A DNA stretch of 64,000 nucleotides from contig CALFCI010000018.1 of the NCBI GenBank assembly GCA_937951135.1, forward strand, positions 1 through 64,000, given 5' to 3'. Below, in pieces: positions 1-64,000 of the stretch (position 1 is the stretch's first letter; each line of letters begins with the position of its first letter). Below the pieces are notes generated by a model, which was given only the letters and a program-made list of their open reading frames with translations, was not told the origin of the DNA and made no database searches. Made by a program: the position numbers and the translations under genes. The stretch is from an uncultured Aquimarina sp. GTDB taxonomy: Bacteria > Bacteroidota > Bacteroidia > Flavobacteriales > Flavobacteriaceae.

Positions 1-116
1 CTGCATACTAAGGTAAGGTAATGATGGTCGCTAATCTCTTGTTTTAATTCTAGGTGTTCGTAATACGGAAGCTCTGTTCCATTAATCCAAACTTTGGTGG
101 TGGTCATTAATGCCAT
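1..116 (-). CDS. VgrG / baseplate-spike-like protein, N-terminal fragment (continues past window edge)
   Basis: Reverse complement from ATG at 116 reads MALMTTTKVWINGTELPYYEHLELKQEISDHHYLTLVC..., resembling the N-terminus of Bacteroidota VgrG/Rhs-Vgr proteins; open at window edge. Confidence 0.5.
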   Translation of the reverse strand, partial: MALMTTTKVWINGTELPYYEHLELKQEISDHHYLTLVC

Positions 117-532
117 ATACTATGCTAGTTTAGGGTGTAAAAAAAGAAGCGTTATAGCTTCTTTATTATGTTTCTAGCAGCGTACTGCTGTTAAGTGCTA
201 TCCATGAAAAAGCTTCATCACTTTTAGCTTTTATATCTTTAGTATTTCTTATCGTATCGCTGTGCTTCGCCTATACCTGATTTTTTATCTATTCCGCACT
301 TATTTTGGGGCAATATACGTATACTATTTTAATTTACAAACACGTAATTTTCTCTATTTTAGAATTAAAAAAAGAAGCGTATAAAAAACCTTTATAGGGC
401 TTAAAAACAGATCATTAGCAGATTCAAGCTTTGTATTTTTCGATATCCTAAAAACATAAAAATCAACTTTATTGCCAAAAAATAGAGACAAAAAATTTGA
501 TTTTATATGATAAAAAAGACTACAAAAAAATG

Positions 533-805
533 CTACGAAGCAGAAGTGTAACTATACTCTTCTTGAAGCGTTAAGGGGCTATTTCTATAACATTTATAGA
601 GACGCTCTGCGCGCTCTATACGCTTTTGTGCTTGTGATACCGAAATTCTTTTGGCATATAAGGTATTAATCCATGCATAGACTGTAGTTTCTGAAGGCGC
701 ATTGTAGGTAACCGCCAACATGAATTTTTTAGGATCTAAACCTAAACCTATAATCAATGTTCTTAAATAAGATATTCTAGAGATTAGTTTTAAATGTCGT
801 GCCAT
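533..805 (-). CDS. small hypothetical protein (paralogue of 777..1034)
   Basis: 90 aa; shares Y-L-x-x-(I)I-GLGL ... WI-x-x-LYAK pattern with the neighbouring ORF; overlaps it. Confidence 0.6.
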   Translation of the reverse strand: MARHLKLISRISYLRTLIIGLGLDPKKFMLAVTYNAPSETTVYAWINTLYAKRISVSQAQKRIERAERLYKCYRNSPLTLQEEYSYTSAS

Positions 806-1034
806 ACTGTTGTCTTGTTTTTTTGTGATAATAAATGTTTCTAGCCTTAAATAATAAACACTTGGCTTCTCTCATAGAACTCCCTTTGGCATATAATTTA
901 TCAATCCACAGGTATACGACTATAGCGTACTGTTCTTTTCGTAATAAAGCCTCCCAAAAGGTGTCTACTTCTAGACCTAATGCAATAATAATATCGGTTA
1001 GGTATTGGTTTCGAGTACTTGATTGATCTTTCAT
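777..1034 (-). CDS. small hypothetical protein (paralogue of 533..805)
   Basis: 85 aa; same pattern (YLTDIIIALGLEVDTF ... LWIDKLYAKGSS); ATGA overlap with upstream ORF. Confidence 0.6.
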   Translation of the reverse strand: MKDQSSTRNQYLTDIIIALGLEVDTFWEALLRKEQYAIVVYLWIDKLYAKGSSMREAKCLLFKARNIYYHKKTRQQYGTTFKTNL

Positions 1035-1240
1035 ACTATTTCTGTACCGGTTAACGTATCCAAGAAACGATATTGAATAAACCTATCTAATACCGTAATA
1101 GTATCACGCGATAGCTCCTCTTTTTTGTGTATAAATTGCTCTAAAATTCCTAGAGGAAGTTGGGCATCGGTTTCGATAGCTTGATAATTTAAAAAAAGAC
1201 TATTTCTCGTTAACCATTCTTCTACATAAATTCTTTTCAT
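1031..1240 (-). CDS. small putative HTH-like protein (paralogue of 4122..4379)
   Basis: 69 aa; VEEWLTRNSLFLNYQAIETDAQLPLGILEQFIHKK aligns by eye with VEKWLIANQDMLNVNAIERKLGLPKGLIQKFLKYD. Confidence 0.55.
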   Translation of the reverse strand: MKRIYVEEWLTRNSLFLNYQAIETDAQLPLGILEQFIHKKEELSRDTITVLDRFIQYRFLDTLTGTEIV

Positions 1241-1545
1241 GATACTATATTTTTAAAGGATTTAATCTGTATTACATATTATAAAATCCCCGCCAACATA
1301 TTAGGCAGGCAGGCAGTACAACTTCAAAGTGCTTTACAATAGCCCACTTTGCTAATTTTTTTACTCTTTATCGCTTCAAATGGACAACTTGCGTTTAACT
1401 ATTGTTTATTATTTTATATCTATTTAATCCCCTAAAAAAATGTCTCTTTATAGGGTAGTGATACCTATTTTATCTATGGGTCAAAGATACAAGAGCTCCC
1501 TTGTATTTTACAAATGTTAGTAGTCTGATAGTCAGGAAAAAAATA

Positions 1546-1637
1546 AAATTTTCCTTGTTTTCCGAGTTATAAAATAAAAACACAATACACTGATAAACAA
1601 AAGTTTAAAAACAAATTTTCCTTGTTTTCCGAGTTAT
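1546..1637. repeat. 25-nt perfect direct repeat, two copies (1546-1570 and 1613-1637)
   Basis: aaattttccttgttttccgagttat occurs twice, 67 bp apart start to start, upstream of the GNAT/AraC operon. Confidence 0.9.
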
Positions 1638-1777
1638 GTAGGTAGAGAAAAAAGCACCCTTTATATGCGTGCACTATATTTGATAATTTAATGCTTAAAA
1701 ATTTTAAAATTTCTAATAAAACAATTACTTTCGAAGTCCCGTGTATTGTGATAAAATTTACTTTAGATATTTAAACA

Positions 1778-2359
1778 ATGATTATTGCTACTCAGCAAGA
1801 TAAAAATTTGATTATAGAGCTGTTATATAACTGCTTTGTGTCTATCCATTTTCCTAATTCTATGAATTATGTAGTGCACCAAGATCACAAGCGTAAGCAG
1901 CGGTTTCGATACTTAATGGAGTATCAGGTAAATATGGCGTTAAAGTTTGGAACTATTTTTTTAAGCGATCATAAGGACGGCTGTATATTATTGGTATACC
2001 CTGAACAAAAAAAGACAACAATACTCACGCTATTTTGGAACTTAAAATTAATATCCAAATGTATTGGGTATCAAAATGTATTTAAAGTTTTAAAACGTGA
2101 AGCTATTTTAAAAAAAATGCACCCCAAAACTCCTTTTATTCATTTTTGGTTAATGGGGGTCGCTCCAGAATCTCAAAACAAAGGAATTGGCAGTAGTTTA
2201 TTGTCTGAAACTATCGATTATTATAAAAATAATTGTAAACCTTTGTATCTTGAAACGACAACCCAAGAAAACTTGAAGTTCTATACTCGACATGGGTTTA
2301 CTGTATTTAACGAAGTTTCTGCTTTGGATTATCCTTTATACGCGCTAAAACTATACTAA
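1778..2359 (+). CDS. GNAT family N-acetyltransferase
   Basis: 193 aa; WLMGVAPESQNKGIGSSLLSETIDYYKNN...LYLETTTQENLKFYTRHGF is a typical GNAT acetyl-CoA binding region. Confidence 0.85.
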   Translation: MIIATQQDKNLIIELLYNCFVSIHFPNSMNYVVHQDHKRKQRFRYLMEYQVNMALKFGTIFLSDHKDGCILLVYPEQKKTTILTLFWNLKLISKCIGYQNVFKVLKREAILKKMHPKTPFIHFWLMGVAPESQNKGIGSSLLSETIDYYKNNCKPLYLETTTQENLKFYTRHGFTVFNEVSALDYPLYALKLY

Positions 2360-3696
2360 TGTTTGGAACAGAAATACATCTTATTACTTTAGTATATGCC
2401 AGTGTACAATTGGTTATTTTGGTATTTCAAACGATCAATTATATGGTAAGGCCCAATGATAAATCACGTGCTCGTTTTTTACTACTTACGCTAGCATTTA
2501 TTGGGTATAATATCATTTCGGGTTTTGTTCCCGATCCACAAATTGCTGCGCCTATCATTGTTCAAAATATTATCGCTTGGATTATGGGAATTACCACTGC
2601 GTCTTATTTACTATATTATATCTATATAGAACATAGTATTGCTCCTTTGCATTTTTTAAATATAAAATCAATAGGCTATGCTTTGCTAGTTTCTTTTGTT
2701 ATTCTATTTCTTATTCCTTATATCCTTACACAAGACCTAAACTTTGCTCGCCATTTGTTCCTTGGCTTACCTTTGTTACTTTCTTTAGCTTGTTTAATTC
2801 ATATTACATACACCTTATCTAAAGATTTTATCGCTTCCGAAAACATCCATTATCGTTTTAGAATTTTTTCTGGAGGTCTTGGTATTATTAGTATTTTCTC
2901 GTTGCCCGCCATTATCTTACTATTAGGCGATCATCAAGTTATAGAACATAGTGCTTTTAGTTTTGGGTATTTTATGATTGCTATCGCATATATTAAACAT
3001 CATGTGTATAATTCTAGAATCGAATATGAATTTTTTACACAACATCAACCCGATACACTAGCAAACATAACCACCACTGAAAGTCCTGCGATTATAGCAC
3101 CTAGTGCACTATCCATGCGAGAAAAAGAAATTGTTTTATTTCTAATTGCAGGCTATTCTAATGATCGCATAAGTGAAGAGATTTATATTTCTGAACAAGA
3201 AGTATCCCAACACATTGATGCCATTTTTAAATCCACTGGAGTAGATAATGCTGACGACTTGTTAGAGTTACTCCCTAATAGTTTAAAAGAGAATCCTGTA
3301 CCGCTTGTGGTGCAACAAAAAACAAAAATTCCTTTTAAGACTACAGAAGAAATTTTAAACAAATTATTGCTTTTTGAAAATCTCGAACAATTTCTGAACC
3401 CCAATCTTTCGATACAAAGTCTGGCTAAAAAGATTAACACAAACTCTAAGTACTTATCCATCACGATTAATACGCACAAACAACAAAATTTTGCAAATTA
3501 TATTAATTCTTTACGTATCGGGTATGCTAAGCAACGCATAGTTGAAGATCATAAATTTAGACAATACACCATACAGTCTATTGCTAAAGAAGTAGGCTTT
3601 AACACCGCAGAGGCGTTCTCTAAAGCTTTTCATAAAAATAGTGGTCAATACCCTTCTCAGTTCATTAAAGCAATAGATGCTTCTCACACTACCTAA
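2359..3696 (+). CDS. membrane-anchored transcriptional regulator with LuxR-type and AraC-type HTH domains
   Basis: Hydrophobic N-terminal half (several TM segments), then LSMREKEIVLFLIAGYSNDRISEEIYISEQEVSQHI (LuxR HTH), then AraC C-terminus (SIQSLAKKINTNSKYLS...IQSIAKEVGFNTAEAFSKAFHKNSGQYPSQF). Confidence 0.85.
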   Translation: MFGTEIHLITLVYASVQLVILVFQTINYMVRPNDKSRARFLLLTLAFIGYNIISGFVPDPQIAAPIIVQNIIAWIMGITTASYLLYYIYIEHSIAPLHFLNIKSIGYALLVSFVILFLIPYILTQDLNFARHLFLGLPLLLSLACLIHITYTLSKDFIASENIHYRFRIFSGGLGIISIFSLPAIILLLGDHQVIEHSAFSFGYFMIAIAYIKHHVYNSRIEYEFFTQHQPDTLANITTTESPAIIAPSALSMREKEIVLFLIAGYSNDRISEEIYISEQEVSQHIDAIFKSTGVDNADDLLELLPNSLKENPVPLVVQQKTKIPFKTTEEILNKLLLFENLEQFLNPNLSIQSLAKKINTNSKYLSITINTHKQQNFANYINSLRIGYAKQRIVEDHKFRQYTIQSIAKEVGFNTAEAFSKAFHKNSGQYPSQFIKAIDASHTT

Positions 3697-3846
3697 GGCA
3701 CTAGTAATATGCCTACTGTGTATAAATAATAGGTATCCAGCGAATACCTATTCTTTTACATTTCGAGACAAGCGTGTTCAGAAAATAGAAGCATTTGAGT
3801 ATTTCAAGAGACATGGTGACAATGAAATAGTTGCTGAGCATCTCAT

Positions 3847-3941
3847 ACAATTTACGATTTTAGATTTTGAAATCGCATATTGTAATTCTTAATAGTACCC
3901 TATTCAATATCCGAAAAAGTTATATTCAAATGGTATAATAC
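3847..3941. repeat. dispersed non-coding repeat, copy A (inverted relative to 59499-59606)
   Basis: acaatttacgatttta..gattttgaaatcgcatattgtaattcttaatagtaccctattcaat.tccgaaaaagttata present on opposite strand at 59.5 kb. Confidence 0.85.
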
Positions 3942-4121
3942 CAATTATAAGTTTCTGATTTTTAGGTGCTTTCTTGAATACTTCTAAACAACCACGAATA
4001 GGATCCATTGTATCCTAAAGTGAGCTCACTTTTAGCTATTTGTGTATTAAAACAGGACTTTACCCCCGTCTCTATTACAGATTGAAATCACATTTTAATG
4101 CTATACACAAATAGAATCGCC

Positions 4122-4379
4122 CTATTTCTGAAATGACCTTAGCTCTTTTAAAAAATCATGTACACTATTAATCCACTTATCATGAATCTTAGTATCATAC
4201 TTTAAAAATTTCTGAATCAACCCTTTAGGCAACCCTAATTTTCTTTCGATAGCATTCACATTTAACATATCTTGATTGGCAATCAACCATTTCTCTACAC
4301 GCTTTCTATTATTCTTAATCCGTTTTAATTCGGCTATTTCTTCTTTATTTAACATAAGTACACTATAAAATATTATCAC
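4122..4379 (-). CDS. small putative HTH-like protein
   Basis: 85 aa; similar to 1031..1240 product. Confidence 0.6.
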   Translation of the reverse strand: MIIFYSVLMLNKEEIAELKRIKNNRKRVEKWLIANQDMLNVNAIERKLGLPKGLIQKFLKYDTKIHDKWINSVHDFLKELRSFQK

Positions 4380-4416
4380 AAATATATTAAATTTGTGGAT
4401 AATTCCCCCTATATTT

Positions 4417-4833
4417 TTATTGGTATATTTTCATAGTCTCGCGAATCGCTTCTGGGATGGAAAAAGTACACTGTGTATTAAAATCATAACACACTGCTAC
4501 ATCAAGACCTGTCGCGCATAAAACACCTTGATCATTATACAATTGATGTGCTAAACTAAAGCTTGATTTCTTTTGGTACCCTATCATTGTTTCTATAGTT
4601 ACGTTTCCTGGAAAAAAGAGCGGGTGTTTAAAATCACAATGTGTAGAGACTAACATGGCGCCTTTTTTGGTATCCGCATATAACTTTGCCAATCCAGAGA
4701 TTTCCCAAAACTGAACTCGTGCACTTTGCATATACTTCATGAAATTGACATTATTAACATGTTGATAGGTGTCCATCTCACTCCAGTCAATACGCAAGGT
4801 TAAAGACAATTTGCACTTGGTGTCTTTTGCCAT
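4417..4833 (-). CDS. acyl-CoA thioesterase (4-hydroxybenzoyl-CoA thioesterase/YbgC type)
   Basis: RIDWSEMDTYQHVNNVNFMKYMQSARVQFWE hot-dog fold motif; start chosen at MAKDTK. Confidence 0.85.
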   Translation of the reverse strand: MAKDTKCKLSLTLRIDWSEMDTYQHVNNVNFMKYMQSARVQFWEISGLAKLYADTKKGAMLVSTHCDFKHPLFFPGNVTIETMIGYQKKSSFSLAHQLYNDQGVLCATGLDVAVCYDFNTQCTFSIPEAIRETMKIYQ

Positions 4834-4834
4834 T

Positions 4835-5224
4835 TTACAACTTACTTTGAATTTGAGCGAGTACGCCTTCAAACTCCTTATCAGAAAGTTTTACTTTATG
4901 TTGGAATGTCATTTCCTTCATCTCATTTAAAGGAATGAGGTGTACATGTACATGAGGTACTTCTAATCCTATTACAGCAATACCGACACGTTTACAAGGC
5001 ACTGCTTTTTCTAAGGCTTTAGCCACTTTTCTAGAAAAACGCATTAAATCTATATAGGCATCTTCATTAAGATCAAAAATTCGATTCTCCTCTTGCTTAG
5101 GGATACACAAGGTATGCCCTACCGCATTAGGGTCGATATCTAAAAAAGCCATAAAATTATCGTCTTCGACTATGGTATACGAAGGAATCTCTTTAGTAAT
5201 TATTTTGGTAAATAGGGTAGCCAT
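4835..5224 (-). CDS. HIT family protein
   Basis: ATLFTKIITKEIPSYTIVEDDNFMAFLDIDP ... HVHVHLIPL histidine triad. Confidence 0.92.
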   Translation of the reverse strand: MATLFTKIITKEIPSYTIVEDDNFMAFLDIDPNAVGHTLCIPKQEENRIFDLNEDAYIDLMRFSRKVAKALEKAVPCKRVGIAVIGLEVPHVHVHLIPLNEMKEMTFQHKVKLSDKEFEGVLAQIQSKL

Positions 5225-5473
5225 TCTTAATTTTTGTTTGTAATACATTAATCGCAATGGAAATATAGTTCTTTTATCGGTATCTATATCGATATAGCCT
5301 TTAAAAAAATCTTGCTTTTTTGGTTCTTCTAATTTGGTTGTCAGTTAGGATGTTCATTTTTCATTGTGGGGTGTCGGTTATGAGGTATCGGGTATCTGTA
5401 TATTTCGATATTTCGGGATGACTCTCGTGTCTACCATCTAGACACTATTACATATATCCCTTTTCTCAAAAAG

Positions 5474-6847
5474 TTACCCCCGTACTCCATCTGGATTGTA
5501 CCCTTTGTATTCGCAAGTGGTTTCTTTAAATTGAATACCGTACCCCTCGAGCTCTTTTAAAATCGGCTCATAAACCTCTTTTTGTGTCGGAATAAGTACC
5601 CCTGTAGTCGTGATCTGCTGATTCAAAATTTTTAAGGTTGCAATAGCTACAGGCAAGCCCACTGTTTTTGCCATAGCCGTATACATTTGATTTTCTCCTA
5701 CACTTACCATAGTCGAATCAATCTGCTTTCGCTTTCCATTGCTATCTTCATACCCAAATTTGTGATACATCACTAGCATATCTTTATCCTGTGACTCTAA
5801 TGACCAGGTATCCATTAGTATTTTTTGAAGTGCTTGTGCTGGAGTGGCCTTAGGAATTCCGATCATTTTTTCGGCATTAAAAATATCAATCTCTAGTAAT
5901 TTATCCCAGATGATATCATCTTGATCTATTTTGAGGTAATGTCTCAATTTTAATTCTACACTATCCGTTGGAGAATACGGCAAGAAAGAATTGGTAAATG
6001 CGCGATAACTCATGGTTTCTGAATCTTGCAGTATATAATCATCGGCAGTCATCCCTAATTGTACAAACATATTCCATGCTCTAGAAAATCCTACTCTCCT
6101 AATGGTACCTCTAAATAACGTTTGTACATGATCCAATCCATAGATACTTTGATACTGTAATGAGTTTCGATTGGCATACGCTTCAAAACGTCCATAGCCA
6201 GATACTTCTAAAAACTCGGTTCTACGAAACAATTTATGATATGGAATATACTTATATGTTCCTTCTTGCAAAAACTCTGCAGCACTCCCTTGCCCTGCAA
6301 CAACTACATTTCTAGGATTCCAAGTGAATTTATAGTTCCAGAGATTAGTATCACTTTCGGGAGCAACCAATCCCCCTGTAAAGGATTCAAACAACACTAT
6401 TTTACCACCCCCTGCTCGAATTCGATCAATGACCTGCATTGCACTCATGTGATCGATACCTGGATCTACTCCTATCTCATTCATAAAAGTAAGCCCTTTC
6501 TCTTTGACCTTTGCATCTAAGGCACGCATCTCTGGACTTACATAGGATGCTGTTACCAGCGATTTCCCGTAGTGTAAACAATCCTTAGCAACTTCGATAT
6601 GAAATCGAGCAGGGAGCATCGATACCACAATATCTGCTTGTTCTATTGCCCTACTTCTAGATGCCTTATCAAAAACATCTAGTTGTATTGCATTCGTATT
6701 GGAATGACCATTTGTAAGCCGTTGTGCATTTTCAATCGCAATATCTCCTATTGTGATCTCTAAGTGTTCTGGTATTGATTTCTCTTGAAAATATTGAATC
6801 AAAACCGCTGTAGACTTTCCTGCTCCAATCACTACTATTTTTCTCAT
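5474..6847 (-). CDS. saccharopine dehydrogenase family protein
   Basis: MRKIVVIGAGKSTAVLIQYF Rossmann start; NEIGVDPGIDHMSAM motif typical of the family. Confidence 0.85.
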   Translation of the reverse strand: MRKIVVIGAGKSTAVLIQYFQEKSIPEHLEITIGDIAIENAQRLTNGHSNTNAIQLDVFDKASRSRAIEQADIVVSMLPARFHIEVAKDCLHYGKSLVTASYVSPEMRALDAKVKEKGLTFMNEIGVDPGIDHMSAMQVIDRIRAGGGKIVLFESFTGGLVAPESDTNLWNYKFTWNPRNVVVAGQGSAAEFLQEGTYKYIPYHKLFRRTEFLEVSGYGRFEAYANRNSLQYQSIYGLDHVQTLFRGTIRRVGFSRAWNMFVQLGMTADDYILQDSETMSYRAFTNSFLPYSPTDSVELKLRHYLKIDQDDIIWDKLLEIDIFNAEKMIGIPKATPAQALQKILMDTWSLESQDKDMLVMYHKFGYEDSNGKRKQIDSTMVSVGENQMYTAMAKTVGLPVAIATLKILNQQITTTGVLIPTQKEVYEPILKELEGYGIQFKETTCEYKGYNPDGVRG

Positions 6848-7073
6848 TGCTCTAGTTATAATTTAATACCTTTGAAATACACCATAACAAACAATTTGAT
6901 ATCAACCGAAATGAGTATTGGCGAATTCCATCTGACATTTAAAAAAATATAATGAACAGATCAAACGAAAATACTAAAATAAAATGCGAATCAAAGTGTG
7001 TCGATATAATGTTTTATACTAATTATAATAGTACTTCAAAAATATACACCACGCCACCATACATAATTTAAAG

Positions 7074-7475
7074 ATGACCCTTTCAAAAATAGATAGAACA
7101 ATAGTAATTACTGGTGCCATAGCAGGGCTATTGGCAGTAGTTTTAGGAGCTTTTGGAGCACATGGGCTTAAAAGCCTAGTGTCCCCAGAAAGCATTACCT
7201 CATATACCACAGGAGTTCGATATCAAATGTATCATGCCATTGTGTGTTTGATATTGGGTGGGACGGCTATAGTACCCCCTAAAGTTAAAAAACGAATCCT
7301 ATGCTGTTTTTTGATGGGTATGTTCCTATTTTGTGGTTCTATATACCTTCTTGTTATTGATGAAGTGCTTGGTTTTGATGCCTCTCCTATAGGATTTATA
7401 ACTCCATTGGGTGGATTACTTTTAATTGTAGGTTGGGCACTTTTAATCGTATCCTTGTTAAAAAAACAATCCTAA
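7074..7475 (+). CDS. DUF423 family membrane protein
   Basis: LAVVLGAFGAHGLK...YHAIVCLILGG...LGGLLLIVGWALL characteristic of DUF423. Confidence 0.85.
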   Translation: MTLSKIDRTIVITGAIAGLLAVVLGAFGAHGLKSLVSPESITSYTTGVRYQMYHAIVCLILGGTAIVPPKVKKRILCCFLMGMFLFCGSIYLLVIDEVLGFDASPIGFITPLGGLLLIVGWALLIVSLLKKQS

Positions 7476-7487
7476 ATAGAAGTTTTC

Positions 7488-7769
7488 AACCTATCATATA
7501 ACTAAATGGTAATGAGCTACCCGAGACATCACCATCAGAAATAAGACCGCTCCGCTGCAAGAACCAAGAAACAGGACGCTATCCCCGAGGTAAAACCTTG
7601 AGATATTTTATGTAGTAAGCGTATTAATACTTAGCTAACAAAACAATTTGCTAAAGGATACTGCTATTCCGAAGCGTCGGAAGCTAAACATCCGCATTAC
7701 TGACTTTAAAACTGTGATTCATATTATCTATATTAATAACAAACCTAAAACGTAGTTATATGATAGGTT
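7488..7769. repeat. 282-bp non-coding element bounded by perfect 17-bp inverted repeat
   Basis: aacctatcatataacta (7488-7504) and tagttatatgataggtt (7753-7769). Confidence 0.8.
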
Positions 7770-8054
7770 TATAAGTATAGAGTATAGAAATACATGATGT
7801 ACTATGCTCAGCTACAAAGTTTCTAAGTATCAAAGATTTTATACCTAATTGTCTGCTCTAAGGTTATCGATCCTGTAGTTGTTGCTATTTCTTTACCCCG
7901 TTTTTAAACCCGGGTTAAACAAAAACAGCCAAACTCAAGAAATTACACGACTACATAATCCTATGAAGATCATAGGCTTTGAAACTTTGCAACGCATTAA
8001 TTGTTACTATGTTTCTTAAAATATCGCAATGTCTCTATTTGCTGAAACTGCTAA

Positions 8055-8100
8055 AACAAAAAGACCTCACAGCTATTCAAGCTTATGAGGTCTTTTTGTT
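8055..8100 (-). terminator. rho-independent terminator-like hairpin downstream of hemD-like gene
   Basis: aacaaaaagacctca...tgaggtctttttgtt. Confidence 0.8.
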
Positions 8101-8117
8101 TTCACTAGTACTCGATA

Positions 8118-8867
8118 TTATTTTTTACCGTTTACTTCTCTAATATATTTTTTGAGCGCCATAGTCATCGAAGGAGTATCTGGCGTAGGTGCTTTTATAT
8201 TCACTACTAAATTACGGTCTTCCGCAGCTTTTACCGTTGAATTTCCAAATACTGCAATTCTAGTCTCTTTTTGTTCAAAATCAGGAAAGTTTTCGAATAA
8301 TGATTGAATTCCAGAAGGGCTAAAAAATACTAACACATCATAAAAAACATCTCTTAAACCAGAAAGATCACTAACTAAAGTATTATAAAATACCGCTTGT
8401 TTCCAATGTACGTCTAAGGCATCTAAAGTTTCAGGAACTTCTTTTTTCAACTTATCTGATGAAGGCAATAGGTATTTCTCTCCCTTGTATTTTTTAATCA
8501 ATGGAGATAACTCTTGAAAAGTTCGTTTTCCTACATAGATTTTTCGTTTCCTATACACTACATATTTTTGCAAGTAAAATGCTACGGCCTCACTTTGACA
8601 AAAATACTTTAAAGAATCTGGCACCTTAAATCGCATTTCTTCTGCAATTCTAAAAAAGTGATCTACTGCATTTCTACTCGTTAAAATAATAGCACTGTAT
8701 GAAGATAGATCAATCTTTTGATGTCTAACTTTTTTTGCCTCTACACCTTCAACATAAATAAAAGGCACAAAATCTATTTTAACCTTTAATCGCTCTTCTA
8801 ACTCAAAATAAGGTGAATTTTCTACTTTAGGCTCTGGTTGTGAGACCAAAATTGTTTTCACTTTCAT
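8118..8867 (-). CDS. hemD: uroporphyrinogen-III synthase family protein
   Basis: ILVSQPEPK...YSAIILTSRNAVDHFF...DVLVFFSPSGIQSL...IAVFGNSTVKAAED pattern. Confidence 0.8.
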   Translation of the reverse strand: MKVKTILVSQPEPKVENSPYFELEERLKVKIDFVPFIYVEGVEAKKVRHQKIDLSSYSAIILTSRNAVDHFFRIAEEMRFKVPDSLKYFCQSEAVAFYLQKYVVYRKRKIYVGKRTFQELSPLIKKYKGEKYLLPSSDKLKKEVPETLDALDVHWKQAVFYNTLVSDLSGLRDVFYDVLVFFSPSGIQSLFENFPDFEQKETRIAVFGNSTVKAAEDRNLVVNIKAPTPDTPSMTMALKKYIREVNGKK

Positions 8868-8902
8868 ACACGGTTTTTTATTGTAAAGTTCCTTTCTTAA
8901 AA

Positions 8903-9556
8903 CTACGTTATTAACTTATATAGTATAAAATAAGGGGCAATTTCAAGTGCGCAAAGATACAGAATAAAATAATACAAATTGTTTAATATGATTTTTTCAT
9001 TTTTTTTGAAAACAGAAAATAAAATAATCAAGTTAAATAAACCCATAAAACATAGCACACACATCAATATTATAGGAGTAGGGCTAATCGTATATACACA
9101 CAAAACAATAATAGGAAGTAGAATAACTCCTATAAAATTACGATATGTGATTTTATAAAACAAGTATTTTTCTATACTATCTTCGATAGAAAAAATGGAT
9201 GCTATAATTTTATCTATCAATAATTTTGAACACAACACGACTAAATACCCCATTAGGATCTGAAAAAATAACATAAGATCTGTGGCCAACATTTGCACCT
9301 CAAAAATTCGAATACAAAGGAATAACAACAAGGCTATAGCTATAGCTTGTACCAAAATAAGCGTGGCCGTAAAAGGGCTGGATAGTTTATTTGTTTTCTG
9401 ATGTGTAATAAAATACTTATCCGTTGTCAATAACATCATAAAATCTAAAAAACCAATAGGGTATAACACCTTAACTATCGCTAATAGCAACATACTGATA
9501 GTAATTACTATCGTAATCCAATTGTTGGTTGTGACCTCTCGAATGATACATTCCAT
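8903..9556 (-). CDS. DUF4271 domain-containing membrane protein
   Basis: Multi-TM protein immediately upstream of hemD-like gene, the usual Flavobacteriia arrangement. Confidence 0.7.
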   Translation of the reverse strand: MECIIREVTTNNWITIVITISMLLLAIVKVLYPIGFLDFMMLLTTDKYFITHQKTNKLSSPFTATLILVQAIAIALLLFLCIRIFEVQMLATDLMLFFQILMGYLVVLCSKLLIDKIIASIFSIEDSIEKYLFYKITYRNFIGVILLPIIVLCVYTISPTPIILMCVLCFMGLFNLIILFSVFKKNEKIILNNLYYFILYLCALEIAPYFILYKLIT

Positions 9557-9786
9557 GAGTTTTCTTTAGAAATGGAGATTAAATCTGGGTTAAAGATAAC
9601 AGATACCGCACTTTTTTTTACAAAAATCAATTGTTTTTTCTGACCCTTTATCGCTCTTTATGTATTATTCGCAAATCGTATTACTACTAAATAAACATCA
9701 AAATAATAGTTTCAATTGGTATAATCCAATTCTTAAACGTTTTGCTACTTCATTAAATTGGCTATATTTGCTCGAAAATAGTATCC

Positions 9787-10515
9787 ATGGTTGATGCTTT
9801 GGTAATTATCCCTACATATAATGAAGTTGAAAACGTTGAACGTATTATCAAAAATGTTTTTGCGTTACAACGAAATTTTGATATTGTAATCATCGATGAT
9901 GGTTCACCTGATGGTACCGCAGCTATTGTAAAAAAACTACAAACGGAGTTTCCAGAACGTCTTTTTTTAATAGAACGCAATCAAAAATTAGGATTGGGTA
10001 CTGCTTATATTCATGGATTTAAGTGGGCATTAGAACGCTCTTATGCATATATCTTTGAGATGGATGCCGATTTTTCGCATAACCCTAATGACCTTATTCG
10101 CTTATATAATACCTGTGCTAAAGGAACGACACAACTCGCTATTGGATCTCGATATGTAACCGGAGTTAACGTCGTAAACTGGCCTATGAGTAGAGTATTG
10201 CTTTCTTGGCTAGCTTCGAAGTATGTTCGTTTTATTACAGGAATGGATATTCATGATACTACTGCAGGGTTTATTTGCTATACCAAAGAAGTTTTGGAAG
10301 GAATTAATCTCGATAAAATTAAATTTGTAGGATATGCATTTCAAATTGAAATGAAATTTAAGGCCCATCTATCAGGGTTTAAAATCAAAGAAATACCAGT
10401 CATTTTTACAGACCGAACTAGAGGAGCTTCAAAAATGAGTAAAGGTATTATCTCGGAAGCTATTTTTGGAGTACTTACCATGAAATGCAAAAGTGTATTC
10501 AAACAATTAAACTAA
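9787..10515 (+). CDS. polyprenol monophosphomannose synthase-like glycosyltransferase (GT2)
   Basis: VIIPTYNEVENVERIIKNVF...VIIDDGSPDGTA...EMDADFSHNP. Confidence 0.88.
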   Translation: MVDALVIIPTYNEVENVERIIKNVFALQRNFDIVIIDDGSPDGTAAIVKKLQTEFPERLFLIERNQKLGLGTAYIHGFKWALERSYAYIFEMDADFSHNPNDLIRLYNTCAKGTTQLAIGSRYVTGVNVVNWPMSRVLLSWLASKYVRFITGMDIHDTTAGFICYTKEVLEGINLDKIKFVGYAFQIEMKFKAHLSGFKIKEIPVIFTDRTRGASKMSKGIISEAIFGVLTMKCKSVFKQLN

Positions 10516-10539
10516 CATAATGTCTTCTAATTTTAACTA

Positions 10540-11310
10540 TTGAAACTTTCACCAACAGCATTAAAAGAATTCTTAGATCAAAAAGTTGAGCAGTACAATA
10601 CTCTCGATTTTATAGCCACCGATCCTATCCAAATTCCTCACCAGTTTGACCATAAAGAAGATATTGAGATTGCTGGATTTCTAACCGCAACTATTGCTTG
10701 GGGAAATCGAAAAAGTATCATCACTAATGCCAATAAACTCATGAACCTATTGGGGAACTCACCTCATGATTTTGTGCTCCATCATGAAACCCATCATTTA
10801 GAGAAATTTGATGGTTTTGTACATCGTACATTTAATAGTATTGATCTACAGTATTTCATGACCGCATTAAAACACATCTACACACAGCACAATGGTTTGG
10901 AACAGCTGTTTAAAACACATAGTACCGACACTTCTATATTGCCTGCGATTGCACAGTTTAAATCTATTTTCTTTGAAATCGAACATCCTCACCGGACTAC
11001 AAAACATGTCTCTAACCCATTAAATGGTTCTGCTGCAAAACGAATTAATATGTGGCTGCGATGGATGTGTAGAAAGGATCATACTGGGGTTGATTTTGGG
11101 ATATGGAAAACAATTTCACCTTCCATATTATCTTGCCCATTGGATGTACACTCTGGTAACGTAGCTAGAAAACTAGGACTACTTACGCGTAAACAAAACG
11201 ATGCTAAGGCCTTAAAAGAACTAGACGACTCCTTAAGAAAATTAGACCCAAATGACCCCGTTAAGTATGATTTTTCGTTATTTGGACTTGGTGCTTTTGA
11301 GAAGTTTTAG
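10540..11310 (+). CDS. TIGR02757 family protein
   Basis: 256 aa; DPIQIPHQFDHKEDIEIAGFLTATIAWGNRKSII and PLDVHSGNVARKLGLL; TTG start. Confidence 0.75.
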   Translation: MKLSPTALKEFLDQKVEQYNTLDFIATDPIQIPHQFDHKEDIEIAGFLTATIAWGNRKSIITNANKLMNLLGNSPHDFVLHHETHHLEKFDGFVHRTFNSIDLQYFMTALKHIYTQHNGLEQLFKTHSTDTSILPAIAQFKSIFFEIEHPHRTTKHVSNPLNGSAAKRINMWLRWMCRKDHTGVDFGIWKTISPSILSCPLDVHSGNVARKLGLLTRKQNDAKALKELDDSLRKLDPNDPVKYDFSLFGLGAFEKF

Positions 11311-11598
11311 ATGAAATTAACCCTAGTATACCCTATCTATTTCAAAGTCTTTAAAACTGTAATGCAAATAAAAATAGGGGGGTTTCTAATACCTAATGCA
11401 GTTTTTATCTCTGCTTTTATACCTGTATAATATTACAATAATTTGGTCTATAGCATCACAGAATATCTAGAAAACACTTTTCTATGCCTTATAGATACAA
11501 ACTATGTTTATTTTTGATTCTCGAAATGCACTTTGCGAACTTTGTCTTTGTATCTTTGCACTTTATCATCATAAATTGTTAATGTTATACTCGCACAA

Positions 11599-12939
11599 AT
11601 GAATGAGATACTGATTAAGAATGCCAATATTGTAAATGAAGGCAGTATCATAAATGGAGATGTTTATATTAAGAATGGTGTCTTTGTAGATATTGCACCT
11701 CAAATTAGTGCTAAATCTCCCGATGTACAAGTAATTGATGCTGAAGGGAAATATCTACTTCCAGGGGTGATCGATGATCAAGTACACTTTAGAGAACCTG
11801 GACTTACACACAAAGCAACGATAAAAACAGAGTCTAAAGCTGCACTTGCTGGAGGAATTACTTCGTTTATAGAAATGCCGAATACCAATCCGCAAACTAC
11901 TACTGTTGAAAAATTAGAAGAAAAATTTGATGTTGCTGCAGAAACCAGTTATGCCAATTATTCATTTATGTTTGGTGGTACCAACGACAATTTAGAAGAG
12001 ATTTTAAAACTTGATCCTAAAAAAGTAGCCGCATTAAAGCTATTTTTAGGATCGTCTACAGGAAATATGCTTGTAGATGACCCAGAAACACTAGAGAAAA
12101 TATTTTCATCTACCGATCTTCTTATTGCTGTACATTGTGAAGATGAAAACACTATTCGTGAAAATACAGCTACTTATGTAGCAGAGTATGGGGATGCAAT
12201 TCCTATACAATTTCATCCTAGTATCCGAAGTGAAGAAGCCTGTTATATATCTTCTTCTAATGCGGTTGCCTTAGCTGAAAAAACAGGAGCTCGTCTTCAT
12301 GTTTTTCATGTCTCTACAGCAAAAGAATTGGAATTGTTCTCGAATAAAATTCCGTTAAAAGAAAAAAAGATCACTGCTGAAGTCTGTATTCATCATTTAT
12401 GGTTTTCTGATGAAGATTATGGAGAAAAGGGTACTCTAATTAAATGGAATCCCGCAGTAAAAACAGCCAAAGATCGCGATGCACTTTTTAAAGCGCTACT
12501 CGATGACCGCCTTGATGTTATTGCTACAGATCATGCACCACATACCTTAAAAGAAAAAATGAATGTCTATACTAAAGCACCTTCTGGAGGGCCTTTAGTA
12601 CAACATGCATTGCCTGCGATGCTAGAGTTTTATCATAAAGGTAAAATTAGTCTTGAAAAAATTGTAGAAAAAATGTGCCATAACCCGGCAATCCTATTCG
12701 AAGTAGAAAAAAGAGGGTTTATCAAAGAAGGATACTATGCTGATGCTGTACTTGTAGAATTGAATGCACCATGGACTGTAAACAGTGATAATATTATTTA
12801 TAAATGCGGTTGGTCTCCTTTTGAAGGGACTACTTTTACCTCAAGAATCACCCATACCTTTATCAATGGAAATTTAGCATACCATAACTTTAAGTGTGCT
12901 GAACATAGTTTTGCAAAACGATTAACCTTTGATCGATAA
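11599..12939 (+). CDS. pyrC: dihydroorotase / amidohydrolase family
   Basis: GVIDDQVHFREPGLTHKATIKTESKAALAGGITSFIEMPNTNP; DVIATDHAPHT. Confidence 0.88.
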   Translation: MNEILIKNANIVNEGSIINGDVYIKNGVFVDIAPQISAKSPDVQVIDAEGKYLLPGVIDDQVHFREPGLTHKATIKTESKAALAGGITSFIEMPNTNPQTTTVEKLEEKFDVAAETSYANYSFMFGGTNDNLEEILKLDPKKVAALKLFLGSSTGNMLVDDPETLEKIFSSTDLLIAVHCEDENTIRENTATYVAEYGDAIPIQFHPSIRSEEACYISSSNAVALAEKTGARLHVFHVSTAKELELFSNKIPLKEKKITAEVCIHHLWFSDEDYGEKGTLIKWNPAVKTAKDRDALFKALLDDRLDVIATDHAPHTLKEKMNVYTKAPSGGPLVQHALPAMLEFYHKGKISLEKIVEKMCHNPAILFEVEKRGFIKEGYYADAVLVELNAPWTVNSDNIIYKCGWSPFEGTTFTSRITHTFINGNLAYHNFKCAEHSFAKRLTFDR

Positions 12940-12941
12940 TC

Positions 12942-13367
12942 ATGGTATTATTTCGAAGTATCATATACATATTGATCGCTAATATAGCATGTATTGCTTG
13001 TCAAAGTATTGATACTGTTGCAGCACCCAAAACAATTATTCCTGAAGATCAAATGGTATCGATCCTGACTGATATTGCTTTTGTAAGGGCTGCCAAAGTA
13101 AGTCAAAAGAACCTTTTGGAAGAAAAGAAATTTAACCCAGAGTTATATGTATTGTCATTACATACCATAGACAGTATTGTTTTTGCAGAAAATAATGCTT
13201 GGTACTCTAGAGACATCGAACGGTATCAAACAATTTTTAGCAAGGTTAAAGAAAATCTTGAAAATTGTAAAATAGAATATGAAGCTTTACACAAGAAAGA
13301 AAAAGAATTAAAAAAGAAAAAGAATGATTCTCTCAAAAAAATTAAGAGCGGTTTAGAAAAAAAGTAG
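12942..13367 (+). CDS. DUF4296 domain-containing lipoprotein
   Basis: Signal/lipobox IANIACIACQS; IIPEDQMVSILTDIAFVRAAK typical of DUF4296. Confidence 0.75.
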   Translation: MVLFRSIIYILIANIACIACQSIDTVAAPKTIIPEDQMVSILTDIAFVRAAKVSQKNLLEEKKFNPELYVLSLHTIDSIVFAENNAWYSRDIERYQTIFSKVKENLENCKIEYEALHKKEKELKKKKNDSLKKIKSGLEKK

Positions 13368-14352
13368 CGGTGTGTTGCACTGCTTTTTCAATCGGTGTAA
13401 AACTATAGATCAGCTCACTTTTTATTTTCTTATTTTCATACGTACTAATAGAAAATGCACTTCGGATAGAAGCTTTAAAAACCGTTGGTCTACTGCCAAA
13501 TATATACTTTATTTTCTGTACATAATACACGATATGCAATACTAAAGGCCCTACCTTTTTGGTCGGCACGGGCTTTTGTAATGCTTTCGCAATCATCGTA
13601 AATATCGTTTTATAACTCAGGTTTTCACCTACAACAATATACCGTTCATTAGTGTGCTCTCCTATCATAAGTTTGCACATGATCTGCACTACATCATCTA
13701 CAGCTACATACCCGGTAGTTCCTGTAGTATAATACCGAAATCCTTTATTGATTTTTGTAAACAATAGACCGCTTCCATTGTCAAAAAAACCAGGGCCAAT
13801 AATCACTCCTGGGTTTACGATAACAGCATTCAACCCTTCTTGAGTACCTCTCCATACTTCCATCTCTGCCCCATACTTTGTAATTGCATATACAGAATTC
13901 AGGAGTTCAGGATTCCAATCTGAAGTTTCATCAATCACATAGTTTTTAACCGGAAGTTCGGAAAGTGTCGCAATAGAACTTACATAACATAATTTGCGCA
14001 CACCATGAATCAAGCATAAGTTTACAATATTGGCTGTGCCTTCAATATTAACTTTACGGAGTGTCTTGTATTCTTTAGGATCAAAAGAAATAAAAGCAGC
14101 ACAATGATACACATTGGTGATCCCCTCAAAAACTGTGGTTAAAAAAGGAATGTCTGTAATGGTTCCTTGGTGCCAATCTATAGCATCAAAAGAGGTGCTT
14201 TCTCCTTCTTCAATATAACTTGTAAATACTTTTCTAGCCTGTTCTTTTTTAGCGGCTGTTCGATATACTGCACGCACTGATTGCCCTGATTTTACAAGGT
14301 GAACAAGAAGATGGGTTCCTACCAATCCAGTAGCGCCAGTAACTAATATCAT
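13342..14352 (-). CDS. NAD-dependent epimerase/dehydratase (extended SDR)
   Basis: MILVTGATGLVGTHLLVHLV; YAITKYGAE (YxxxK). Confidence 0.88.
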   Translation of the reverse strand: MILVTGATGLVGTHLLVHLVKSGQSVRAVYRTAAKKEQARKVFTSYIEEGESTSFDAIDWHQGTITDIPFLTTVFEGITNVYHCAAFISFDPKEYKTLRKVNIEGTANIVNLCLIHGVRKLCYVSSIATLSELPVKNYVIDETSDWNPELLNSVYAITKYGAEMEVWRGTQEGLNAVIVNPGVIIGPGFFDNGSGLLFTKINKGFRYYTTGTTGYVAVDDVVQIMCKLMIGEHTNERYIVVGENLSYKTIFTMIAKALQKPVPTKKVGPLVLHIVYYVQKIKYIFGSRPTVFKASIRSAFSISTYENKKIKSELIYSFTPIEKAVQHTATFFLNRS

Positions 14353-14431
14353 AAGCTATATCGTTCTATACGAAAGTAAGGAATATAAATACCAAAACAT
14401 AAGAAATAGAAAATCGGAGACTCATCCGATT

Positions 14432-17400
14432 TTAATTCAGTTTATAATAAATCGACTCTTCCTCTAACGTCTTTAATAACTCTTGAGAGATATTTACTTT
14501 TTGTTTACGACTTGGCATATGCAATTTTATTTTTTCTTCCATTTCATATACCACAAAATTAAGTGTATGATTACCTGTATGGTGCGTAAGTATCGTTTTA
14601 AGCTGTTCGATACTTGACTCAGATAATGCATTAATATCGATTTGTATTGTCAATTTTCGAGCATAGGTTTCCATAACATCATGTAGGAGTTGGAAACTAT
14701 TAAATTGTATTCTAGGGTCTCCTTTTTTACCTGTATCTCGGTTTACCCACCCTTCTTTAATAAAGGCTTTAGCAAACACAAATGTACTTTTAACTAAAAA
14801 AGGGCGGTGTTTTAGATAGTCCTCTCCAAATACCCTAAACTCGTGTGCCGTATTGTAATCTTCTACAGTAAATGTAGCCCATCCTTTTCCATTTTTTGAA
14901 GTACGATGTTCTACATCGGTAATCACACCACCAAACGAAATTTCTTTATTCACATTGCCTTCTAGATCCGCAAACAGCAGTAATGTACCATTACAAAAGT
15001 ATTTCATTTCGTATTTAAAATCATCGAGTGGATGTCCGGAGATATAAATCCCGACTACTTCTTTTTCTCGGGCCAATGTTTCCATAGTTCCCCATTCTTC
15101 ACAAGGCGGAACAATCGGTTCTGGAATTTGGACTTCACTACTTTCTCCAAAAAGACTTACTTGAGAAGAATTTTTACTTTCTTGAAATTTTGAACCGTAT
15201 TTAACCGCTTTTTCTAAAAAGGTAATCCCATCACCTTCTTCATGAAAATATTGTCCTCTATGGGCTTCCATAAACGAATCAAACCCTCCTGCAAGAGCTA
15301 AACTTTCGAACGCCTTTTTATTCGCGGCACGTAAATCAATACGTTTTGCCATATCAAAAATCGAACGGTACGGCCCGTCTTTTTTTCGATGATCTACAAT
15401 TGTATCTACTGCACCCGTACCAACTCCTTTAATAGCCCCCATACCAAAACGTACTGCGCCTTCGGCATTTACCGAAAATTTACGATACGATTCGTTCACA
15501 TCGGGACCCAATACATCCAGTTTCATACGTTTACACTCCTCCATAAAAAAAGTGACTTGTTTAATATCATTCATGTTATTGGAGAGTACTGCTGCCATAT
15601 ACTCGGCAGGGTAATGTGCTTTAAGATATGCCGTTTGGTAGGCAATCCAAGCATAACAGGTAGAGTGTGATTTGTTAAATGCGTAGGCGGCAAAAGCTTC
15701 CCAATCCTTCCATATTTTTTCTAAGCTATCTTTAGCATGACCTTTAGCTGCAGCTTGCTCAATAAATTTAGGTTTCATTTTATCCAGTACCGCTTTTTGC
15801 TTTTTACCCATTGCCTTACGCAATACATCGGCTTCACCTTTGGTAAAGTCAGCAAGCTTTTGAGAAAGTAACATTACTTGCTCTTGATATACCGTAATCC
15901 CATAGGTTTCTTGCAAATACTCTTCACAGGCATCTAAATCATAAACGATTTCCTCTACCCCATGCTTACGATTAATAAAACTAGGAATATACTCTAATGG
16001 CCCTGGTCGATATAACGCATTCATAGCAATTAAATCGGCAAATACGGTAGGTTTCAATTCCTTCATGTATTTCTGCATCCCAGGGGATTCATATTGAAAC
16101 ACTCCAACCGTTTCTCCACGTTGAAACAACTCGTACGTTTTTACATCATCTAACGGAAAATTTTCGGGATCTAACAGTACATCATGCTTTGCCTTTACAA
16201 TTTTTACGGTATCCTTAATTAAGGTCAACGTTTTCAACCCCAAGAAATCCATTTTAAGCAAGCCTGCATCTTCTACCACCGAGTTATCAAACTGGGTGCA
16301 ATACATATCAGAGTCTTTGGCAAGGGCTACGGGTACAAACTTCGTAATATCATCTGGAGTAATGATAACTCCACACGCGTGAATCCCAGTATTACGCACG
16401 GAACCTTCTAAGATTCGAGCTTGGTTTAAGGTTTCGGCTTCAAGATCATTGCCTTCGGCAATATTGAGCAATTCATTCACCTTTTCCAGTTCGTCACTTC
16501 TAAATTTTTTCTTTAATGTCGCTTCATCTGCCCCAAAAATCTTGCCCAATTTTGACATATTGGGGATCAATTTGGCTATACGATCGGCATCTCCTAGCGG
16601 TAGGTCGAGTACTCGTGCCGTATCTCGTATCGAGGATTTGGCTGCCATAGTACCATAGGTAATAATTTGTGCTACTTGATTGGATCCATATTTTTCAATC
16701 ACATAATCCATCACACGCCCACGTCCTTCATCATCAAAATCAATATCAATATCGGGCATACTTACACGATCAGGATTTAAAAACCGCTCAAAAAGCAGGT
16801 CGTACTTAATCGGATCTAGATTGGTAATCCATAGGCAATACGCTACCGCAGATCCTGCGGCAGATCCACGGCCAGGCCCTACAGAGACATCCATATCTCG
16901 TGCTGCACGAATAAAATCTTCTACAATTAAGAAATATCCGGGATATCCTGTTTTTTCGATCACCGAAAGTTCAAAATCTAAACGTTCTTTAATAGCAGGT
17001 GTAATTTCACCATATCGTTTTTTTGCACCTACATAGGTAAGATGTGCGAGAAATTTATTTTCACCTCGCTTACCGCCATCCTTTTGATCCTCTTCAAACT
17101 GGAACTCAGCAGGAATATCAAATGCCGGTAACAATACATCTCTAGCCAATACAAAAGGTTCTATTTTATCTACAACTTCCTGAATATTCATAATGGCTTC
17201 AGGTAAATCATTGAAGAGTGTTTTCATCTCTTCTCCAGATTTAAAATAGTACTCTTGATTGGGCAGTCCATAGCGATATCCACGACCACGACCGATAGGT
17301 GTTGCCTGTTTTTCGCCATCCTTTACACACAATAAAATATCATGTGCATTTGCATCTTCTTTTTCACAATAATAGGTATTATTGGTGGCTACTGTTTTAA

Positions 17401-18817
17401 TCCCATATTTTTTAGAGAATTCGAGTAGCACTTTATTCACCCGATTTTCATCTTCTTGATTATGACGCATGATCTCGATATACAGATCATCACCAAACTC
17501 TTGATGCCACCAAAGTAATGCTTCCTCCGCCTGTTTTTCTCCAACATTAAGTACTTTACTAGGCACTTCCCCATACAGGTTACCGGTCAATACAATAATA
17601 TCTTCTTTATATTGCTTAATAATTTCTCTATCGATTCTAGGAAGGTAATAGAACCCATCTACAAAACCAATAGAAGACATTTTAGCAAGGTTGTGGTATC
17701 CATTTTTATTTTTAGCGAGTAACACAATTTGATACCCATTATCTTTTTTGGTTTTATCTTTATGATTTCCACATACAAAAAACTCACATCCTACAATAGG
17801 TTTTATAGAAACTCCCGTAGGAGCATCTCCATTTTCGATAGCTTCAGCATTGGCAGCAGCGATACTTTTATTATGATTCGCAACCGCTTGCACAAAATGA
17901 AAAGCACTCATCATATTGGCATGATCTGTCATGGCAACGGCTTGCATACCATGTTTGGCAGTCACTGCTACCAAGTCTGGAATACTAGTAGTCGATTGTA
18001 ATACCGAAAATTGTGTGTGATTGTGTAAATGTGCAAAGTTGGAATCTGCAAGTGCAGCTATATTCTCTTGAAGCTTTTGCTGAGAAATGCCTGTTTTTTG
18101 CTGTTTTGCAATTGCATCTTGCAGTTGTTGCGATGCTTTTTTGAGATTAACATGTTGCAGTCCAATATGTTGAATTGGGTTTGGATTATGCTCTCTAAAT
18201 CTATTGAGATAATCCGGAGCAGCATCCAATTGATCAATCGTAAAAGATTGTTTACGCATCAATTCAAAAAAGCAACGTGTTGTTGCTTCTACATCGGCAG
18301 TAGCATTATGAGCTTCTCCAAAAGCAGTACCAAAAAGATATTCATGTAATTCGGTAAGTGTAGGCAATTTAAATTTGCCTCCGCGACCTCCAGGGATTTG
18401 ACACAGTTTTGCGGTTACCTCGGTACACGTATCTAATACAGGCAATGCGTTTAACTCATTTTGAACCCCTAAGCGATAAAACTCGGCACCCATGATATTG
18501 AGATCAAACCCTACATTTTGTCCAACAACAAATTTGGTTTTAGACAATGCAATATTAAATTTCTCAAGCACTTCAGATAGTGCAATTCCATCTTTCTCGG
18601 CTAAAGCAGTAGAAATCCCATGAATTTTTTCGGCGTCATACGGAATATTAAACCCATCTGGGCGCACCAAATAATCTTCATGCTCGATACAGTTTCCCAT
18701 TTCATCATGCAACTGCCAAGCGATCTGTATACAACGAGGCCAGTTATCAGTATCACTAATTGGGGCGTTCCAATTTTTAGGTAATCCGGTAGTTTCGGTG
18801 TCGAAAATTAAATACAT
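14432..18817 (-). CDS. dnaE: DNA polymerase III alpha subunit with N-terminal DnaQ-like 3'-5' exonuclease domain
   Basis: 1461 aa; FDTETTGLP exonuclease motif then PHP domain (NFAHLHNHTQFSVLQS) and DnaE catalytic motifs (VGPGRGSAAGSAVAYCLWITNLDPIKYDLLFERFLNPDRVSMPDIDIDFDD). Confidence 0.95.
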   Translation of the reverse strand: MYLIFDTETTGLPKNWNAPISDTDNWPRCIQIAWQLHDEMGNCIEHEDYLVRPDGFNIPYDAEKIHGISTALAEKDGIALSEVLEKFNIALSKTKFVVGQNVGFDLNIMGAEFYRLGVQNELNALPVLDTCTEVTAKLCQIPGGRGGKFKLPTLTELHEYLFGTAFGEAHNATADVEATTRCFFELMRKQSFTIDQLDAAPDYLNRFREHNPNPIQHIGLQHVNLKKASQQLQDAIAKQQKTGISQQKLQENIAALADSNFAHLHNHTQFSVLQSTTSIPDLVAVTAKHGMQAVAMTDHANMMSAFHFVQAVANHNKSIAAANAEAIENGDAPTGVSIKPIVGCEFFVCGNHKDKTKKDNGYQIVLLAKNKNGYHNLAKMSSIGFVDGFYYLPRIDREIIKQYKEDIIVLTGNLYGEVPSKVLNVGEKQAEEALLWWHQEFGDDLYIEIMRHNQEDENRVNKVLLEFSKKYGIKTVATNNTYYCEKEDANAHDILLCVKDGEKQATPIGRGRGYRYGLPNQEYYFKSGEEMKTLFNDLPEAIMNIQEVVDKIEPFVLARDVLLPAFDIPAEFQFEEDQKDGGKRGENKFLAHLTYVGAKKRYGEITPAIKERLDFELSVIEKTGYPGYFLIVEDFIRAARDMDVSVGPGRGSAAGSAVAYCLWITNLDPIKYDLLFERFLNPDRVSMPDIDIDFDDEGRGRVMDYVIEKYGSNQVAQIITYGTMAAKSSIRDTARVLDLPLGDADRIAKLIPNMSKLGKIFGADEATLKKKFRSDELEKVNELLNIAEGNDLEAETLNQARILEGSVRNTGIHACGVIITPDDITKFVPVALAKDSDMYCTQFDNSVVEDAGLLKMDFLGLKTLTLIKDTVKIVKAKHDVLLDPENFPLDDVKTYELFQRGETVGVFQYESPGMQKYMKELKPTVFADLIAMNALYRPGPLEYIPSFINRKHGVEEIVYDLDACEEYLQETYGITVYQEQVMLLSQKLADFTKGEADVLRKAMGKKQKAVLDKMKPKFIEQAAAKGHAKDSLEKIWKDWEAFAAYAFNKSHSTCYAWIAYQTAYLKAHYPAEYMAAVLSNNMNDIKQVTFFMEECKRMKLDVLGPDVNESYRKFSVNAEGAVRFGMGAIKGVGTGAVDTIVDHRKKDGPYRSIFDMAKRIDLRAANKKAFESLALAGGFDSFMEAHRGQYFHEEGDGITFLEKAVKYGSKFQESKNSSQVSLFGESSEVQIPEPIVPPCEEWGTMETLAREKEVVGIYISGHPLDDFKYEMKYFCNGTLLLFADLEGNVNKEISFGGVITDVEHRTSKNGKGWATFTVEDYNTAHEFRVFGEDYLKHRPFLVKSTFVFAKAFIKEGWVNRDTGKKGDPRIQFNSFQLLHDVMETYARKLTIQIDINALSESSIEQLKTILTHHTGNHTLNFVVYEMEEKIKLHMPSRKQKVNISQELLKTLEEESIYYKLN

Positions 18818-19069
18818 ACAATGGGTGTTTCTAGAAAGCGGTGCACAGTATATTAAGAATCAAAATAGTTATAAACACCTATATATGCTTAAAAACATGT
18901 TCAATTTATATTCAATATTACTCAATTTTGTTCAAAACAAGTGCCAAGCAGATATAAAAGTTATTGGCAATTATTAACTATTGAAATCCGCAACTATACA
19001 TCACAAATTACACAAGCTAAGAATCTAAGGAATAGAAAATTACAGCTATTATTTTTTTTAGTGTTTCGA

Positions 19070-19236
19070 CTGAGTACATGACAAAAATAGTTGTTCTCGA
19101 TTCAAAGTTGCAGCATCACTTTGTGATCCAGACCTACTAGGTTTCCCAAACCTAGTAGGTCTAACAGGGCAACTAACTATAAAACAATGAGTATCAAAAT
19201 CTAAAGCATAGCGACTGTTTTTTGTCATGTACTCAG
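19070..19236. mobile_element. MITE-like element copy 1 (167 bp)
   Basis: TIR ctgagtacatgacaaaaa.tag / rc of gactgttttttgtcatgtactcag; flanks gtgtttcga / gtatttcga (9 bp, one mismatch). Confidence 0.85.
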
Positions 19237-19424
19237 GTATTTCGAATATAAATTTTACACAAAACAACACTACATAGTTTTACTCCTTGATGCTAAAAAT
19301 AATTTATCTAAAGCATAAAAATAAAAAACACTCTCATAATAAATATGAGAGCGTCTTCAAAAACTCGATAGTGAGTATCGGGGTAATCTATATAATAGGT
19401 GTATATAATACGGTGTAATTTATA

Positions 19425-20267
19425 TTAATAACCATATTCAAAAGTACCTTGAGTAACTTCAATTCCTGTTCCAGTAGCAAACTCAAAAGTACCGCTAATG
19501 CATCGGGTCTCAAGATTATGAAAGTCGATATTTAAAGTACCGTCAACAGCAGATGCTTTATCATTATCAATACTGTATGTCGCACTATAGGCTCCAGACC
19601 CGATAAGTGCATAACTCCCAGGAGTAGCCGTTATAGGAAAAACTATGGTGATTTCTTCATTTTCTTGTGTTCTGGCAGTGATCAAAATAGATACATCTTG
19701 CACCCCAAATACAGTAGCATTATGATCATCTGTAATCATTTCTTGTCCATCAATCATTGCCGTTAATGAAGCATCTAAAAGACAAGGGTTGATTTCTGAT
19801 GTAGTTTCTTCTTCAACAATATCCTGAGCATTTTCTAAAGGAATTTTATAAAACCAACCTTGGTGGAAACTTTTTTTACGACCATTATCATCTTTTAAAT
19901 CTCTAAGGAAAAATGTACCCGAAACTGTATTATTACTGATATCGGTAATGATTACTTCTCCATCGCTAAAGCCATCATTCTTATAGTTTTCTCCACTAGC
20001 TTGAAAATTCATTTTACTTGTAGTATTATCCATCTTGTGTTTTCCAAGACTCGTAGATCCTGTCGTAAAACTGATAGATTCTGAATCTGAGTTTCCAGAG
20101 ATGACTAAAGTTCCATCATCATTTAAAATTGCTTTACGAATTGAAGTTCTAAACAGTACACCATCAGTACTGGCCTGCAATGCCGGCGTATTTGTTTCAA
20201 TGTCATTGGTGCATGAAAATAGCAAAATGCTAATCAATGCTAATACTATAGGAATGTTGCGTTTCAT
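19425..20267 (-). CDS. lipoprotein, DUF6252-like
   Basis: MKRNIPIVLALISILLFSCTND lipobox; repeated beta-rich domains with GTFEFATGTG near the C-terminus. Confidence 0.6.
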   Translation of the reverse strand: MKRNIPIVLALISILLFSCTNDIETNTPALQASTDGVLFRTSIRKAILNDDGTLVISGNSDSESISFTTGSTSLGKHKMDNTTSKMNFQASGENYKNDGFSDGEVIITDISNNTVSGTFFLRDLKDDNGRKKSFHQGWFYKIPLENAQDIVEEETTSEINPCLLDASLTAMIDGQEMITDDHNATVFGVQDVSILITARTQENEEITIVFPITATPGSYALIGSGAYSATYSIDNDKASAVDGTLNIDFHNLETRCISGTFEFATGTGIEVTQGTFEYGY

Positions 20268-20698
20268 AATATTGGGGCTTTAATCGTAAACTAATTATGG
20301 CAATGCCGTAATTTAATAACTATACAAACATAGATGTAAAAAACGTAAAAAACAATTTTTTTCAAGTAAAAATTGCTTTTTTTAACGATTAAAGACATTT
20401 ATAATCGACAAAACACTCATTTATTCACAAAATACACTTTATTAGTAGGTTTTTTATAGATGTATTTCGTCGTTTAAAATAGCTTTTCATCTTTATTTTT
20501 TAATAAAAAGTCAATTGCATCTTAAATACATACTAGAAAATTTAAAAGACAAAATGCTGAAATTCTAGTTTTATTTACTCTTGGTGGTTACTGCTTATGA
20601 TTAGGACATTATTAATAAAAAGTATACATTTATAACATTGAAACGCAAAACTTTTTGAGATCAGTAAAACCAATAGTGGTATAATGATCTAAATATAA

Positions 20699-21313
20699 AT
20701 TTTCACACTAATCGACAATACCTCTTCTACATATATAAGTGGTGATCTATTTTTACTACAACAATTAAAAAATGGTGATGACACTGTTTTTGAACAATTG
20801 TTTACAATATATTTTAAAGAACTCGCGGTATATGCAAAAAAATATACCAATGATATTGATGTAGCTCAAGATATTACTCAAGACGTTTTTGTGAAATTAT
20901 TTGAAAAAAGAGAAACCCTCGAAATTCATACCTCTTTAAAATCATTTTTATATGTTTCCGTTCGTAACCGTGCACTGGATCATATCCGAAGTCAAAAACG
21001 AAAACAAATACACCATGAAGAAATATATAATACCTCAAAATCAAAAGTATATGTAGAGGATCAAGAGCTTCAAGAAGAAACAGAATTACAGGCTAAGGTT
21101 TATAAGTTGATCACGCAATTACCGGAGAAGAATCAGAAAATATTCAAATTAAGTCGATTAGAAGGAAGAAGTAATGAAGAAATTGCAGTGCTTTTAGGAA
21201 TTAGTAAACGTACTGTAGAAACTCATATTAGTAATGCATTGAAAAAGTTAAGAATCCAGTTGCCCTCATTTATAAAAATGATACTATTTTATATTTGGTA
21301 TTCTTTTTTTTAA
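20699..21313 (+). CDS. RNA polymerase ECF sigma factor (FecI-like); start codon uncertain, ORF track starts at TTG 20798
   Basis: DVAQDITQDVFVKLFEKRE...LPEKNQKIFKLSRLEGRSNEEIAVLLGISKRTVETHISNALKKLR; conserved N-terminal DLFLLQQLKNGDDTVFEQLF lies upstream of 20798 in frame. Confidence 0.85.
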   Translation: MFTLIDNTSSTYISGDLFLLQQLKNGDDTVFEQLFTIYFKELAVYAKKYTNDIDVAQDITQDVFVKLFEKRETLEIHTSLKSFLYVSVRNRALDHIRSQKRKQIHHEEIYNTSKSKVYVEDQELQEETELQAKVYKLITQLPEKNQKIFKLSRLEGRSNEEIAVLLGISKRTVETHISNALKKLRIQLPSFIKMILFYIWYSFF

Positions 21314-21568
21314 CTATTAAATACGTGTATTGGTTTTTGTAATCGTCATAATACTAAATGAATACATTATTTATATAAAGGGGCGAAAACTATAACTTTT
21401 AACACATCAAATGTTAAATATTCCCATTCAGGGGTATTCAACATTTAAAACAATAAATTAATCTGCTGAAATTCCAGTATATTGTACATCTGTTAAGTGT
21501 ATAGATTAAACTAGAATAGTAGTAGCGCATATACACACGATAAAAGTGTGTAATTAAGTAACCCGACT

Positions 21569-22564
21569 ATGAATAAGAATACCCTTATTTCTGATAATCT
21601 CTTGGTTAGACATAGTCTAGATGATATCACTTTGGAAGAAAAGCAAAGGGTTGAAAATTGGATAGCGCTATCCGATGAGAATCATATACACTATAATAGG
21701 GTAGTAACACTTTGGTCTGCTGCAGAGGGAATCGCTGACTTTGAAGCTATAGATCTTGCTGAAAACTGGAAAGCTATTCAAGCTAAAATAACACAACAGT
21801 CACCCCAAACTAAAAAAACAACTCCTCTGCCCCTTCGCATGAGTACGCTATGGAAAATTGCCGCTGCTGCTGTGTTGTTGTTATCTCTAGGGGGATATTT
21901 TATATTTAATGCTTCTCTAGATACAATTATAGTGGATGCAAATCACTTGCAAGGGGGCGAATACCGTTTGCCAGACGGGTCTAAGGTCTGGTTACGAGGA
22001 ACCTCTACTATTGCTTATACTTCAGAATATGGTAAGAACGAAAGACGAGTAGAATTACATGGAGAGGGGTATTTTGAAATAGAAAAAAATGATCAAATCC
22101 CTTTTATAGCGGAATCTAATAACGCAACTACCAAAGTATTAGGCACTTCATTTAACCTTAAAGACAATAGAAAAAGTAATACAACAGCACTAATATTAGT
22201 GAGTGGAAGTGTAAACTTTTCAACTTCAAAAGAACAGCTAGTTATTGCGCCAGGAGAACTTGTTTTTGCAAACCTTGCTGAAAAACTAATTAAAACTAAA
22301 AACCGAGATTTAAATTTTATGTCTTGGAAAACTGGTCTCCTTACCTTTAAAGATACCGAAATGAAGGAGGTTATTAAAGATATTGCTTCATTTTACGACA
22401 TAAAGATTAAAATAGAAAGAAGGTCCTTTTCTGTTTGTACCCTTACTTCTACTTTTGACAATGTGCCTTTAGAAGAACTATTTGAAACCCTTGAAATTTT
22501 GTTTGGAATAGAAATTGTAAAAAACGAACAGTCTGAATATATTTTGAAAGGAAAAGGGTGCTAA
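21569..22564 (+). CDS. FecR family anti-sigma factor (DUF4974)
   Basis: YRLPDGSKVWLRGTSTIAYTSEYGKNERRVELHGEGYFEIEKN typical FecR; single TM. Confidence 0.92.
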   Translation: MNKNTLISDNLLVRHSLDDITLEEKQRVENWIALSDENHIHYNRVVTLWSAAEGIADFEAIDLAENWKAIQAKITQQSPQTKKTTPLPLRMSTLWKIAAAAVLLLSLGGYFIFNASLDTIIVDANHLQGGEYRLPDGSKVWLRGTSTIAYTSEYGKNERRVELHGEGYFEIEKNDQIPFIAESNNATTKVLGTSFNLKDNRKSNTTALILVSGSVNFSTSKEQLVIAPGELVFANLAEKLIKTKNRDLNFMSWKTGLLTFKDTEMKEVIKDIASFYDIKIKIERRSFSVCTLTSTFDNVPLEELFETLEILFGIEIVKNEQSEYILKGKGC

Positions 22565-22671
22565 AAACTACTTTTTTTGTGTAATTTATCTAATGCTATT
22601 TGTCTATTTTTAAAATCTTATGAACTATATTTGATGTATAGCTTTCAATACAAAAAAGGAATAATACTAAA

Positions 22672-25200
22672 GTGTTCACAAGCCATTTTTATACTAAAAG
22701 AGTAAGTGCAATTCTGGTATTGCTTTGTTGTATCTGCAGCACTTCCCTTAGCGCTCAACTATTGGAGCAGCATATTACTTTTGAAGTTAAAGAGAAAAGT
22801 ATACAAAATATCTTTAACCTAATTGAAGGTAAAAGTAATACTCATATCGCATATTCTTCTAAACTTTTGGATGCTGATCGTATAGTTTCATTGTCAATCC
22901 GAGACGAAAGTATAGCATCCGTATTACAGAAATTGTTTCCAAAAGGAGACGTACAGTATAAAGAAATAGGACAACAACTAGTGTTGTATGCACCTTCTAA
23001 TGGCTCTCATGGTGGATTAGTAGCATATAAAGGATATATTAGAGAAAAAGAAAGTAATAATCTTATTGCTAATGCATCGATATATTTACCTGAATTAGGA
23101 ATAGGAACGAATACAAATGCTAATGGAGCTTTTTCGTTAACAGTGCCTGATGGAGCCTATACTATGATGATTTCTTCTTTGGGATATGAAGGAGTCTCCT
23201 ATAGCGTGGTACTAAAAAGAGGGATGAGATTAGCATTCCAATTAGAAAAAATAATCACACCATTAGATGAAGTTGTTGTGACTGTAGATGGGAGAGAAAA
23301 AGATAGGATGCTGCCGCATAGTCCCTCTTTTTTAATCGATATGGAAATCCCTAAAGTCATCTATAACAAACTAAAAGCAACACATTTGATCGTTGCTAAT
23401 ATTCGATCAAATGATGATTGGATTGTTAATTTTAGTAAAGGTAATACTCCAAGTCAAAATCTTACCCTATTAGATCAAGGGCAGGTATATACTACAAAGC
23501 ATCTACATAGTTTCTCTACAGCTTTTCATAATCCAGCAATTACTACTCAGGAAAACCCAGGGAGTACATCATCTCAATATGGTGGACGATTAGGAGCTGT
23601 ACAACATCTAGAAGTAGATTCAGGAAATAAAAAGCGATTAGAAGGAGAGCTTCGAACAGGTATTATAGCTTCTTCATTATGGTTATCAGGACCTCTGAAA
23701 AAGAGAAAAACGTCATTTTTTGTATCTGCCCGTGGCACCTATACAGACTTGCTTGCTAATCTTATATCTTCTAATGAAGAGAACACTAGTTATTATGAAG
23801 GAGATGTTCAAGCCAAGCTTCATCATGTATTTAAAAATAAAGATGAACTTTCTTTTTCAGGCTTTTATAACTCTAATCAATTTAAACAAAAAGAAGGAAT
23901 TCTTGCTACGTTTACTGGAGCGGATTTTTCTTGGAGTAATATCAGTACTAGTTTGAATTGGAAACATCAATTTTCGGATCAATTATCATTAGATACTTCA
24001 TTACTTTATACCGCATACGAAACACAATTTAGTACGATAAATAAAACTCCAGAAGTGGCTTTGATTGCAATTTCAGAAATCAACTCACGAATCAAGGACA
24101 TGGCGCTCCAATTACAGTTTTCATACCTGTGGAACCCTAAACATTTGCTGAAATTTGGAGTACGTAGTACCTATCATAGGTTTTTACCTTTAGAACGCAC
24201 AAAAAATGATGCTATTACACAATTAGAAACGACCGATAAACTTATCGGTGTTGAAAGTAGTGCATATATTGAAAATAAATGGACAGTATCAGATAAGTTC
24301 ACACTTACTTCAGGAATGCGTGTTGATCATTTTATCCAAGAATCAACCCAATATTTTGATGCAGCACCACATCTGGGAATGAGCTGGAGAACTTGGAAAG
24401 ATATCGTATTACAGGCAGATTACACTATTTCAAACCAATATACATTTACGGTTTCTGATGCTGCAACTCGATTGCCAAATGATGTTTGGATTATGGCAAC
24501 AGATGTAATACAACCACAGAAAGTACAAAAATCCTCAATAGCTGTTTCAAAAATATTTAATGCTTATGAATGTCTAGTCTCTGGATTTTATAAAAAAAGT
24601 ACCGATGTCGTTGCATACCGAGAAAATGCTTCTTTTTTAAGCGATGCTATTAATAATACTCCGCAAGATCAGAATTGGCAAAACAATGTGATTTCTGGAG
24701 AAGGTTGGGCGTATGGGTTCAATGTACTATTAAAAAAAACAGAAGGAAAATTTAAAGGTGAATTGTCCTATCAATTATCCTGGGCAAGACAGCAGTTTGA
24801 AGGTTTAAATTCTGGTCAAAAATTTTATGATAAAAATGACAGAAGACATGTATTGGCACTAAATGGAAAATATCAGTTAAGTAAACGTTTTTTCATTGGA
24901 GCCAATTGGATAGCTTCTTCTGGACTAAATTATAATACTGTTGATCCAACACAGCAAATAGAACAAAATGATGTAAAAGGAGCTACTTATCATCGTTTGG
25001 ATATTAAATTAGGCTATCAAAAAAAGACCCGGAAACGAAAAAAGCATGCTTTCGAAATGATCCTATATAATGCTTATGGTCAGCGGAACCCATTATTTTA
25101 TGAATTAGGTTATGGACATTTATTTACAACAAATAAAGAACTATTAAAAAGTTCATACTTCTCATTTGTACCTGCACTAAGTTATATCTACTCATTTTAA
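22672..25200 (+). CDS. TonB-dependent receptor with STN and carboxypeptidase-regulatory-like N-terminal domains
   Basis: ITFEVKEKSIQNIFNLIEGKSNTHIAYSS (STN), KGYIREKESNNLIANASIYLPELGIGTNTNANGAFSLTVPDGAYTM (CarboxypepD_reg), beta-barrel; GTG start. Confidence 0.88.
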   Translation: MFTSHFYTKRVSAILVLLCCICSTSLSAQLLEQHITFEVKEKSIQNIFNLIEGKSNTHIAYSSKLLDADRIVSLSIRDESIASVLQKLFPKGDVQYKEIGQQLVLYAPSNGSHGGLVAYKGYIREKESNNLIANASIYLPELGIGTNTNANGAFSLTVPDGAYTMMISSLGYEGVSYSVVLKRGMRLAFQLEKIITPLDEVVVTVDGREKDRMLPHSPSFLIDMEIPKVIYNKLKATHLIVANIRSNDDWIVNFSKGNTPSQNLTLLDQGQVYTTKHLHSFSTAFHNPAITTQENPGSTSSQYGGRLGAVQHLEVDSGNKKRLEGELRTGIIASSLWLSGPLKKRKTSFFVSARGTYTDLLANLISSNEENTSYYEGDVQAKLHHVFKNKDELSFSGFYNSNQFKQKEGILATFTGADFSWSNISTSLNWKHQFSDQLSLDTSLLYTAYETQFSTINKTPEVALIAISEINSRIKDMALQLQFSYLWNPKHLLKFGVRSTYHRFLPLERTKNDAITQLETTDKLIGVESSAYIENKWTVSDKFTLTSGMRVDHFIQESTQYFDAAPHLGMSWRTWKDIVLQADYTISNQYTFTVSDAATRLPNDVWIMATDVIQPQKVQKSSIAVSKIFNAYECLVSGFYKKSTDVVAYRENASFLSDAINNTPQDQNWQNNVISGEGWAYGFNVLLKKTEGKFKGELSYQLSWARQQFEGLNSGQKFYDKNDRRHVLALNGKYQLSKRFFIGANWIASSGLNYNTVDPTQQIEQNDVKGATYHRLDIKLGYQKKTRKRKKHAFEMILYNAYGQRNPLFYELGYGHLFTTNKELLKSSYFSFVPALSYIYSF

Positions 25201-25266
25201 TCCACAATGTGGAGTAAACCCGCATTAAATTTTATCTTTGCCAGACTCTAATAGAAATTGAAAATC

Positions 25267-26562
25267 ATGACCGAAAATTTTATAGAAGAAATCAGATGGA
25301 GAGGTATGCTACATGATGTAATGCCTAATACTGAAACTCATTTGCTAGAAGGTATGCGAAGTGCTTATGTAGGCATTGATCCTACAGCAGATTCATTGCA
25401 TATTGGGCATTTAGTTAGTGTAATGTTATTACGCCACTTTCAATTGGCTGGACACCGACCTTTGGCTTTAATTGGTGGAGCTACGGGAATGATTGGTGAT
25501 CCTTCTGGAAAATCAGCCGAACGTAATTTATTAGATGAAAAAACACTACGCCATAATCAAGACGCCATACAAGAACAACTTTCTAGATTTCTAGATTTTG
25601 ATAGTGATGCTCCTAATGCCGCAGTATTAGTAAATAATTATGATTGGATGCGTAAGTTTTCCTTCTTAGACTTTATTCGAGATGTAGGGAAGCATATCAC
25701 GGTAAATTATATGATGGCAAAAGACTCTGTAAAAAAACGATTGTCTTCTGAAGCTGCCGAAGGAATGTCCTTTACAGAATTCACCTACCAATTGGTACAA
25801 GGATATGACTTTTTACACCTATATCAAGCTCAAGAATGTACTTTACAAATGGGCGGTAGTGATCAATGGGGTAATATTACTACAGGAACCGAATTGATTC
25901 GTAGAATTGGTGGCGGTAAAGGATATGCGCTTACTTGCCCCTTAATTACCAAAGCAGATGGTACCAAATTTGGAAAAACAGAAGGCGGTAATATCTGGTT
26001 AGATGCACAACGAACTTCACCCTATAAATTCTATCAATACTGGTTAAATACCAGTGATGAAGATGCTGAAAAATATATTAAGATTTTTACTTTTTTAACT
26101 AAAGAAGTTATCGAAACCTTAATTACACAGCATAAGGAAGCACCGCATCAAAGAGCCTTACAGAAGAAACTTGCCGATGAAATTACCATCATGGTACATT
26201 CTAAAGCAGACTTGGATAATGCGATTAAGGCTTCTGCTATTTTATTTGGTAAATCAACAGCATCTGATCTAAAAACATTAGACAGCAACACATTTCTTGA
26301 AATATTTGACGGTGTGCCACAAGCTGAAATTTCTAAAGACACCATTAAAGAAGGGATTTCTATTATTGGTGCCTTAGCAGAACATACTGGGTTTTTAAAA
26401 TCTAATGGTGAAGCAAGACGCGCCCTAAAAGAAAACTCCATTGCTGTTAATAAAGAAAAAATTACAGATACTTATACTATATCCGAAACGGATTTAATCA
26501 ATAATGAGTTTGTATTATTACAACGTGGAAAGAAAAATTATTTTGTAATTCGAGTGGTGTAA
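25267..26562 (+). CDS. tyrS: tyrosyl-tRNA synthetase
   Basis: [44 protein letters not shown]. Confidence 0.96.
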
Positions 26563-26581
26563 TACTATTTAAGAGAAAAAG

Positions 26582-26680
26582 AGAAGTACGCTTACGCTAA
26601 GACTAAAAGAAAATCTAATCATCTCATCTATCCGTCTTAGCCCTTCGATAAACTCAGGGCAGGCCTGTAAGCGTACTTCT
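26582..26680. repeat. inverted repeat element between convergent genes, carrying a cccttcgataaactcag motif
   Basis: agaagtacgcttac (26582-26595) / gtaagcgtacttct (26667-26680). Confidence 0.75.
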
Positions 26681-26721
26681 TTGTGTCTTGATTACAGAAT
26701 ACTATAAATTTTAAAATCTAT

Positions 26722-27105
26722 TTACTTCTGCATATTCTTAGCCTCGATACTTAATGTAGCATGCGGTACTAATTTTAATCGCTCCGGATTGATTAATTTT
26801 CCAGTGACACGACATACTCCGTACGTTTTATTTTCAATACGTAATAATGCATTTTTAAGATCACGAATAAATTTTTCTTGTCGAATGGCTAATTGTCTAT
26901 TTTTTTCTTTAGACATGGTTGCACTCCCTTCTTCAAAAGCTTTAAAGGTAGGTGAAGTGTCATCGGTACCATTATTACCATCATTCTTATACGAACTCTT
27001 TAAAAGCTCTAAATCTTTGTTCGATTTTTCAATTTTCTGTAGAATAATATCTTTGAACATCGCTAGATCAGCATCACTGAATCTTACTTTTATATCATCT
27101 GCCAT
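26722..27105 (-). CDS. TraR/DksA family regulator lacking the canonical Cys4 zinc finger
   Basis: NALLRIENKTYGVCRVTGKLINPERLKLVPHATLSIEAK. Confidence 0.88.
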   Translation of the reverse strand: MADDIKVRFSDADLAMFKDIILQKIEKSNKDLELLKSSYKNDGNNGTDDTSPTFKAFEEGSATMSKEKNRQLAIRQEKFIRDLKNALLRIENKTYGVCRVTGKLINPERLKLVPHATLSIEAKNMQK

Positions 27106-27110
27106 GGTTA

Positions 27111-30100
27111 TTATTGTTTTTTAATTACTAACTGTGTTTCAATATCATCAAAAATAATAGCGGTTCCATCTATTATTTCTGTTGCAAACACAATGGTTTC
27201 GGTTAAGGTTTCATTTTTAATATACGTTTCGTTTACAGAAACGGCTTCTTTAATTATTTTATTATCTTCAAAAGTGATTTCAATTTTATCTGTAACAGAT
27301 AACCCACTATCCTTACGGATATTTTGAATTCTGTTGATTAGCTCTCTTGCAATCCCTTCTTTTTTCAATTCTGGAGTAATGGTTACATCCAATGCTACCG
27401 TTAATGTTCCCGAATTTGCTACTAACCACCCTTCAATATCTTGGGCACTGATTTCCACATCTCCGGATTCCAAAGTAACAATTTTATCATGAATTTCAAT
27501 ATCAAAAGCACCTGTTTGTTCTAAAATTTTGATTTTTTCTTGATCGAAATTTCGTATCTCATTGGCTATCAATTTCATATCTTTTCCGAAACGAGGGCCT
27601 AATGCTTTAAAATTTGGTTTGATTTGCTTCACCAAAATACCAGAATCTTCACTTATCAAATCAATTTCCTTGACATTCACCTCACTTTTAATCAATTCGG
27701 CAATAGCAGTAATTTCTTCTTTTTCTGCTGCATTCACCACCGGAATCATAATGCGCTGCAACGGTTGACGTACTTTGATTTTTTCTTTTTGACGTAAGGA
27801 TAATGTAAGTGATGCTATGGTTTGCGCTTTCTGCATTTTTTGCTCTAAAGCCATGTCAATGCATGCAGCGTCATATACCGGAAAATCAGCAAGGTGTACA
27901 CTCTCCGAAGACTCTTGTCGCGAAACTCCCATCAAGTCTTGATACAACCGATCCATATAAAATGGAGCCACTGGTGCTCCCAATTTGGATACTGTTAGCA
28001 TACACGTATATAATGTTTGATATGCAGAGATTTTATCTTGCTGATAATCGCCTTTCCAAAATCTTCTTCGACTTAATCGCACAAACCAGTTACTCAAGTT
28101 TTCTTGTACAAAATCCGAAATGGCTCGAGTTGCCTTTGTGGGTTCATAGTCGTTATAAAATTGGTCTACATTTTTGATCAAGGTATGTAGTTCACTTAAA
28201 ACCCAACGATCAATCTCTGGACGCTCTGATAGTGCTATATCTGCCTCAGCATAAGCAAAACCATCAATATTAGCATATAAAGTAAAGAACGAATACGTGT
28301 TATATAACGTTCCAAAGAACTTACGCCTCACCTCAGCAATACCTTCTGCATCAAACTTCAAGTTATCCCATGGATTGGCATTACTAATCATATACCATCG
28401 CGTAGCATCAGGCCCATACGCTTTTAGCGTTTCAAATGGATCTGCAGCATTGCCTAAACGTTTGGACATTTTCTGTCCATTTTTATCCAATACTAAACCA
28501 TTTGACACTACATTTTTATATGCGATATCATCCGAGATAATTGTACCAATAGCATGTAAAGTATAGAACCAACCTCGAGTTTGATCTACCCCTTCTGCTA
28601 TAAAATCTGCTTTTCGGGCTCCCGCTTCTACCTTTTCTTTATTTTCAAATGGATAATGCCATTGCGCATAAGGCATTGCTCCAGAATCGAACCAAACATC
28701 AATAAGATCGGTTTCTCTGCTCATCGGTTCTCCAGAAGAAGATACTAGGGTGATCGTGTCTACAATATTTTTATGCAAATCTACAGCTGCATAATTTTCC
28801 TCACTCATATCCCCTACTATAAAGTCAGCATATACATCGGCTTTCAAGACTCCTGCAGCTACTGCTTTTTTCATTTCTGATTTCAGTTCTTCGATAGAGC
28901 CGATAATCAATTCTTCTTTCCCGTCTTCAGTACGCCAAATCGGTAATGGAATCCCCCAAAACCGAGAACGTGATAAATTCCAATCATTGGCATTGGCTAA
29001 CCAATTTCCAAAACGCCCCTCTCCAGTTGATTTAGGTTTCCAGTTGATTCCTAAATTCAGGTCATGCATTCGGTCTTTAGTATCCGTAACTTTAATAAAC
29101 CACGAATCTAATGGGTAATATAAAATCGGTTTATCCGTACGCCAACAGTTCGGATAACTGTGTACATACTTCTCTACCTTAAAGGCTTTATTTTCAATTT
29201 TAAGCTTAATCGCAATTTCTACATCTACTGATTTTTCTGGAGCTTCTCCTTCAGGATAATATTCGTTCTTCACATACTTTCCTGCAAACTCTCCTACGTG
29301 CTTGGTAAATTTACCTTGTAGATCTACTAAAGGCACTAAAGTATCTGTATCATCCTTCACTAACATCGGAGGTACTTCAGGTGTTGCCTGTTTTGCTACT
29401 AAAGCATCATCCGCACCAAAGGTAGGTGCCGTGTGTACAATTCCTGTTCCATCTTCTATGGTCACAAAATCTCCTGCAATCACTCGAAAAGCATCTTGTG
29501 GATTCGCATCGGGCTGTGTGTACTTTAATATTTGCTCATAGCGACTATCGACTAAGTCTGTTCCTTTGCACGCTAATACGATCTGGTATGGGATTTTTTT
29601 ATCTCCAGTACTATAGGCTTGTATTTCTTCTGCTGTCTCAACCGCTACAAATTTACCTGCAAATTGTTTCGCAACAAGATTCTTTGCCAATATTACATGA
29701 ATAGGCTCAAACGTATATTGATTATATGTTTTGACCGCTACATAGTCAATCTTTGGCCCTACAGTTAATGCTGTATTCGACGGTAATGTCCATGGTGTTG
29801 TTGTCCATGCCAAAAAAAACACATCTCCTTCTAGCGCTTTTAAGGAAGACGGTAACGTATCTTTTTCCGCTTTAAATTGCGCTACCACAGTAGTATCGGT
29901 TACATCTTGATAGGTACCCGGTTGATTCAACTCATGTGAACTTAATCCTGTACCTGCTTTTGGAGAATACGGCTGTATAGTATAGCCTTTATATAGTAAT
30001 CCTTTTTTATACATTTCTGAAAGTAACCACCATACACTTTCCATGTATTTGGGTTTGTACGTAACATAAGGATCTTCCATATCTACCCAATACCCAATTT

Positions 30101-30515
30101 TAGTAGTCAGGTCATTCCAGATATCGGTATATCGCATCACCGCTTTTTTACAGGCTTCGTTATACTCGGCTACTGTAATTTTTTTACCAATATCTTCTTT
30201 CGTTATCCCTAATTCTTTTTCTACACCCAACTCTACAGGAAGCCCATGAGTGTCCCATCCTGCTTTACGTTTTACTTGATATCCTTTTTGTGTTTTGTAT
30301 CGACAAAAAATATCTTTGATAGCACGTGCCATAACATGGTGAATCCCTGGCAACCCATTGGCTGAAGGTGGCCCTTCAAAAAAGATAAAAGGCTCAGCAC
30401 CTTCGCGTTCTGAAATACTCTTTTCAAAAATATCATGTTGTTGCCAATAGTCTAGTATATTTTCTGCCACTTTTGGCAAGTCAAGTCCTTTATATTCAGG
30501 AAACTTAGTACTCAT
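27111..30515 (-). CDS. ileS: isoleucyl-tRNA synthetase
   Basis: EGPPSANGLPGIHHVMARAIKD; KMSKRLGN; 1134 aa. Confidence 0.97.
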   Translation of the reverse strand: MSTKFPEYKGLDLPKVAENILDYWQQHDIFEKSISEREGAEPFIFFEGPPSANGLPGIHHVMARAIKDIFCRYKTQKGYQVKRKAGWDTHGLPVELGVEKELGITKEDIGKKITVAEYNEACKKAVMRYTDIWNDLTTKIGYWVDMEDPYVTYKPKYMESVWWLLSEMYKKGLLYKGYTIQPYSPKAGTGLSSHELNQPGTYQDVTDTTVVAQFKAEKDTLPSSLKALEGDVFFLAWTTTPWTLPSNTALTVGPKIDYVAVKTYNQYTFEPIHVILAKNLVAKQFAGKFVAVETAEEIQAYSTGDKKIPYQIVLACKGTDLVDSRYEQILKYTQPDANPQDAFRVIAGDFVTIEDGTGIVHTAPTFGADDALVAKQATPEVPPMLVKDDTDTLVPLVDLQGKFTKHVGEFAGKYVKNEYYPEGEAPEKSVDVEIAIKLKIENKAFKVEKYVHSYPNCWRTDKPILYYPLDSWFIKVTDTKDRMHDLNLGINWKPKSTGEGRFGNWLANANDWNLSRSRFWGIPLPIWRTEDGKEELIIGSIEELKSEMKKAVAAGVLKADVYADFIVGDMSEENYAAVDLHKNIVDTITLVSSSGEPMSRETDLIDVWFDSGAMPYAQWHYPFENKEKVEAGARKADFIAEGVDQTRGWFYTLHAIGTIISDDIAYKNVVSNGLVLDKNGQKMSKRLGNAADPFETLKAYGPDATRWYMISNANPWDNLKFDAEGIAEVRRKFFGTLYNTYSFFTLYANIDGFAYAEADIALSERPEIDRWVLSELHTLIKNVDQFYNDYEPTKATRAISDFVQENLSNWFVRLSRRRFWKGDYQQDKISAYQTLYTCMLTVSKLGAPVAPFYMDRLYQDLMGVSRQESSESVHLADFPVYDAACIDMALEQKMQKAQTIASLTLSLRQKEKIKVRQPLQRIMIPVVNAAEKEEITAIAELIKSEVNVKEIDLISEDSGILVKQIKPNFKALGPRFGKDMKLIANEIRNFDQEKIKILEQTGAFDIEIHDKIVTLESGDVEISAQDIEGWLVANSGTLTVALDVTITPELKKEGIARELINRIQNIRKDSGLSVTDKIEITFEDNKIIKEAVSVNETYIKNETLTETIVFATEIIDGTAIIFDDIETQLVIKKQ

Positions 30516-30793
30516 AGGATCATCCTTTCTGTTATGGACGCGAAAATAAGGATTTTATTGAAAAAATAAACGGTAAATAGAGTAATACCTTTGTTTATTG
30601 AGGTATTGGGTTTTAGAGATATTCAAGAGTATTGAAACTTTATCCCAAAGTATACTTCAACTATAAAGACTCGTATGTTAATCTGTTTAAACGACAGCGT
30701 ATTCTATGGCTTAACCGTAAAATTAACTGTGTTACAAGGTTTTATGGTTTTTTTTTAATAATTTGAGGGCTGCTAACACATAAATCATTTGAA

Positions 30794-31732
30794 ATGACTA
30801 AAAAGTCCACCTATCTTTTAGGAATTGTGTTGACGATTTGTATTGGAGCTATTTTAAACTGGTGGTTTTGTTGTAAGTATAGTACTTATGATACAAAACT
30901 TACAGAAAATAGTACAGTCGCCACACCCGTTCCAGAAGAAAAAACAATCATCCCTCTACTCATAAAAGATCCACAAGGAGACTTTGATTATAGTACCGAT
31001 GATAATATCAATTTTAAGAACTCTTCAAAAGAAATCTTAGAACCCATATCCTTAAAAGTAGATACCGGAATATTGAAGCTTACTACCTATGTAAATTCAC
31101 ATCCGGAAAAAAATGTGGATATTACCGGATATTATACCAGTAATGAGGTATATAATGGATCATTTCCTGATCTAGGGATTGCTAGAGCAACCGCTGTTAA
31201 AAACCATTTAATTAGTAAAGGTCTTACCTCAAAACAAATCAACGTTTTCAGCGCCCTTAAAGCACGTATTGCTGAAGAAGATAGTGTGCTTATTGGTCCT
31301 ATAAAATTTGCAATACAAACTATGGACACTACAGCAGTAGGCAGTGCCGATAATGCTATAGCTGCTGAATTAAAAGTATTGGAAGCTACTATAAAAGAAA
31401 ACCCATTAATTCTTTATTTTAAAACAGGACAAAGTGCTATTCGTTTAAATGAAACACAGCGGCAAAAGATATTCGATATTTCTAAATATTTAGATAAGGT
31501 AGACAATGCTAAATGTTTGGTTATAGGACATACCGACAACGTGGGTGACCCTAATACCAATACAACATTAGGTCAAAAAAGAGCAGATTATGCGAGAAAG
31601 TATCTTATTAATAATGGTATTTTACCTCAAAAAATAGAAGCAACCTCCAAGGGGGATCGTACACCTATAGCCCCAAATACTACAGCAGAAGGTAGGGCTA
31701 AAAATAGAAGAACAGTAATTACAATTAACTAA
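30794..31732 (+). CDS. OmpA family protein with two OmpA-like regions
   Basis: C-terminal LYFKTGQSAIRLNETQRQKI...VIGHTDNVGDPNTNTTLGQKRADYARKYLINNGI...NRRTVITI; more divergent repeat upstream. Confidence 0.85.
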   Translation: MTKKSTYLLGIVLTICIGAILNWWFCCKYSTYDTKLTENSTVATPVPEEKTIIPLLIKDPQGDFDYSTDDNINFKNSSKEILEPISLKVDTGILKLTTYVNSHPEKNVDITGYYTSNEVYNGSFPDLGIARATAVKNHLISKGLTSKQINVFSALKARIAEEDSVLIGPIKFAIQTMDTTAVGSADNAIAAELKVLEATIKENPLILYFKTGQSAIRLNETQRQKIFDISKYLDKVDNAKCLVIGHTDNVGDPNTNTTLGQKRADYARKYLINNGILPQKIEATSKGDRTPIAPNTTAEGRAKNRRTVITIN

Positions 31733-31749
31733 TAAAAAAATAGAAATAT

Positions 31750-32319
31750 ATGAACTGGTGTTTAATTATTCCAATAATAGTAGGCGTGATCTGCGCAATA
31801 TTAGGGTATCTTTTAGGAAGACTATTTTCTAAAAAAAATACTACAGATACAAGCGAATTAGAAACTTGGAAACAAAAGTATGAAGCCTTAACAAAGGAGC
31901 ATAATAGTTGTAAGAATAAGCGTTTGGCTCTAGAAGCAGAGTTGGCAGCATGTACTACAAAACTACAAACGAATGTAAGTGCTCCTGTTGATACAGCGAC
32001 ATCATTTGCAGCTTTGGTAGTTCCTTTTGATACCGATGCCGCTAAAGCAGTTTTTGGCAAAAAAATCAAACAAGATGATCTTAAAGTAGTCGAAGGAATT
32101 GGTCCAAAGATCGAGGAACTGTTTCATAACCATGATATAAAAACTTGGAAAGCGCTTTCAGAATCTTCTGTAGAGGAATGCCAAAAGGTATTGAAATCTG
32201 GAGGAAAACGTTTTGAAATTCATAAGCCTGGCACTTGGCCAAGACAAGCTAAACTAGCCTATGAAGGAAAATGGGAAGAATTATTAAAATGGCAAGATGA
32301 GCTAGACGGAGGTAAATAA
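31750..32319 (+). CDS. membrane-anchored helix-hairpin-helix domain protein
   Basis: N-terminal TM; DDLKVVEGIGPKIEELFHNHDIKTWKALSESS. Confidence 0.75.
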   Translation: MNWCLIIPIIVGVICAILGYLLGRLFSKKNTTDTSELETWKQKYEALTKEHNSCKNKRLALEAELAACTTKLQTNVSAPVDTATSFAALVVPFDTDAAKAVFGKKIKQDDLKVVEGIGPKIEELFHNHDIKTWKALSESSVEECQKVLKSGGKRFEIHKPGTWPRQAKLAYEGKWEELLKWQDELDGGK

Positions 32320-32331
32320 AACCCATAAGTT

Positions 32332-32382
32332 AAAAAAAGCCGTTTGTGCATGCGTATACGTATGTATCAAACGGCTTTTTTA
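32332..32382 (+). terminator. terminator-like hairpin
   Basis: aaaaaaagccgtttg...caaacggctttttt. Confidence 0.85.
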
Positions 32383-32392
32383 ATTCATTTGG

Positions 32393-32559
32393 CTGAGTAC
32401 ACGACAAAAAATAGTTGTTCTCGATTCAAAGTCGCATCATCACTTTGTGATCCAGACCTACTAGGTTTCGGAAACCTAGTAGGTCTAACAGAGCACCTAA
32501 CTATAATAATGATGATCAGAAACTTAAAGCATAGAGACTGTTTTTTGTCATGTACTTAG
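32393..32559. mobile_element. MITE-like element copy 2 (167 bp) with exact 9-bp TSD ttcatttgg
   Basis: ttcatttgg at 32384-32392 and 32560-32568; TIR ctgagtacacgacaaaaaatag / rc ctaagtacatgacaaaaaacag. Confidence 0.9.
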
Positions 32560-32581
32560 TTCATTTGGTTATAACCAATAC

Positions 32582-33694
32582 TCATGAGCTCGTTTCATGC
32601 CAGTACATGATGCCAACAATAAGTACGATTATGAAAAGTACTAAAGCACCTATTTTCCAATAGGAATACGGTCTTTTTCCGGAAATACTACCCGTTTGTC
32701 CGTTAATAAAAAAATTATATTTTTTATCTTGATAGGCATAGGAACTAATGTATGCGGGTAACAAAATATGTTTAAATGTTTCTTCAGATAAACGCATCAT
32801 AATGTTATGTACACGTTGTGTATCTCCTCCAATGTCTCGTTTTGACCATCTGCGAGCAATCGCTTCCGCTTCTTGTTTAGAAGATAGATGTCCCTCTTTT
32901 AGCGATAACGTATACTTTTCGGTAACAAACCCAGCCAAATAACTCGTATTAAATGTAGTTAAGGCATTCAAATTCCAATTGGTAATCTTACGCGGAATTG
33001 AGTGTGGCTTTTGTTTGGAGGCTTGAATTAAAGTATCATTTACAAATCCACTAATTGTTCCAGAAGTATGCGACCAACGCGTTCTTCGTTCCTGTCGTGT
33101 TCTACGTACTGTTTTTCCATTGACTTGAGTGGTATAAGGCACCTGTACATAATAATAGGTACCTCGCTCACCTGTATATTCGGCATATAACTGTGCATCA
33201 AAAGTCCAATAGGGCAAATACAACCCTTTTGTATGCTGAGGATCCAATGCCGCTTTTTTAAGCTTATTAGGTGCAAACCATAACCCTTTTACCCATTGCG
33301 CAAAAATCTGGTGTGATTTTTTTTGATCAAATTGAAAAGGAAGCACAGCACCCGGTAAAATCCAATCTTCGGCAATTGCATCTTCTAGAATTAATGGTGT
33401 AGCACAATACACACAGTGTAACGATTTATAATGCTCTTCAATATGTTGATTTGCACCACAGTTTTTACACTGTAACATCATCACTTTTTCTGAGTGATGG
33501 GTGGTTCCCATCTTTTCTAAATAAGGCCCCAGCTCTAACTCTTTAAAATCGTGTTGAGCAGGTTCAATAGCTTCGATATGATTACAATACTCACATTGTA
33601 TCTGCGCAGTTCCTGGCTTATATCGTAACTCGGCACCACAATTTACACAAGATTTCTTACGCTCAGAAACTGCGTTTTGTATTTCATTTTCCAT
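32582..33694 (-). CDS. multi-zinc-ribbon protein with C-terminal TM segment
   Basis: CVNCGAELRYKPGTAQIQCEYC; CKNCGANQHIEEHYKSLHCVYC; C-terminal hydrophobic helix. Confidence 0.8.
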   Translation of the reverse strand: MENEIQNAVSERKKSCVNCGAELRYKPGTAQIQCEYCNHIEAIEPAQHDFKELELGPYLEKMGTTHHSEKVMMLQCKNCGANQHIEEHYKSLHCVYCATPLILEDAIAEDWILPGAVLPFQFDQKKSHQIFAQWVKGLWFAPNKLKKAALDPQHTKGLYLPYWTFDAQLYAEYTGERGTYYYVQVPYTTQVNGKTVRRTRQERRTRWSHTSGTISGFVNDTLIQASKQKPHSIPRKITNWNLNALTTFNTSYLAGFVTEKYTLSLKEGHLSSKQEAEAIARRWSKRDIGGDTQRVHNIMMRLSEETFKHILLPAYISSYAYQDKKYNFFINGQTGSISGKRPYSYWKIGALVLFIIVLIVGIMYWHETSS

Positions 33695-33737
33695 AAGTGC
33701 TTACTAAATATATTTATAGCGTAAATACTTATTTTAT

Positions 33738-34877
33738 TTAAACTTGTGGAGGAAGTGGAGGGGGCGTATTTCCACCTAAAAATGGTTTGAGTTCTGCTAC
33801 AGTATGCAGTGGTTCCCAATTATCCATACCTTGTTTCCATATTAAAACCTCTTTATTAATAGTCCTATTGGCAAATAGCACGCTCAATTGATCCAAGGAT
33901 ACAGGGCCTATTTGCTGTCCGTTATTGGCATAAAAATATTGAATAGCCGTAGGCATTGGAGGCGGAGTATTTCCAGCATTTTGTTGTGATTGTACTTGTG
34001 ATTGACCATTAGTAGGGTTCATCAGGCTTCCCATTTGTTGTGCCATTACAAAGCCCATTCCCATTCCCATTCCAGCACCGGCAGTACCACCTTCGTTAGA
34101 AGCAGCAGCTTCTATCGCTTTAGCTGTTTTAAATTTTGTGAGTTTATCCAAATCCAATTTATCGATTCGGCTATATTCAAAAATTTCTTTCTTTAGTTCT
34201 TCCGGCATTGAAACATTTTCAATGTAAAATCTTGCTAAAGAAATTCCCACAGCATTAAACTCTGGTTGCATAACCGCTAAACAAGTTTCAGAGAGTTCTG
34301 TAGTATTGGCTGCATATAATTCTATCGGAAGATTAGCCTCTCCAATAGTATCTGTAAATCGCGTAGCAATTAAACTTTTTAGATGTTCATTGATCTCATA
34401 GTTTGTGAAATTAGCATCTGTACCTACAATATCAATGATAAATTTACCGGGATCACTAATTTTAAAAGCGTACGTACCAAAGGCTCTAATCTCTACCAAT
34501 CCAAATCGATCATCATTTAACGTGATCGGGTTTTTAGTACCCCATTTTTCGTCAGCAAATAAATGTGTATTTACAAAATATACTTCTGCTTTAAACGGAC
34601 TATTAAATCCGTATTTCCATCCTTTTAAGGTCGTTAGCACCGGAAGGTTTTGAGTCGTAAGGTTATAGGTTCCTGGACCAAAAACGTCGGCTAACTGCCC
34701 TTCATTAATAAAAACAGCGGTTTGCCCTTCTCTAACGATTAATTGTGCATCGTTTTTTATTTCATTTTGATACCGTTCAAATCGGTGTACAATAGTATCA
34801 TCGGTAGTATCTAACCATTCGATAATATCTATAAATTCATGACCTAATTTTTTTTTAATTTCATCAAAAAGTCCCAT
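33738..34877 (-). CDS. SPFH domain protein with C-terminal GYF_2-like domain
   Basis: MGLFDEIKKKLGHEFIDIIEWLDTTDDTIVHRFERYQNEIKNDAQLIVREGQTAVFINEG; C-term YFYANNGQQIGPVSLDQLSVLFANRTINKEVLIWKQGMDNWEPL. Confidence 0.85.
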   Translation of the reverse strand: MGLFDEIKKKLGHEFIDIIEWLDTTDDTIVHRFERYQNEIKNDAQLIVREGQTAVFINEGQLADVFGPGTYNLTTQNLPVLTTLKGWKYGFNSPFKAEVYFVNTHLFADEKWGTKNPITLNDDRFGLVEIRAFGTYAFKISDPGKFIIDIVGTDANFTNYEINEHLKSLIATRFTDTIGEANLPIELYAANTTELSETCLAVMQPEFNAVGISLARFYIENVSMPEELKKEIFEYSRIDKLDLDKLTKFKTAKAIEAAASNEGGTAGAGMGMGMGFVMAQQMGSLMNPTNGQSQVQSQQNAGNTPPPMPTAIQYFYANNGQQIGPVSLDQLSVLFANRTINKEVLIWKQGMDNWEPLHTVAELKPFLGGNTPPPLPPQV

Positions 34878-35020
34878 TACAAGTGTATTTGTGTTTTGAA
34901 TTTTAAAAGTAAGGAATAGAAGTATCGATCAAAAATTAATTTCGATAAAAATGATAATTTGATTGCTATGATGAATTCAAAATGGGTTAGTATTATACAA
35001 TTTACAGATAACTATTTCGC

Positions 35021-35128
35021 TTGAGTACATGACAAAAAATAGTTGTTCTCGATTTAAAGTTGTAGCATCACTTTGTGATCCAGACCTACTAGGTTTTGGA
35101 AACCTAATAGGGCTAACAGAGCAGCTAA
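35021..35128. mobile_element. MITE-like element, decayed/3'-truncated copy
   Basis: ttgagtacatgacaaaaaatagttgttctcgatttaaagttgtagcatcactttgtgatccagacctactaggtttt... matches copies 1 and 2; 3' terminal repeat not found intact. Confidence 0.8.
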
Positions 35129-35171
35129 AAATTCGCAGTACTCTTAGTTCTACACTTTAATAAGACACATA

Positions 35172-36833
35172 CTACCGTATTAAAGAAAAATGACCTGAAG
35201 ATTCTTTATTGCCATTAATTTCTACACTAAACCAATACTCTGATGCAGGTAACATCTTCCCGTTATAATTTCCATCCCAACCCGCACCATCTGCTCTAAA
35301 CATGGTGATGAATTTTCCAAATCGATCAAAAATAGAAATCGTAATCATCGCCAGATCTTCATCCCCTATTGCATTCCAAGTATCATGAAAACCATCACCG
35401 TTTGGTGTAAAATATTTAGGGAAACCTGTAACAAATATACTTTTTGTAATTTCTCCACATCCTTCAATATCAAATACTTTTATAGTATGTTCCCCCAAAG
35501 TTACATCGGTAAACTCACCACTATCTTGTGGAATTCCACCATCCATAACGTATTGAAACATTCCTATACCTGTAGCAGTAGCACTAATAGCGTTGTCTGT
35601 TACACTATCGCTTGATACGGATAACGCTAAAGTTTCTGGCCCTCTAGATAAGGTAACCTTAATTCCATCCCTAGATTTTTCAGCTATATCGGTAACAAAT
35701 ACACTATAATCCCCTCCTTCAACAATTTCTATAGTATTCGTATCGGCTCCAGGAATCACCTGATTGTTTAATCGCCATACATAAGTTTCAAGTCCACTAA
35801 AAGAAGTATTTCGAAACCTAGCCGTTAATGTTTGTGGAATATCGGAAGTACAGAGCACAAAATCTTCACTAGTAAGCATTGGGGCTGAAGTATTTTCGAT
35901 AATAACATTAGAATCTGCCGAAATCCCTTGCACAAAAACTGCAGAATCTACACTTTCATCTCCTCGATCTGCAATCACTAGCTTTAAGGTATATGTTTCT
36001 CCTGGAATTACATCAATTTCGGTGGGTAGTACTTTTGTATACCCGTTATATTCAAGTATTTCGGAACCAGTAGGATTATCAATGTAAAACTCTGGAAAAA
36101 AATTGATCCCTAGTTGTTCTATATCAGGAAAGGGAGCAACACCTCCTGTTCGATCAGGACAACGTAATGTACTTTCATGTATAGAACCTGTATTTACTGA
36201 AATATTAGCAGAACCTGGAACTGCTGCAAGATTAGTGCCTCCAAAAGCAGTTCCTGAATCGTTTGGAATACCCGGTCCTTTAATCAAAAAAGCGAAACCA
36301 TCTCTCAACTTACCGTCTCCGCTACATTCAAAAGCATTATACTCTTCTGAAGCAAAAATAAAATCAAACTTTAACTTGAATCCGTAAGGAACTAAACTAA
36401 ACTCTAGTACCGTAGCATTAAACGTATCAACTTCAGTAGCACTATTATCATTTAATAATTTAGTTAAATCGGCATCTCCAAACCAACCTGTTGTTCTTAA
36501 GATACCACTTCCAGAGTCATCATTGGGACCCATCCCAAATGTTGCACTACCTGTAGTAAGCACTATCCCATCTTGAAACGGAAAACTACTAGTTCCTTGA
36601 TTAAAGTATCCCCAGCTCTTACGAAAATTTCCTGTATTGACTGGATTTTCAAGCAATCGTACAGAAGAAGGGATCAAAACAATATTATCATTATCAATCA
36701 AAACATTATCAATCAATTGTGTGATCGTCAAATCGGATGCTGGATCATCATCTGGATTAATTTGAACCGATTGTGCAGATATCGTTGATAACATCCCAAA
36801 TACAAAACCGCTAAAAAGTAATTTCTTAATCAT
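35172..36833 (-). CDS. secreted protein with choice-of-anchor L-like region and T9SS type B sorting domain
   Basis: FKLKFDFIFASEEYNAFECSGDGKLRDGFAFLIKGPG; C-term FPKYFTPNGDGFHDTWNAIG...ISIFDRFGKFI. Confidence 0.88.
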   Translation of the reverse strand: MIKKLLFSGFVFGMLSTISAQSVQINPDDDPASDLTITQLIDNVLIDNDNIVLIPSSVRLLENPVNTGNFRKSWGYFNQGTSSFPFQDGIVLTTGSATFGMGPNDDSGSGILRTTGWFGDADLTKLLNDNSATEVDTFNATVLEFSLVPYGFKLKFDFIFASEEYNAFECSGDGKLRDGFAFLIKGPGIPNDSGTAFGGTNLAAVPGSANISVNTGSIHESTLRCPDRTGGVAPFPDIEQLGINFFPEFYIDNPTGSEILEYNGYTKVLPTEIDVIPGETYTLKLVIADRGDESVDSAVFVQGISADSNVIIENTSAPMLTSEDFVLCTSDIPQTLTARFRNTSFSGLETYVWRLNNQVIPGADTNTIEIVEGGDYSVFVTDIAEKSRDGIKVTLSRGPETLALSVSSDSVTDNAISATATGIGMFQYVMDGGIPQDSGEFTDVTLGEHTIKVFDIEGCGEITKSIFVTGFPKYFTPNGDGFHDTWNAIGDEDLAMITISIFDRFGKFITMFRADGAGWDGNYNGKMLPASEYWFSVEINGNKESSGHFSLIR

Positions 36834-36984
36834 AATGATTGTGCTAGTATAATAGACCAATATACAAAAGCTAGCTAAATCCTTAACTTAAAATTAACAT
36901 TTTTAACATACTATAAATACTTTCCGATCGCATGATAACACCTTGATATAATTGTTATTACAAAATACACGTACTGAATTAAAA

Positions 36985-37713
36985 CTAATTTCTCCCGATT
37001 TCATTAGGATATAACCTATATACTGGATCACTTTGCCAAAACGTTTTTGTATCCACATCTAATGCTGTAAGTGGCCCTTTGAATGCTGCACCCGTATCAA
37101 TATTCCAAACACTAGCAGCATGTACAGGGGTGGTTTTATTAATTCGAGTTACTGGAGTATGACCCACATAAATTTCATCAAAAATAGAGAGGCGTTTGGG
37201 ATAATGAAGATCCGTTTTCTGAAGTGCAGGATCAATAGCAAGTGCTAGTTCCCATAACGATCGATCCCAATATAGGATTTTGCTAAAATGCTCCCGATGA
37301 GGTCCATGTAGATTAGAAAAACCAGCATGTAAAAACAACCTATTCTTAGTATCTACATGATAATTAAGTAAACGTTCGTAAAAATCTAAATGCTTCACCA
37401 TCATGGCACTATCAATAGTTTTGTACCCATCTAATGTTGCCTGTCCGCCATGTTGTAACCATTCAGGGTTGTGCGTTTTTTGAGTTAACCATGTATAACA
37501 AAGTTCATCGTGATTGCCTCTTAAAAAAATGCATTGATGTGTCTGGTTTAATTCAATTAAAAAAGAAACTACTGTAGCGCTATCACTCCATCCGTCAACA
37601 TAGTCTCCCAAAAATATTAGGGTATCATCGGCTGTTATTTTTGCCTTTTCAATGAGTTGTTGTAAGGCTCGTAATGCCCCATGAATATCTCCAATAACTA
37701 ATGTTCTACCCAT
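36985..37713 (-). CDS. metallophosphoesterase (serine/threonine phosphatase-like)
   Basis: VIGDIHGALRALQQLI...FLGDYVDGW...FLRGNHDELC. Confidence 0.9.
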   Translation of the reverse strand: MGRTLVIGDIHGALRALQQLIEKAKITADDTLIFLGDYVDGWSDSATVVSFLIELNQTHQCIFLRGNHDELCYTWLTQKTHNPEWLQHGGQATLDGYKTIDSAMMVKHLDFYERLLNYHVDTKNRLFLHAGFSNLHGPHREHFSKILYWDRSLWELALAIDPALQKTDLHYPKRLSIFDEIYVGHTPVTRINKTTPVHAASVWNIDTGAAFKGPLTALDVDTKTFWQSDPVYRLYPNEIGRN

Positions 37714-37772
37714 GTATATCTCTTATTTCATATTTGTAGTAAACTCTGATTTCCATTTTCCCCAATAGAGTC

Positions 37773-37845
37773 AACTACCTCGGAGCAAGCTCACGAGACA
37801 TTTCGAGGCAAGCCTCGAAGAATTAAACTCCACAATGTGGATTAA
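37773..37845. repeat. palindromic repeat unit, left copy flanking the AlbA_2 gene
   Basis: Contains ttcgaggcaagcctcgaa hairpin and attaaactccacaatgtggattaa, perfect inverse of 39253-39276. Confidence 0.8.
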
Positions 37846-38103
37846 AAAATACTGAAGACTAATTTATACCATTTAATATTTGAATTCACCCAATTAAAAT
37901 GCGCCTTTTGAATGTCTATTTCAGTATAAAAAATAACCGTAGCTTAGGCTATGCTGATTTTTTATATTTCATATACATCCAAAACTCATCATTTTTCTTT
38001 TGAGCAAATTCAAACATAAAATGGTATAAGATAATCTAAGGTACTAATCTTAGTTGATTTTATCGTAAAAAATGACGATATATAAAACATCAAAAGACAC
38101 TAT

Positions 38104-39243
38104 CTAATTATATTTTACCTTTCGCAAGATGCGCATACTCTCTTTATATCGGGCATAAATATCTTTATCAAACTTTTTTATATAGGGTTTAATCGTTTCT
38201 AATTTTTCTTTAGCTTCCTTAAAATCATTAAAATAGCATAACAGGTACGTTGCCGAAATATTTTGTAAATCATCCTCTTCACTAGGAGTTAATGGACTTT
38301 TTTTCTGAAGTTTTTCCAGTAGTATATTATTGTTATTATATAAGTGATGTAATGTTTTTCTATCAAACTGAGGTGGTGTAAATAGTAATTTACTTTCGAT
38401 ATCATAATGTGCATTATCTTTAAAAGTTATCACTACTTCTTCTAATGGATAATAGGTGTCGGATGGCTGTAAACCTAATTGTACATATTCCGTAATTCGA
38501 AATTCATTTTCTGTGATTACAATACTTACTTCATCCAAAGCAGAGTAAAATAACTTAACATGTTCATTAATCAATTCGATATCTACCCTTGAATAATAAA
38601 TACCATCATTTACTTTTTTTTCTTTTCCAGCCCAACACACTACAAAATATTCTTTAAATACTTTATAGGTAGGATTATAATCTTGCCGTACATTCATGAA
38701 ATCAAAAACGCCATCCAGGGTAAGTTCAATATTATTTTGTGCATTACTTTCAATAGCATGCACAATTTTAGAATTTATATCCTTAATTTCAATGTCAAAT
38801 ACTTTAGGCATACTAATACTGCCATCCCTAAAAAAAACAGCTCCACCATAATATTTCCAAATATTTTTACGAAACGAACACAATTTTCCATCTACGGGGG
38901 GACGTATAGTAACCAATCCCACTACTTTATCAATAGGCAAATGCGGAAAGGGAATATTTTCATAAGCGACTAAAGGGGGATTACTAATATATGCATTCAC
39001 TAAATTCTGAATTTTACTATCATCAAAAAAATCAACCCCAATAATAGCATTATTATCGTCTTGTACTCCAATAACGATATAAGAATTGTTTTTAGGATTG
39101 GAATTGGCTAGTGCACAAATATGCTTTACAAACTTAGCTTTCCCTTCTTTTTCACCAATGTTCAATTTCAGTTTTTTATCATAAAAACTATTTTCATCAT
39201 TATGAGCTAATAGATGTTTAATAAGTAACCGTTTATTGATCAT
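38104..39243 (-). CDS. AlbA_2/Schlafen-type putative DNA-binding domain protein
   Basis: SFYDKKLKLNIGEKEGKAKFVKHICALANSNPKNNSYIVIGVQDDNNAIIGVDFFDD. Confidence 0.75.
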   Translation of the reverse strand: MINKRLLIKHLLAHNDENSFYDKKLKLNIGEKEGKAKFVKHICALANSNPKNNSYIVIGVQDDNNAIIGVDFFDDSKIQNLVNAYISNPPLVAYENIPFPHLPIDKVVGLVTIRPPVDGKLCSFRKNIWKYYGGAVFFRDGSISMPKVFDIEIKDINSKIVHAIESNAQNNIELTLDGVFDFMNVRQDYNPTYKVFKEYFVVCWAGKEKKVNDGIYYSRVDIELINEHVKLFYSALDEVSIVITENEFRITEYVQLGLQPSDTYYPLEEVVITFKDNAHYDIESKLLFTPPQFDRKTLHHLYNNNNILLEKLQKKSPLTPSEEDDLQNISATYLLCYFNDFKEAKEKLETIKPYIKKFDKDIYARYKESMRILRKVKYN

Positions 39244-39252
39244 TGTTTTACT

Positions 39253-39349
39253 TTAATCCACATTGTGGAGTTTAATGCTTTGAGGCAAGCCTCAAAATGT
39301 TAAAAATAGGTATCCGCTGGATGCCTCCTAAGCTTACTCCAAGGTAGTT
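39253..39349. repeat. palindromic repeat unit, right (inverted) copy flanking the AlbA_2 gene
   Basis: ttaatccacattgtggagtttaat...tgaggcaagcctca...agcttactccaaggtagtt. Confidence 0.8.
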
Positions 39350-39480
39350 TACTTTTTACTAAAATACTAAAACCCTTTTAGATACGTATTGGTTACTCAA
39401 TTGTCAGTATATCTATCAACAAAACAAACCCAGTATAATCATAAAATATTAAATCCAAAATATTATTTTAACTTCAAAAT

Positions 39481-39642
39481 TTTAGTACGTGAGAAAAATT
39501 AGTAGCTGTATTTTATATTTTTGATAATCAACGCTTTAGAGATACTTGCTCTGTTAGACCTGCTAGGTTTTTAGTAGGTCTAAATTATAAAGTGATGATG
39601 CAACTGTACATAGAGAATAACTATTTTTTGTCATGTACTCAG
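39481..39642. mobile_element. MITE-like element copy (162 bp, inverted orientation) with exact 9-bp TSD cttcaaaat
   Basis: cttcaaaat at 39472-39480 and 39643-39651; right end ctattttttgtcatgtactcag, left end tttagtacgtgagaaaaattag. Confidence 0.9.
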
Positions 39643-40372
39643 CTTCAAAATACAATCATAGGTGTAGAATTTATAACTTTTTTTTATTAGTATCACTTTT
39701 AAAAAACTGATAATCAGTATATTTATTCTTATAAGTATAAAGTATTATAAATGAATATTAAAACGAATTTCAATCCTTCAATGGTAATGTTCATAACTCC
39801 AAATAACGGTTCATATCTTATGTGTATAACTAGTTACTAAGATATATAAGTATTATTAGGTTCTTTATTTTTTTATTTCAATACACGTTATACATTCACA
39901 AATCAAAATTTAGTAGTTCTTTTTTTTAGACAAGTTTTGAGACCATAACTTGGAGTTATGAAATATGGTTTTACCGTAAAAAAGTTAAGATTTAATAGTT
40001 AATATAGATATGAACAGTTGTTCATTATTTTTTGTTTCCATAAGATTTTCAATACCTTATCGTAATTTATCTATGTTCATAACACACGAATGAACTTCAC
40101 TAACCAAATAAACCTAATAAAACAGCAAAAAGTTATACCGCTATTCACACTACATCATATACATCATTGTTTTTTTTAATTTTAAAAGAAAAAGAAATAT
40201 ATATATAATATGTGTTCATAAGTAAGTTCCTATTGAAAATTTAAAGATTAAAATAAGGTTTAGATTTAGGATACGTTTTATCTTATGTAATAAATTGAGT
40301 ATTAATTTTTAAAGGTATAAATTATTAATCTTAATAGATAAACTGTACTTTTAGCACTTATAACTATAATTA

Positions 40373-42580
40373 ATGAAAAGAAAGAGCAATCGTAGAAAAA
40401 GTTCATCTAATACAGAAAATATTACTCAAGGCATACTGAAACTTTTAAAATCAGAGCCATCCCAAAGCTTTAATTACAAGCAGATAGCAGCAAAATTTGG
40501 AGTAGATGACCCTAGTAGTCGAAACCAAATTATTAAAAAATTGGCCCAACTGGCTGCCAAAAAACAAATTACAGAAGAGTCTACAGGTAAATTTAAAATC
40601 ATACCGAATATTAATACCTATTCAGGGGTTTTACAAGTGACTTCTAAAGGAACTGGATATGTAATTGTAGAAGAACTAGGAGAAGATATATTTGTACCTA
40701 AAAATGCACTCAATAGAGCTTTAGATAAGGATGAGGTAGAGGTTTATGTTATTAATCGTAGACGAAGAGGAAAAAGTGAAGGAGAGATTACTAGAATAAT
40801 TTCTAGAAAAACAGAAAAATTTGTAGGTGTAATTGACATCCAAAAGACGTATGCTTTTGTGATGGTTCAAAATGCAAAAATGTATACCGATATTTTTATT
40901 CCAAAAGATAAGATAGGGGATGCAGAAAATGGAGATAAAGTTGTCGTAAAATTAGAGGACTGGCCAGAAAAAGCAGATTCTCCTTTTGGAACGATACTCC
41001 AAGTATTAGGAAAACCAGGAGATCACGATACTGAGATTCACTCGATTTTAGCACAGTATGGATTGCCTTATGAATTTCCAGAAGAAGTACAACAATATGC
41101 AGATGGTTTAGACACCAGCATACAAGAGTCAGAAATTAAAAAGCGTCGAGATATGCGAAATATCCTGACCTTTACTGTAGATCCTAAAGATGCTAAAGAT
41201 TTTGATGATGCTTTATCTTTTGAAGTCTTAGAAAATGGGAATTATGAAATAGGGATTCATATTGCAGATGTATCTCATTATGTACAACCGGGTACAATAT
41301 TAGATACTGAAGCGTATGAACGGGCAACTTCTGTATATCTAGTCGATAGAGTAGTACCCATGCTTCCTGAAGTATTATCTAATAATGTATGTTCGTTGCG
41401 GCCACTTGAAGAAAAGTATACCTTTTCTGCCGTTTTTGAATTGAATGCAAAAGCTGAAATTAAAAACCAATGGTTTGGAAGAACTGTAACCTATTCTGAT
41501 GCGCGTTTTGCTTATGAAGAAGCACAGCATATTATAGAAACTGAAGAAACAGCAATTCCTGCTGAAATTTCATTAACAGGAAAAGCATATCAAGTCGATC
41601 AAAAGATTGCAGATGCGGTATTAAAAATGGATGAACTCGCTAAAATTTTACGTGGTAAACGTATGCGAGATGGTGCTATTTCTTTTGATAAAGTAGAAGT
41701 AAAATTCAATTTAAATGAAGCTAATGAACCTATAGGTGTATTTTTTAAAACTTCTAAAGATGCCAATAAGTTGATTGAAGAATTTATGCTATTAGCAAAT
41801 AAAAAAGTAGCAGAATTTGTTGGTAAACAAGATAAAAAACAAACGTATATCTATAGAATACATGATGAGCCTAATGATGAAAAGTTATCAGCTTTACAAA
41901 ATGTAATTGGTAGGTTTGGGTATACATTAGACCTAAGAGATCGTAAAAGTATTACATCATCTTTAAATGGATTATTAAAAGATGTACAAGGTAAGAAAGA
42001 GCAAAATATGGTAGATACTTTAGCCATACGAACCATGAGTAAAGCAGAATATAGTACTCAAAATATTGGGCATTATGGATTAGCTTTTGAGTATTATTCA
42101 CATTTTACTTCTCCAATTCGAAGATATCCTGATGTTATAGCACATCGTTTGTTACAACATTATTTAGATAAGGGAAAAGACACTAAATTTAGTGTCTCTA
42201 AAGAAGAATATGAAGAAAAGTGTAAGCATAGTAGTAATATGGAAGGTTTAGCTTCTAGTGCAGAACGAGATTCCATAAAGTTTATGCAAATAAAATTTAT
42301 GAAAGATCATGAAAATGAAGAATTTTTAGGTGTAATTTCAGGAGTAACAGAGTGGGGGATTTATGTAGAAATAGTAAGTAATAAATGTGAAGGGATGATA
42401 CGCCTTAAGGATATTAGTGATGATCATTATATTTTTGATCAAGATGAATATGCAATTATAGGCCAACGTACCAAAAAAGTATATCAGTTAGGTGATGAAG
42501 TACATGTAAAAGTGAAAAATGCAGATTTAATAAAACGTCATTTAGATTTTACATTAATCGTAAATACGCAAAGCGTTTAA
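40373..42580 (+). CDS. rnr: ribonuclease R
   Basis: TVDPKDAKDFDDALSFE; SHFTSPIRRYPDVIAHRLL; S1 domain C-terminus. Confidence 0.95.
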   Translation: MKRKSNRRKSSSNTENITQGILKLLKSEPSQSFNYKQIAAKFGVDDPSSRNQIIKKLAQLAAKKQITEESTGKFKIIPNINTYSGVLQVTSKGTGYVIVEELGEDIFVPKNALNRALDKDEVEVYVINRRRRGKSEGEITRIISRKTEKFVGVIDIQKTYAFVMVQNAKMYTDIFIPKDKIGDAENGDKVVVKLEDWPEKADSPFGTILQVLGKPGDHDTEIHSILAQYGLPYEFPEEVQQYADGLDTSIQESEIKKRRDMRNILTFTVDPKDAKDFDDALSFEVLENGNYEIGIHIADVSHYVQPGTILDTEAYERATSVYLVDRVVPMLPEVLSNNVCSLRPLEEKYTFSAVFELNAKAEIKNQWFGRTVTYSDARFAYEEAQHIIETEETAIPAEISLTGKAYQVDQKIADAVLKMDELAKILRGKRMRDGAISFDKVEVKFNLNEANEPIGVFFKTSKDANKLIEEFMLLANKKVAEFVGKQDKKQTYIYRIHDEPNDEKLSALQNVIGRFGYTLDLRDRKSITSSLNGLLKDVQGKKEQNMVDTLAIRTMSKAEYSTQNIGHYGLAFEYYSHFTSPIRRYPDVIAHRLLQHYLDKGKDTKFSVSKEEYEEKCKHSSNMEGLASSAERDSIKFMQIKFMKDHENEEFLGVISGVTEWGIYVEIVSNKCEGMIRLKDISDDHYIFDQDEYAIIGQRTKKVYQLGDEVHVKVKNADLIKRHLDFTLIVNTQSV

Positions 42581-42583
42581 ATA

Positions 42584-42634
42584 GAGACGCAAAATATTGT
42601 GTCTCAACAGTAAAGACGCAATATTTTGCGTCTC
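42584..42634. repeat. inverted repeat gagacgcaaaatattg.gtctc / gacgcaatattttgcgtctc
   Basis: Arms 42584-42605 and 42613-42634. Confidence 0.85.
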
Positions 42635-42648
42635 AAACAAGATAATAA

Positions 42649-43326
42649 ATGAGAAAAGGAATAGTAGTACTGTTATTCTTATGTATAGGAATAGCAGCGT
42701 TTGCACAAAAAAAAATTACTAAAGAAATAGTATCTTTTACTGAGCTTAAAGTTTTTGATAAAATAAAAGTAACGTTAATACCCAGTACAGAAAACAAATT
42801 AGAAATTACAGGATTACAAAATAATGAAGTTGATATTGTACAAAGTAATGAAGTATTAAAAATTAAAATGTCTTTAAATAATATTTGGGAAAATAATAAT
42901 ACCAAAGTAACTTTATATTGTAAAGGGGTTTCTATTATAGATGTAAATGAAGGATCTAAAGTAAGTATTGAAGGGGAATTAAAAACTGAAAATTTAGATT
43001 TAAGAGCGCAAGAGGGTGCAGATATTATAGGTAAGATAGTAACAGATAAATTATTTGCAAAAGCAGTAACTGGTGGAGAATTGGTATTATCTGGAACGGC
43101 TACAGCACAAGAAGTAATTGTAAAAGCAGGAGGACAGTTTTTATCTAAAGAATTGAGTACAGAAACTACAAGAGTAAAAATAAGTGCAGGTGGAGAAGCT
43201 ATAGTAAATGCTTCAAAATATGTAAAAGCGAATACTACAGCTGGTGGAATTATAAGAATATATGGAAATCCTAATGAAATTGATCAGAGAAAAGTCTTTG
43301 GGGGTAAAATTATAACAGTACACTAA
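42649..43326 (+). CDS. head GIN domain protein (DUF2807)
   Basis: FTELKVFDKIKVTLIPSTENKLEITG...LKTENLDLRAQEGADIIG. Confidence 0.85.
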   Translation: MRKGIVVLLFLCIGIAAFAQKKITKEIVSFTELKVFDKIKVTLIPSTENKLEITGLQNNEVDIVQSNEVLKIKMSLNNIWENNNTKVTLYCKGVSIIDVNEGSKVSIEGELKTENLDLRAQEGADIIGKIVTDKLFAKAVTGGELVLSGTATAQEVIVKAGGQFLSKELSTETTRVKISAGGEAIVNASKYVKANTTAGGIIRIYGNPNEIDQRKVFGGKIITVH

Positions 43327-43366
43327 ATAGTATTCAATACCTTTGTAATAAATTAGTTCACATCCT

Positions 43367-44065
43367 ATGCTTCAAGATGCCCATGCTGCGATTCCCTTAG
43401 GGTTTTTACTTTCTTTTTTAATAGGTCCTGTTTTTTTCGTACTTCTAGAAACAGCAGCATTAAAAGGATTTCGGGCAGCGCTTACTTTAGATATAGGAGC
43501 TATTATTGCAGATATTGTATTCATTCTTATTGCTTATTTTAGTACAAGTCAGATTTTAGAAAAAATAAAAGATGATCCTGCTTTATTCATTTTTGGAGGA
43601 ATGCTTTTGGCAACTTATGGAATCATTTCATTTATTCAAGAAAAAAGAAATTACAATAAGCTTAGAGATACTTCTGTAGAGATTATTAACAAGCGAAATT
43701 ATTTCACGCTATTTATTAAAGGATTTCTATTAAACTTTATCAATATAGGTGTTTTAGGATTTTGGTTGAGTATCATTATCGTAATTGGTCCTCAATTAGA
43801 TATGAATGAAAATAGAATGCTATCTTTTTTCGCAATGGTATTAGCAACATATTTGTGTATAGATATTATCAAGATACTATTAGCAAAACAGTTAAAACAA
43901 AAATTAACACCAAAATTAATTTATAGTATTAAGCGTATCATTAGTATTTTGATGATAGTATTTGGAGCTTTTTTGATTCTTAAAGGAATACTACCCAATC
44001 AAGTAGAAGAACAATTACAAGATAGAATTGAAAAAATCAGACCTTCAACAATAGAATTAAATTAA
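43367..44065 (+). CDS. LysE family translocator
   Basis: IPLGFLLSFLIGPVFFVLLETAALKGFRAALTLDIGAIIADIVFI. Confidence 0.85.
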   Translation: MLQDAHAAIPLGFLLSFLIGPVFFVLLETAALKGFRAALTLDIGAIIADIVFILIAYFSTSQILEKIKDDPALFIFGGMLLATYGIISFIQEKRNYNKLRDTSVEIINKRNYFTLFIKGFLLNFINIGVLGFWLSIIIVIGPQLDMNENRMLSFFAMVLATYLCIDIIKILLAKQLKQKLTPKLIYSIKRIISILMIVFGAFLILKGILPNQVEEQLQDRIEKIRPSTIELN

Positions 44066-44098
44066 AAAATCCTTCAATATACATTGAAGGATTTTTTT
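44065..44098 (+). terminator. terminator hairpin
   Basis: aaaaaatccttcaatatacattgaaggattttttt. Confidence 0.9.
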
Positions 44099-44099
44099 G

Positions 44100-44170
44100 A
44101 GGTGTCGAGCGGATTCGAACCGCTGTAGATGGTGTTGCAGACCACTGCCTAGCCGCTCGGCCACGACACC
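44100..44170 (-). tRNA. tRNA-Cys (anticodon GCA)
   Basis: GGTGTCG...CTGCAAC anticodon loop...GGTTCGAATCC T-arm...CGACACC + U73 discriminator. Confidence 0.95.
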
Positions 44171-44280
44171 CTAATATTTTCGTTGATCAAATGTACTAAA
44201 ATTTATGGTGATTTTTAAAAGGAATATGTTATAAAAATAAAATAAACATACTTTTTTTGTTTTATTAACGTTTGCTACCC

Positions 44281-44637
44281 CTATCTTTTCTTAATTTTTG
44301 AAATAGTTACCATTTCGACATTACCACCAATGGGAGGATTAATTTTAGAAAGATCAACTATAGCTTCGGCTACAAGAGGCAATTCATGTATAATACGTGC
44401 TAATATGCGTTCTGCAACATGTTCTAATAATTGAGATCGAATTGCCATTTCTTCCTTTACAATACGATTTAAATGTACATAGTCCACAGTATCAGATAGT
44501 TGATCTGAATTTGCAGAAGTATATAAATTCGCTTTAACTTTAAGGTCTACACGATAGTCAGATCCTATTTTTTCCTCTTCTTGTAAACATCCATGATTTG
44601 CATAAACCTTAATGTTTTGTAATGTAATGTATCCCAT
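44281..44637 (-). CDS. folB: dihydroneopterin aldolase
   Basis: ITLQNIKVYANHGCLQEEEKIGSDYRVDLKVK. Confidence 0.9.
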   Translation of the reverse strand: MGYITLQNIKVYANHGCLQEEEKIGSDYRVDLKVKANLYTSANSDQLSDTVDYVHLNRIVKEEMAIRSQLLEHVAERILARIIHELPLVAEAIVDLSKINPPIGGNVEMVTISKIKKR

Positions 44638-44640
44638 GAT

Positions 44641-44799
44641 TTTAGTATAGAGTCGTTAGTACATAGTATTAAGTCCTTAGTATTAAGTATGTTATCAATT
44701 AGATATGTAATACTAGTGTAAGATTAAGAAGGTCAATCCTGTTATCAACTATAGACTTACAAAATACTATGTACTTAATACTAACGACTCAATACTAAA
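44641..44799. repeat. imperfect inverted repeat between folB and glnS
   Basis: tttagtatagagtcgttagt..acatagtatt vs reverse complement of 44763-44799. Confidence 0.7.
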
Positions 44800-44833
44800 A
44801 TAAGATGAACTTTTTTGGTAAAGATATAGTATC

Positions 44834-44868
44834 AATTTAGAATTTAGAATTTAGAATTCAGAATTTTA
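44834..44868. repeat. short tandem repeat (tttagaa)n
   Basis: aatttagaatttagaatttagaattcagaatttt. Confidence 0.85.
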
Positions 44869-44901
44869 TGATAGCTTTGTATTTTACTAGACTATTGAAT
44901 C

Positions 44902-46950
44902 ATGACAGCAGATACCAAATCGCTCCATTTTATTGAGCAAATTATAGAAGAAGATATTAGTAACGGAATGTCTCGTACTAATTTACGATTTCGATTTCCT
45001 CCAGAACCTAATGGGTATTTACATATTGGACATACTAAAGCATTAGGGATTAGTTTTGGTATGGGATTACGCTACAATGCTCCTGTAAATTTGCGTTTTG
45101 ATGATACGAATCCTGCCAAGGAAGAACAAGAGTATGTAGATGCTATTAAACAAGATGTAGCATGGTTAGGATACCAATGGGATAAAGAATGTTATTCTTC
45201 AGATTATTTTCAGCAACTGTATGATTGGGCAGTACAGTTAATTCAACAAGGAAAAGCGTATGTAGATTCTCAAACTTCGGAAGCAATGGCGGAGCAGAAA
45301 GGAACAACTACATCACCAGGGCAAAATAGTCCATATCGAGATCGATCTGTAGCTGAGAATTTAGCATTATTTGAACAAATGAAAGCGGGTGCTTTTAATG
45401 AAGGTTCATACGTGCTTCGGGCAAAAATTGATATGACAGACCCTAATATGTTGATGCGAGATCCATTGATGTATCGTATTCTTAAAAAAGAACATCATCG
45501 TACCGGAGATCAATGGTGTATCTATCCTATGTATGATTGGACACATGGAGAGAGTGATTATATCGAACAAATATCACATTCCTTATGTTCATTAGAATTT
45601 AAGCCGCATAGAGCGCTTTATGAATGGTTTTTGGAACAGATATATGATGATAACAAAATAAAGCCTAAGCAGCGTGAATTTGCCCGTTTAAACCTGAGTT
45701 ATACGATTATGAGTAAGCGTAAGTTATTACGTTTGGTAGAAGAAGGTATTGTAACGGGATGGAATGATCCTAGAATGCCTACGATATCTGGATTACGTAG
45801 ACGTGGATATACTCCAGAATCTTTGCGAAAGTTTGTAGCAACTGTAGGAGTAGCGAAACGAGAAAATATCATAGATGTTTCTTTATTAGAGTTTTGTATT
45901 CGTGAAGATCTGAATAAAAAGGCGCCTAGAATTATGGCTGTGCTGGATCCAGTAATACTTACGATTACAAATTATCCTGATAGTGAAGAATGGTTGGATG
46001 CAGAAAATAATCCAGAAGATGTTAATGCAGGGATGAGAAAAGTACCATTCTCTAAGCAACTATATATTGAACGAGAAGATTTTAAGGAAGAAGCGGGATC
46101 AAAGTATTTCAGATTAACTTTAGGAAAAGAAGTACGTTTAAAGAATGCATATATCATTAAAGGTGAACGTGTAATTAAGGATGCTGATGGAAAAATTATT
46201 GAAATTGAATGTAGTTATGATGTAGATAGTAAATCAGGGAGTGGGAGTGAAGCTTCAAAACGAAATGTAAAAGGTACGATACATTGGGTATCGATACCTC
46301 ATGCAATTCCTGTAGAAGTAAGAGTTTACGATAGACTTTTTAATCATGAATCCCCCGATGGAGATAAGGATAAAGATTTTATGGACTACATTAACCCAAA
46401 ATCTTTACAAACCGTAACTGCCTATATAGAACCTAGTATACAAGAGGCAAAACCTTTAGATCAATTTCAGTTCCAACGTTTAGGATATTTTAATATTGAT
46501 CCCGATAGTACTGCATCAAAAATAGTATGCAATAAAACAGTAGGATTAAGAGATACTTGGGCTAAAGTAAAAGCGGCACCAAAAGATTCGGGGCAACATA
46601 AAGCCAAACCAAGTCAACAACAGCAACGAGAAATTCCAGCAATAGAAGAAGTAAAAAAAGCAGGAAAAAAATATACCAATTTACCAGAAGAAAAAAGAGC
46701 TATCTTAAAAAGTAAAATTGAAGCAGCAGCGACAAAAGTAACTCTTGAAGAGCTGATACCACTATACGATACTGCGGTTAAAAAAGCAGGAACTAGAATT
46801 GCGGTTTTAATTGCCTTAGGTATTGTATTAGAAACTAATGGAGCACAACCAGATCCGTTGGCTGTAGCTTTTATACAAAAAGCAAAAGAAGATAAAAATG
46901 AGTTATTACAAGAAGAAGCGGAGCAGTTAGCGAATACTTACGGAATATAG
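44902..46950 (+). CDS. glnS: glutaminyl-tRNA synthetase with C-terminal extension
   Basis: RFPPEPNGYLHIGHTKALGISFG; IMSKRKLLRLV; about 120 aa tail after the anticodon-binding region. Confidence 0.95.
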   Translation: MTADTKSLHFIEQIIEEDISNGMSRTNLRFRFPPEPNGYLHIGHTKALGISFGMGLRYNAPVNLRFDDTNPAKEEQEYVDAIKQDVAWLGYQWDKECYSSDYFQQLYDWAVQLIQQGKAYVDSQTSEAMAEQKGTTTSPGQNSPYRDRSVAENLALFEQMKAGAFNEGSYVLRAKIDMTDPNMLMRDPLMYRILKKEHHRTGDQWCIYPMYDWTHGESDYIEQISHSLCSLEFKPHRALYEWFLEQIYDDNKIKPKQREFARLNLSYTIMSKRKLLRLVEEGIVTGWNDPRMPTISGLRRRGYTPESLRKFVATVGVAKRENIIDVSLLEFCIREDLNKKAPRIMAVLDPVILTITNYPDSEEWLDAENNPEDVNAGMRKVPFSKQLYIEREDFKEEAGSKYFRLTLGKEVRLKNAYIIKGERVIKDADGKIIEIECSYDVDSKSGSGSEASKRNVKGTIHWVSIPHAIPVEVRVYDRLFNHESPDGDKDKDFMDYINPKSLQTVTAYIEPSIQEAKPLDQFQFQRLGYFNIDPDSTASKIVCNKTVGLRDTWAKVKAAPKDSGQHKAKPSQQQQREIPAIEEVKKAGKKYTNLPEEKRAILKSKIEAAATKVTLEELIPLYDTAVKKAGTRIAVLIALGIVLETNGAQPDPLAVAFIQKAKEDKNELLQEEAEQLANTYGI

Positions 46951-46965
46951 TAGTTATCTTACAGT

Positions 46966-47008
46966 AAAAAAGCATCACAGGTTTCTAAAACTTGTGATGC
47001 TTTTTTTT
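46966..47008 (+). terminator. terminator hairpin after glnS
   Basis: aaaaaagcatcacaggtttctaaaacttgtgatgcttttttt. Confidence 0.85.
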
Positions 47009-47015
47009 ATACCTA

Positions 47016-47528
47016 TTATTCTTCCATAAGCTGTTCATCATCTGGAATTTGAATTGTAGTTTTAAAATCCGGAAATAATTGTTGTGTATTGGGATCGGCA
47101 AGTAATTTATTAGCTTCTATAAAGTACCATTGCGTTTCAGAATCATCATAAAATCCTAATAAAGAACTTTTTAGCGTTATTTTACGACCATCAAAATCCA
47201 TATATGTGGTGTTAGTCACCAAACAGCGATAAGCGTTGTCTTCTTTTTTTACAGTGACTACTTCATGAATATCATAGGTAGTAATTGCGATCTGTTGCGC
47301 AGCCATGGTTCTAAAGGTTTCTTCCATAGCTTCTAGAAGCGCTTGATCTCCATACGTATCTCGTATGACAGGATGAGTATATTGTAATAAGACAGATTTT
47401 TTTTTATCTATTGTCGCTTCTGCTAAATTTTTTGCCTGTGTTAATGCAGACGTTTTTAATGCTGTTATGGATTGAGAAAAAGTAGTATAGGATATACATA
47501 CTAATAGTATGAAAATATTCTTTTTCAT
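47016..47528 (-). CDS. secreted hypothetical protein (NTF2/SnoaL-like size and layout)
   Basis: Signal peptide MKKNIFILLVCISYTTFSQS; no clear family recognised. Confidence 0.6.
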   Translation of the reverse strand: MKKNIFILLVCISYTTFSQSITALKTSALTQAKNLAEATIDKKKSVLLQYTHPVIRDTYGDQALLEAMEETFRTMAAQQIAITTYDIHEVVTVKKEDNAYRCLVTNTTYMDFDGRKITLKSSLLGFYDDSETQWYFIEANKLLADPNTQQLFPDFKTTIQIPDDEQLMEE

Positions 47529-47731
47529 GGTAATTTTTTAAGTAAAGATAAGCTTTTTGATAGTATTATAAATATTGATAGTAATACAGTTCATATAGAA
47601 ATATACTATTAAAAATCAAGTGATATAAAAGGCCTTTAAGCGCATTTTAAAAAAGGGGAATGAATACTATTAGAAAAAGAATAAGCAGGCAACAGCGGTT
47701 TTAATTTGAGCTTTTTAGAAAAACAGAATAA

Positions 47732-47787
47732 AAAAAAGCCATTTATAAAAAAAGCAATGTACGATCTTTTTAAATGGCTTTTTTAGG
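47732..47787 (-). terminator. terminator-like hairpin
   Basis: aaaaaaaagccattta...taaatggctttttt. Confidence 0.8.
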
Positions 47788-47805
47788 AGACAAAACCTAA
47801 GGAAG

Positions 47806-48741
47806 TTATTCTTTAGGTTTTTTATTTACAATACCTTTTTTAGCATTTTGTTTTTTCATTTCTTCTCCAATTTGGTTGGAGGCGGTAAATGAAGCAATCA
47901 TATTATTTAGCATATCACTACCGGTTTGTGGAGAGTTAGGTAATAAGATTAAGTTACTATTCGTTTCTTCTCCAAGAGACTGTAAGGTATCATAATGTTG
48001 GGTCACTACAATAAGGGCAGAGGCTTCTTGAGAATTGATCCCCACATTATTCAAGACATCAACACTCTCTTCTAGACCACGTGCAATTTCTCTACGTTGA
48101 TCAGCAATACCTTGTCCTTGTAGTCTTTTACTTTCTGCTTCCGCACGTGCTTTGGCTACAATTTTAATGCGTTCCGCTTCCGCTTCATATTCTGCCGCTA
48201 CTTTCTCACGTTCTGCAGCATTAATTCTGTTCATGGCTTCTTTTACCTGCATATCAGGATCAATGTCAGTAACTAAGGTTTTAATGATATCATAGCCATA
48301 GTTAATCATCGCTTCATTTAATTCTTGTTTAACTGCTATAGCCACATCATCCTTACGTTCAAAAACATCATCTAATTTCATTTTTGGAACTTCAGCACGA
48401 ACAACATCAAAGACATAAGAGGTGATTTGATCGTGTGGATTTTCTAATTTATAAAAAGCGTCATATACTTTTTCTTTAAGTACTTGAAATTGTACAGAAA
48501 TTTTAAGACGAACAAATACATCGTCTTTTGTTTTGGTTTCTACCAAAACATCGAGTTGTTGAATTTTAAGATTAATACGGCCCGCAATACGATCAAAAAT
48601 AGGAATCTTGAAATGAAGACCAGAATTACGAATACTCAAAAATTTACCAAACCGTTCTACAATAGCAGCCGTTTGTTGCTTTACTGTGAAAATCCCAGTA
48701 AAAAAAATGATGATAGCAATTGCTATAGGAATATAATACAT
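47806..48741 (-). CDS. SPFH/Band 7 (stomatin-like) protein
   Basis: VKQQTAAIVERFGKFLSIRNSGLHFKIPIFDRIAGRINLKIQQLDV...AEREKVAAEYEAEAERIKIVAKARAEAESKRLQGQGIADQR. Confidence 0.92.
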   Translation of the reverse strand: MYYIPIAIAIIIFFTGIFTVKQQTAAIVERFGKFLSIRNSGLHFKIPIFDRIAGRINLKIQQLDVLVETKTKDDVFVRLKISVQFQVLKEKVYDAFYKLENPHDQITSYVFDVVRAEVPKMKLDDVFERKDDVAIAVKQELNEAMINYGYDIIKTLVTDIDPDMQVKEAMNRINAAEREKVAAEYEAEAERIKIVAKARAEAESKRLQGQGIADQRREIARGLEESVDVLNNVGINSQEASALIVVTQHYDTLQSLGEETNSNLILLPNSPQTGSDMLNNMIASFTASNQIGEEMKKQNAKKGIVNKKPKE

Positions 48742-48854
48742 GAGAAGAGTGTTTAAAAGTTAGATTATAAAAATAGTGAATTTGTGGTGGATCAATCAGT
48801 GATATAATAAGAAACTATTTTTTAGGACGATACAAGTGCTAAGAAAAGGAGATA

Positions 48855-49020
48855 TACGCTTGCAGCCTGTCCTGAGTTTATCGAAGGGCTAAGACTGATA
48901 GAGAAAAAGACGCGGAGATGAATACACAGCTATTTCAGTACAGCGTCATTTTTGTAACTTTACAGCTAAAATCTTTTTTGTCTTAGCCCTTCGATAAACT
49001 CAGGACAGGCTGTAAGCGTA
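48855..49020. repeat. long inverted repeat (41-bp arms, one mismatch) containing cccttcgataaactcaggacaggct
   Basis: Arms 48855-48895 and 48980-49020. Confidence 0.9.
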
Positions 49021-49069
49021 CGTCTATTCGTCTCTTTTTTGGCAACATGATCTTTGAAACCTTTACCAA

Positions 49070-50581
49070 CTATAAATGATCCATCGCTTTTTCAATTCTC
49101 TGTATCGTTTCTTCTTTTCCGATAGTAGCTGCGATAGCATATACATCCGGCCCTTGTAAAGATCCCACCAAGGCAAGACGCAGTGGCATCATTACTTTTC
49201 CAAAACCAATTTCTTTACTTGTAATCCATGTTTTTACTATAGGAGTTATGGTGTCAGTTGTATAGTCAGAAATATCTGATAACACCGTAATCAATTCTTG
49301 CAGTAAAGCAGTAGTGTCATCTTTCCAAGCTTTTTTACTAGCCTTAGCATCATACGCGATAGGGGTGATAAAGAAAAAAGAACTCAGTTCCCAAAGATCT
49401 TTTGTAAATACAGCGCGCTCTTTCACGAGTTCGATAATAGTAGAAAGAGATAGTGTAGTGTTGATTTGATGGGTAGCAAGTATTGCTTCAAAAGGAGCTA
49501 TTAAATCTGCGGTGTCAGTACGTTGTAAATGTTGTTGCTGAAACCATTTGGTTTTATCAGGGTCAAATTTTGCACCTGCTTTTTGCACCCGCTTCAAATC
49601 AAATTCTTGTATCAATTCTTCTAAAGAAAATAATTCCTGTTCTGTTCCAGGATTCCATCCTAAAAAAGCGAGCATGTTGACAACGGCTTCCGGCAGGTAT
49701 CCATCCTCTTTGTATCCAGAAGATAGTTCTTGTGTTTTAGGATCTGTCCATTGTAATGGAAATACAGGAAATCCTATTTTATCACCATCTCGTTTGCTTA
49801 GTTTTCCTTTACCAACTGGTTTTAAAATTAAAGGAAGATGTGCGAAAATTGGAGCATCCCAACCTAAGGCACGATATAATAAAACATGTAAAGCCAAAGA
49901 AGGCAACCATTCCTCACCACGAATGACATGAGAAATCTCCATCAAATGGTCATCTACAATATTGGCAAGGTGATAGGTAGGCATCCCATCACTTTTAAAT
50001 ATAATTTTATCATCCAATACATTAGTATCAATAGTCATATCACCACGAATCTCATCGGTTAGTGATAATGTTTCATCTTGTGGACATTTAAAACGGAGTA
50101 CATACGGAGTCCCGGCTTTAATTTTTTGTTGTGTTTCTTCAGGAGATAAAGACAAAGAATTGTCGAGACTTAAACGATTGTGCCAATTGTATACAAAAGT
50201 TTTTCCTTCAGCTTCATGAGCTGTACGATGTTGACCTAATTGTTCAGCACTATCAAAAGCATAATAAGCGTGACCTGATGCTATTAATTGATCGGCATAT
50301 TTTTGGTATACTGGTTTGCGTTCACTCTGTCTATACGGCCCAAAAGCACCTTCTTTTCCAGGGCCCTCATCAAAAGGAATAGTACACCAATCTAAGGCAT
50401 TGGCAATATAGTGTTCTGCACCTTCAACATATCGATTTTGATCGGTATCTTCTATTCGAAGTACAAAAGTACCTTGATGTTTTTTAGCAAATAAATAATT
50501 AAATAAAGCAGTACGTACACCACCAATATGTAATGGACCTGTAGGGCTAGGAGCAAATCGAACGCGTATATTTTTTGTCAT
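49070..50581 (-). CDS. gltX: glutamyl-tRNA synthetase
   Basis: VRFAPSPTGPLHIGGVRTALFNYLFA; KLSKRDGDK. Confidence 0.96.
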   Translation of the reverse strand: MTKNIRVRFAPSPTGPLHIGGVRTALFNYLFAKKHQGTFVLRIEDTDQNRYVEGAEHYIANALDWCTIPFDEGPGKEGAFGPYRQSERKPVYQKYADQLIASGHAYYAFDSAEQLGQHRTAHEAEGKTFVYNWHNRLSLDNSLSLSPEETQQKIKAGTPYVLRFKCPQDETLSLTDEIRGDMTIDTNVLDDKIIFKSDGMPTYHLANIVDDHLMEISHVIRGEEWLPSLALHVLLYRALGWDAPIFAHLPLILKPVGKGKLSKRDGDKIGFPVFPLQWTDPKTQELSSGYKEDGYLPEAVVNMLAFLGWNPGTEQELFSLEELIQEFDLKRVQKAGAKFDPDKTKWFQQQHLQRTDTADLIAPFEAILATHQINTTLSLSTIIELVKERAVFTKDLWELSSFFFITPIAYDAKASKKAWKDDTTALLQELITVLSDISDYTTDTITPIVKTWITSKEIGFGKVMMPLRLALVGSLQGPDVYAIAATIGKEETIQRIEKAMDHL

Positions 50582-50764
50582 GGTATTTTTTAGTTGATAG
50601 TTGATAGTTGTCGGTTGATAGTTATTTTGAAATCTTTAGCAGTAATGCATATCGATATTTCAGCTCGTATCTAGTGCTACTATTCAACAGATAGAAAACA
50701 GCGTAAAGATACAATCTATATTATTTTGTTTATTTAAAAAATGACAGGAAATTGATAGGAATAT

Positions 50765-50874
50765 CTACTAGGTTTTCAAAACCTAGTAGGGTTGCTGGTC
50801 TTGTTTTATATTTTGAAGCGTCTATCGTTGTTTCATGTTTAAGACCTGCTAGGTTTTCAAAACCTAGCAGGTCT
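50765..50874. repeat. two palindromes: ctactaggttttcaaaacctagtag (50765-50789) and agacctgctaggttttcaaaacctagcaggtct (50842-50874)
   Basis: Perfect palindromes apart from the single central base; same core as inside the MITE-like elements. Confidence 0.9.
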
Positions 50875-50993
50875 GTAATTTTAGTATAGACGAATACAGT
50901 GGCTTAGTGCTAATAGCTAATGGCTAGTCAGGGATAACATATTCAAAAATAAAGTTGTAGTTTTAAAGTGTAATGATAAGGAGCACAATTGGC

Positions 50994-53900
50994 ATGAATA
51001 ATTTTGAACAGATTAAAGAAAAGTTAGAGCATTTTATACGAAAGTATTATATAAATGCCTTAATTAAAGGAGCACTATTGTTCTTTGCAACAGGAGTACT
51101 TTATTTTTTATTTACGCTATTATTAGAATATTGGTTATGGTTGGGGACTACAGGAAGGACGCTATTATTTTGGGTATTTATCGTAGTAGAATCTAGCCTA
51201 TTAGTTCGATTTATTATTATTCCTGGCACTAAATTATTTAAAGTATCAAAAGGAATTGATCACAAAAAAGCTTCTGAAATTATTGGAAAACACTTTCCTG
51301 ATGTTAATGATAAATTATTAAACCTTTTACAGTTACAAGAATCAAAATCTGAATCCACATTATTAGTAGCAAGTATAGAACAAAAATCAACCCAATTGGC
51401 AGCTGTTCCTTTTAAGGCAGCTATAGATTTTACGAAGAACAAAAAGTATGTAAAGTATGCCGCATTACCAATTATAGTATTTCTATTTTTTTCAGTAGTG
51501 ATGTCAAAAAATTGGTTTAATGAAAGTTATACCAGAATGGTGAACTATAAAACCGCTTATCAGCCTCCAGCGCCTTTTCAATTTTTGGTACTGAATGATA
51601 CTTTAGCTACTGTAGAGAATAAAGATTACAAACTAAGAGTAAAGACAAAAGGAGAAGTAGTGCCAGAAAATGCGAGTATTACCTATAATGGCGAAGTTTA
51701 TTTTTTGCAACACATAGCATCAGGTATGTTCGAACATGTATTTATACAACCCAAGGAAACTATTGAATTTGTATTGAATGCAAATGAAGTGCAATCGATA
51801 CCTCTTCAATTGGAAGTAACCGCAGTTCCATTAATTCTAAATTTTGATTTGGAACTATCATATCCAAGACATACTCATAAAAAAGATAGAGTAATTAAAG
51901 GTTCTGGTAACGCAACTATTCCTGAGGGTACAAGGGTAAAATGGAAAGTGACCACTAGAAACACAAATCAAGTTCAACTTAAAACAAGAGATACTTCTTA
52001 TGTATTGAAACAAGATAAGTCGGTATTCTCAATAGATAAGAAAGTGTATACGGATTTGAGTTACCATATCGCAACTTCAAATACCGCCATTCATAATTAT
52101 GATGATATTGCTTTCAAGCTTAAAGTGGATATAGATGAATATCCAGAACTAAATATAGCTTCTAAAAAAGATACCTTGGATGATCAGATCACTTATTTTT
52201 CTGCTCGTGTAAGTGATGATTATGGGTTGCATAAATTACAATTGGTGTATTACAAATCGGAGTCTCCAACAGATAAGATTAGGGTACAACTACCCATTAA
52301 AAAATCAACTTTGGATGAGTTTTTATATACGTTTCCAAACACACTTCCTTTAGAGAAAGGAATATCGTATTATTATTATTTTGAAGTATTTGATAATGAT
52401 CAACTCCATAATTATAAGCAGACTAAAAGTAAAGAATATAGCTTTAGAAAATTAACAGATGAGGAAGAAAAGAATGCCAATTTGGTAAAACAAAAAGAAA
52501 GTATAAGTGGTTTAAATCAATCGTTACAAAAATTTAAAGAGCGTTCAAAAGATTTAAAAGATATCAGTAAGCTTCAAAAGGAGAAGAAGGAATTAGATTA
52601 TAATGATCGAAAGAAACTAAAGGAATTTTTAGCGCGTCAAAAAGAGCAAGAGAAATTAATGCAGAATTTTTCCAAAGAGCTAAAGAAGAACATGGAAGAA
52701 TTGAGTCAAAAAAAGGAACCCTTTAAAGATGCACTCAAAGAACGGTTGGAACGAAATGAAGAACGTCTAGAAAAGAATAAAAAACTATTAGAAGAAATAG
52801 AGAAGTTGAATTCTAAATTGGATAAAGATAAACTCACAGAAAAGTTAGAGAAACTGAACAAAGAGAATAAAAATATTAATAAAAATTTAGAGCAATTGTT
52901 AGAATTAACAAAGCGTTTTTATGTCGTTGAAAAGCATGAACGATTAGCAGAGCAATTGTATAAACTTGCAGAAGAGCAAAAAAAGTTGGCGGATAAAAAA
53001 GAGAATTCAAAGGAGCAGCAACAAAAGATGAATGCATCTTTTAAAGCTTTTCAGAAGGAAATGGAATCTTTACGAAAAGAAAATGAAGGACTACGTAAAC
53101 CGATGAGTTTAGATCAAAAGAAAGAAGAGGAGCAAGGGATAGCACAAGAGCAACAAAAAGCAACTGAAAATTTAGAAGAAGAACAAAAAGAAGATGCTCA
53201 AAAAAATCAAAAGAGTGCTGCTGAAAAAATGAAGCAAATGGCAGATGGGATGCAAAAGCAGATGCAAGCTTCAGGGGAAGCACAACAACAAGAAGACACA
53301 GAAATGTTACGTCAGATATTAGATAATTTAGTGGGGTTTTCTTTGGAGCAAGAAATTTTGATGAAACGTTTTAAGGAAAGTAGTTTGGATCATCCTAGGT
53401 ATCCTATGCGATTAAAAAGGCAGAGTGTACTAAGAGAAAACTTCATTCATATTGACGACAGCTTATATGCTTTAGCATTACGAACACCTCAAATTGCAGA
53501 TGATGTTACAAAGAAGCTTACCGATGTTAGTTATAATCTGGATAAGTCTTTAGAAAAATTAGCAGACAACCAATTGGGTCAGGGAACAGCAAGTCAGCAA
53601 TATGTAATTACAGGGTCAAATGATTTAGCATATATGTTGAGTCAAGCTTTAGATCAGATGCAAAACAGTATGCCGAAGTCAGGTTCTGGAAAAGGAAAAT
53701 CAAAAGGGTTTCAATTGCCAGACATTATTAAAAAACAAGGAGAATTAAATGAAGAGATGAAGAAGGGAATGGAGAAAGGCAAAAAAGGTGAAGAAGGAAA
53801 AGAGGGTGAAAAAGGAGAGCAAGGTAAACAGGGCAAACAAGGAAAAGAAGGAGAACAAGGTAAATCTGGAAAGTCCGGAAAAAATGGTAAAGACGGTAAG

Positions 53901-54422
53901 GGTGAAGGAGAAGAAGGATCGTCTGGAAAAGGAGGAAAAGGAAAATCTGGAAAAGATGGAAAACAAGCAGGAGGTAAGGATGGTAAGGAAGGTTCATTTG
54001 GAGAAGAAATGAATGGACGATTATATGAGATTTATAAAGAGCAACAACAACTCCGAAAAGCACTAGAAGATAAGGTAAAGAAAGAAGGGCTTCGAAAACC
54101 GAGTAATAGCCAAATGCTAAAAAAAATGGAACAGGTAGAACAGCAACTATTAGAAAAGGGGTTCAATGAAAACACCTTGCGTAAAATGGAAAACATAAAG
54201 CATGAATTGATGAAGCTGGAGGATGCTACTTTAGAACAAGGCGAAGAAGAGAAGCGGCAAAGTAAATCGAATGTACAAGAGTTTGATATTCGTAATATAA
54301 AGGAACAGGAAAGAATAAAACAATATTTTAATACCACTGAAATATTAAACCGACAAGTATTACCTTTGCGATATAATTATAAACGCAAGGTGCAAGAGTA
54401 CTTTAGGAACCCAGAAAAATGA
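50994..54422 (+). CDS. DUF4175 family protein with coiled-coil and collagen-like Gly-X-Y segment
   Basis: N-terminal TMs; long KE-rich coiled coil; GKKGEEGKEGEKGEQGKQGKQGKEGEQGKSGKSGKNGKDGKGEG. Start at MNNFEQ; track start is 50973. Confidence 0.8.
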   Translation: MNNFEQIKEKLEHFIRKYYINALIKGALLFFATGVLYFLFTLLLEYWLWLGTTGRTLLFWVFIVVESSLLVRFIIIPGTKLFKVSKGIDHKKASEIIGKHFPDVNDKLLNLLQLQESKSESTLLVASIEQKSTQLAAVPFKAAIDFTKNKKYVKYAALPIIVFLFFSVVMSKNWFNESYTRMVNYKTAYQPPAPFQFLVLNDTLATVENKDYKLRVKTKGEVVPENASITYNGEVYFLQHIASGMFEHVFIQPKETIEFVLNANEVQSIPLQLEVTAVPLILNFDLELSYPRHTHKKDRVIKGSGNATIPEGTRVKWKVTTRNTNQVQLKTRDTSYVLKQDKSVFSIDKKVYTDLSYHIATSNTAIHNYDDIAFKLKVDIDEYPELNIASKKDTLDDQITYFSARVSDDYGLHKLQLVYYKSESPTDKIRVQLPIKKSTLDEFLYTFPNTLPLEKGISYYYYFEVFDNDQLHNYKQTKSKEYSFRKLTDEEEKNANLVKQKESISGLNQSLQKFKERSKDLKDISKLQKEKKELDYNDRKKLKEFLARQKEQEKLMQNFSKELKKNMEELSQKKEPFKDALKERLERNEERLEKNKKLLEEIEKLNSKLDKDKLTEKLEKLNKENKNINKNLEQLLELTKRFYVVEKHERLAEQLYKLAEEQKKLADKKENSKEQQQKMNASFKAFQKEMESLRKENEGLRKPMSLDQKKEEEQGIAQEQQKATENLEEEQKEDAQKNQKSAAEKMKQMADGMQKQMQASGEAQQQEDTEMLRQILDNLVGFSLEQEILMKRFKESSLDHPRYPMRLKRQSVLRENFIHIDDSLYALALRTPQIADDVTKKLTDVSYNLDKSLEKLADNQLGQGTASQQYVITGSNDLAYMLSQALDQMQNSMPKSGSGKGKSKGFQLPDIIKKQGELNEEMKKGMEKGKKGEEGKEGEKGEQGKQGKQGKEGEQGKSGKSGKNGKDGKGEGEEGSSGKGGKGKSGKDGKQAGGKDGKEGSFGEEMNGRLYEIYKEQQQLRKALEDKVKKEGLRKPSNSQMLKKMEQVEQQLLEKGFNENTLRKMENIKHELMKLEDATLEQGEEEKRQSKSNVQEFDIRNIKEQERIKQYFNTTEILNRQVLPLRYNYKRKVQEYFRNPEK

Positions 54423-54838
54423 TTGCTTTTTTTTACGAAACAGAAATTGAACCCTTTGAAGAATCTGCATTAAAGTCTTGGATAGCAACTACAATTGTTT
54501 CTGAAGATAAAAAAGAAGGAGAGATCGTATTTATTATATGTGATGATGAATACCTTTTAAAAATTAACCAAGATTTTTTGAATCACGATACGTATACTGA
54601 CATTATCACCTTTGATAACACAGTAGGAAATCAATTACACGCTGAAATCTACATATCCGACGAACGAGTTTCTGAAAATGCTATAGATTTTGGGACTTCA
54701 AAGGAAGAAGAAATGAGGAGAGTGATGATTCATGGTGTGCTACATTTGTGCGGATATAAAGATAAGACAGAAGAAGAAGGAGCGTTGATGCGTAGTAAAG
54801 AAAATGAGAAATTGAAATTGTTCCACGTGGAACAATAG
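54419..54838 (+). CDS. ybeY: endoribonuclease YbeY
   Basis: YTDIITFDN...EIYISDERV...VMIHGVLHLCGYKD metal-binding motif. Confidence 0.95.
   Translation: MIAFFYETEIEPFEESALKSWIATTIVSEDKKEGEIVFIICDDEYLLKINQDFLNHDTYTDIITFDNTVGNQLHAEIYISDERVSENAIDFGTSKEEEMRRVMIHGVLHLCGYKDKTEEEGALMRSKENEKLKLFHVEQ
54818..54835. promoter_or_regulatory. parS-like site 1 (inside ybeY 3' end)
   Basis: ttgttccacgtggaacaa, perfect 18-bp palindrome. Confidence 0.85.
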
Positions 54839-54853
54839 ATGCTTTAGTAATAG

Positions 54854-54869
54854 TGTTCCACGTGGAACA
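54854..54869. promoter_or_regulatory. parS-like site 2 (mnmG leader)
   Basis: tgttccacgtggaaca, perfect 16-bp palindrome. Confidence 0.85.
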
Positions 54870-54886
54870 TTTAGTTTGTATAAGAT

Positions 54887-56758
54887 ATGTTTGATAAAGA
54901 ATATGATGTAGTAGTTGTGGGTGCAGGGCATGCTGGTAGTGAAGCTGCTGCTGCTGCTGCAAATATGGGATGTAGCACATTGTTGATTACAATGAATCTT
55001 CAAAACATAGCACAGATGAGTTGTAATCCTGCGATGGGTGGAATTGCAAAAGGACAGATAGTTCGTGAGATTGATGCTTTAGGTGGGTACAGTGGTATCG
55101 TTAGTGATCGTACTGCTATTCAATTTAAGATGTTGAATAAGTCCAAAGGGCCAGCGATGTGGAGTCCAAGAGTACAGAGCGACCGTATGCGTTTTGCAGA
55201 AGAGTGGAGAATGTTGTTGGAGCAAACCCAGAACCTTGATTTTTATCAGGATATGGTGAGCAGTTTAATTGTAGAAGGAGAACAAATAAAAGGAGTGCGT
55301 ACTTCTCTAGGAATTGAGGTTCGTGCCAAATCCGTAGTATTAACTAATGGAACATTTTTAAATGGCTTGATCCATATCGGAGAAAAACAATTTGGTGGAG
55401 GTAGAGCAGGAGAAAAAGCAGCAACCGGAATTACAGAGCAATTAGTAGATCTTGGTTTCGAATCCGGTAGAATGAAAACAGGAACGCCACCACGTGTGGA
55501 TGGAAGATCTTTGGATTATAGTAAAATGACGGAACAGCCAGGGGATGAACAGCCTGAAAAATTTAGTTATTTAGACTGTACTTCACCACTAACCAAACAG
55601 CGTTCTTGTCACATGACCTATACCTCAAATGAGGTGCATGATGTGTTGCGTACAGGTTTTGATCGGTCTCCAATGTTTAACGGAAGTATTAAAAGTATAG
55701 GGCCTAGATATTGTCCCTCTATAGAAGATAAGATCAATCGTTTTGCAGATAAAGATCGTCATCAAATGTTTATAGAACCTGAAGGGTGGAATACTGTAGA
55801 GGTGTATGTAAACGGTTTTTCTACATCACTTCCAGAAGATGTGCAATTTAAAGCCTTACGTTCGGTAGTCGGTTTTGAAGGGGTGAAATTCTTTAGACCA
55901 GGATATGCGATTGAGTATGATTATTTTCCGCCAACACAATTGAAACATACCTTAGAAACGAAAATCATATCAGGTTTATATTTCGCAGGTCAAATTAACG
56001 GAACTACAGGATATGAAGAAGCCGCATCCCAAGGATTGATGGCAGGTATGAATGCGGCATTAAAAGTTAAAGAACAAGAAGCTTTAATTATAAAAAGAAG
56101 TGAAGCATATATTGGAGTGTTGATTGATGATTTAATCACAAAGGGAACAGAAGAACCCTATCGTATGTTTACCTCTAGAGCCGAATATCGTACGTTATTA
56201 AGACAGGACAATGCAGATTTTCGATTGACACCAATGTCAAATGCAGTAGGGTTAGCATCAGATGATCGAATGCGTAGAATGGAAATGAAAGATCAAAAAT
56301 CTAAAGCGTTCGTTCAGTTTTTTAAAGAGACGAGTGTGAGTCCAGAAGAGGCGAATCCAATTCTAGAACAAAAGAACTCCGCTTCCGTAAAACAAAGTGG
56401 TAAGTTGTTTAAACTTTTTGCACGACCACAAATCACATTAGAAGATGTAAAGCAATTTGATAAAGTAGCTGCATATATAGAAACACATGATTTGGATAGA
56501 GAGGTGATGGAGCAGGCCGAAGTACAAATCAAATATTCTGGATATATTGAAAAGGAAAAAAATAATGCCGATAAATTAAACCGATTAGAAGAGGTTAAGA
56601 TTCCAAGTAATTTTGATTATACCAAGCTAAAGTCACTGTCATTTGAAGCACGAGAAAAGATGACGAAGATCAAACCGACGACGGTATCTCAAGCATCAAG
56701 AATAAGTGGGGTATCTCCAAGTGATATTTCAGTATTGTTGGTATATATGGGTAGGTAA
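54887..56758 (+). CDS. mnmG: tRNA uridine-5-carboxymethylaminomethyl synthesis enzyme MnmG (GidA)
   Basis: [21 protein letters not shown]...[21 protein letters not shown]. Confidence 0.97.
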
Positions 56759-57231
56759 TGGAAATGTTGCGTATTGAAGACAGGCATAAAACGGTAGTAA
56801 TGACCTGTTTTGTAGTTTTTTCAGTAGTAGGGCTTTTGTTTCTTTTGATAGGAATACATTGGTTATTTGGGATCGGTTTTTTTACGATCGGTTTTTTTGT
56901 TTTTAGTATCAAAAAGGAATACGTGTTCACAGCTGACTTTCAAAATAGGATAGTGTACCGTGTGTTTAAAAAACAAATAGTAGAACAAAAATTGGATCTA
57001 GAATATCCAGATTATATTTCTGTATTTCATGCTAGGTATAAAAGGCCTGATGAATATGTCCAGTATACGGATTATGATCAATACCGATATAAAAAATGGA
57101 CAGTTCGTTTTTTTAAAGAAAACAGAAGTGAAACGATCTTTGAGGAATACAAATACGAAGAAGCGTTAAAAAAAGCACAATTGATAGGACGATTTTTTGA
57201 TATTGAAGTATACGACGCTTCTAAAGTGTAG
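56758..57231 (+). CDS. hypothetical membrane protein
   Basis: 157 aa, two TM segments, overlaps mnmG stop. Confidence 0.65.
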   Translation: MEMLRIEDRHKTVVMTCFVVFSVVGLLFLLIGIHWLFGIGFFTIGFFVFSIKKEYVFTADFQNRIVYRVFKKQIVEQKLDLEYPDYISVFHARYKRPDEYVQYTDYDQYRYKKWTVRFFKENRSETIFEEYKYEEALKKAQLIGRFFDIEVYDASKV

Positions 57232-57256
57232 TCTCAGAGTTGTAAATTACAGAATA

Positions 57257-57270
57257 GTTCCACGTGGAAC
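57257..57270. promoter_or_regulatory. parS-like site 3
   Basis: gttccacgtggaac. Confidence 0.8.
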
Positions 57271-57430
57271 ATTTTGATGAAAACAAATAAAAATAGGATG
57301 TAAGTATCCAAATCTCACAGATTTGTACCAATATGCTAGTGTCCAAAAGAGAATAGGTTGAAAAAGCCTAACTACTAGCATCTAATAACAAAGCGTCCCG
57401 ACTATTCGGGATAGTTTCTATATAGTAACC

Positions 57431-58288
57431 ATGAGTATAAATCAAAATATGGAAGTATACGTTCGCTGTAAAGACCATACGGTTTCAAAAGAAATTTTTG
57501 AATTGTGTTATGATGCGAAATACGAAATGTTGGTCACTACACCAAAACCCGACACTTCAAAATTACATACCTATTACGAAAGCGAAGACTATATTTCGCA
57601 TACGGATGCAAAACGTAGCCTATTTGAAAAAGTGTATCATATTGCAAAAACCTATGCATTACGTAAAAAAGTAAATTTAATCACAACACTACATCAAGGA
57701 AAAGGAACGCTATTAGATATAGGAGCAGGGACAGGTGATTTTTTAGTCACTGCAAAAGCGTCAGGATGGAAATGTTATGGCGCAGAACCTAATGCAGCAG
57801 CTCGAGAATTAGCAGTACAAAAAGGAATAGAAATAAAAGAAGATACGGCAGTCTATGTAGATCATCATTTCGACATCATTACGATGTGGCATGTGTTAGA
57901 ACATGTTCCAAATTTAGAAGATCAGATCACTGCGCTAAAACGATTACTAAAACCCAATGGAGTTCTACTAATCGCTGTACCCAATTATAAATCTTATGAT
58001 GCCAAGTATTATGCAGCATATTGGGCAGGATATGATGTGCCAAGGCATTTATGGCATTTTTCAAAGCAAAGCATTCAAAAATTATTTGGAACACAAGAAA
58101 TTGTATTAGAAAAAATAATACCAATGAAATTGGATGCATTTTATGTTTCGTTATTATCCGAAAAATACAAAAATGGGAAAATGAATGTGATTAAGGCTTT
58201 TCGAAGGGGTTGGTTATCTAACTACAAAGCAAAAAGAACAAACGAATACTCTTCACATATATATGTATTAAAAAACAGAACTAGATAA
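57431..58288 (+). CDS. class I SAM-dependent methyltransferase
   Basis: LLDIGAGTGDFLVTAKASGWKCYGAEPN...DIITMWHVLEHVPNLEDQI. Confidence 0.9.
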   Translation: MSINQNMEVYVRCKDHTVSKEIFELCYDAKYEMLVTTPKPDTSKLHTYYESEDYISHTDAKRSLFEKVYHIAKTYALRKKVNLITTLHQGKGTLLDIGAGTGDFLVTAKASGWKCYGAEPNAAARELAVQKGIEIKEDTAVYVDHHFDIITMWHVLEHVPNLEDQITALKRLLKPNGVLLIAVPNYKSYDAKYYAAYWAGYDVPRHLWHFSKQSIQKLFGTQEIVLEKIIPMKLDAFYVSLLSEKYKNGKMNVIKAFRRGWLSNYKAKRTNEYSSHIYVLKNRTR

Positions 58289-58717
58289 GCTATAATATAT
58301 ACTTATTCAGTTAAAAACTCAAAATAGAGTACATAGTGCTTAATTTAAGATGAATCTGGTGTGTTGGGCAGCAAATTTTTTGAAAAGCGTTTAAATGAGC
58401 TTATTTAATCCAGTTTTTGATTGGTTTTAACAATTAAAAAAATAATTTCGATTGTTTTTTATTATTCTTTGTTTTTTGACGGTTGAGTAGTATTAAGATC
58501 AGCTTACTTTTGATATTTTTGCTAGAATCGTTTTTAAATCAAAAGAAATCATAACCAGATACGATCAACAAATTTTTAAATTTTTTGAGATGTTTATCCG
58601 CTATTTAATAGCACACAAATTTTTTTAAAATTACAAAAGCGAAGAGCACACTTGTTGACAACAAATAATTTGAAATGTTAATGAGAACTAACAATTAAAA
58701 CAATTAAAAAAAAACAG

Positions 58718-59293
58718 ATGAAGAAGTATCTTTGGATTGCGATCACAGCATTAGTAGTAGTATCATGTAATGAAGCACAGAAAACAGGATTTGTAAATAA
58801 TAAAAAAGTCATTTCTGAATATAAAGAAATGAAAACTGCACAAGAAAAATGGACAAAAAGAAATGATGAAGTACGTGCTGAATTAGAAGAAAAAGCGAAA
58901 CAATTTCAACTAGAAGTTCAAGGCTATCAAGCAATTGCGAATTCATTGTCTCCAGCAAATAAACAAAAGCAGGAACAGTCTTTAATGGCAAAACAGCAGC
59001 AATTACAGCAAGAGCAGCAAGTAAGAACGCAGGAAATTCAACAAGGTAGTCAAGTAGAAATAGATACGATAGTGAGTAAGGTAAAAACGTTTATTAAAGA
59101 CTATGGTAAGAAAAATGGATATACTTACATTTATGGCGATACAGAAGTAAGCAATATCTTGTATGGTAAAGAAGAATTAGAGATTACAGATATCATTATA
59201 GAAGCGTTAAATGCAGATACTTCTGAAGCAGTTGCTGTGGAGAAAGAAGAGGAAAAAGCAGTGAAAGAAGAAGACACAACTACTTCAAAATAG
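58718..59293 (+). CDS. OmpH/Skp family lipoprotein
   Basis: Lipobox VVVSCNEAQ; coiled-coil Q/E-rich; NGYTYIYGDTEVSNILYGKEELEITDIIIEALN. Confidence 0.85.
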   Translation: MKKYLWIAITALVVVSCNEAQKTGFVNNKKVISEYKEMKTAQEKWTKRNDEVRAELEEKAKQFQLEVQGYQAIANSLSPANKQKQEQSLMAKQQQLQQEQQVRTQEIQQGSQVEIDTIVSKVKTFIKDYGKKNGYTYIYGDTEVSNILYGKEELEITDIIIEALNADTSEAVAVEKEEEKAVKEEDTTTSK

Positions 59294-59354
59294 AAGTACA
59301 TTAAATGGATTTTAAAAGTTTATTTTGAAGGTCATTTAAGAGAAAATACATTTT

Positions 59355-59414
59355 AAAAAAGCCATTCAAACAGTACTGAAACACATTGTTTTATGCTGTT
59401 TGAATGGCTTTTTT
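59355..59414 (+). terminator. terminator-like hairpin after ompH-like gene
   Basis: aaaaaagccattcaaacag...ctgtttgaatggctttttt. Confidence 0.85.
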
Positions 59415-59498
59415 ATGGAATTAGCACAAAAAAATAAACAGATAATGCATTTAGAGATGAAGTGCGATATACTTCCAAAAAATGTCAATTTTTAAGGA

Positions 59499-59606
59499 TT
59501 ATACAATTTGCATATAACTTTTTCGGAGATTGAATAGGGTACTATTAAGAATTACAATATGCGATTTCAAAATCTAAAATACGAAACCTAAAATCGTAAA
59601 TTGTAT
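59499..59606. repeat. dispersed non-coding repeat, copy B (inverted relative to 3847-3941)
   Basis: Reverse complement matches copy A with a 14-nt internal insertion gtttcgtattttag. Confidence 0.85.
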
Positions 59607-60267
59607 TACTATTTAAATTTAAAGGAAAAAAGAACAGCTTCTTTTTGTTATGTTTTTAGAGAAGAATGGAGTACTATCTGTAGTGTATTCAGAAGTAAAA
59701 TGCGCCCTATTTTCATGGAAACCTTTGGATATCATGTGGTTTTAGAAACACTGTGTTCAGGGAAAATTAAGCATTTTTTTAAATGTATAAATTATCCCCT
59801 ATGCACCGCTGGATTTGTTTAAAATTTCAAATTAACACCAATAAAATAGATACGTTTAATCGGTAAAAAATGACATTTTCAAGATGTTTTTTTAAAAATA
59901 AGATACTGTAAAATAGTTAAAACAGGTTCTTTTTTTAATTATTTTCCGGTTTTACCGCTATATTTTTAAGGAAATTTCGTGGTGTAACAGGTTGTTTTTG
60001 TAGACTAGTTTTTTATCTAAAACCTTGATTAACAAAAAATTATGTATATTGTAAGTTCATTTGCACATATTATTTTATAAACATAAGGATATAGATATGG
60101 TTTGGTAGGAATATTAGTACAAAAAAATATTAAAAAATGGTTTGATATAAACATTTAATTCATAATTTTATGATATTACAAAAATTATATTAACAATATT
60201 ATTAACAAGCGCCCCAAACCGCTATAATAATATCCATATATCCAAACGTAAACAGTACGGTGATACT

Positions 60268-62331
60268 ATGAAAAACAGACTTAACCTATCGGGATTTGCT
60301 TTAGCACTTTGCCTCTTCTTTTCTTTGATGGAGGTGAATGGGCAGGTGCTGTCTGAACCTTCTTTTTTCTCTACATTTGATGATGAAGAAGTAACTCGAT
60401 TGTGTGCAGACCAAGATACATCCCAAAGATATGCTATAGTAAATTATTCAGGACCAGGATTATTTTTTGGCCCTGGAACAGAATTTATTTTAGAACTTTC
60501 TGATCCCAATGGAGTGTTTTCAGATGAAGCGATAATACTTTCTAGTTTTATTAGCCCTACAGCCTTTGGTGGATTGGCAGAAATAGAACTCCCACCTTTT
60601 TCGATACCTACAGGTCTAGCCGGTGAGAATTATAGTGCTCGAATTAGGGTGCCAAGAGAAAATGATACAGATTTTATTAGTGATATTAATGAAAATATAC
60701 CAGGATATTTTGTCCAGACGAATACTTTTTTAGATATCAATGGTTCTAACACTGATGTAGAGGGGATATCCAATATAGGATTATGTAATGGAGAATTAGT
60801 AACCTTACAAGTAATCCCTAATGACTTTACTTCCTATATTTGGCGTTTCAATGGTGTTATTATTCCAGGAGAAACAACTGCAGTACTCGAAGATGCTTCT
60901 GAATTTGGGACCTATCAGGTACTTGCTGAATTAGGAAGTTGTGATGGTGTAATACCCTTTAATACCTCTGCGACTATTGAAATTGTTGATTTTAGTGAGA
61001 ATTCAAATAACATATTCATAGAAAATGCATCACCAGCAGAATTTTGTCCGTCCGATTTGAAACAATTAACTGTAAATGTAACTGGATTTGCATATGAATG
61101 GTTTAAAGACGGGATATTGATTCCTGAAAGCAACTCAAACCCTTTAGAATTACCACAAAGTAATTTTGGAGGCATGTATTCCGTAAGAGTAATCGCTAGT
61201 GAAGATTGTTCTGTAACTACAGAAGCTATTGAAGTAATAAATTTAGGTTCTGATATTCTAACACAACCTCCACCACAATTAATGTTATTGCCTGGAGAAC
61301 CAGATATAGAATTGGCGATTACTACTAATGCGCCTATAGGCAGTACGGTACAATGGTTTAAGGATAACATCCCATTTACAGTTCCTCTGCCAGTTGCTAA
61401 TCCAGGGGTTTTATCTATTTTAGTAAATACAGTAGGTGTCTACCGTGTAGAAGTAGATACTTCGCCAAGTGCAGATATATGTAAAGATGTTCTGGATGCT
61501 CAAACCGAGGTGTTTGTTCCTGTAGGTTTTAGAACAGCTATTGCTTCGGTAATTGATTGTGATGATAATTTAGGAACTATAGGATTAGAAAATTTATTTG
61601 GTATTGCTGCTAATGGTACAGAAGTTCCATTAACAGAGGAACAATATAGTTTTTTTGATTTTGAGTGGTTTCAAGATAATATAAGTAACGCCAATACAAC
61701 GATAACACAAACCATTAGTGAATCCGATATTAATAACACATTTGCTTTAGAATCGGAGTTTCGCAGTGGAGGTTTTCCTATAGCACGATCTAATGATTTT
61801 GTAGTGGAATTTCTTTCTAATGAAGTTGCACTAACAGCGTCCTCTCCTTTTGTGGACGAAGGCGAAAGTGTAACCTTAACGGCACCAGAAAATGCAAGAT
61901 ATACGTATGAATGGTTTCAAGTAGTAGATGGTGAAAACCAAGTAATTACAGGAGCACTTACAAATACACTAGTAATTAGTGAAAATGGACTGTATTTTGT
62001 GCGCATTACTTTAGAGGAATGTATCATCGATTCCAGTACAATTAATATTTCAGAAGCAGTAGGGCAATCCGATATTATTCCGAATGTAATTACTCCAAAT
62101 GGTGATAATATTAATGATACCTGGTCATTGCCAGCATCACTAGTAAACCAACAAGATGTAGAAGTTACAATATACCGTCGAACAGGACAAGTAGATTTTT
62201 CCGGATCAAGTTACCAAAATGACTGGCCTAGAGAAAATTCAAGTTCTTCGGGAGAAGACCAGATATACTACTATATCATAGCAAGAAATAACGCTGTAGT
62301 CAGAAAAGGCTCCATCACAGTAATGAGATAA
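60268..62331 (+). CDS. secreted Ig-like multi-domain protein with T9SS type B (gliding motility-associated) C-terminal domain
   Basis: Signal peptide; C-term IIPNVITPNGDNINDTWSLPASL...VEVTIYRRTGQ. Confidence 0.88.
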   Translation: MKNRLNLSGFALALCLFFSLMEVNGQVLSEPSFFSTFDDEEVTRLCADQDTSQRYAIVNYSGPGLFFGPGTEFILELSDPNGVFSDEAIILSSFISPTAFGGLAEIELPPFSIPTGLAGENYSARIRVPRENDTDFISDINENIPGYFVQTNTFLDINGSNTDVEGISNIGLCNGELVTLQVIPNDFTSYIWRFNGVIIPGETTAVLEDASEFGTYQVLAELGSCDGVIPFNTSATIEIVDFSENSNNIFIENASPAEFCPSDLKQLTVNVTGFAYEWFKDGILIPESNSNPLELPQSNFGGMYSVRVIASEDCSVTTEAIEVINLGSDILTQPPPQLMLLPGEPDIELAITTNAPIGSTVQWFKDNIPFTVPLPVANPGVLSILVNTVGVYRVEVDTSPSADICKDVLDAQTEVFVPVGFRTAIASVIDCDDNLGTIGLENLFGIAANGTEVPLTEEQYSFFDFEWFQDNISNANTTITQTISESDINNTFALESEFRSGGFPIARSNDFVVEFLSNEVALTASSPFVDEGESVTLTAPENARYTYEWFQVVDGENQVITGALTNTLVISENGLYFVRITLEECIIDSSTINISEAVGQSDIIPNVITPNGDNINDTWSLPASLVNQQDVEVTIYRRTGQVDFSGSSYQNDWPRENSSSSGEDQIYYYIIARNNAVVRKGSITVMR

Positions 62332-62334
62332 TAT

Positions 62335-64000
62335 ATGATTAAAAAATTACTATTCACGTTCGTCTGTTGTGCGATACAACTAATTTCAGCACAGGAAGAA
62401 GAGGCTACTCAGCAGTTTGGAGTATTGCCTTCGGATATTCCTGTTAATAATTTAGTAAAATACAATCGATTTTATTTCAACCCTACATTCTCATTAGTAC
62501 GAGAAGATAAAAAATCCATTAATGTATACAACAAAACACAATGGACAACCTTTAATGATAATCCTCAAACTTTTTTAGTCAATTTCACAACTAATTTTGA
62601 AGAAAAAACGGGAGTATCTATTGGGTTGTATCAACAAAGTGAAGGTATTTACAGGTATTTTGGAGGTATTGCGAATTATGCCTATAATTTAGAATTTGGA
62701 AACGATATGAACTTCACTTTTGGAGTTAATTTAGCGTATTCCCAAAGTAGTATTAAGTCTAATATCGATGCATCTTCAATCAATGATGGTTTTACATTGA
62801 ATAATGGACTCACGGTTAATGATCCATTAATTTTAAGTTACGAAAACCAATCCGTATTCTTATTATCTCCGGGTGTAAACTTTAATTACGGACAATTTGA
62901 TGCGGGTGTGGCTGTAGGAAATTTAGTTGCATATAGCCTTAGTGGTAGTGAACTGATTACCGATAATATGGCATTTAGAGGGCATGTTATGTATACCCAT
63001 AGTTTAGAACGAAGATCTGATAAATTAGTACGAGGAAAAGTATATGCCGATATGCCGGCAGAAGGAGACTTAAGATATGGACTGAATGGGATATTAGAAT
63101 GGCCAAAATTAGGATGGGCGCAAGTAGGATACAATAGTTTTTATGGTGCAGCATTAGGAATAGGAGGAAATATTACTCAAAACGTATCTGTAGGATATAC
63201 CTATGAAACTGGTTTTGGAGACACCAGTAATTTTGGAGCAACTCATGAAGTAGGATTAGCGTATAATTTCCAAAAAGAAAAAAGAAGACGAGGGCGTAGA
63301 AAAGGATCTTCAAGATCAGTATCTCCTAGAGATACTGAAATTAAGCGTTTAAAGAAAGAAGTTTTAGAGCAAAACAGAATTATACGTGAATTACGTGGAA
63401 GATCAGGTGGAGACACCTTGTCTAGAGCACAACGAAAAATGAGTGCGCTTGAAAGACAAATTAAAGAGCAAGAAGAAAACCAAAGAACAGCAGCACGAGA
63501 TGCCGAATTGAAGCGTATAGAAGATGTAAGGTTACTAAACAAAAAACGAGAAGAAGAAGAAGAGCGTATTAGAGCCAAAAGCAGATTGGAAGGCATCAAT
63601 AATCAACAAAATAACCCAACGGGTCTAGCAGCATCGGAACTACAGCGTATTGAAGCAGAAGAAGCGGCAAGAGAAGCAGAAGCAGCAAGACAACAAGAAG
63701 CAGAAGAAAGTGTACAACAAAAAAGAGCAAAACAAACCGCAATAGCCTTAGCCTCTAAAGAAGTAATTTCATTACGAAAGTCTGAAGATAAAATAGAAGA
63801 ACAATTAAGAGCTGCTCGTAGGGTATTGGCAAAAATTGAAAATGAAGAACGTGATCTAGAAAAACAGCAGCCAATACAATTGAATCAATTGGAGGTAAAA
63901 CGTCTTAGTACAGTAGCCCGTATTGATGAAGCGATTACACAAAAAGATGAAGGAAAACGACTTCGTGCAGAAAGTGAATTGGTGGCAATGAATGCTGAAA
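62335..64000 (+). CDS. PorP/SprF family T9SS membrane protein with C-terminal coiled-coil extension (runs off window)
   Basis: ATG at 62335: MIKKLLFTFVCCAIQLISAQEEEATQQFGVLPSDIPVNNLVKYNRFYFNPTFSLVRED...; open frame to window end; absent from ORF track because it is open-ended. Confidence 0.8.
   Translation, partial: MIKKLLFTFVCCAIQLISAQEEEATQQFGVLPSDIPVNNLVKYNRFYFNPTFSLVREDKKSINVYNKTQWTTFNDNPQTFLVNFTTNFEEKTGVSIGLYQQSEGIYRYFGGIANYAYNLEFGNDMNFTFGVNLAYSQSSIKSNIDASSINDGFTLNNGLTVNDPLILSYENQSVFLLSPGVNFNYGQFDAGVAVGNLVAYSLSGSELITDNMAFRGHVMYTHSLERRSDKLVRGKVYADMPAEGDLRYGLNGILEWPKLGWAQVGYNSFYGAALGIGGNITQNVSVGYTYETGFGDTSNFGATHEVGLAYNFQKEKRRRGRRKGSSRSVSPRDTEIKRLKKEVLEQNRIIRELRGRSGGDTLSRAQRKMSALERQIKEQEENQRTAARDAELKRIEDVRLLNKKREEEEERIRAKSRLEGINNQQNNPTGLAASELQRIEAEEAAREAEAARQQEAEESVQQKRAKQTAIALASKEVISLRKSEDKIEEQLRAARRVLAKIENEERDLEKQQPIQLNQLEVKRLSTVARIDEAITQKDEGKRLRAESELVAMNAE

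Follow-up and report, generated by a model that had tools for sequence, protein, structure and literature searches.

What dispersed the 167-bp repeat at positions 32393-32559, which carries no transposase gene between its ends? The 64-kb window, by which we mean the whole stretch of DNA analysed, is part of contig C18 of an assembly of 3.1 Mb in 164 contigs that is 78% complete. The original prediction described three complete elements of 167, 167 and 162 bp as a non-autonomous, MITE-like family. All three were present, none contained a transposase ORF, and the flanks were as claimed: one pair of 9-bp direct repeats with 1 mismatch and two exact pairs. The count of three window copies was correct for complete elements but overlooked a truncated fourth at 35021-35128. 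The features are listed below.

32393..32559, + strand: complete MITE of family A (subgroup A1), 167 bp (sequence, genome search, flank check)
32384..32392, unstranded: left target-site duplication of the 32393 element, TTCATTTGG, 9 bp
32560..32568, unstranded: right target-site duplication of the 32393 element, TTCATTTGG, 9 bp, exact
32393..32414, + strand: left terminal inverted repeat, CTGAGTACACGACAAAAAATAG, which agrees with the IS ends of relatives
32538..32559, - strand: right terminal inverted repeat, CTAAGTACATGACAAAAAACAG on the - strand (sequence)
32454..32486, unstranded: central palindrome of the 32393 element, AGACCTACTAGGTTTCGGAAACCTAGTAGGTCT (fold and genome occurrences)
19070..19236, + strand: complete MITE of family A (A1), 167 bp (sequence, genome search, flanks)
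19061..19069, unstranded: left target-site duplication of the 19070 element, GTGTTTCGA
19237..19245, unstranded: right target-site duplication of the 19070 element, GTATTTCGA, 1 mismatch
39481..39642, - strand: complete MITE of family A (A2), 162 bp, hairpin shortened (sequence, flanks)
39472..39480, unstranded: left target-site duplication of the 39481 element, CTTCAAAAT
39643..39651, unstranded: right target-site duplication of the 39481 element, CTTCAAAAT, exact
35021..35128, + strand: fourth MITE copy, truncated, lacking its right end and the target duplication on that side

The 32393-32559 MITE sits between two converging genes, directly beyond a terminator-like hairpin. The predicted shared ends were common to the elements but not identical everywhere: the 22-bp ends of the 32393 element agree at 19 of 22 positions, and the 39481 element, whose orientation is opposite to that of the other window copies, has a decayed left end (TTTAGTACGTGAGAAAAAT). 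The truncated copy is 92% identical over 107 bp. When folded, the whole MITE forms a long hairpin (z = -8.0).

Copy number, target duplications and insertion sites

A search of the host genome with the 167-bp query yielded 40 scored copies. The 18-bp terminal repeat, at ≤3 mismatches, gave 74 + 87 = 161 matches, compared with 4 + 5 = 9 for the reversed-pattern control, which suggests a copy number of ~75 elements. Among the 53 non-redundant paired elements recovered from the retrieved genome stretches, the 9-bp flanks had 0, 1 and 2 mismatches in 23, 12 and 8 copies, respectively (43 of 53 at ≤2), whereas flanks swapped between copies reached these values in 0.2%, 0.2% and 0.9%. The duplication length was exactly 9 bp, with 32 exact matches at 9 bp and none at ≥10 bp (duplicates still included). 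Consistent 9-bp duplications, on which the original prediction had staked the family, were therefore the rule genome-wide. The elements are 142-250 bp long, under the ∼600-bp MITE limit, with terminal inverted repeats of ∼18-22 bp. The elements lie in AT-rich target sites that show a weak symmetric preference, and an ORF of ≥100 aa was interrupted by 0 of 37 testable copies, compared with 57% of random positions. These repeats are confirmed as real gene-free miniature transposons, far beyond chance. Their kind, the bacterial MITE, is well known; the family is new, and no report of it was found in the literature searched. Most of the best family A pairs share 84-95% identity (one pair reaches 98%), and family A target duplications have drifted by ∼7%; judged by this pairwise identity and drift, the copies are old.

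Comparison of the 32393 locus with 50 genomes of the genus yielded no exact empty site; genes on one side have 71-79% DNA identity in genus relatives, and the far side is not syntenic. For one flanking gene, named relatives came only from Thermobacterium salinum and Luteirhabdus pelagi, and no exact empty site was readable in these two either. L. pelagi is placed in the Flavobacteriaceae, and we assume on this basis that the host belongs there too. Comparing the joined flanks of all elements with retrieved host loci turned up nothing beyond self-matches and short matches due to chance. Half an empty site was obtained for the 35021 MITE from uninterrupted copies elsewhere of another dispersed repeat, R2, whose copies in the window are as follows.

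34989..35019, + strand: R2 fragment, ending where the truncated MITE starts (sequence comparison)
59495..59600, + strand: R2 copy
3857..3939, - strand: R2 copy

R2 is ∼106 bp long and has imperfect inverted ends around ATACAATTT; ∼25 substantial copies of it are present genome-wide. The window also holds an inverted pair of a 49-bp repeat at 37798-37846 and 39252-39300 (GAGGCAAGCCTC plus CCACAATGTGGATTAAA), with another copy in locus L190, and direct and inverted GTCTTAGCCCTTCGATAAACTCAGGACAGGC repeats at 48850-48895, 48980-49025 and 26627-26664.

Insertion sequences with the same ends

Searches starting from the MITE ends returned IS4-family elements only. These were IS relatives of ∼1.2 kb, in the same genus and family, that end in CTNAGTACATGACAAAAA. 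ISBf13 of Bacteroides fragilis has one end (CTAAGTACATGACAAAAAT) that is the same as the MITE end. Elements of 1.19-1.21 kb with the MITE ends occur across the family (genomes G095, G106, G112, G318 and G352), and element parts with these ends in G030 and G010. G019 contains a decayed 970-bp element with these ends and a transposase remnant (L085), and G024 a transposase fossil beside a MITE. The same-genus IS in G010 has a reading frame that is intact up to the contig end and ends in CTAAGTACATRACAAAAAT, and its flanks on its two contigs give the 9-bp duplication GAATTTTTT. Two IS copies in G352 have 9-bp duplications (AAATTTGGT and GTATTTTTT) read across contig ends. The duplication was missing in the contig-internal complete IS copies L085, L112, L113, L114, L116 and L139, most of which are decayed.

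The full-length transposases of these relatives scored 233 and 247 bits to the IS4-family model NF033591 (curated cut-off 152) and also matched PF01609; the incomplete G010 protein scored 151.5 bits to NF033591 against the cut-off of 152. The G352 transposase (DDE) carries a Y-x2-R-x3-E-x6-K signature, YRERWQIETLFKALK, and the Y-R-E-K signature is also present in ISAba1 and ISBf13. ISAba1 is bounded by CTCTGTACACGACAAA, and its target duplication, TATAATAAT, is also 9 bp long. Across 400 family genomes, the exact terminal repeat was found in 12, the transposase in 13 and both in 5 (P ∼ 1e-5), and the reversed 18-bp pattern gave 0 matches. The sequence comparisons point to an IS4-family insertion sequence, ISBf13/ISAba1-like, as the putative driver, named at family level only; we take such elements to be the IS10 group by ISfinder usage. 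The original view that the driver could not be named from the window alone was a fair limit, as naming took outside data, and the groups then offered as examples (IS1, IS256 and IS903) do not include the family now named. At the right ends of the IS copies L115, L114 and L242, the element terminates with the three bases of the transposase stop codon, and these IS4-family proteins end in FLSCT-stop within the terminal repeat.

No ISBf13-like transposase was found in the host genome (G000; assembly 78% complete), so the MITEs look orphaned. Assemblies are often interrupted at repeats of 1.2 kb; because of this and the incomplete assembly, true absence is likely, not proven. Probably, either the MITE family is now immobile or the driver IS sits in the unassembled part. 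The host's own PF01609 matches are members of other IS families and do not have these ends, and a fragment on contig C31 matched over 17 aa only.

IS4-family transposases bind the ends of their element, excise it and join it to a staggered-cut target. Such an enzyme would bind both MITE terminal inverted repeats (CTNAGTACATGACAAAAAnn) in trans and, judging from what is known of the IS4 family, excise the element by cut-and-paste; insertion at a 9-bp staggered cut, followed by fill-in, would then leave the 9-bp duplication. We infer the mobilisation in trans, the cut-and-paste chemistry and the present inactivity.

Interiors and the central hairpin

In the host genome, the same ends enclose no fewer than two interiors that are unrelated to each other, those of families A and B. 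Family A is mostly 160-173 bp long, falls into two subgroups, has the central palindrome and shares a full-length interior at a median pairwise identity of 83%. Family B is 142-234 bp long, and its interior is unrelated to that of family A. At C154:2507-2749 the two families are joined in a B/A chimaera, whose 9-bp duplication is exact. In the sister species G024 a third MITE family, of ∼170 bp, shows 13 exact 9-bp duplications and includes derivatives of 110-152 bp in which the hairpin is wholly or mostly gone and the 9-bp duplications are perfect, which indicates that the ends are sufficient and that the hairpin is not required for movement. Since only the ends would matter, unrelated interiors could be mobilised, as in A, B, the chimaera and the third family of the sister species. 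No homology to IS was found in the family A interior beyond the ends, leaving its derivation from an IS unsupported, and family B showed marginal similarity to IS sub-terminal DNA (uncorrected P 0.003-0.05).

The 33-bp palindrome, AGACCTACTAGGTTT-NNN-AAACCTAGTAGGTCT, has ∼40 occurrences and, within the genus, is found only in the host genome; MITEs of G024 carry a hairpin of the same type but of different sequence. Most occurrences are inside family A, and the palindrome stands alone at no fewer than six places:

50762-50790 and 50842-50874, in the window: stand-alone palindromes, 80 bp apart
G000 C1:19838, C41:1966, C61:959, 8524, 14539: other stand-alone palindromes

The 50842-50874 palindrome has a paired A-T to G-C change, and four hairpin pairs are changed on both sides. 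No part of family A varies less than the hairpin arms (1.7%, compared with 10-18% in the body and 4-9% in the ends). The arm-to-flank rate ratio, with target-duplication drift as the flank rate, was 0.50 (95% interval 0.17-1.08, resampling over copies), so that selection on the hairpin is suggestive and not significant on resampling of copies. Template switching between inverted repeats is described as homogenising the arms and keeping their pairing (PMC8604942, PMC8794818, PMC7202029). With arm-to-arm switching known from these sources, selection would be unnecessary to explain a homogenised palindrome. We regard it as improbable that the hairpin represents a REP-like module of its own, mobile or maintained by selection, that was captured into family A and kept paired for an element or host function. 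A link to RAYT was rejected: the host has a Y1_Tnp gene, but the hairpins near it differ from the MITE palindrome. This RAYT-like Y1_Tnp lies at 318-551 of contig C104 (L190), with nearby hairpins CGCTACCGCTAGTATTTACTAGTGGCG. One family A MITE (G000 C62:14516-14735, L073) has a palindromic insert, ATACCATTTTATATTTGAATT...AATTCAAACATAAAATGGTAT, nested beside its hairpin, and this insert recurs near the Y1_Tnp gene at L190.

Alternative explanations and known systems

Taken together, the elements are very probably bacterial MITEs whose ends are recognised in trans by an ISBf13/ISAba1-type IS4-family transposase. The claim of a non-autonomous family has held up, given the genome-wide copies, the constant 9-bp duplications, the unrelated interiors and the autonomous relatives with the same ends. 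Duplication length by itself would fit other drivers, as the IS1, IS256 and IS5/IS903 families also make 8-9-bp duplications. ISAba12 and its MITE are a case in point (PMC6382973), and the match to IS4 ends could in principle be coincidental. However, the exact 18-bp end is common to ISBf13-like elements in several genomes while its reversed pattern is absent from all 400, the ends and the IS4-family transposase co-occur non-randomly, and the ISAba12-type end (GGCTTTGTTGCACAAA) is unlike the MITE end, which makes a driver from another 9-bp-duplication family very unlikely.

Spread without transposition, as RNA or DNA hairpins kept for a regulatory or terminator-like function, would accord with the strong fold (z -8), the low arm variation (1.7% versus 10-18% in the body) with its four paired changes, and the intergenic position of all tested copies. 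Yet exact 9-bp duplications at unrelated flanks require insertion, and the same ends surround unrelated interiors. A search of Rfam found no family matching the MITE repeat, and template switching explains the arms without selection, in keeping with the interval of 0.17-1.08 for the rate ratio. As the sole explanation, function is contradicted by the duplication counts and the hairpin-free G024 copies with perfect 9-bp duplications, and we give it scarcely any credence; the hairpin may have been put to secondary use later. The copies could also be decayed remnants of separate full IS, left by internal deletions rather than amplified as a miniature family, as the degraded 970-bp IS of a relative (L085) and the marginal similarity of family B to IS sub-terminal DNA might suggest. 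But the DNA between the ends holds no remnant of a transposase, and family A shares one full-length non-IS interior (median identity 83%) with independent target duplications, which argues that the interior itself was amplified; decay of separate IS is thus the least credible account.

With mobilisation by an IS4-family transposase as the preferred reading, the driver of a MITE family is put forward at family level, and one IS4-family end is found, within a single genus of flavobacteria, around several gene-free interiors that are unrelated to each other and were presumably mobilised in trans. The family lends itself to the study of MITEs that have apparently survived the loss of their insertion sequence, and it provides a natural substrate set for the minimal requirements of an ISBf13/ISAba1-like transposase. 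Among known systems, the BrickBuilt elements of Porphyromonas gingivalis are likewise a Bacteroidota MITE family and are described with a minisatellite core (PMC4596501), in contrast to the hairpin here. MITECca01 of Cardinium is also a Bacteroidota MITE of high copy number and mostly intergenic, but its driver, the IS982-family ISCca4, is intact and co-resident (PMC9769881). The Acinetobacter MITEAba12 resembles our elements in being gene-free, with 9-bp duplications and similarity to the parent IS limited to the ends; it differs in its length of 113 bp, its co-resident driver ISAba12 and its unrelated ends (PMC6382973). Compared with ISBf13/ISAba1-like IS, the MITEs lack a transposase gene, measure 142-250 bp rather than ∼1.2 kb and have interiors that are not demonstrably IS-derived. 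They nevertheless share the terminal repeat of these IS4-family elements (NF033591; CTAAGTACATGACAAAAAT in ISBf13), and the 9-bp duplication of ISAba1 and of the Flavobacteriaceae IS relatives.
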